From positions 1 through 26,353 of the IMG/VR virus record IMGVR_UViG_3300028883_000428: a stretch of 26,353 bases of DNA; one strand, given 5' to 3'. The stretch comes from a virus. Shown here piece by piece: positions 1 to 26,353 of the stretch. Position 1 is the first letter of the stretch. The number at the start of each line of letters is the position of its first letter. The translations under genes and the position numbers were made by a program. The notes under the pieces were generated by a model. That model was not told the DNA's origin and made no database searches. It saw nothing but the letters and a program-made list of their open reading frames with translations.

Positions 1-380
1 ATATCGAGGGGGTATGCCCAATAATTAACACAGTTTCCTTCTGTTCCTCTATTTCGTATTAAATATCCTTTACTACTAGAAGCATACCAAGAAGGATCAT
101 CTTCTGATAAATCTCTATAATAAACTCCTCCTCTAAAATATATAGTATCACCTGGATTTACTTCTGGTGTATTAAATGCTTTACCCCATGTTTTCCAGGG
201 CTTATCTATTGTTCCTGGATTACTATCATTTCCGTCAGGAGCTACAAAAAAACTTCCTGTTATAAGATCACCTTTTTCATCCTTAAGTATTTTCTTTTCA
301 CATGAAAATAATAATATTATAGATATTATTAATACAAATAAATTTTTTATATTAATTAAGTTTTTCGTTTTTATACTCAT
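1..380 (-). CDS. Lipoprotein with right-handed beta-helix domain (partial, 3' end beyond window)
   Basis: The frame is open from an ATG at 380 to the window edge, giving 126 visible codons. Residues 1-27 form a lipoprotein signal peptide: a Lys/Asn-rich start, a hydrophobic run of about 13 residues, then lipobox LLFSC with Cys27, followed by EKK. This is typical of Bacteroidetes lipoproteins. From about residue 43, FVAPDGNDSNPGT, KPWKTWGKAF and a GDTIYFRGGVYY stretch match the opening of DUF1565 or pectate-lyase-like parallel beta-helix proteins, and NYWAYP fits the next turn of such helices. The start lies inside the end of the upstream gene (29-base overlap), which suggests co-transcription and coupled translation. 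Presumably it is exported and anchored in a host membrane; ligand or enzymatic activity is unknown. The signal peptide and fold are seen; the function is inference. Confidence 0.8.
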   Translation of the reverse strand, partial: MSIKTKNLINIKNLFVLIISIILLFSCEKKILKDEKGDLITGSFFVAPDGNDSNPGTIDKPWKTWGKAFNTPEVNPGDTIYFRGGVYYRDLSEDDPSWYASSSKGYLIRNRGTEGNCVNYWAYPLD

Positions 381-1770
381 TTTCAAAACCATTATTTTCT
401 CCTGATGTATTCATTGATTTTATCCATGAGTAATCTCGAATTTCATCAACTTTAAGTTCATCAGTTTTTTCTGGCAAAGGCATTTGTTTAACAACTACAG
501 TTGTTGATTCATCAACTTTAAGATTTTTGCCTGGAGTTGCAAATTTAATAACGCTTTCTGTAACTTTACAATTAATAACTTCTTCATTATTAAGTATAAA
601 TGATTTATTTATTTCATTAGTATTATTTACTGTAGTATTTTGAATATATGATTCATTTATTTTATTATTTTTAACAAAATTTGAATTATAAATTCTTGCT
701 TTATTGATATCACATCCTATTAAATCACAATTTTCTATTATTCCTCCTAGTTTACAAGACATCAACTCCATATTTTTAATTAAAGAATTAACGTTTCCTT
801 TTCTTAATTGAAACACTCCTATTTCTGAATCAAAATTAAACTGTCCTTCTCTTAATCCACCACTTATAATCATTTCAAATAAAGGCAATCTAATTTTATC
901 CCAATAAGTTTTTAATATTTGTGTTGATCTTTGAAGATCTACATAAACTTTTAAATTTTCAAATTCTTTAAGAAATATGTCAGGATCCCAAAAAGCCATC
1001 TGTATTTTTTCAAAATCCTTTGTTATTTTTTTAATTTCATTTAATTCAAATTGATTAATATCTTCTTCATTAATACTTTGATACGCTTTAATAATAAAAT
1101 ATTCTAAAATGTCTTTAATTTCTTTTGGTTTTGATACATAATCTTTTCCACCTATATAGTTACATTCTAATATCCCTTGAGTATAATTTTTAAAATTTAT
1201 TCCATAATATTCACCATAAGGAGAATTTAGCATTTGAATAATATAATTTTTTATTTCAGCTTCATTAATATAAGTCTTTATAGGAACTAATGTTTTAATA
1301 GATAATGCATAAGGAGAATTTTTTCTTTCTGGAAATCTTTCATAAATAAAATTTTCATCAAACTTTAGCATTAAACGTGCAGGATTCATTTGAGATATAC
1401 TATCTAATGTTTCTAAATAACGATGATTAAAAGATAAAGATATTTTTAATCCTGTATCAAAAGTAGTTTCACAATTTTCATTTATCCATTTTGTAACCTC
1501 GTCGATAATAGGAATTACTGAATGATAATTTTGTGGTGCTAAATGTAATTGATAACGAGAGCGAGTAGCATCATATTCTTTTACTAATATAGAATTTGTA
1601 TATGTTGGAGAATATTTTAATTCTCCTGTTATAATTATATTTTTTCCTATACTATTTCCAATGTTTTCAAGAATAAAATCAGTCTTTTTTGTTGAATAAA
1701 ATTCAAAAACTAATCCTATCTCTGAAAAATTTAAGACTTCTAATACCGAATAGCTTTTAGGTTTTGCCAT
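352..1770 (-). CDS. Amidoligase-like protein with pentapeptide-like C-terminal tail
   Basis: A 472-residue protein. Residues about 15-230 resemble the phage/bacterial amidoligase (glutamine-synthetase fold) pattern: GLVFEFYS near 19 where that family has its first Glu-containing strand, SRYQLHLAP near 71, GLKISLSFNH near 107 in the place of the usual HVH strand, then NPARLMLKF and a FPERKNSPYA segment. Several expected His residues are replaced, so activity is uncertain. Residues about 334-412 carry short N/C/S-rich repeats (SCKLGGIIENCDLIGCDI, NSNF, NESYIQNTTV) that look like a pentapeptide-type beta-helix. A promoter-like box and a terminator sit directly upstream, so it probably starts a two-gene unit with the lipoprotein. 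The family assignment is from memory of the pattern and tentative. It could also be a virion protein. Confidence 0.4.
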   Translation of the reverse strand: MAKPKSYSVLEVLNFSEIGLVFEFYSTKKTDFILENIGNSIGKNIIITGELKYSPTYTNSILVKEYDATRSRYQLHLAPQNYHSVIPIIDEVTKWINENCETTFDTGLKISLSFNHRYLETLDSISQMNPARLMLKFDENFIYERFPERKNSPYALSIKTLVPIKTYINEAEIKNYIIQMLNSPYGEYYGINFKNYTQGILECNYIGGKDYVSKPKEIKDILEYFIIKAYQSINEEDINQFELNEIKKITKDFEKIQMAFWDPDIFLKEFENLKVYVDLQRSTQILKTYWDKIRLPLFEMIISGGLREGQFNFDSEIGVFQLRKGNVNSLIKNMELMSCKLGGIIENCDLIGCDINKARIYNSNFVKNNKINESYIQNTTVNNTNEINKSFILNNEEVINCKVTESVIKFATPGKNLKVDESTTVVVKQMPLPEKTDELKVDEIRDYSWIKSMNTSGENNGFENEYKNEKLN

Positions 1771-1780
1771 ATTAAAAGAT

Positions 1781-1800
1781 TTTATTTTATATATTCAAAT
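1781..1800 (-). promoter_or_regulatory. Late-promoter-like box upstream of the amidoligase-like gene
   Basis: Read on the minus strand, the box is TTTGAATATATAAAATAAAA, ending about 11 bases before the ATG at 1770. It directly follows the T-run of the terminator at 1805-1824. The same TGAATATATAAA core occurs before the genes starting at 12347 and 25195. It resembles the T4 late promoter TATAAATA. Whether it is a promoter or an A-rich translation leader cannot be told from sequence alone. Confidence 0.5.
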
Positions 1801-1824
1801 AAAAAAGGAGCCTTAAGGCTCCTT
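1799..1824 (-). terminator. Rho-independent terminator after the S1-like gene
   Basis: AAGGAGCC TTAA GGCTCCTT at 1805-1824 is a perfect 20-base palindrome, followed on the minus strand by a T-run into 1799. It lies 9 bases past the stop of the S1-like gene, just before the next promoter-like box. A GC-rich stem is rare in such AT-rich DNA, which makes the call firm. Confidence 0.9.
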
Positions 1825-1832
1825 CATATTAA

Positions 1833-3047
1833 TTATTGGGGTAACTTAAATACCAATTTATCGTCTTTGAACTCGTCAAACATTATATTTATTTTATCTC
1901 CTACAATAAAATTATTGGCCATTATCTTTTTTCTTTTAAATTCTCTTATAGGAATTAATCCTGTTAAATCATCTACATTAACAATTATGCCAAAATTCAT
2001 TACGGCAGCAACAGTAGATTCTACAATTTTATCTTGTGATTCTACAATAAATTTTTGAATTTTTTTCATTTTTTCTTTAGGATCTTCTTTTGTTAAAACA
2101 ATTCTATTATCCTTAGTTATTTCTCCTATAAAGAATTCTATTATATCGCCAGATTTAATTTTTTTTACACGAAATTGTTTTTTAAGTTCCTCATCCATTT
2201 TTGTTGTATGTAATAATCCTGTAAATATTTCATCAAATTCTACAAATATTCCATATTTAGATGTTCCCGTTACAGTTCCATAATATTTTTTCATTATATC
2301 TAATTCTTGAATTTTTGTTGGCAAAACATGCGATAAATATTTTTTATGAGAAACTATAAACGAATTCATCTCTTTAAGATAGTCTTCTATCATTACTATA
2401 ACTTCTTTTCCAATATATGATTGAAAATCCATAATTTTATTTGGAGCTGCCAGTGATCCTGGCATAAAAGCCTCTATTCCTTGAACTTCTACAAAAAATC
2501 CTCCTCGATTTGCTTCTAATATTCTTGCTTTATACGCATTTGTAGGATTTGATATCTGTTCCATAAATTCATCTCTAACAGATTTAAGATGACCTTGCCA
2601 TAATGAAACTTTAACAGAAGGTGTAGCTTCAATAATATATGCGTTTAAGCCTTTATTTATCATAGCTTCAACGATATCTTTGTCTTTTAAAGCGGCCGCA
2701 AATTTCTTATGATTATCATAGCCATAAACTTGCGCAAACTTTTTTTCTCGAGATAAATCTATAGTTACTGTTAATCCTCCAGTCAATTCAATATCCATAA
2801 AATCGTCTTTAATATTAAAAATATTGGTGATGCGTATAACATCACCTTTATTTAAATCTTTTTTTATTAATTCTGTATTTTGATTAGTATAAATATCAAA
2901 GTGTTTTTGAGCGTAAGACTCTCTAGAGAAGCATTTATTTTTTTCGTCACTGCCGTTTATAGATTTATTAGGTATTAATTTATTTCCGCCTTTGTTTCCT
3001 CCTTCATATAATTCCCAGTTAAAATCATTAGGTATTTGTTTACTCAT
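1833..3047 (-). CDS. S1-like RNA-binding protein (three to four S1/OB domains)
   Basis: A 404-residue protein with three clear S1 RNA-binding repeats at about residues 171-235 (ARILEANRGGFFVEVQGIEAFMPGS), 255-318 (GTVTGTSKYGIFVEFDEIFTGLLH) and 341-400 (ESTVAAVMNFGIIVNVDDLTGLIP). A weaker OB-like stretch lies at about 67-105. The arrangement is that of ribosomal protein S1, shorter than the usual six-domain bacterial form. S1 domains bind single-stranded RNA and help recruit mRNA to the ribosome. Because no gene here has a clear Shine-Dalgarno site, a phage S1 could favour A-rich phage leaders; that is inference. It is transcribed alone from the 3048-3188 gap and ends at a strong terminator, so it is a monocistronic unit. 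It might instead act in RNA stability or antitermination. Confidence 0.85.
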   Translation of the reverse strand: MSKQIPNDFNWELYEGGNKGGNKLIPNKSINGSDEKNKCFSRESYAQKHFDIYTNQNTELIKKDLNKGDVIRITNIFNIKDDFMDIELTGGLTVTIDLSREKKFAQVYGYDNHKKFAAALKDKDIVEAMINKGLNAYIIEATPSVKVSLWQGHLKSVRDEFMEQISNPTNAYKARILEANRGGFFVEVQGIEAFMPGSLAAPNKIMDFQSYIGKEVIVMIEDYLKEMNSFIVSHKKYLSHVLPTKIQELDIMKKYYGTVTGTSKYGIFVEFDEIFTGLLHTTKMDEELKKQFRVKKIKSGDIIEFFIGEITKDNRIVLTKEDPKEKMKKIQKFIVESQDKIVESTVAAVMNFGIIVNVDDLTGLIPIREFKRKKIMANNFIVGDKINIMFDEFKDDKLVFKLPQ

Positions 3048-3188
3048 TTTAGTTTAGTTTTAAAGTTCAAAGAATTATTTTAGTATATGATATATATTTT
3101 TTTCAAAAAAGAAGAAATTACATTTTAAAAAATGAGTTATAATTTTAAAAGAAAAAGATATATAAAATAAACAATAAAAATATTTAAT
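3048..3188. promoter_or_regulatory. Divergent intergenic promoter region
   Basis: This 141-base, almost purely A/T gap separates the minus-strand S1-like gene from the plus-strand gene at 3189, so it must hold both start regions. On the plus strand GATATATAAAATAAA at 3157-3171 matches the box found before other late-type genes. On the minus strand there is TTTTTTGAAAAAAATATATATC followed by an A/T leader, without a clear match to the same box, so the S1-like gene may use a different promoter class. Confidence 0.45.
3157..3171 (+). promoter_or_regulatory. Late-promoter-like box upstream of the plus-strand gene
   Basis: GATATATAAAATAAA, followed by an A-rich leader of about 17 bases to the ATG at 3189. 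It matches the box at 1781-1800 (GAATATATAAAATAAA) in all but one base. It is the only plus-strand copy noticed and stands before the only plus-strand gene. Confidence 0.45.
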
Positions 3189-3836
3189 ATGAGCCTAAAT
3201 TTTAGAAATATTCATTTATCTACATTAATTCCAGAATTTCCTTATATTTATGATTATAATAATAGAGAAATTCAGCGCTATTTAAATGTATTTTATGATG
3301 GATCAACAGGAATTATAATTAAACCTGTAGAAACTACAGGTAGAGTTAAAGGTGCAACTGGAGAATTTGTTAACGTAATTACTGATAATCTAACAATTAA
3401 AAGACAATATACCAATTGGTATGAAAATACTACAACAATAGATATTGATTATTATAGAACATATGATGCTAGTTATTATCAATGGAGAGACGCATCTATT
3501 ATGGGAGGCTCATTAGAAAATGACGCATTTAAATATATTGATGTTATTAGTCCTTATTATAAAATAACAAATGATGTATCTACTGCTTTTAAGGCTTCAG
3601 CTTTAGGACAAGAATTTCAAGTATTATTTGATATTTCTATAAATACTGCTCCATATAACATATTACTTGATCCAAGTATTAATGGAAGACATAAAATTTT
3701 GAAAGTAAATTATGCCGATGCTTCAAATGGAGCAACATGGCTAAAACTTATTGCTGTTGAATATGATGCTTCTTGGGGATATACATGGGCAATTAAACAA
3801 TATGGAGGAACTTATACAATTAGTGAATTTTATTGA
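3189..3836 (+). CDS. Hypothetical protein, probably a beta-rich virion protein
   Basis: A 215-residue protein, the only plus-strand gene in the window. It is rich in Tyr, Asn, Asp, Thr and Ser, has no signal peptide or membrane segment, and has alternating polar/hydrophobic stretches (ITDNLTIKRQYTNWYENTTTIDIDYYR near 64-90; ATWLKLIAVEYDASWGYTWAI near 182-202) typical of beta-sandwich phage fibre or decoration proteins. No family was recognised. Its last 17 bases overlap the last 17 of the convergent 2H phosphoesterase gene. A promoter-like box shared with late-type genes precedes it, which supports a structural role. Virion function is an inference from composition and context. Confidence 0.65.
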   Translation: MSLNFRNIHLSTLIPEFPYIYDYNNREIQRYLNVFYDGSTGIIIKPVETTGRVKGATGEFVNVITDNLTIKRQYTNWYENTTTIDIDYYRTYDASYYQWRDASIMGGSLENDAFKYIDVISPYYKITNDVSTAFKASALGQEFQVLFDISINTAPYNILLDPSINGRHKILKVNYADASNGATWLKLIAVEYDASWGYTWAIKQYGGTYTISEFY

Positions 3837-4368
3837 TTTTAAAATATTTTTTATTATATCCAGGATCTGAATAAACTGCTTTATTAAATTTAACTTTAAA
3901 CGGCTTATCTAATTTTTTAATATATTTTTTTCCTTCTCCTTTTTTAACATATGCAATAGTCATATGGGGATGATATTCTTTGTATGTTTGTGTATTAGGA
4001 AATTTTAGAAATTCCTTTCTATATTTTTTTAATTCTTTTGTAATAGGAACATCAAATTTAACTACATCATAGTCATCTGTTTCGAAAATATTTATTTTAT
4101 TTATAGTTACTTCTATAGGTTTCATTTCTTTTATTTGTTTATACATCTGATCTTTATCTACTTCATCTTCATGAAATCCATAAACTATAGTTATATGAGG
4201 ATCTTTTTCATAACCATAATCATCGTCTTTTTCATAAATATCTTCTTTATCTACAATAGATATTTTATCTTTCCAATTTGAAATATCTGCATATAACATT
4301 AAACACGCGTATTTTAAATTATCATTTTTTCTTTCTAGTAACCAATTTTTAAAACTTTCAAATTTCAT
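3820..4368 (-). CDS. 2H phosphoesterase (2'-5' RNA ligase / cyclic phosphodiesterase family)
   Basis: A 182-residue protein with the two HxT motifs of the 2H superfamily: PHITIVYGF with His58/Thr60 and PHMTIAYV with His135/Thr137. Spacing and order fit a two-lobed 2H fold, where both motifs line one active site that cleaves 2',3'-cyclic, 2'-5' or cyclic oligonucleotide phosphodiester bonds. T4 gp57B (Acb1), which degrades CBASS cyclic nucleotides, belongs to this superfamily; equivalence is not shown here. The N-terminus MKFESFKNWLLERK resembles the amphipathic leaders that send T4 internal proteins to the prohead, so packaging in the virion is conceivable. It is the last gene of the baseplate operon, 16 bases after the spike gene, and converges on the plus-strand gene. 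Confidence 0.8.
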   Translation of the reverse strand: MKFESFKNWLLERKNDNLKYACLMLYADISNWKDKISIVDKEDIYEKDDDYGYEKDPHITIVYGFHEDEVDKDQMYKQIKEMKPIEVTINKINIFETDDYDVVKFDVPITKELKKYRKEFLKFPNTQTYKEYHPHMTIAYVKKGEGKKYIKKLDKPFKVKFNKAVYSDPGYNKKYFKINKIH

Positions 4369-4384
4369 TATTAATTATTTTATT

Positions 4385-5155
4385 TTATCTACTTATCATT
4401 ACGTTAGTTGATGTTGCAGCCTGTTTTGCAGCTTCTACAAGGCCTACATTTACACCGGGTGTTGCTGGCATTTTAGCGTCAAGCGCAGTAGCCATTGTAG
4501 ATAATAATGCCCACATTGGTTCAGCTAATAATGCATGATTATATGGCCCTGGACCAACTTTAGTTGTCTGCGCTCCATTAACTACTACTTCATCTGCAGT
4601 AACTTCAGCTCGAGCTCCAGCAGCAACATTTACCTCATTTTTAGTTGTAATATTAACAACATCTCCATCCATTTGAATTATAGAATCTGCATTAGGAGTC
4701 TGTAACGTTATCATTGTATCAGGAGTTATCTGAATAAATGATTCTTTATGATATATTTGAAAACCACTTTCTCGCTGAAAAATTACAGTTAATTCTTCTA
4801 AAGGATCATATAAGAGAACGTGCGTTCCTTGATAATCATCTTTTATTTTTTTAATTAATTCAGTATCTATATTTTGAATAACTGAATATTCAGGAGCATA
4901 AAGATCTCCATTATTAAATTTAACTCTAACAAAATGACCTATTTTTGGAATTGAAATAGAACCTGCGCCATCTCCCGCAAATATAGGAGAATTTGTTGGA
5001 ACAGCCCAAGGTAATTGTTCATTATTGATACCTTCATGTAATCCAAATACTTTAATTTGACATCGTCCTGAAAATGTAGTATCATCAGAATTAACTACAA
5101 TTCCTATCCAATCACCATCATAATTACTACAACTTAAAAAATCTTTATCTGCCAT
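4385..5155 (-). CDS. Baseplate spike protein, gp5/gpV-like (OB fold plus beta-helix)
   Basis: A 256-residue protein. Residues about 15-95 form the OB domain of phage baseplate assembly protein V / gp5 / VgrG: WIGIVVNSDD, GRCQIKVFGLHEG, LPWAVP, then IPKIGHFVRVKFNNGD. Residues about 110-200 are short alternating strands (VVNITTKNEVNVAAGARAEV) typical of the trimeric beta-helical needle. The C-terminus (about 205-256) is Ala-rich and probably helical. The protein punctures the outer membrane during tail contraction. No lysozyme domain lies between OB and helix, unlike T4 gp5. Order in the operon is gp53-like, gp27-like hub, the 807-residue protein, then this gene, 4 bases downstream. Confidence 0.88.
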   Translation of the reverse strand: MADKDFLSCSNYDGDWIGIVVNSDDTTFSGRCQIKVFGLHEGINNEQLPWAVPTNSPIFAGDGAGSISIPKIGHFVRVKFNNGDLYAPEYSVIQNIDTELIKKIKDDYQGTHVLLYDPLEELTVIFQRESGFQIYHKESFIQITPDTMITLQTPNADSIIQMDGDVVNITTKNEVNVAAGARAEVTADEVVVNGAQTTKVGPGPYNHALLAEPMWALLSTMATALDAKMPATPGVNVGLVEAAKQAATSTNVMISR

Positions 5156-5159
5156 AATT

Positions 5160-7583
5160 TTAACCTTCTAATTTACCTTCTATTTTACGACTAGTTGCTC
5201 TACTTATTTCATCAGATTCTGTTAATTTTTCTCCCTGAATTTTACTTCCTAATTCTGAAGAAGGAGTAGCTTCAATAATTTTTCCAGTATCGATTATTTT
5301 TGTTTTAACATCAGTTGGTTTTTGCAAATTTTCATAAGTAACTCTTTTAGAAAGATTAGAAGAAGGTTTAATATTATTAACAGTCTTTTCAGTTATTTGA
5401 TCACTTAATTGAGTTGAAGGTTTAACTGTAGGAAGCTCACTTCCAACTGTAGCAGATGATAAACGTTCTGACGGAATAACATTAACTGTTGATGAAGCAC
5501 TTATTTCTTCTCCTAATTCACTAGATGCTCTTCCAGTATTAATACTATCTTCACTTATTTTACCTGATGTAGCATTTGAAGAAGATTTAGACACTACATT
5601 ATTTCCATCAATAACAGATGATAATTCTTCTGAAGCTTTTCCGGTATTAATACTATCTTCATTTATCTCTCCTGTAGCTGCATTTGGAGAAACAGTAGGT
5701 ATTATACTATCTACAGATGCTGTAGATGATAAACGTTCAGATGATTTTCCTATATTAATATTATCATCATTAATCTTTCCTGTAGCTGCATTTGGAGAAA
5801 CAGTAGGTATTATACTATCTACAGATGCTGTAGATGATAATTTCTCTGAAGCTTTTCCTACATTAATACTATCTTCATTAATCTTTCCTGTAGCTGCATT
5901 TGGAGAAGCACTAGGTAATTCATCTCCAATTATAGAAGATGTATGTAAAGATTGTTTTTTAACCATTTTACTATAATCATCTTTATTTTCTATATTTGTT
6001 GATTCATTATGTTCACCGGGCCCAACTAAATTTGTAGCCATTGAATAATCTACAATTTGCTTCCATAAACCCTTTTCTGTTAATACTTTATTTGCTGCAT
6101 TATTTAGAAATTTGCTATCATCATCAGTTGCTTCTGATTTTGCTAATACAGCTAATAATTCTTTCATTATATTATCTGTTTGAATGGGCTGTTCCAATCT
6201 TGATGATGGAGCATCACCAAATTCATTAACTACTGTAGTAATTCCCTTTCTTATAGTTCCAAGAGCAGCTACAATGTTTTTAGATTGTAATGCAGTTTGA
6301 ATTTCGTTATATGAAACTCCCATTCCCGGAATAGATGTTACTTTTGCTTTATTAATTAATTGTTCTGCAAAATTTTGAGCATATGCTTTTCCAAAATCGA
6401 TAGCATTTCCTATCCATGTATCTGGTTGTGCAGGATTAAAACTTTCCTGATATTGTTTAAGAGGATTATTTAATGTATCATTTTGATTAGGATATTCATT
6501 ATACGGCATACCCGATCTATGTTCAACAACATCTCCATCAACAGTATTAAATTCTCTTGCTTGAGCAATTTGTAATGTCACAGGATAAGTATACTTATTT
6601 TCAGATGACTTTTCTGTAGAAATTTCATCTTCCATTGTTCTATTAAGAGCATTAAGTTTTCTATCTGCTAAAAACATGTGTTTAAACATTGGATATATTT
6701 GTGTTTCTTTAATATTTCCTACTTTAATACCAAATTTAACAGCTCCTTGATCAGGTTCTCTATCTACACGTAAATCATCTAAATGAGTATACTCAATATC
6801 ATTTATATCAAATTCACACATTTCACATGTAATTTCCCACGTAGGTAATATATCGTCTAATACTTTTAAAACAAGAGGAACATTACCCGTATTTGTACCT
6901 TTTGGAATTCCCATGGGAAATGTATTATCATTAACTTCTGGTAAATGAAAATTTCTAAATTCTGAAAGATATATTTTAAGTGTAAAATATCTCATCATAT
7001 CTGGAAGAACCCATCTTTGATAAACATCATCCCATACTATTTTTCTATAAAGATTTAATAAATAACTCATTCTTAAATCTAATCCTTCAAGACATGTAAT
7101 TTTTAATCTTGTATCATTTGAAATTCTTTGTCCTTTTGTAGTATCAATTTTTAATAAATCTCTTACGCCTTCAATAGATTGAAAATAATATGGAAATAAA
7201 CCTTGAAGTTTTTGAAATTTTGTTATAAATTCTTCCAGCATTTTAACTCTTGTAGGTTCATTTGCATTTTCTAAATAATTAAGAGCTGAATAATCTATAT
7301 AGTCTGTTTCATATAAAAATGACGCGCGATATTTAGAATTAGACCATCTAGAAGGATGATTAAGTGTTGCTTCATTTCTTGTTGAAAATAAAGGATGGGG
7401 CATAGTATCATATGAAGTTCCATAGTTTGCTGAATTATATTGATTATCTCCTTGTCCAAATAATAATCTAAATGAGAAATATGTAGGTTCATCAAATCTT
7501 TTCGTTAAAGTATTCGAATCTCTACCAGCAATATCATACTGATATGTTCTAAATCTTTTATAAATATTAATAGCGTCTTCCAT
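5160..7583 (-). CDS. Baseplate/tail structural protein with C-terminal 18-residue repeats
   Basis: An 807-residue protein lying between the hub gene and the spike gene, so almost certainly a baseplate or tail component. The N-terminal 350 residues are a folded, aromatic-rich domain I could not assign (WDDVYQRWVLPDMMRYFTLKIYLSEFRNFHLP near 184-215). Residues about 370-540 are mixed and partly helical. From residue 542 to 757 there are twelve consecutive 18-residue units, with another at 773-790, following roughly P/A-S-x-x-L-S-x6-I/V. Three are joined in a 36-residue superrepeat that is nearly identical at DNA level. Such a tail could be an extended beta-solenoid or a flexible fibre. A few downstream units are degenerate, consistent with older duplications. 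Confidence 0.7.
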   Translation of the reverse strand: MEDAINIYKRFRTYQYDIAGRDSNTLTKRFDEPTYFSFRLLFGQGDNQYNSANYGTSYDTMPHPLFSTRNEATLNHPSRWSNSKYRASFLYETDYIDYSALNYLENANEPTRVKMLEEFITKFQKLQGLFPYYFQSIEGVRDLLKIDTTKGQRISNDTRLKITCLEGLDLRMSYLLNLYRKIVWDDVYQRWVLPDMMRYFTLKIYLSEFRNFHLPEVNDNTFPMGIPKGTNTGNVPLVLKVLDDILPTWEITCEMCEFDINDIEYTHLDDLRVDREPDQGAVKFGIKVGNIKETQIYPMFKHMFLADRKLNALNRTMEDEISTEKSSENKYTYPVTLQIAQAREFNTVDGDVVEHRSGMPYNEYPNQNDTLNNPLKQYQESFNPAQPDTWIGNAIDFGKAYAQNFAEQLINKAKVTSIPGMGVSYNEIQTALQSKNIVAALGTIRKGITTVVNEFGDAPSSRLEQPIQTDNIMKELLAVLAKSEATDDDSKFLNNAANKVLTEKGLWKQIVDYSMATNLVGPGEHNESTNIENKDDYSKMVKKQSLHTSSIIGDELPSASPNAATGKINEDSINVGKASEKLSSTASVDSIIPTVSPNAATGKINDDNINIGKSSERLSSTASVDSIIPTVSPNAATGEINEDSINTGKASEELSSVIDGNNVVSKSSSNATSGKISEDSINTGRASSELGEEISASSTVNVIPSERLSSATVGSELPTVKPSTQLSDQITEKTVNNIKPSSNLSKRVTYENLQKPTDVKTKIIDTGKIIEATPSSELGSKIQGEKLTESDEISRATSRKIEGKLEG
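5313..5960 (-). repeat. Twelve 54-bp coding repeats with a 108-bp higher-order duplication
   Basis: Twelve in-frame 54-base units encode 18 residues each, e.g. SPNAATGKINEDSINVGK, ASEKLSSTASVDSIIPTV, PSERLSSATVGSELPTVK and PSTQLSDQITEKTVNNIK. The block CCTGTAGCTGCATTTGGAGA (plus-strand reading) begins at 5671, 5779 and 5887, exactly 108 bases apart, so a recent 36-residue duplication sits on an older 18-residue pattern. The number of units could vary between related phages. Confidence 0.9.
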
Positions 7584-7590
7584 AATTTAT

Positions 7591-9219
7591 TTATTCTACA
7601 TTAGTTTCAATTGGTTCTATAGGAACTGGAGGGGGCCATTCTCTTCTTGTTAAAATAAATTCATGTGTAAATTTACTTAATGGTGTTCCTTCATCCTCAG
7701 ATGTCCATGATAATTTAAATCCTTTTACTAAGTACCAACCACTATAAAATAAATCTAATGAATCCATCAAACCTACATCAGGATTTATCGCAACATTTTC
7801 AAGTCTATCAGTTCTAACTAATACTACCGGAATTTTATCTCCTGTTATAACATTAAAATTATGGCCAGTAACTTCAATATGTAAATTTAGTTTATCTAAT
7901 TCTTTATTATTAATAAGATTTTGTACTAAAGAAAAATGATAATTTCTATGCTGATTTCCATCCCATTTTAAATTATCATCGTCAGGATTACTAATAGTAT
8001 ATTGTATACCTAACCATGGATATTTTTCATATAAATCTACATATGGATAATTTGCTCTTTTTAATTCAGTATTTTGATTATTTCCATCCTCATCTAAATC
8101 TTCTACATATGAAGCTCTACCTCGTAAAATAATATATCTATTTGTTTTTTGTGAATCATATGTAGGTTCAACCGGTACTGACCAATATTTTTGTCCTTCT
8201 ATATTTTCATAAATATTTTTATTATGTTCAAACATAGAGAATCTAATTTTTGTCCCAATTTCAAATGTTATATTTGAAGATCTATTAAATGGTCTCCATG
8301 TAGTTATATAAAATGGAGATGTTCTAAAATTTGGAAAATTAGAAAATACTTTTACTGTATTAATTGTACTTTTTTCATCTGTATCTGCACTCCAATTCCA
8401 ATTTTTATCTACATTAGTTAAAATAGCTGCCATTTCTACTTCTGATTCTGCAGATAATAATTGTTTGTTTATATTTACAAAATTTAAATTATAATAGATA
8501 TCTATCCATGATTTATAAAATGAAGTACTATCTCTCCAGGCTCTCTCGGTTACACTTTCAACAAATTCAATACCACAGTTATTAGCTTTTAACCATATTT
8601 GTTTATCATTAGTATTATACTCATTGCTTACAAATCCTAATTTATATTTTTTTGCAAATTCTTGTAATGTTTCATAAGAAGTTCCCTCAAAAGAAAAACT
8701 ATCTCTTTGTCCTCTTAATCCTGGAACAAATAATTCACCATAAAATGTCATCATTACAGGAGATTTAACTTCAGTAAAATTAGGAACCACATGCACGCCT
8801 GTAATTATATAATCATTGCGAACAATTTTAAGAACATCAGTTTTATTTCTAATAGCAATAGAAATAATGTCTCCATCTTTAGGCATTTCTTTTGCTAAAA
8901 ATATTTGATGTAAAAATGCTACACTTAATGTTATTTTTGGTAAAAATCCAGTACAATCTATACTCATATATTGAATCTCATTCCTACTAAATACATATTC
9001 ATTAACTTTAATAAGAGGTATTTCCATACTATATGAATCTTCTGGTTTATGCGTTTCTACACGACCTTCATTTTCAGTGGATTCATCTTTAGCTGTAATA
9101 GATAATTCATCTAATTTAATACTCGATTTAAATACAGTTTTTAATCCGTAAACTGCATCCTTTTTTTCTGGCGTTTTACCCGGGACTTTATTATCAGGTG
9201 GTGTAAATGTTAATCCCAT
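7591..9219 (-). CDS. Baseplate hub protein, gp27 / late control protein D-like
   Basis: A 542-residue protein. The segment near 174-250 carries the gpD/gp27 hub pattern: GTSYETLQEFAKKYKLGF, then WRDSTSFYKSWIDIYYNLNFVNIN. The N-terminal half is beta-rich (PKITLSVAFLH, GDIISIAI, YIITGVHV), as in the tube-like hub domains, and the C-terminus ends with a strand-rich domain (SGWYLVKGFKLSW, KFTHEFILTRREW). In T4, trimeric gp27 links the tail tube to the gp5 spike; here the spike gene lies two genes downstream. Its ATG overlaps the stop of the gp53-like gene as TAATG, so the two are translated together. The assignment is by pattern and gene order. Confidence 0.7.
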   Translation of the reverse strand: MGLTFTPPDNKVPGKTPEKKDAVYGLKTVFKSSIKLDELSITAKDESTENEGRVETHKPEDSYSMEIPLIKVNEYVFSRNEIQYMSIDCTGFLPKITLSVAFLHQIFLAKEMPKDGDIISIAIRNKTDVLKIVRNDYIITGVHVVPNFTEVKSPVMMTFYGELFVPGLRGQRDSFSFEGTSYETLQEFAKKYKLGFVSNEYNTNDKQIWLKANNCGIEFVESVTERAWRDSTSFYKSWIDIYYNLNFVNINKQLLSAESEVEMAAILTNVDKNWNWSADTDEKSTINTVKVFSNFPNFRTSPFYITTWRPFNRSSNITFEIGTKIRFSMFEHNKNIYENIEGQKYWSVPVEPTYDSQKTNRYIILRGRASYVEDLDEDGNNQNTELKRANYPYVDLYEKYPWLGIQYTISNPDDDNLKWDGNQHRNYHFSLVQNLINNKELDKLNLHIEVTGHNFNVITGDKIPVVLVRTDRLENVAINPDVGLMDSLDLFYSGWYLVKGFKLSWTSEDEGTPLSKFTHEFILTRREWPPPVPIEPIETNVE

Positions 9220-9803
9220 TATTTAATTTTTTTACTTTTTATTACTGTTGTTAAAAATTCAGATTGTGTCATACCATTTTCTAAACAAGTATCTACACTT
9301 TCTCCAAAATATACTCTTCCATTTCTATATGTTATTTGTTTTTCTCCAGTTTCAGATATATTTGGTGGTAAAGCTCCTTCTTTAGCTCCGCCTACTATTT
9401 GTCTATTAGCGAATGTATCATCTTTTTTAGGTATTTTAAGAGGATCTATATATTTATAACTATTTCTAAGAGTAGCTGCTCCATCAACTTCTGTTCCTTG
9501 AGTTTTAGAAGTTATCGCATCGGCTGAATCAAGATTAGGAATTAAAATAATATCACCTTCTTTAATTGTAAAAGGATTTGATATTCCATTAAATTTTAAT
9601 ATGTATTCTGCATATAACGTATTATTATAAACTGCTGCAGATATTAAATCTGGTCGCATTTCATATTCTCTAGGTACTTTATACATTTCATATGAAAGAT
9701 AATTATTACTATCCATATTAAACATTGACTTTGTCAAATCTCTAACTTTAATACCATCCGGTCTTGTAAATAAAGGTTTTTTGTCTAAACTATTAGGAAA
9801 CAT
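9219..9803 (-). CDS. Baseplate wedge protein, gp53-like with LysM domain
   Basis: A 194-residue protein. Residues about 48-90 form a LysM-like module: PDLISAAVYNNTLYAEYILKFNGISNPFTIKEGDIILIPN, here with the usual order of helix, loop and final ILIP strand. T4 gp53, which joins wedge to hub, also carries a LysM-like domain, and the position directly upstream of the hub gene supports that role. The N-terminus (YLSYEMYKVPREYEMRP) and the rest have no recognised motif. It is part of a tight set: 15 bases after the 842-residue gene and 1-base overlap with the hub gene. In a baseplate the LysM fold is probably structural rather than peptidoglycan-binding. Confidence 0.7.
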   Translation of the reverse strand: MFPNSLDKKPLFTRPDGIKVRDLTKSMFNMDSNNYLSYEMYKVPREYEMRPDLISAAVYNNTLYAEYILKFNGISNPFTIKEGDIILIPNLDSADAITSKTQGTEVDGAATLRNSYKYIDPLKIPKKDDTFANRQIVGGAKEGALPPNISETGEKQITYRNGRVYFGESVDTCLENGMTQSEFLTTVIKSKKIK

Positions 9804-9818
9804 ATTATAATAATTTTT

Positions 9819-12347
9819 TTAAATTAATGCTCTTTGAGCAATCCAATCTGCAGCTCTATAAGAACTAAGAAATATTTCATTATTAGGTAAAAACTGAACT
9901 GCTGAATTATCTGAAATTCCTGCATGTGTAAAACTAGCTCTTCTCCATACACTAGTTTCTCCGCCCATTGAAAGAGGAGATCCTTCATCAGTTTGAAGAT
10001 ATCTTCCATCTAATCCTTCTTTCCATCTCCAGTTAGCTCGAGCGTCGTATGCATATCCTGTATTTACTCTTCCATCTTTTTTAGTAGCGTCATCAACAAT
10101 AGTTTGATAATCTGCACTACCAGCAAATGAATCAGGAAGATCATAAATACGGCCCATACCTCTATTAAAAATTGATTCTATAGCACTTTTATCTCTTGCC
10201 ATAGCATGCTTTAATTTAACTGAAATTTTTATTTCTGTTGGAAAATCATCCGGTCCTAATTCTTCATTAAATTCTACAGTTATTCCATCACAAATTAAAT
10301 TTCCTATCATTGCAATTGGATTAAGAGGATTTCCTATAGTTACATGCCATTCGCCTATCGGTTCTCCTGTTAAAATCGCTTTCATTCCTTGAAGATAGGG
10401 AACATGTCCTCCAGTTCCTTTAGCAAGTTCATTTTCTATTATATTTCCAGTAGCTCCTGTAAATAAACTATCTATTGCACCAAAAATGCTGCCCTTTTTT
10501 CCACTAAGCAAATTATTGAAAAATCCTTTAACATTATTCCATAAACTACTTGTTACATCCTGTATTGATGCATTTCCTGATACTCTTTCAGTTGAGCCTC
10601 CTTGTGTAAACTGTTTAATAACTGTAGAAGCCCATTTAAGTGGTTGTCCTGAATACCATTGTTCAACTCCTTCTCCACCTCCTATAAATGGATACGTTGC
10701 CGGATTTGCCATAAATCTATGAGCACCTCCAAAAAATACAGCATTTGCAGAACCCATAACTAAAAAGTTTGATATTATATCAAGTAAAACAGCTTTAGGA
10801 TTTATTCCTCCTACAGGTCTAGAAACGTACTCAAATGTTAAATTTAATCCTTCCCATTCAAATTGTAAACCAGGTTTTCTCTTTTTAACAGTATCAATTC
10901 TATTCATAGGACCCATAATTCTATTTTCATAAGGACCATCTTTATATGGATCGGGTGGTAATTGACCAGCATTCCATGCCAAAGCTCTATCATAATTTCC
11001 ACCAGCAACATTAAGCATTTCTGCAAATCTTGCTAATCCTCCAAAGATTTTACCAGGTCCAGATTGACTTCCAGGAACAGAATCTGTCTGAACTTCCCAA
11101 ACTGCTGCTTGAGCATCTTCCCATGAAACTCCAGTTGTAAATTTAAGAATATTATTTAAAGTATTACCGGTTTCTCCGCCAAAATAAGTAATAGCTGTAG
11201 CCATTGGTGGAAATGCAACTACTTCAGTTTTAGTGTTTCCGCCATCTGTTACGTTACTTCCCGATTCTCCACCTCCTGATTCCTCAAATTGAGTTGAATT
11301 TTGGCTAGTCATTCCAGGAAATTTTAAATTATCTAAAATTGGAGCGGCATATCTTCGAAGAGTTATTAATCTATTATTTTCTATTTTATTCCAATATTTT
11401 GAAAATACAAAGTCTGTAAATTGATATGGCGTTCTTCCATAAGGATCTCCATTTCCCCAAGATATTAACGATGATGTTGTAGGAACACTGGCAAAATTAT
11501 ATGATGAAATAGATGTTGAATCTATTTCATACCATCTTCGTTTGCCTTTCTGATTAACTAAAAATTGTCCTCCTTCTGAACCATAAAATCTTACTAATGC
11601 ATAATAATTTTGTAATGCCGGTACTCCTTGATAAAAGGAATCTGTTTTCATCTTTCCATAAGCTTCTTTTGCTTTCTCTAATGCTTTATTTCTTATTGCA
11701 CTATCAGGAATTTCATTAACAGTATTTTGAGATATTAAATAACCCGTTGTTGATAATCCAAAATCTTTAGATTCTACATCTACATATCCAAATGGTACAA
11801 AATGTATAGCTTTTTCATTAGAAGATTTGTTACCTAAAAAAGACATTTCTAAACGATCTAATCTTTTATCAAATGGTCTATTAGTATTATCAACTTTAGG
11901 ATCAGTAGTTTCTTTATCAACTGTGTTTGTTATATTTTCATTAGATTTTTTATCTGCTAAATACGCTTGACCACACCTTGCAACAATATCATCAGCAACA
12001 TCTGGCTTTTCTCTAATAACACGATCAGCATATGACAACATTAATGTATCATCAGAAATATTAATATCTTCTATAAGCCCTTCTCTAGAATTAATATTAA
12101 TATTTCTGACAACGCTTCTTACGCTTCCAGTTATTCTAGTAATAGGTCTTAAAAAATTAGTTTTTCTTATATTATCAAATTTAGCAGGATCTTTCGAAGG
12201 ATCCATAATTTTTTTATATTCTTCTGCAACAGAATTTCTAACACAAGTATTTTGTGTTGCAAGTAATCTAAAAGTAGCTCTTTTATTTATAGTATCTAAT
12301 TTTCCTTCTAACCAATTTATAAAAGATTTTTCTACATCTGATGCCAT
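9819..12347 (-). CDS. Large baseplate / tail-tube-associated structural protein
   Basis: An 842-residue protein, first gene of the baseplate operon. It has no signal peptide. The most telling stretch is near 660-740: GEWHVTIGNPLNPIAMIGNL, ITVEFNEELGPDDFPTEIKISVKLKHAMARDKSAIESIFNRGMGRIY. This recalls tail-tube or baseplate cap proteins of contractile phages (T4 gp48/gp54 role), but I cannot name the family with certainty. A Gly/Ser-rich linker lies near 355-372. Residues about 500-560 contain hydrophobic and Gly-rich stretches (FLVMGSANAVFFGGAHRF) that are too short for clear membrane helices. A terminator and a promoter-like box directly upstream show that transcription restarts here. Confidence 0.6.
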   Translation of the reverse strand: MASDVEKSFINWLEGKLDTINKRATFRLLATQNTCVRNSVAEEYKKIMDPSKDPAKFDNIRKTNFLRPITRITGSVRSVVRNININSREGLIEDINISDDTLMLSYADRVIREKPDVADDIVARCGQAYLADKKSNENITNTVDKETTDPKVDNTNRPFDKRLDRLEMSFLGNKSSNEKAIHFVPFGYVDVESKDFGLSTTGYLISQNTVNEIPDSAIRNKALEKAKEAYGKMKTDSFYQGVPALQNYYALVRFYGSEGGQFLVNQKGKRRWYEIDSTSISSYNFASVPTTSSLISWGNGDPYGRTPYQFTDFVFSKYWNKIENNRLITLRRYAAPILDNLKFPGMTSQNSTQFEESGGGESGSNVTDGGNTKTEVVAFPPMATAITYFGGETGNTLNNILKFTTGVSWEDAQAAVWEVQTDSVPGSQSGPGKIFGGLARFAEMLNVAGGNYDRALAWNAGQLPPDPYKDGPYENRIMGPMNRIDTVKKRKPGLQFEWEGLNLTFEYVSRPVGGINPKAVLLDIISNFLVMGSANAVFFGGAHRFMANPATYPFIGGGEGVEQWYSGQPLKWASTVIKQFTQGGSTERVSGNASIQDVTSSLWNNVKGFFNNLLSGKKGSIFGAIDSLFTGATGNIIENELAKGTGGHVPYLQGMKAILTGEPIGEWHVTIGNPLNPIAMIGNLICDGITVEFNEELGPDDFPTEIKISVKLKHAMARDKSAIESIFNRGMGRIYDLPDSFAGSADYQTIVDDATKKDGRVNTGYAYDARANWRWKEGLDGRYLQTDEGSPLSMGGETSVWRRASFTHAGISDNSAVQFLPNNEIFLSSYRAADWIAQRALI

Positions 12348-12360
12348 AATTACATTTTTT

Positions 12361-12376
12361 ATTTATATATTCAAAT
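12361..12376 (-). promoter_or_regulatory. Late-promoter-like box upstream of the baseplate operon
   Basis: Minus-strand reading ATTTGAATATATAAAT, continued by AAAAAATGTAATT and the ATG at 12347. It contains an exact TATAAATA, the T4 late promoter core. Like the box at 1781-1800, it abuts a terminator. It would drive the 842-residue gene through the 2H phosphoesterase gene. Confidence 0.55.
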
Positions 12377-12402
12377 AAAAAGCTCGACCATTTAGTCGAG
12401 CT
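12376..12402 (-). terminator. Rho-independent terminator between the two structural operons
   Basis: AGCTCGAC (12381-12388), a 6-base loop, and GTCGAGCT (12395-12402) form a perfect 8-bp stem, followed on the minus strand by TTTTATTT. It lies 34 bases past the stop of the gene at 12437. The opposite strand has a weaker T-run, so it is mainly a minus-strand terminator. Confidence 0.9.
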
Positions 12403-12436
12403 CCTATTTTTATATCTAATATAATTATATATTAAA

Positions 12437-12880
12437 TTATTTATGTTTCCATTCAACATTTTGTAAATTTGAGATTTTTTGGCATTCAATTAATCTTATT
12501 TTTTTAAAAGATGGAAAAAATATAATTTCATCAAAATGAGGATATAAATATTCTAATTTAGGAACATTATAATCATCTAATAATACAGCTTGTGTTATTG
12601 TATCTATTTCTGATATTGTTTCAAATAAATTATATAGAAGATCTTCATTAATATTTGGATTAGAATAAAATATTCCTCTTATTCTTTTAGATTTTGCGTA
12701 TGATTTAATTAAATCTGTAATATGATTACTTATAATAAAAGAACCATAATCATCAATCGTAGAATAAGTATATCCATGTTCTTCTAATATTTCAGGAATA
12801 TGAATAATTGAAAAAAGTTTAAGATTTAAAAATGAATTTTTGAGTCTTTGTGTTCCTTCTGTAGTAACGTAGAACTTCAT
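12437..12880 (-). CDS. Hypothetical protein, last gene before the terminator
   Basis: A 147-residue protein with no recognised domain. It is mixed alpha/beta in appearance, with hydrophobic strands (GSFIISNHITDLI near 46; DEIIFFPSFKKIRLIEC near 116) and no membrane segment. It starts 1 base downstream of the stop of the 97-residue gene and ends 34 bases before a strong terminator, so it closes the first structural operon. A role in tail or head assembly is suggested by position only. Confidence 0.6.
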   Translation of the reverse strand: MKFYVTTEGTQRLKNSFLNLKLFSIIHIPEILEEHGYTYSTIDDYGSFIISNHITDLIKSYAKSKRIRGIFYSNPNINEDLLYNLFETISEIDTITQAVLLDDYNVPKLEYLYPHFDEIIFFPSFKKIRLIECQKISNLQNVEWKHK

Positions 12881-12881
12881 A

Positions 12882-13175
12882 TTATTTTTTATTCTTTTTA
12901 TAATAAATCTTTTGTGCTTCCTCTAATGCATCTATTAAAGGAATTTTTTTTGAACTTGCTATTTGCTCTGCTAACAAATTTATCGCTTCTGAATCTTTTT
13001 CTTCTTTAGTCATATTTTGAATTCGTTTAACTTCTTCAAGAAATTGTTTATGTTGTTCTTTACCAGAAATGATATTTTCTCTTATTAAATCAAATTTTTC
13101 TTTACGAGTTAATTTTTGTTGATGTTGAAGTATGCCTAAATCTTTAGACATACGTCTTCGTTCTTTTCTGTTCAT
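12882..13175 (-). CDS. Small charged coiled-coil protein
   Basis: A 97-residue, highly charged protein beginning MNRKERRRMSKDLG, with Lys/Glu-rich helices throughout (KLTRKEKFDLIRENIIS, KEQHKQFLEEVKRIQNMTKEEKDSEAINLLAEQI) and a Lys-rich end. Basic starts of this type are common in small phage proteins. Predicted all-helical and soluble. It could be an assembly chaperone or a nucleic-acid-binding protein; nothing decides between them. It sits in the structural operon between the Nudix-like gene and the 147-residue gene. Confidence 0.6.
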   Translation of the reverse strand: MNRKERRRMSKDLGILQHQQKLTRKEKFDLIRENIISGKEQHKQFLEEVKRIQNMTKEEKDSEAINLLAEQIASSKKIPLIDALEEAQKIYYKKNKK

Positions 13176-13199
13176 AATATTATTTTTTAAAAAAGATTA

Positions 13200-13742
13200 T
13201 TATTCATCCGATAATGAACTAATATAAAAATAGTTAAATAAACGCAAATATCCGGATAATAGCAATGTATCATCTGAAGTTATAACTGTAGCAGAATCTA
13301 TCATTTTAAAATTAAGATCTTCTTGTTTTAATATACTTTCTTCAATCCAGGGCAAATCTTTATCTGTTAAATTAACACAGTATATATCAATTCCAGAATC
13401 AGAAGTTAAATTATTATATAAATTTCCTAAATACATCCAATCATCTGCATTAGTAATATTTATTCCTAATACTTCATATAAAACTCTATTAGCTGCAACT
13501 AAGTTTGTTCCATCATCTTCTGTAATATATCCATTTATAAGAGTATAATCATAATCTTCAAAAACATAATTGTAATCTTTTATAACTCCTATTTTATCTA
13601 AAAGTCCTTTAGAATCTATAGAATAAGGTAAAACAGCCACTTGATGTTTTTTAGAAACAAGATAATAATGATCTTTTATTTCTATAACATCTTCAAATTC
13701 ACCTTCAACGATAATTTTTTTCTCTATGTTTTTATCCATCAT
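13200..13742 (-). CDS. Nudix-fold-like protein with degenerate catalytic box
   Basis: A 180-residue protein. Residues 70-94 resemble a Nudix box: NGYITEDDGTN, then AANRVLYEVLGI. Compared with Gx5Ex7REUxEExGU, Arg86, Leu88, Glu90, Gly93 and Ile94 are kept, but the glutamates expected after Arg and before Leu are Val87 and Val91. Metal binding for pyrophosphohydrolysis is therefore probably lost. The flanks (YYLVSKKHQVAVLPYSID before; WMYLGNLYNNLTSDSGIDIYCVNLTDKD after) also look like Nudix strands. Located among structural genes, it may be a virion or assembly protein reusing the fold. The family call rests on my motif reading and is moderate. Confidence 0.5.
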   Translation of the reverse strand: MMDKNIEKKIIVEGEFEDVIEIKDHYYLVSKKHQVAVLPYSIDSKGLLDKIGVIKDYNYVFEDYDYTLINGYITEDDGTNLVAANRVLYEVLGINITNADDWMYLGNLYNNLTSDSGIDIYCVNLTDKDLPWIEESILKQEDLNFKMIDSATVITSDDTLLLSGYLRLFNYFYISSLSDE

Positions 13743-13768
13743 GATTACTTAATTTTAATATATATTTA

Positions 13769-14572
13769 TCATGAGTTTTCTTTAACTACCTTTGGAGTTT
13801 TAGAGGGTTGTGTATTTGTAGGAGAATTTTCCTCATACATGTTTTTTATTGCTTCTTTTAAAGCTTCTTTTATTTCATCTGTAGTTATTTCATCTACAAT
13901 ATAATCTATAAATTTAACATCTCCTTCATCAAATGAATCTTTTGCAATATCATATAATGTTTTTGGAGGAAGAGAAACTGTCATTTCCATATTTATATCA
14001 ATATCATGTTTTTTAGCCTTTGTCATTAAAATATAAACTGGATCTGTAGTATCTATTTGCCTAGTTTCTGTTTGATCTTTAACTGGAATTCCCGGAGATT
14101 TTAATTGCGTTGTATCTACTTTAGGTTCGGGTTCAGATTTAACATTACTAATTGCTCCAAATACAGAGTGTGAAGGTGGTGTAGGTTTAGGAGGTACTAA
14201 TTCTATTTTTTTCTTTTTTGATTGTTTTTGTGGTCTTGTAACACCTCCTTCTGAAGTTAAATCTGCTGTAGTAATTTCTTCAACGGGCGGAACTTCATAA
14301 TTCTGTCCAGAATTTGCATCTTTTTCAACACGAGGTTTTCCTGATGTATCTTCTTTTTCAACAAATTTCCAACAATTTTGAGGACTATCAATCTCGGCCA
14401 TCATTTTTCCTGTCAAATCTCGTTGATTAATTTGCGCAACTAATTTTTCATTAATACGAGAATTGTCTTTAAAAGTAATATAAATTTCCCCGTCATCTTG
14501 TTCTATTCTATCAAATATAAGGATTTCTCCTCTTCTTTCTCCAACTATCCACTGAAAATAACGATTATTCAT
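13769..14572 (-). CDS. Putative virion-associated protein with Pro/Lys-rich linker
   Basis: A 267-residue protein with three regions. The N-terminal domain, about 1-72 (FQWIVGERRGEILIFDRIEQDDGEIYITFKDNSRINEKL, here broken by a GKMMAEID segment), is compact and beta-rich. Residues about 75-165 are a low-complexity linker rich in Pro, Lys, Thr and Glu. The C-terminal domain, about 170-245, is helical (PVYILMTKAKKHDIDINMEM, LPPKTLYDIAKDSFDEGD, IKEALKEAIKNMYEE). A disordered tail follows. I recall this layout from large Bacteroidetes phages without a known role. It lies in the structural operon; a scaffold-like or baseplate-linker function is possible. Confidence 0.55.
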   Translation of the reverse strand: MNNRYFQWIVGERRGEILIFDRIEQDDGEIYITFKDNSRINEKLVAQINQRDLTGKMMAEIDSPQNCWKFVEKEDTSGKPRVEKDANSGQNYEVPPVEEITTADLTSEGGVTRPQKQSKKKKIELVPPKPTPPSHSVFGAISNVKSEPEPKVDTTQLKSPGIPVKDQTETRQIDTTDPVYILMTKAKKHDIDINMEMTVSLPPKTLYDIAKDSFDEGDVKFIDYIVDEITTDEIKEALKEAIKNMYEENSPTNTQPSKTPKVVKENS

Positions 14573-14619
14573 TTTGTTTGTTTTTAATAGTTATAGTTTT
14601 AATATTCTTAACTTTAACA

Positions 14620-14958
14620 TCATATAATGATATATTTTGAGAACTGTCTTTCATATTCTCTAGCCCAATCGGTGGCGAACCCTGCTTCTTTCCATGAAAG
14701 ATAATCTTCTCTAAAAGCTTCCAAAGCATCTTCAAAATGTTTTTTATAATTTCCCGAACTTAAATAATCCATACGCATAACAGGAATTGTAAAAGTATGT
14801 TTCGTTCCTTTAACTCTCCAATAATATATAGGCTTTCCATAAACTGCAATATCATCATATATACCATACTCTACTATAAGAGAATTAATCCATCCTTGTG
14901 GGTTAACCTCCATTGTTTTAACATTTTTGAGTTCAGAAAAATCAAAATTATTTGGCAT
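14620..14958 (-). CDS. Hypothetical protein (112 residues)
   Basis: A 112-residue soluble protein rich in aromatic residues (YYWRVKGTKHTFTIPVMRMDYLSSGNYKKHF near 45-75; FREDYLSWKEAGFATDWAREYERQF near 83-107). No family was recognised. It starts 2 bases after the stop of the two-helix membrane protein gene, so both are probably made together. Its place in the structural operon suggests a virion or assembly role, without direct evidence. Confidence 0.6.
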   Translation of the reverse strand: MPNNFDFSELKNVKTMEVNPQGWINSLIVEYGIYDDIAVYGKPIYYWRVKGTKHTFTIPVMRMDYLSSGNYKKHFEDALEAFREDYLSWKEAGFATDWAREYERQFSKYIII

Positions 14959-14960
14959 TT

Positions 14961-15299
14961 TTATCCTTTATTACTATTACTCATTTCTGTTACATTATCT
15001 GCAGAATAATTTCCATTTGAAATATTTGTATTAACATCTTCTTTTTTTCCAATATTAATATTTGGAGAAACTTTTCTAACTCCTAATAATATAGTTGCTG
15101 CAGCAACTAACTTTAATATTTCTCCCATTACTTCAACCGTATTTGGTAACTCAAAAAAATATCCTACCATTGTAGCTGCAAACGCTATACCCGCGAGTAA
15201 TCCTAATATAACACCTATAAAACCGCTACCACTCGTTTTTCCATTAGAATTAGTAAATGTTTCTCTAAATCTAAATTTATCTTTATTAAAATTTGCCAT
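14961..15299 (-). CDS. Small two-helix membrane protein
   Basis: A 112-residue protein with two predicted membrane helices, about 26-48 (GSGFIGVILGLLAGIAFAATMVGYF) and 57-74 (VMGEILKLVAAATILLGV). The first is Gly/Ala-rich with small-xxx-small spacing that favours helix packing. The N-terminus is basic and polar; the C-terminal 38 residues are Asn/Ser-rich and likely disordered. Size and topology would suit a holin or an inner-membrane assembly factor, but no family signature was seen. It is the first gene after a promoter-like box and so opens the structural (late) module, immediately downstream of the metabolic block. Confidence 0.65.
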   Translation of the reverse strand: MANFNKDKFRFRETFTNSNGKTSGSGFIGVILGLLAGIAFAATMVGYFFELPNTVEVMGEILKLVAAATILLGVRKVSPNINIGKKEDVNTNISNGNYSADNVTEMSNSNKG

Positions 15300-15310
15300 A
15301 AGAATATATT

Positions 15311-15326
15311 TTTATTTATATATTAT
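15311..15326 (-). promoter_or_regulatory. Late-promoter-like box at the metabolism/structure border
   Basis: Minus-strand AATAATATATAAATAAAA contains an exact TATAAATA, about 13 bases before the ATG at 15299. It shares the ATATATAAAT core with the boxes at 12361 and 25204. It separates the metabolic genes from the structural genes, where a late promoter would be expected. Confidence 0.5.
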
Positions 15327-15349
15327 TTTATGGCTATAATAATTTAAAA

Positions 15350-15547
15350 TTAATCTATTATATCTACTATATTAATCAAATTAATAGATGTAATTTCATA
15401 ATCATCCATTCCAAGATGTTTAGCTAATTTTTCTTCAACATCCGTAGGTGATATTGCTAAAACAATATAATTTTCTTTTTTAAATTTCATATTTCCTTTT
15501 TTATCTTCATATGAAACTTTTACTGATACTTTATAATATGAATTCAT
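15350..15547 (-). CDS. DUF4494-like small protein
   Basis: A 65-residue protein: YYKVSVKVSYEDKKGNMKFKKENYIVLAISPTDVEEKLAKHL. It follows the DUF4494 pattern of a short beta-hairpin, then E-x-Y-x-V-x-A-x-S-x-T-[DE]-x-E. I know the family from Bacteroidetes genomes and their phages. Its function is not established to my knowledge. It is soluble, basic in the first half and acidic at the end. It lies at the downstream end of the metabolic block, 50 bases before the next gene, from which it is separated by a promoter-like box. Confidence 0.6.
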   Translation of the reverse strand: MNSYYKVSVKVSYEDKKGNMKFKKENYIVLAISPTDVEEKLAKHLGMDDYEITSINLINIVDIID

Positions 15548-15564
15548 AATTAATTTTTTATTTT

Positions 15565-15855
15565 TTAAAGTTTTACATCCAAATCTTCTTTTTCTTCTTT
15601 TGCTAATATATCTTCTGGAAGCATATCATGAAGATTAAATTCTGATGGAACTTTTCCACATTTTTCACATATAATTACTTCTATAGGATATAATTCTTCT
15701 TTTCCTGAAGGTGAAACAAATTGTGAAACTTTTTTAAATATTAATCCTGAACGAAATATTTTTCCTCCACAATCACATTCTAATGTCTTGAATTCTTTCA
15801 TCATTTCAGGAGTTACTCTTACTTGTGCGTTTTCTTCTGGTTTTTTAAAATTCAT
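15565..15855 (-). CDS. Zinc-ribbon protein (CxC...CxxC)
   Basis: A 96-residue protein with a putative zinc site formed by Cys27/Cys29 (ECDCGGKIF) and Cys63/Cys66 (CEKCGKVP), separated by a beta-rich stretch (GLIFKKVSQFVSPSGKEELYPIEVI). The tail is acidic (EEKEDLDVKL). Zinc ribbons of this size in phages often act as nucleic-acid or protein adaptors; the partner is unknown. It is one of several zinc-binding small proteins in this metabolic block. The zinc site is read from the residues; the role is unknown. Confidence 0.65.
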   Translation of the reverse strand: MNFKKPEENAQVRVTPEMMKEFKTLECDCGGKIFRSGLIFKKVSQFVSPSGKEELYPIEVIICEKCGKVPSEFNLHDMLPEDILAKEEKEDLDVKL

Positions 15856-15883
15856 AACTTTTTTAATTATTTTTAATTATTGT

Positions 15884-16237
15884 CTATTTAATTCTCTTTT
15901 CCATTTCTGCCAATACTTTAGTATATGACTTTACATTAACATCTCCATTATATATTTTAACTATTTTTACTGGAATTCTAAGAGCAAATACCATTCCTAA
16001 ATCAAAGTGACTTCCAAATGAATTAGAATCCCAAAATACGTCTATTCTATCAGAAATTTCCATAGATTTAAGATGACTCAAACATATATTCCATCCTGTA
16101 GGATCATCTTGATCTACTGCATATTTTGGATTATGTACTGTATGTCCTTCATTTTCTAATTTAAGAGCATATTCATCAATCTCTTTTTGTATATCTTCTT
16201 TTGCGTTTCTTACTGGACAAATTAAATGTATTCTCAT
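15884..16237 (-). CDS. Nucleoside 2-deoxyribosyltransferase-like Rossmann protein
   Basis: A 117-residue protein. The N-terminus MRIHLICPVRN gives a first strand and loop; GHTVHNP and DDPTGWNIC follow; then SDRIDVFWDSNSFGSHFDLGMVFALRIPVKIV matches the core of the nucleoside 2-deoxyribosyltransferase superfamily, which transfers or hydrolyses (deoxy)ribose from bases. The catalytic Glu expected in the G-S/T-x-x-E segment appears as Asp79. That may alter or weaken activity. A second member of the fold lies at 21638-21943. Roles could be nucleotide salvage, NAD-type ribosyl chemistry or sensing; none is shown. Confidence 0.6.
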   Translation of the reverse strand: MRIHLICPVRNAKEDIQKEIDEYALKLENEGHTVHNPKYAVDQDDPTGWNICLSHLKSMEISDRIDVFWDSNSFGSHFDLGMVFALRIPVKIVKIYNGDVNVKSYTKVLAEMEKRIK

Positions 16238-16275
16238 AAGTGATAATTTTTTTGTTTAATATTTTGTTTATTATG

Positions 16276-16671
16276 TTATGTTTCAAGCCTTTTGTTATAT
16301 ACTGATTTAAATGTTCCTAATGGACCACTAATTTCTAAATAAGAAATATACCATCTATTAGGATCTAAATTATGTCTATTAATTTCACCATATTTATCTA
16401 TTTTTATATAATATCCTTGTGTTATATACATATTCCATGATACATTAAGAATTTCATCTCTAGATATATTCGATATATCTTTAAGAAAATAAGATTTTAA
16501 TCTTTCTTCAAAAATAACATCTTTTATAAATAATGGTTCTAATGTTTTGTTAAAAAATCTATCACCTTGTTTATACGATATTAATATTTGCATTATATAA
16601 ATATCTTCTATTTTTCTTATATCAGAAATATTAACTTTTTTATGTGTCCAATCTAATTTTTCTTTTGTCAT
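16276..16671 (-). CDS. Hypothetical protein (131 residues)
   Basis: A 131-residue protein if the ATG at 16671 is used (MTKEKLDWTHKK). An upstream TTG at 16680 would add three residues but has no support. It appears alpha/beta, with strands such as DIYIMQILISYKQGDRFF and NRWYISYLEISGPLGTFKSVYN, and no membrane segment or metal motif. No family was recognised. It stands between the ThyA-family gene and the deoxyribosyltransferase-like gene, separated from each by about 40-50 A/T-rich bases. Confidence 0.55.
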   Translation of the reverse strand: MTKEKLDWTHKKVNISDIRKIEDIYIMQILISYKQGDRFFNKTLEPLFIKDVIFEERLKSYFLKDISNISRDEILNVSWNMYITQGYYIKIDKYGEINRHNLDPNRWYISYLEISGPLGTFKSVYNKRLET

Positions 16672-16722
16672 TGTTATCAATTATATTTATTATATTTTAA
16701 GTTGTTTATTTAGTTTTATTAA

Positions 16723-17607
16723 TTATATTCTATCTAAACACCAATTTATTAAATCATTATCAGTTTCATCATTTTTTAATTTTGTTGCTGTTGGTACCCA
16801 TACAAAACTAAATATATTTTTATACTCTTCTTTAAATTTTCCTGATTCATCTATAATTGATATATTTAAATTTGGTGTTTTATCTGGATAAAATTCAGAA
16901 GATAACATGTTTTCTACTTTTTCATAATGTTCTTCATATAAATGCATAGAATGAGAAATATGTGTATATGTTCCTATTTCTAATTCAGGATAATATATTT
17001 TTAAATGTGTAAAAACCTGTTGATGAAGAATATTAAAAAATGTAAAATCTGTCATAAATCCAAGAATGACATCATTACTTCTCATTGATAAGGTCATATT
17101 AAGTTTATTATCTCTAATATGAAATAATGCAACTAATGTACATACTTGATCTTTATTACCAAAATATTGATGCCGAGGTTTATGAAAGTGCATAAATGCT
17201 TGACGGCTATCTTTATCTTTTACTAATGAACTAATTACCCATTCATATTGAGTATATGCATCATCATTATCAGTTTCCTCATTAAATATTAAATATCCAT
17301 ATGCAGAGTTTACTTTATTATTTTTATTTTTTAATTTTTTCCACATTGACGCATATTTTTCTATAAAAGTTGCATCATTAGTTCCTGAAAAATACCAAAG
17401 TAATTCAGCTGCAATATATTTTTTAGGAGAAGATCTTTCATTATTTACAAATAAATTATAATTAGGTTCCCGAATTTCTATAACACAATTAATAATTTCT
17501 TTTACTTCTAATCCTCGAGGTTTTGAAATATATTCAGGATTATATAAAAGATCGTGTAAAATTTTTTTATATGCAGTTGCTACATATTTTTCTTTGTATA
17601 CTTTCAT
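16723..17607 (-). CDS. Thymidylate synthase family enzyme (ThyA type; possible dCMP hydroxymethylase)
   Basis: A 294-residue enzyme. The family is clear: AAELLWYFSGTND near 66-78, DSRQAFMHFHKP, catalytic Cys156 in QVCTLVALFHIRDNKLNMTLSMRSND, and HLY at 222-224. ThyA enzymes methylate dUMP with methylene-tetrahydrofolate. Cys156 to Arg176 is 20 residues, exactly as Cys146 to Arg166 in E. coli ThyA, and the residue aligning with base-selecting Asn177 is Asp187. Asp there is the hallmark of T4-type dCMP hydroxymethylase, so the substrate may be dCMP. I chose the ATG at 17607 (MKVYKEKYVA) over an upstream GTG at 17634. It overlaps the end of the preceding 62-residue gene by 41 bases. Family certain; substrate open. 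Confidence 0.9.
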   Translation of the reverse strand: MKVYKEKYVATAYKKILHDLLYNPEYISKPRGLEVKEIINCVIEIREPNYNLFVNNERSSPKKYIAAELLWYFSGTNDATFIEKYASMWKKLKNKNNKVNSAYGYLIFNEETDNDDAYTQYEWVISSLVKDKDSRQAFMHFHKPRHQYFGNKDQVCTLVALFHIRDNKLNMTLSMRSNDVILGFMTDFTFFNILHQQVFTHLKIYYPELEIGTYTHISHSMHLYEEHYEKVENMLSSEFYPDKTPNLNISIIDESGKFKEEYKNIFSFVWVPTATKLKNDETDNDLINWCLDRI

Positions 17608-17755
17608 TTTTCTTTGTTTTATATCTTTTATCACTGATTAATTTAAGGGCATAAAATGCTAATTTTTCTAATTGTCTATCATTCATTACAGCTTTACATT
17701 CAAATATTATATCTAAACTTATATCTCGATCTAAAGATTTATTAATGTTACTCAT
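17567..17755 (-). CDS. Small hypothetical protein overlapping the ThyA-family gene
   Basis: A 62-residue protein whose ATG overlaps the stop of the upstream gene as ATGA, which supports it being real. Its last 41 bases overlap the start of the ThyA-family gene in another frame. The sequence is helical and basic (NDRQLEKLAFYALKLISDKR) with two Cys near the end. No family was recognised. The C-terminal part could be shorter in relatives, since it is constrained by the overlap. Confidence 0.5.
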   Translation of the reverse strand: MSNINKSLDRDISLDIIFECKAVMNDRQLEKLAFYALKLISDKRYKTKKNESIQRKICSNCI

Positions 17756-18093
17756 AATTCTTTATTAATTATATAATCTTGAATATCTAAAGTTTTATAT
17801 TTCTTTTTTAACTTATTAATAATGTTTTTATCTCTTAAAACTTTTTCTTCGCTTGTAAATGGAATTAATGGATAAATATGTTCATACTTATCTTGTAATC
17901 TTTCTAATTCATGCATCATTTGTAATGTAATAATTTGAATAAAAACTATCCATTTTCCGTTCAGATTTCTATAAACAAAAGATGCATCGCCTAAAACATA
18001 ATCATTTCTTTTTTCAATACGTTCATAAGCACATTTTTTCCTATAGTTAAAATGTTCTAGAGCTTTTTCTTTTGTATTGAAATAACGTTTCAT
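17752..18093 (-). CDS. Hypothetical protein (113 residues)
   Basis: A 113-residue basic protein. It opens with a helical segment (NTKEKALEHFNYRKKCAYERIEKRNDYVLG), then a hairpin (ASFVYRNLNGKWIVFIQIITLQ), then charged helices. No known family. It starts 2 bases after the nucleotidyltransferase stop and overlaps the 62-residue gene by ATGA, so it is translated within the metabolic operon. Confidence 0.6.
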   Translation of the reverse strand: MKRYFNTKEKALEHFNYRKKCAYERIEKRNDYVLGDASFVYRNLNGKWIVFIQIITLQMMHELERLQDKYEHIYPLIPFTSEEKVLRDKNIINKLKKKYKTLDIQDYIINKEL

Positions 18094-18095
18094 TT

Positions 18096-18539
18096 TTATT
18101 TTCCATTAGAAACAGCTTCTTCTATTAATTCAGAACTGCTTTGAACTTTTCCTCCACCTACATTATAAACTAAATCTATTTTATACGCATCACAAAATCC
18201 TTTTTCGGGAATATTGGTTGCATTTCTATCGCCTCCATTTCCAAATGCTAAACTACATTCTGGATAAAGTCTTTGAACTCTAATCAATAAATCCATTGCG
18301 GTTTCATCATCGTCATTAAATGCCATTACTTCATCTATATATTTAATAGCCTTTAATATTTCAGCCCTTTCGGCATAATTCATAAAAAGTTTGTCTTTTT
18401 TTCTTATTAACCATTTATCAGAATTAACACCAACAATAACTTTGTATGCCATACTTTTTGCAGCTTTAAACATTCTAATGTGTCCTTTATGGACAGGATC
18501 AAAGCCTCCTGATAAAATCATTATATCGTATTTTTTCAT
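18096..18539 (-). CDS. Cytidylyltransferase-like (HIGH-family) nucleotidyltransferase
   Basis: A 147-residue enzyme of the class I nucleotidylyltransferase fold. GGFDPVHKGH at 11-20 is the HxGH signature; ERAEILKAIKYIDEV near 57-71 and AFGNGGDRN near 98-106 are typical of the RfaE/HldE adenylyltransferase and glycerol-3-phosphate cytidylyltransferase group; QSSSELI at 133-139 occupies the place of the second nucleotide-binding motif. The enzyme would join a sugar- or alcohol-phosphate to CMP or AMP. Together with the GDP-mannose dehydratase and GDP-fucose synthase nearby it suggests activated-sugar synthesis. The exact substrate cannot be read from sequence. Length fits the stand-alone domain. 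Confidence 0.8.
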   Translation of the reverse strand: MKKYDIMILSGGFDPVHKGHIRMFKAAKSMAYKVIVGVNSDKWLIRKKDKLFMNYAERAEILKAIKYIDEVMAFNDDDETAMDLLIRVQRLYPECSLAFGNGGDRNATNIPEKGFCDAYKIDLVYNVGGGKVQSSSELIEEAVSNGK

Positions 18540-18546
18540 ATCTAAT

Positions 18547-18729
18547 TTATTTTAATTTTGGTGATGGTGCATTAATAATAGATTCTTTATTTATAGATCT
18601 ACTTATTTCTCCATCATTATCAGAATATGGATTAACATACTCATATTCTTCAATTTCTGCAGATTTATAACATAATTCTCGTTGTTCTTTTAATAATCTA
18701 GTTACTTCTAATTCTGTATAAGTTTTCAT
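18547..18729 (-). CDS. Small hypothetical phage protein (60 residues)
   Basis: A 60-residue acidic protein. An N-terminal helix (LEVTRLLKEQRELCYKSAEI) is followed by a polar stretch and the ending INKESIINAPSPKLK. Short proteins with this layout (helix, then a closing S-I-x-N-A-P-x-P-K) are familiar from many phages, always without a known function. It stands 7 bases before the nucleotidyltransferase gene and after an A/T-rich leader. Confidence 0.6.
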   Translation of the reverse strand: MKTYTELEVTRLLKEQRELCYKSAEIEEYEYVNPYSDNDGEISRSINKESIINAPSPKLK

Positions 18730-18754
18730 AAGCGTTAAAAATTTTTTTATTTTT

Positions 18755-19015
18755 TTAAATCATTTTTACCCAGTCTCCGTGTTTTAAATCTTTATCATTT
18801 GATATATTTTCTATAGACATCATCTTTCCATCGTTATGAACAATAATTTTAGTAACATTTTTGTGTATATTTAGAGTATCTCCCTTAAGCTCAACAACTA
18901 CTCCTTTACTTGGCGGTATTACTATATCTAGTGCCTGAGAAAAAGCTAATGCAGTATATAACCAATCTTGTGGAGTATCTTCATAATTTTCGTTATTTGG
19001 TTTTGTATAATTCAT
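18755..19015 (-). CDS. Hypothetical protein (86 residues)
   Basis: An 86-residue soluble protein. An N-terminal helical part (TPQDWLYTALAFSQALDIV) leads into a small beta-rich part (GVVVELKGDTLNIHKNVTKIIVHNDGKMMSIENIS) ending GDWVKMI. No family was recognised. Its ATG overlaps the stop of the DnaJ-type zinc-finger gene as ATGA, indicating coupled translation. Confidence 0.6.
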   Translation of the reverse strand: MNYTKPNNENYEDTPQDWLYTALAFSQALDIVIPPSKGVVVELKGDTLNIHKNVTKIIVHNDGKMMSIENISNDKDLKHGDWVKMI

Positions 19016-19209
19016 TTTTTATATTTGTTTTTATGTAATTCATGAAGTACTTCTGATAAAGGTTTCGATACAATTATTTCACCTTTGCCTCTACATTTAC
19101 TACAAGGAAATTCTTCATGACTTATTGGTCTTATGTAATAGATACCTGTTCCATTACATTTATCGCATTTAACTCTTACTTTAGCATAAATTATATTATT
19201 TTCTTGCAT
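19012..19209 (-). CDS. DnaJ-type zinc-finger protein
   Basis: A 65-residue protein with two CxxCxGxG motifs: CDKCNGTG (Cys15, Cys18) and CSKCRGKG (Cys36, Cys39). This is the pattern of the DnaJ cysteine-rich zinc domain, here without a J-domain. It probably folds around a single zinc. I chose the ATG at 19209 (MQENNIIYAKV); a longer start at 19236 would overlap the fucose synthase gene more deeply. Even so it overlaps that gene by 14 bases. The role is unknown; a protein- or RNA-binding adaptor is a fair guess. Confidence 0.65.
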   Translation of the reverse strand: MQENNIIYAKVRVKCDKCNGTGIYYIRPISHEEFPCSKCRGKGEIIVSKPLSEVLHELHKNKYKK

Positions 19210-20173
19210 ATTTATAATTTTTAGTAAACCATTCATATGTTCTTCTTAATCCAGTTTCTAATGGTGTTTTTGCCTTCCATCCAAGATTGTTGATTTTACT
19301 GCAATCCAATAATTTTTGAGGCGTTCCATCAGGATAATCTATATTCCAGATTATTTTACCATCGTAATCAACAATTTCTTTTATTAATTCAACTAATTCT
19401 TTAATACTTATGTCTTCTCCTACACCAATATTGACATGTTCCTCTTGATCTTCATAATTATTCATTAGAAATATCAATGCTTCTGCTAAATCATCTACAT
19501 ATAAAAATTCTCTTCTTGGTGTTCCTGTGCCCCAGAATTCTACACTTCTATCACCTCTCATTTTAGCATCATGCATTTTTCTTATTAGCGCAGGTAATAC
19601 ATGAGAATCTGTTAAATGAAAGTTATCATTAATTCCATAAAGATTTGTAGGCATTGCAGAAATAAAATTACTTCCATATTGCTTATGAAACATACGACAC
19701 ATTATAATTCCTGATATTTTTGCAATTGCATATCCTATATTTGTTTTTTCTAAAGAATCTGTTAATAAATATTCTTCTTTAATGGGTTGAGGACATAATT
19801 TAGGATAAATACATGAAGAACCTAAGAATAAAAATTTTTTAATTCCATAAATATATGATATATTAATAAGATTAGTCTGCATTAATATATTATCTCTGAT
19901 AAATTCTGCGCTTTTTGTATTATTAGCATTAATTCCTCCTACTTTTCCTGCACAATTAATTACATATTCAGGATGAAATTGCTTAAATATTTTTTTAACA
20001 TTTTCTTCATAACGTAAATCATAATCTCCTTTATGTTCATATCCATTATGATATGCACAAGTTCTTGTTGTTCTAAGAATATCTGTATATCCTTCTCGAT
20101 TTAATTCTCTAATAACTGCTGATCCAACAAGTCCTTCTGCACCAGTTACATAAATTTTACTTGTTTTATTCAT
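19196..20173 (-). CDS. fcl: GDP-L-fucose synthase
   Basis: A 325-residue short-chain dehydrogenase, full length for the family. NAD(P)-binding GAEGLVGSAV at 11-20; catalytic triad region SSCIYPK at 119-125 (Ser120 area) with Tyr148-x3-Lys152; PTNLYGINDNF near 175-185; HVLPALIRKM from 191; GTPRREFLYVDDLAEA; DGTPQKLLD. The enzyme epimerises and reduces GDP-4-keto-6-deoxymannose to GDP-L-fucose using NADPH, in the cytoplasm. Its substrate is made by the GDP-mannose 4,6-dehydratase encoded 2 kb upstream in the same direction, so the phage carries both steps from GDP-mannose to GDP-fucose. It begins 4 bases after the stop of the preceding 73-residue gene. Family identity is firm. Confidence 0.95.
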   Translation of the reverse strand: MNKTSKIYVTGAEGLVGSAVIRELNREGYTDILRTTRTCAYHNGYEHKGDYDLRYEENVKKIFKQFHPEYVINCAGKVGGINANNTKSAEFIRDNILMQTNLINISYIYGIKKFLFLGSSCIYPKLCPQPIKEEYLLTDSLEKTNIGYAIAKISGIIMCRMFHKQYGSNFISAMPTNLYGINDNFHLTDSHVLPALIRKMHDAKMRGDRSVEFWGTGTPRREFLYVDDLAEALIFLMNNYEDQEEHVNIGVGEDISIKELVELIKEIVDYDGKIIWNIDYPDGTPQKLLDCSKINNLGWKAKTPLETGLRRTYEWFTKNYKYARK

Positions 20174-20177
20174 AATT

Positions 20178-20399
20178 TTATTTTTTGGTTTTTATATCTT
20201 TAAGCATTGCTTTAACCAATTTATCCTTTGTTTCTTTTGGTAATGATGTTATTACTTTATGAAATTGTTTTATAATTTTATATTTTTTAGGAAAAAAGAT
20301 TTTCAAAAATCCTTTTTTGCAATTATAAATTAATTTATGTTTTAAAAAATACCATGACCACCATATCAAATTTATCCGTTGCCGTAAATTATATTTCAT
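20178..20399 (-). CDS. Small basic protein with a hydrophobic N-terminal stretch
   Basis: A 73-residue, Lys-rich protein. Residues 11-25 (NLIWWSWYFLKHKLI) are aromatic and may lie on a membrane, though they are short and include charges. The rest is basic and helical (PKETKDKLVKAMLKDIKTKK). No family was recognised. It overlaps the upstream zinc-ribbon gene by 11 bases and lies 4 bases before the fucose synthase gene. Confidence 0.55.
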   Translation of the reverse strand: MKYNLRQRINLIWWSWYFLKHKLIYNCKKGFLKIFFPKKYKIIKQFHKVITSLPKETKDKLVKAMLKDIKTKK

Positions 20400-20613
20400 T
20401 TTTATCCGTTTTGTTTATTATATTTTCTGTTAATTTAGGCAATCTCATTTTCATAATTCTTCCAGGATGAGTTCTACCGTCAAAATCTTTATCTATTACA
20501 ATTGCTCCACAATTCTGACACCATCTAACAACTAATTCAGACATTCTATCTCCTCTACTATAAATTTCAATTAGATCATGTTTTCCTTCTTTACAAACAT
20601 TCATTTTCATCAT
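20389..20613 (-). CDS. Zinc-ribbon protein (phage family)
   Basis: A 74-residue protein from the ATG at 20613; the frame is open upstream to a TTG at 20637 that is unlikely to be used. Zinc ligands are probably Cys7, His12 (CKEGKH), Cys32 and Cys35 (RWCQNCG), followed by DGRTHPGRIMKMRLP. I recall this CxxGKH...RWCxxCG...DGRT pattern from small phage proteins of unknown role. It overlaps the portal-like gene by 23 bases in another frame. Confidence 0.6.
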   Translation of the reverse strand: MMKMNVCKEGKHDLIEIYSRGDRMSELVVRWCQNCGAIVIDKDFDGRTHPGRIMKMRLPKLTENIINKTDKNEI

Positions 20614-21130
20614 TATATTTTTTTGATAATTTTTCAACTATAAAATCTGTGTGCTTCAGGATTAAATCATTATCCTCATAAGAAATTAGTCCTTTGTACA
20701 AAGATTCTCCAAACGATATTTCATATCCACGCGGCGTAATAGTACTTAAATAAATGATATTTTTATCTTGTAAAACTCTTTGTCTTTTAATATCGCTACT
20801 ATATTGAATCCATATTTTATACTCATTTTCCTTATTGCTTATTATTCTTGATTCTAATGTATTAGGATCAAGTTCCTTATATCCTAAAATATTTTTATTG
20901 TTTTTATCATAAATAATTTCAAATGCAAGAAAACCATCAATTAAAAAATTTATAATAATTTCTAAACTATTGACTTCTTTTAATATAGGATCAATTAATT
21001 CTTGTTTAACTTTAAACGCTAATAATTTAATAGCTTTATGAAATTTTGGATTAATTAAATATTCTCTTCTTAAAATCTCTCTTCTTTTAGAATATTCCAT
21101 GTCTTCGAACTTAACTTTATTCTTTTTCAT
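20591..21130 (-). CDS. Portal-protein-like fragment, stand-alone
   Basis: A 179-residue protein. Residues about 12-150 resemble an internal piece of T4-like portal proteins: helical REILRREYLINPKFHKAIKLLAF and VKQELIDPILKEVNSLE, then INFLIDGFLAFEIIYDK, NILGYKELDPNTLE, IWIQYSSD, KNIIYLSTITPR. A full portal is over 500 residues, so this covers at most a third. It is placed among metabolic genes far from the visible structural module. It may be an old duplicate kept for another job, or a protein that shares only the fold. A 7-base tandem repeat forms its leader. The similarity is from memory of portal sequences and tentative. Confidence 0.5.
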   Translation of the reverse strand: MKKNKVKFEDMEYSKRREILRREYLINPKFHKAIKLLAFKVKQELIDPILKEVNSLEIIINFLIDGFLAFEIIYDKNNKNILGYKELDPNTLESRIISNKENEYKIWIQYSSDIKRQRVLQDKNIIYLSTITPRGYEISFGESLYKGLISYEDNDLILKHTDFIVEKLSKKYNDENECL

Positions 21131-21136
21131 AATTTT

Positions 21137-21171
21137 ATTTTTTATTTTTTATTTTTTATTTTTTATTTTTT
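21137..21171. repeat. Heptanucleotide tandem repeat (ATTTTTT)x5
   Basis: Five perfect copies of ATTTTTT (plus-strand reading). On the minus strand they encode the last residues and stop of the PnuC-like gene (NKK, TAA at 21156-21158) and then form the A-rich leader of the portal-like gene, ending 7 bases before its ATG at 21130. Copy-number change would alter the leader length. Confidence 0.9.
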
Positions 21172-21389
21172 GACCACATTATCCATCCATAAATATTAAA
21201 TATAGAAAATAATATCCATAATATAATATATGGAATATCTGATTGTATTCCTGAATATGTTATCCACAATACATTACTAAATAACCATACTGGCCAGCAA
21301 AGTATTTCTTTTTTTGCATTTAATATTATTCCTATAAGAGAAACAAGCGCTGCAAAATATCCTAATATTTCTAATCCTGTAATTTCCAT
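21156..21389 (-). CDS. Small PnuC/SemiSWEET-like membrane protein
   Basis: A 77-residue protein with three predicted membrane helices at about 5-25 (GLEILGYFAALVSLIGIIL), 30-50 (LCWPVWLFSNVLWITYSGI) and 54-73 (PYIILWILFSIFNIYGWIMW). The W-P-V-W-L-x-S-N and N-x-Y-G-W-x-x-W elements resemble half of a PnuC nicotinamide-riboside transporter, which shares its three-helix unit with SemiSWEET transporters. A three-helix protein would have to dimerise to form a channel. Substrate unknown. It lies between a small hypothetical gene and the portal-like gene, in a block that also holds ribosyltransferase-like enzymes. Confidence 0.6.
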   Translation of the reverse strand: MEITGLEILGYFAALVSLIGIILNAKKEILCWPVWLFSNVLWITYSGIQSDIPYIILWILFSIFNIYGWIMWSKNKK

Positions 21390-21397
21390 ATTATAAT

Positions 21398-21625
21398 TTA
21401 TAATGATTCTATTATTCCTACATCTTCATCTGGTTTAGCATTATACCAATAAGTTCTAGTTTTAGTAGCTGAATTAAATGATTTTAAACAATTGCATAAA
21501 TAATTTGCAATAATCCAATCTGGTGTATCTGATTCATTTTCCTTTGAATAACGATTAATTAAATCTGTTAATTCTGATTCAAAGGTTGGTTTTGGTTTTG
21601 GTTTTGTTTCTTCATAAGTTTTCAT
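21398..21625 (-). CDS. Small conserved phage protein (75 residues)
   Basis: A 75-residue protein: a Lys/Pro-rich start (TKPKPKPTFESE), a helix (LTDLINRYSKENESDTPDWIIANYLCNCLKSFNSATKTR) and a WYNAKPDED ending. The pattern L-I-N-x-x-S-x-E-N-x-S-D-T-P-D-x-I-x-A-x-Y-L is one I recognise from many unrelated phages, with no known function. It is 12 bases after the deoxyribosyltransferase-like gene and 8 bases before the PnuC-like gene. Confidence 0.65.
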   Translation of the reverse strand: MKTYEETKPKPKPTFESELTDLINRYSKENESDTPDWIIANYLCNCLKSFNSATKTRTYWYNAKPDEDVGIIESL

Positions 21626-21637
21626 ATTACTCTATTT

Positions 21638-21943
21638 TTATTTGTTATTATATTTGCTTAAAAAATTAATTTTTTTATTATGAGTTTTAGCATAAAGAAT
21701 TTCATTATTCGTAGATTCTCCAATATATCCATCCACATCTAAAACAAATATTTCATCGGAATTATCTATTTTTTTAAGATGAACTTCATCTAATATTTCC
21801 TTTTCTTTATCTGTTAAAGAGTCTCCAGAATGTCTAAAACAAGAAACACTATAAACTATATTACCTTCTAAAGATAATTTTTTATTCCAGTATTCAAAGT
21901 GTTCTTTAAATTTTGTCGAACCACATAAAGTAATTTTTCTCAT
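21638..21943 (-). CDS. Nucleoside 2-deoxyribosyltransferase-like protein (DUF4406-like)
   Basis: A 101-residue Rossmann-type protein. MRKITLCGSTKFKEHFEYW gives the first strand and nucleotide loop, and DEIFVLDVDGYIGESTNNEILYAKTHNKKINFL near 63-95 is the C-terminal core of the deoxyribosyltransferase superfamily. Glu81, in the S-T-x-x-E position, is the expected catalytic residue and is present, unlike in the second homologue at 15884-16237. It may act on free nucleosides or nucleotides, or on another ribosyl substrate. Its ATG overlaps the stop of the upstream gene as TAATG. Confidence 0.7.
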   Translation of the reverse strand: MRKITLCGSTKFKEHFEYWNKKLSLEGNIVYSVSCFRHSGDSLTDKEKEILDEVHLKKIDNSDEIFVLDVDGYIGESTNNEILYAKTHNKKINFLSKYNNK

Positions 21944-22215
21944 TAGTATTTTATTCTAAGTTCTCCGCAATGTATACATTTTTCATAATCATGATGGCTA
22001 TTATGGCCATCATCTTCCCATTCGTGATTACAGTTTTTTCTAATTGCTTCAGCCTTTTGGTATAACAATTCTCTTTTTGATTCTACAATGGAAATCATAT
22101 TAGATATTTCATTTTTTGATGCCTCAGATATTAATATATCTTTTGCACGATATAATGCTTTAATATCTTTACGTAATTCATTACGTTCTTCTAATAGTTT
22201 ATCGTATTCATTCAT
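21943..22215 (-). CDS. Coiled-coil protein with C-terminal zinc-binding motif
   Basis: A 90-residue protein. Residues 1-58 form a long charged helix, likely a coiled coil (YDKLLEERNELRKDIKALYRAK). The end holds a metal motif: Cys62 and His64 (CNHEW), His71/His74/His75, Cys80 and Cys83 (CIHCGE). The CxHEW...C-x-x-CG pattern is frequent in small phage proteins. Function unknown; it may be a nucleic-acid or protein adaptor. It starts 4 bases after the Gmd stop and overlaps the next gene by TAATG. Confidence 0.65.
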   Translation of the reverse strand: MNEYDKLLEERNELRKDIKALYRAKDILISEASKNEISNMISIVESKRELLYQKAEAIRKNCNHEWEDDGHNSHHDYEKCIHCGELRIKY

Positions 22216-22219
22216 ATTA

Positions 22220-23296
22220 TTATATTTTTCCTATATTAAATCTATAATCCATCATTCTATTAACCAATTCCTTAAATTTGATTTTTGGCTCCCAACCCAA
22301 TTTTTCTTTTGCCTTTGATGGATCTGCCAATAATAAATCAACTTCTGCAGGCCTATAGTATCTTTCATCTATTCCGATAACTAATTTCCACTTATCCATG
22401 TCCCAAAGAATATCTCTTTCTTGTTCATCTTTTTTCCATTGAAATCGTTCTTCATTTGTTTTAGCACCTATTTTAAATTTATATGCAGGTAAATGTAAAA
22501 TACATTCTTCAATAAATTCTTTTATTGTATGTGTTTCTCCGGTTCCAATAACAAAATCTTCGGGCTTATCCTGTTGTAACATTCTCCACATACATTCAAC
22601 ATATTCAGGAGCATATCCCCAATCTCTTTTAGCGTATACATTTCCCAAGTAAAATGGAGTTCCATATGTAACATAATCATACAGACCATTAACTATTTTT
22701 GATGTGACAAAAGTGCTTCCTCTTCTTTCACTTTCATGATTAAAAAGAATGCCGTTAACAGCAAACATATTATAAGCTTCACGATAATTTTTAACTATGT
22801 GATATGCATATATTTTTGCCACTCCATAAGGACTTCTTGGATTAAATGGAGTTTTTTCATTTTGTGGAGTTTCCAAAACTTCTCCAAATAATTCTGATGT
22901 TGCTGCATTATAAAATTTTGCATTAGGAACATGCTTTCTCATGGCTTCTAACATATTTAATGTTCCTAAAGCATCAACCTGTCCTGTATAAACTGGAACA
23001 TCAAAAGATACTCTTACATGAGATTGAGCTCCAAGATGATAAATTTCATCTGGCATAACTTCTTGTATAATTTTATCAAGTGATATTGGATCTGTAACAT
23101 CACCATAATGTAAAAATAATCTGTTTCCTGATTTATGAGGATCTTGATAAATAATATTTAATCTTGCTGTATTAAAAGTCGAAGCTCTTCTAATAATTCC
23201 ATGAACTATATATCCTTTTGATAAAAGAAGTTCTGCAAGATATGAACCATCCTGCCCTGTAATCCCTGTTATAAGTGCTATTTTTTCTTTACTCAT
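22220..23296 (-). CDS. gmd: GDP-mannose 4,6-dehydratase
   Basis: A 358-residue enzyme of normal length. [15 protein letters not shown] from 11 is the NADP-binding loop of Gmd; RRAS near 36-39; [12 protein letters not shown] near 90-101; catalytic TSE at 133-135 with Tyr157-x3-Lys161 ([11 protein letters not shown]); GILFNHES near 182-189; [37 protein letters not shown]. It converts GDP-mannose to GDP-4-keto-6-deoxymannose, the substrate of the fucose synthase encoded downstream. GDP-mannose itself would come from the host. The family usually reads NHESPRRG where this one has Glu in place of Pro. It begins 3 bases after the preceding gene and is separated from fcl by seven small or unrelated genes. 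Confidence 0.96.
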
Positions 23297-23299
23297 TTT

Positions 23300-23731
23300 T
23301 TATAGTGTATGATTTTCCCAATATCCATCTGGATATTCTTTATTAATATAAAATTTTAGTTTTGTCCATCCTTGATGATTACTTTTTGAAAAATATCCTC
23401 TAAAAGAATCTTCATCATAAAATGGATGGATATCTATCTGATCTAATTCATTTAGGATAAAATCTGCATATTCAAATAATTTATCATATTCAGTTGTTTC
23501 AACTTCTAATCTTCCTACAATCCAAGGAGTTAAAACCTCTTTTTTCTTTTCTGTGTATTCTAAAAGTTCAGAATAGAAAACTATCCCTAATGGCCATTCT
23601 TGTAAATCAGTGTTTTTTGAAACATAATGTATATCTTCTTGTTTCCAACCATTTTCTTTGAATTTTTCTATAAAAAACTCTAATTGATCATCTATATAAT
23701 TTCTTAAATTTATTCTTCCTAATCCATTCAT
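23300..23731 (-). CDS. Hypothetical protein (143 residues)
   Basis: A 143-residue acidic, soluble protein with many aromatic residues (RNYIDDQLEFFIEKFKENGWKQ near 10-31; WPLGIVFYSELLEYT near 46-60; RGYFSKSNHQGWTKLKFYIN near 110-129). No family was recognised. Its ATG overlaps the stop of the 60-residue gene as TAATG, and gmd follows 3 bases after its stop. The position suggests co-expression with gmd, but no functional link can be read. Confidence 0.6.
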   Translation of the reverse strand: MNGLGRINLRNYIDDQLEFFIEKFKENGWKQEDIHYVSKNTDLQEWPLGIVFYSELLEYTEKKKEVLTPWIVGRLEVETTEYDKLFEYADFILNELDQIDIHPFYDEDSFRGYFSKSNHQGWTKLKFYINKEYPDGYWENHTL

Positions 23732-23913
23732 TATACTTTACCTTGTTTAATATCGTTTTCAAGTGTTTCTATAGCATATATTACTTCATCAAGATATTCA
23801 TAATCTAAATCTTCTTTATCATAAGTATCTCTGTATTCTTTTAAAGATTTTATAAATTTATTAAGATCATAAATAGTATTTTGTCTTATTTCTTCTACAG
23901 TTAATTTCTTCAT
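23731..23913 (-). CDS. Small acidic helical protein
   Basis: A 60-residue protein, predicted all-helical and acidic (VEEIRQNTIYDLNKFIKSLK, YEYLDEVIYAIETLENDIK). No family was recognised. It overlaps both neighbours by single-base TAATG junctions, so it is part of a translationally coupled run beginning at the dNMP kinase gene. Confidence 0.6.
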   Translation of the reverse strand: MKKLTVEEIRQNTIYDLNKFIKSLKEYRDTYDKEDLDYEYLDEVIYAIETLENDIKQGKV

Positions 23914-24500
23914 TATTTTTCTATAAAATTAATTACTTCATTAAAGATTTCTTTCTTTCCTCTGAATTGATTATTTCCATTATCTACTTTAACATATAAC
24001 TTAGATTTAATTAATGAAAAATCATGAGCTTCTTTAAATAAATTTATTTCTTTTGTTTTTTCTTCTAAACTTTGAGAAAATGACTGTCCATCCTCTATAT
24101 TTAGAGAAAATTTAGGATCTGCTGTTAGTGTAATTAACGTGACGTCATGGCTTAAAAAATCTTCTTCAAATTTTATCAATTTTTCCTTTAATATTTTGGG
24201 ATCACCTTCGCGAAACATTTGAGAATATACGTACTCTCCTAAATAAAATCTATCATATATGATAATATTATCATGATAATAAAATTTATTATTCATATTA
24301 ATAATATCATATATTAATGTCTTTTCTTGATTAAAACATTTAAATTGAAAATTTAATACTTCCTTTTGAGATAAATTTTTAGGAGGTTTATCACAATGTC
24401 TTATAGTGACATTTTTATAATCATAGTATTCGCAAAGTCTTTTTATAAGACTTCCCTTTCCTAATCTATCACTCCCTTCGACAATAATAAGTTTGGTCAT
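23913..24500 (-). CDS. Deoxynucleoside monophosphate kinase (thymidylate kinase-like P-loop)
   Basis: A 195-residue P-loop kinase. EGSDRLGKGSLIKRL at 8-22 is the Walker A region in the position and context of thymidylate kinases (E-G-x-D-x-x-G-K); Lys15 is present, followed by Gly16 and Ser17 where the family usually has two Ser/Thr. YDRFYLGEYVYSQMF near 82-96 is the DRY/DRF motif. TLITLTADP is the typical later strand. The enzyme would phosphorylate dTMP or another dNMP, with ATP. In a phage with a modified nucleotide it might accept that nucleotide. Its ATG overlaps the stop of the homing endonuclease as ATGA. Confidence 0.8.
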   Translation of the reverse strand: MTKLIIVEGSDRLGKGSLIKRLCEYYDYKNVTIRHCDKPPKNLSQKEVLNFQFKCFNQEKTLIYDIINMNNKFYYHDNIIIYDRFYLGEYVYSQMFREGDPKILKEKLIKFEEDFLSHDVTLITLTADPKFSLNIEDGQSFSQSLEEKTKEINLFKEAHDFSLIKSKLYVKVDNGNNQFRGKKEIFNEVINFIEK

Positions 24501-25195
24501 TGTTTTTTATTTTTGTGATATTTTTTCAAACCTTCGCTTATTTTTTTTCTATAATTTTCATCTTTTGGTCGTTTTTGACCTTTACTACTTTCAGAAATTT
24601 TTCTTTTCGTTTCTTCTGTACACGGAATACCCTTATTAGGTGGTGCTTTTCCAACATTCCACCAATGGTATATTCCTTTTAAAGATTTACTTCGTTTTTC
24701 AATAGTTTCTTTAGATTGTTTTTTTCCAGTTAAAGTTTTACGTATTTGTTGTTTCTGTTCTTCACTCATTTTTCTTCCTTTTGCGCTTTCTCTCATTTTT
24801 TTCTTCGTTTCTTCTGAAAATTTTCGTCCTTTTAATGATTTACTTAATTTTTCCTTTGATTCTTTAGAATGAGGAACTCCTACTCTTCCATCGCCGCCCT
24901 TTGTCATATTATACCCAAATTCCGGTAAATATGTTTTATCTAAAGTTATCCAATAAATTTCTCTTTCACACATTATTTTTTTAAGTTCTACTTTATCATT
25001 TTTTTTAAATTCTTCTACAATTATCCAAATAAAATTTTCAGGGCCATATTTTCTAATAGCATTATAAAATCTTCCAATATTGCCTTTATTTGCACATTTT
25101 ATATGTCCTGCCTTTCTTCCCTTAAAATTTATACTATATCCATAATATTTTTTATTAGATGGAGAAATTGCACAATATATACACCCTTTTATCAT
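24497..25195 (-). CDS. GIY-YIG homing endonuclease with NUMOD3 repeats (SegF/I-TevI type)
   Basis: A 232-residue protein. Residues 4-96 form the GIY-YIG nuclease: GCIYCAISPSNKKYYGYS (Cys in place of the Gly of GIY; YYG for YIG), Arg27, Glu78 in CEREIYWI, and GYNMTKGGDG near 94-103. The rest contains five to six NUMOD3 DNA-binding repeats of the S-x-E-x-x-x-K-x-S-x-x-x-K-G-x-K type. Such enzymes are usually free-standing mobile genes in T4-like phages. It has its own promoter-like box and ends overlapping the kinase gene as ATGA. Active-site residues look intact, so it is probably functional. Confidence 0.93.
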   Translation of the reverse strand: MIKGCIYCAISPSNKKYYGYSINFKGRKAGHIKCANKGNIGRFYNAIRKYGPENFIWIIVEEFKKNDKVELKKIMCEREIYWITLDKTYLPEFGYNMTKGGDGRVGVPHSKESKEKLSKSLKGRKFSEETKKKMRESAKGRKMSEEQKQQIRKTLTGKKQSKETIEKRSKSLKGIYHWWNVGKAPPNKGIPCTEETKRKISESSKGQKRPKDENYRKKISEGLKKYHKNKKQ

Positions 25196-25312
25196 ATTTT
25201 TTTAATTTATATATTCATTAAAAAAACTATGACATTTTAACTAAAATATGATCTATACTTGTTATATTCATAATTTCTATCTAAATTAATCGCCCCCCTA
25301 AAATTATTAATT
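25196..25312. other. Intergenic gap before the homing endonuclease
   Basis: This 117-base gap holds the promoter-like box at 25204-25218 and an unusual run of six Gs (minus strand) near 25295. No gene of useful length is visible on either strand. The short AT stem around the G-run has no T-run, so it is not a terminator. Confidence 0.5.
25204..25218 (-). promoter_or_regulatory. Late-promoter-like box upstream of the homing endonuclease
   Basis: Minus-strand ATGAATATATAAATT, followed by AAAAAAAT and the ATG at 25195. It shares TGAATATATAAA with the boxes at 1781 and 12361. An independent promoter is typical of free-standing phage homing endonucleases. Confidence 0.5.
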
Positions 25313-25489
25313 TCATATTTTATTATTTTTAATCCAGTTTTCTATATATGCTCTATCATTACTAACAAATCCATCGTAACAATCTACCTGAAAATCTCTG
25401 ACAAGTTTTTCTAATTCTTTTATAGTTAAAAAATATCCTTCTATATATACTTCTTGTCCTTGTACTTTTAGTATTCTTGATTCTAACAT
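25313..25489 (-). CDS. Small hypothetical protein (58 residues)
   Basis: A 58-residue frame from ATG 25489 to TGA at 25313-25315: MLESRILKVQGQEVYIEGYF, then LTIKELEKLVRDFQVDCYDG and a FVSNDRAYIENWI ending. It starts one base after the methyltransferase stop, which supports it being real. Beta-hairpin followed by helices, soluble, acidic. I know similar small phage proteins without a function. The frame change into the following sequence is discussed under findings. Confidence 0.65.
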   Translation of the reverse strand: MLESRILKVQGQEVYIEGYFLTIKELEKLVRDFQVDCYDGFVSNDRAYIENWIKNNKI

Positions 25490-25490
25490 T

Positions 25491-26353
25491 TTAAAATAAA
25501 AATTTAGAGTTAATACTTGTATTATTTTTTATATTATCTTGCATATATAAAGATTTCGTAGAGAGGTTTCTATTTCCATTAATAATTTCTATTATCTCTG
25601 TTGTAATATCCATACACGTAGTCACGGGAACATTTTGAGATATCTTCACGTATTCTCTTGGACCTTCTAATTCAAAGTCATGGGGTAATCCCATCATATG
25701 CATATGCTCTCTAATATTCATTATTCTATCTTCTGTAGGATGAACTTGCTTTCCCATTACTTCACCAATAACAGCATACATATATTCTTTATCTATTCCA
25801 AGCACTCTGTAATTTATTCTAGCTCCTTTTCCTTGTGCTTTCTTTTTTAATATATGTTCAACATTTTTAGTTACGATTTCAGAACGTTCATCTTCTGGAA
25901 GTTTTTTCTGCCATTCTAAAAATTCTTTTAGCCATCCTTTTCTTAACAAATAATCATACGTTGTTAAATGAGGCCTAAAATCATGCATAGCTTTTCTCCA
26001 ATTTTTCCCATGTTTCATCTTTAGAAATTTATATATCTCAAATTTTTCTATTGCCCATTCTTCATGAACATAGTCATTTTGATGTTTAGCGTCTTTTGGA
26101 ATTTCTTTAAGATAATCTACAATATGTGGAGCTTTTTTATTATAATAATTTAATATTGGTGCATACTTTCCTTTATAAAATATTCCAAAGGTTCTTGGTC
26201 TAAATTGCGGAATTCCATGTTTAAGAGTATTAGTTTTATAAAAGGTTATTGAATATCCATGATTTTTTCCTATTTCTATTAAACGTTCTCTTACTTGATC
26301 ACCAGCACCTGTATATAAAGTAGGTGCATTTTCAAAGGCATAAACTATAGGTT
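25491..26353 (-). CDS. C5-cytosine DNA methyltransferase (partial, 5' end beyond window)
   Basis: The frame is open from the window edge to TAA at 25491-25493, about 287 residues. It holds the C-terminal half of a C5-MTase: FENAPTLYTGAGDQ at the start is motif VI (ENV in most enzymes), GIPQFRPRTFGIFYKG is motif VIII (QxRxR), and QVHPTEDRIMNIREHMHMMGLPHDFEL with KISQNVPVTTCMDI near the end are motifs IX and X. The PCQ motif with the catalytic Cys would lie upstream of the window. Between VIII and IX is a long target-recognition region. It may protect phage DNA from host restriction; target sequence unknown. Confidence 0.88.
   Translation of the reverse strand, partial: PIVYAFENAPTLYTGAGDQVRERLIEIGKNHGYSITFYKTNTLKHGIPQFRPRTFGIFYKGKYAPILNYYNKKAPHIVDYLKEIPKDAKHQNDYVHEEWAIEKFEIYKFLKMKHGKNWRKAMHDFRPHLTTYDYLLRKGWLKEFLEWQKKLPEDERSEIVTKNVEHILKKKAQGKGARINYRVLGIDKEYMYAVIGEVMGKQVHPTEDRIMNIREHMHMMGLPHDFELEGPREYVKISQNVPVTTCMDITTEIIEIINGNRNLSTKSLYMQDNIKNNTSINSKFLF

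Follow-up and report, generated by a model that had tools for sequence, protein, structure and literature searches.

The window analyzed here is the whole 26,353-base virus record IMGVR_UViG_3300028883_000428. ORF reading with PHROGs and Pfam searches resolves a cluster of baseplate genes on its minus strand, encoding proteins of 842, 194, 542 and 807 residues (the last being the repeat protein) and a 256-residue spike/OB protein. N-domain homologues of the 807-residue protein, found in 24 phage records, place the phage with jumbo phages of Bacteroidota, namely Lak (Prevotella), Tenacibaculum and Flavobacterium phages; PAU, for which the record gives Sphingomonas as host, is also among them. 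The gene order is the same in relatives with enough flanking sequence, with small genes inserted in some. The features of the locus are as follows.

4385..5155 (-): 256-residue spike/OB-fold protein (PF04717, E 3e-7, above its cut-off; PHROG baseplate hub/tail lysozyme, E 7.5e-12)
5160..7583 (-): 807-residue tail-tube-initiator-like protein with a repeat tail (ORF; homologues; syntenic family in IMG/VR)
5193..5204 (-): C-terminal SxAT motif, aa 794-797, SRAT (relatives SKATxSKLE, PSSxATTNKI; motif scan)
5211..5264 (-): isolated unit, aa 774-791, its position kept by most clade members, with or without an array
5313..5906 (-): 18-residue array, aa 560-757, seven P/A/S-S-x-x-L and four PNAATG-type units, disordered in the model
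5616..5917 (-): 108-bp (36-residue) tandem duplication (TRF: 2.8 copies, 87% matches, no indels)
6033..6044 (-): singleton motif SMAT, aa 514-517, conserved
6036..6416 (-): helical domain, aa 390-516, six predicted helices (block-mean pLDDT 53-89), conserved in the clade alignment
6126..6137 (-): singleton motif SEAT, aa 483-486, directly before a predicted helix, conserved in the family
6549..7520 (-): N-domain, aa 22-345, predicted tail-tube fold (model and VIA Z)
7591..9219 (-): 542-residue baseplate-operon protein, syntenic across the family
9219..9803 (-): 194-residue baseplate protein (PHROG tail sheath, E 7.9e-12; baseplate wedge subunit, E 1.7e-6)

A first-pass annotation had placed the repeat protein in a baseplate operon, between hub and spike genes. 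The operon is borne out by the PF04717 spike gene, the PHROG sheath/wedge match and synteny in relatives, and the PF04717 match in the 256-residue neighbor secures the spike side. The hub side is not confirmed: the 542-residue neighbor gives no Pfam match and no PDB profile match, and its PHROGs matches are only to groups of unknown function.

Several smaller genes accompany the cluster. At 3820-4368 (-) the window encodes a member of the 2'-5' RNA ligase superfamily (PF13563, E 1.6e-12) with a sub-threshold match to anti-CBASS Acb1 (E 3e-5), and a counterpart of this 2H phosphoesterase is present near the baseplate genes of many relatives. It begins with a stretch similar to, and shorter than, an N-terminal leader like MKxxxYRKWLNEKFxEESDPIxDMGIG that is common to several unrelated small genes of a related locus (L112:3437-5524 and 12750-14500, minus strand); by analogy, such a leader may serve as a packaging mark for proteins. 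A lone plus-strand ORF of 215 residues (3189-3836) has a start resembling that of a 1751-residue ORF in genome G002 (L100) and is perhaps a fibre module. In several phages, ankyrin-like repeat genes, named by eye, have been inserted between the family gene and the spike gene or close to them (L048:4721 onward, L042:15685 onward and L112:12750-14500, minus strand).

A predicted tail-tube fold at the N-terminus

The protein was modeled with AF2 from an alignment of 49 window and locus sequences, with pLDDT taken in 10-residue blocks; an earlier AF2 run on 6 sequences (mean pLDDT 32.7) was set aside. The N-domain is confident at aa 31-70 and 101-345, with blocks mostly at 77-97 and dips around aa 71-100 and 211-240. 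The first-pass description of a folded domain joined to a repeat tail agrees with this model, which passes from a confident N-domain through a helical domain to the array.

VIA comparison of the N-domain gives Z 11.4 to 9f4a_BQ (a KP1 baseplate-cup/tube chain), 10.7 to 5iv5_BG (a T4 baseplate-tube chain), 9.4 to the phi-kp24 tube and 9.1 to 5w5f_A (the T4 tube). Over the baseplate-tube and tube chains with Z 11.4, 10.7, 10.1 and 9.1, 147-188 residues are aligned, and almost every VIA match listed is a tube or Hcp protein. Foldseek returns E values of about 1e-3 on the same chains. In BFVD, unnamed proteins from related phages, pT24 among them, rank first; next come tube and tube-initiator proteins, with one entry named 'Baseplate tail tube protein' (E 4.9e-5) and another 'Baseplate tail tube initiator' (E 2e-3). 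Sequence searches with the 807-residue protein gave no PHROG match, no Pfam match above cut-off and no PDB profile match, and divergence may hide one. In T4, the tube protein polymerizes on a platform built from six copies each of gp48 and gp54 (PMC3004832). Because of its predicted tube fold and this role of gp48/gp54, we call the 807-residue protein tube-initiator-like and read it as a gp48/gp54-like tail tube initiator with a predicted fold and, presumably, a ring arrangement.

The 18-residue array and its tandem duplication

Positions 5313-5960 comprise exactly twelve 54-nucleotide frames, aa 542-757 of the ORF. The first-pass annotation had reported twelve repeats of 18 residues with uniform P/A-S-x-x-L-S spacing; the frames stand and the uniformity does not. 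P/A/S-S-x-x-L occurs in seven frames (aa 578, 614, 650, 686, 704, 722 and 740), four others (aa 560, 596, 632 and 668) belong to another type, with the sequence SPNAATGKINEDSINxGK or a diverged form of it, and the first frame (aa 542-559) matches neither. Early in the array, both unit types alternate within the 36-residue, 108-bp tandem duplication.

The periodicity exceeds chance at both scales. From aa 517 onward, the tail gives z = 14.5 at lag 36, exceeded by none of 200 shuffles, and z = 3.9 at lag 18; at aa 645-790, with most 36-residue duplications excluded, lag 18 yields 25 identities against a mean of 11.4 and a maximum of 23 in 2000 shuffles. When scored with a matrix built from nine relatives only, with the window protein left out, six of the twelve frames and the isolated unit reach 7.8-20.1, while 95% of 1000 shuffle maxima fall below 5.4; frames 686 and 542 score -2.3 and -14.5. 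The isolated unit had been recognized earlier and is displaced here by one residue, to aa 774-791 from 773-790. The window array is thus above chance and common to relatives, yet is not twelve copies of one unit.

The 108-bp period at 5671, 5779 and 5887, previously described as perfect, is real and imperfect. Positions 5671-5778 and 5779-5886 are identical at 98 of 108 nucleotides (the longest exact runs are 63 nt, starting at 5670, and 33 nt, starting at 5767), and the copies at 5779 and 5887 agree at 55 of 108 because the third copy is partial. Within the 26-kb window, the array is the only TRF entry with a period above 36. Between the window's 36-residue copies, pN/pS is about 0.5-1.1.

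Predicted disorder of the repeat tail

Residues 548-807 have block-mean pLDDT of 26-38 and no strand in the monomer AF2 model, whose other domains are confident, and the array units are not helical. The tails are polar and predicted to be disordered, and unit length shifts among 17, 18 and 19 within single proteins. A regular beta-solenoid, one of the forms first suggested for the repeats, finds no support in view of the absence of strand, the low pLDDT of the monomer model and this drift in unit length; a tether or anchor role, also suggested then, may apply. The first-pass annotation had held that predicted disorder combined with loss of the 18-residue period in relatives would count against it: the disorder is found, and the period is conserved within the window's own clade, so half of that combination is observed.

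A related proposal is that three or six chains fold together on assembly into a beta-structured fibre or solenoid, which monomer prediction would miss. Near-fixed unit length and P/S/G-rich stretches would suit such a fibre, as would the greater hydrophobicity of Lak-type tails (0.34-0.36 of residues). The window array has a hydrophobic fraction of just 0.29, however, and together with the strandless, low-pLDDT model and the drifting unit length this makes a beta-structured fibre very unlikely.

Array diversity across the family

Overlapping scans of IMG/VR returned 6, 27 and 61 loci, and a scan of bacterial genomes returned one locus, in a Bacteroidales assembly. Near-identical or duplicate loci were dropped from the counts (L006, L019, L022, L024, L028, L033, L041, L043-L049, L053-L055, L057, L063, L065, L070, L073 and L077). 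The period and motif set comprises 55 proteins, about one per near-identical set, with 6 of the 55 tails too short for the period test, and the N-domain tree has 55 rows (53 family members and 2 Lak).

The tails of the 55 members range from no array to arrays of 14-20-residue (or ~33-40-residue) units of lineage-specific sequence. A period better than all 200 shuffles is present in 26 of the 49 testable tails, with best lags of 14, 15, 17-19, 29, 33-34, 36, 38 or 40. PSSxL units characterize the window clade, 36-40-residue 'SxATDLxGxGExN' and ~19-residue 'SEATDGD' units mark other lineages, and 14-residue units occur on the Lak side; in the N-domain tree, different kinds of array fall in separate supported clades. 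The window's sister, L017, shares 71% N-domain identity and has no array, and L018, L025 and others likewise retain the N-domain gene while lacking an array. The L004 array has at least 17 units at exact 18-residue intervals, and its contig ends inside it. Units of L004 have pS 0.37 and pN 0.12; those of L003 have pN 0.50 and pS 0.47. Two expectations of the first-pass annotation are borne out here: repeat number varies among relatives, and the 18-residue period is conserved in the window's own clade. Separate expansions, or replacement of one array by another, across lineages is the simplest reading, as judged informally rather than by a formal count.

Some family genes require care in reading. 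L075 and L079 (one each) and L081 (five) contain in-frame TGA codons in the family gene, which forms a single long frame with TGA as W, and are probably TGA-recoded phages; for Lak, L084 and L087, taking TAG as Q gives the better reading. In L060:4980-6736, the gene is split by a frame change, with the C-terminal part in another frame from 6407, through sequencing error or in reality.

The Lak megaphage homologue

Of 15 matching Lak records, four were examined (MK250024, MK250016, MK250019 and MK250029, all without annotation). Translating TAG as Q gives a Lak homologue of 1344-1386 residues, with about 30% identity to the window protein in the N-domain. It resembles the window protein in this shared N-domain, in the position of the array and in whole-unit indels, and differs in its TAG code and in its 14-residue units, which carry neither PSSxL nor SxAT. 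Over the last ~800 residues, lag 14 has z 23-29.5 in all four phages, and the length of the array corresponds to an estimated 50 or so units of 14 residues. Lak-A1 and Lak-C1, which are 96% identical, differ over ~1344 aligned residues by three 14-residue indels at three places and by no other. Their arrays have pS 0.100 and pN 0.031; array pN/pS is 0.31 for A1-C1 and 0.56 for A1-B5, compared with 0.04 and 0.08, respectively, in the N-domain. The Lak array is constrained, though less so than the N-domain.

SxAT motifs and a stand-alone array

In the C-terminal regions of the 55 proteins, SxAT occurs 211 times against 10.1 expected from shuffles, an excess inflated by shared ancestry. The motif is inherited before a helix in the helical domain, at the end of that domain and at the C-terminus, and much of the excess is inheritance of these few positions. 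A scan of 60 proteins, including L074 and four distant phages, found a spacing of 31 between successive SxAT motifs in 26. Motifs outside the array retain the same form in array-less relatives, and the repeats of several lineages look like copies of these SxAT singletons. Kinship between PSSxL and SxAT is our own reading of the sequences, and the two may be separate motifs.

Among the 174 ORFs of at least 250 residues in G002 (400 of 405 kb), the family protein alone holds four or more PSSxL or SxAT motifs, and those ORFs offer no motif-based clue to a partner; nor do the other virion proteins of the window under a stricter motif, which gave one chance-like match in the spike gene. SxAT-rich ORFs outside the family gene in the fetched loci proved to be continuations of that gene, probable chance occurrences or the following array.

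L077:6631-8313 (and L076): stand-alone array ORF of 561 residues, units with SAAT or SAAS (ORF reading)

This ORF of the 364-kb phages L076 and L077 lies about 34 bp downstream of the family gene and consists almost wholly of ~27 units of ~20 residues (NFxRPxDYSAATDEDNAIEQ). A search for further arrays of this kind returned only L076 and L077, two near-identical records, and none turned up in the phage collection. A free-standing array suggests a function beyond tethering the N-domain.

Another proposal is a host-facing adhesin arm: the array would attach to the cell surface, and an arms race would drive the turnover of its sequence. The quick turnover of unit sequence and number between lineages would be expected of such an arm. 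The array is joined to a tube-junction fold, not to a peripheral fibre, and the same motif is retained as singletons in the conserved helical domain; both facts point the other way, and we regard an adhesin as highly improbable.

A putative docking array on the proposed tube initiator

The reading we favor, tentatively and with some doubt, is that the array is a multivalent, disordered array of docking peptides hung from the tube initiator. One ring of a gp48/gp54-kind initiator would sit at the baseplate/tail-tube junction, and the C-terminus of each subunit would extend as a long disordered chain with short docking peptides every 18 residues. Each unit would be a short linear motif (P/A-S-S-x-L-S-x-x-I-x-G-x-x-L and the related S-x-A-T-D/N) copying conserved singletons of the same protein. 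With six subunits to the ring, as for T4 gp48 and gp54, about 66 units would surround the tube base. The units would bind by avidity a partner with many equal sites, most likely one of the structural parts of the tail, for instance the tube, sheath or wedge rings as they assemble. Tandem duplication and deletion add or drop whole units, keeping the spacing while motif number and, between lineages, sequence change. That the arrays of different lineages share a function is suggested by their position and periodicity.

The predicted tube fold, the baseplate synteny, the predicted disorder, selection in the L004 and Lak arrays, the SxAT excess, the unchanged form of the motifs outside the array in array-less relatives, whole-unit spacing, the separate L076/L077 gene and the motif count in G002 argue for a docking array. 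The array-less sister L017 counts against it, as the array is therefore dispensable. The near-equal pN and pS of L003 and the window's pN/pS suggest weak constraint there beyond the anchor residues, and whole-unit indels are also expected from slippage alone.

The same points favor, in part, a near-neutral or purely physical tail, in which slippage acts on a tolerant disordered C-terminus and at most length or bulk matters, as in an entropic bristle, spacer or tether. Presence or absence of the array between near neighbors, wholly different unit sequences between lineages, the L003 values and the polar, disordered character of the tails all accord with such a tail. Purifying selection in the L004 and Lak arrays does not, nor does the SxAT excess, the restriction of the Lak-A1/C1 indels to whole units or the L076/L077 array gene, which has no domain to tether. 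On balance, we consider a near-neutral tail unlikely, though it is the main rival and deserves serious weight.

Tail length and a tape measure candidate

Tail rings rise by about 40 A, a distance that 14-20 extended residues could span. The array could act as a ruler or scaffold in which each 14-20-residue unit pairs with one tube or sheath ring, as a tape-like chain beside or instead of a tape measure protein. The array is located where the tube starts, gp48/gp54 being the T4 tube growth platform (PMC3004832); known tape measure proteins use tandem repeats of fixed period (11, and 11-11-18) as anchors (PMC3271669); and in the Bacteroidota 'moraphages', putative kin of the phages with this family, no tape measure protein was recognized (PMC12619734).

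Against a ruler, the units are not helical in the model, and array-less relatives presumably still build tails; we consider a ruler very unlikely. A tape measure would be present in every tail-building member, and the array is absent from L017, L018 and L025. A better candidate by sequence is a conserved protein of ~990-1170 residues encoded downstream of the spike gene (L112:7549-11001, minus strand; homologues in L020, L032, L042, L051, L056 and others), which has two strongly hydrophobic segments and is present with and without arrays. Its length correlates weakly with that of the array region (Spearman 0.56, p 0.12, 9 members). The array as sole ruler was rejected on the retention of the N-domain gene in array-less members and on this downstream candidate. 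A query of 1000 residues from the ~1150-residue form of the downstream protein found no match in the phage collection. Searching 11 records for the sheath with PF04984 gave a single weak match; PHROGs does recognize a sheath in G002, so the Pfam search is insensitive here. The wider proposal, that a unit-counted disordered chain fused to or beside the tube initiator, one 14-20-residue unit per tube or sheath ring, tunes assembly or tail length in huge Bacteroidota phages in place of a classical tape measure protein, with the role re-invented with different peptides in several lineages including Lak, is in our view very improbable.

Comparison with known systems

Tube initiators are core tail parts usually thought of as compact rings. 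A family whose ring displays as many as 50 or so peptides at regular intervals, in arrays that have seemingly re-evolved several times and are altered in whole units, would add a part not yet described to the contractile tails of some of the largest known phages. The nearby tape measure candidate is relevant to phage groups where none is recognized. No Pfam family covers the array protein, and searches of Pfam with the arrays of eight members and of PHROGs with those of seven gave only sub-threshold or repeat-driven matches. A literature search, which reached neither subscription papers nor preprints, found no description of the array, and the accessible part of the Lak phages paper (PMC8346664) makes no mention of one. 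To our knowledge, the parts are known in kind (tube initiator, in-frame disordered repeats and tail-protein repeats), and their combination at one conserved position across so wide a set of huge phages is undescribed.

T4 gp48/gp54 and their KP1 relatives share with the window protein the tail-tube fold (VIA Z 10.7-11.4), the baseplate cluster and an adjoining gp5-like spike gene. Unlike them, the window protein has an extra helical domain and a long disordered repeat tail, and has no PDB sequence-profile match. Repeat-bearing tape measure proteins (PMC3271669) likewise combine a variable count of fixed-period tandem units with a tail assembly protein, whereas the array is polar and predicted to be disordered, is lacking from many members and continues a domain of tube fold. 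Borg elements (PMC9879509) contain fast-evolving in-frame amino-acid tandem repeats that form disordered regions and arose independently in related proteins. The window array is similarly made of in-frame tandem units forming a disordered region; the Borg repeats are described there as genome-wide, and the phage arrays in the loci compared occupy one position of one virion protein, with units that appear to copy its conserved singletons.
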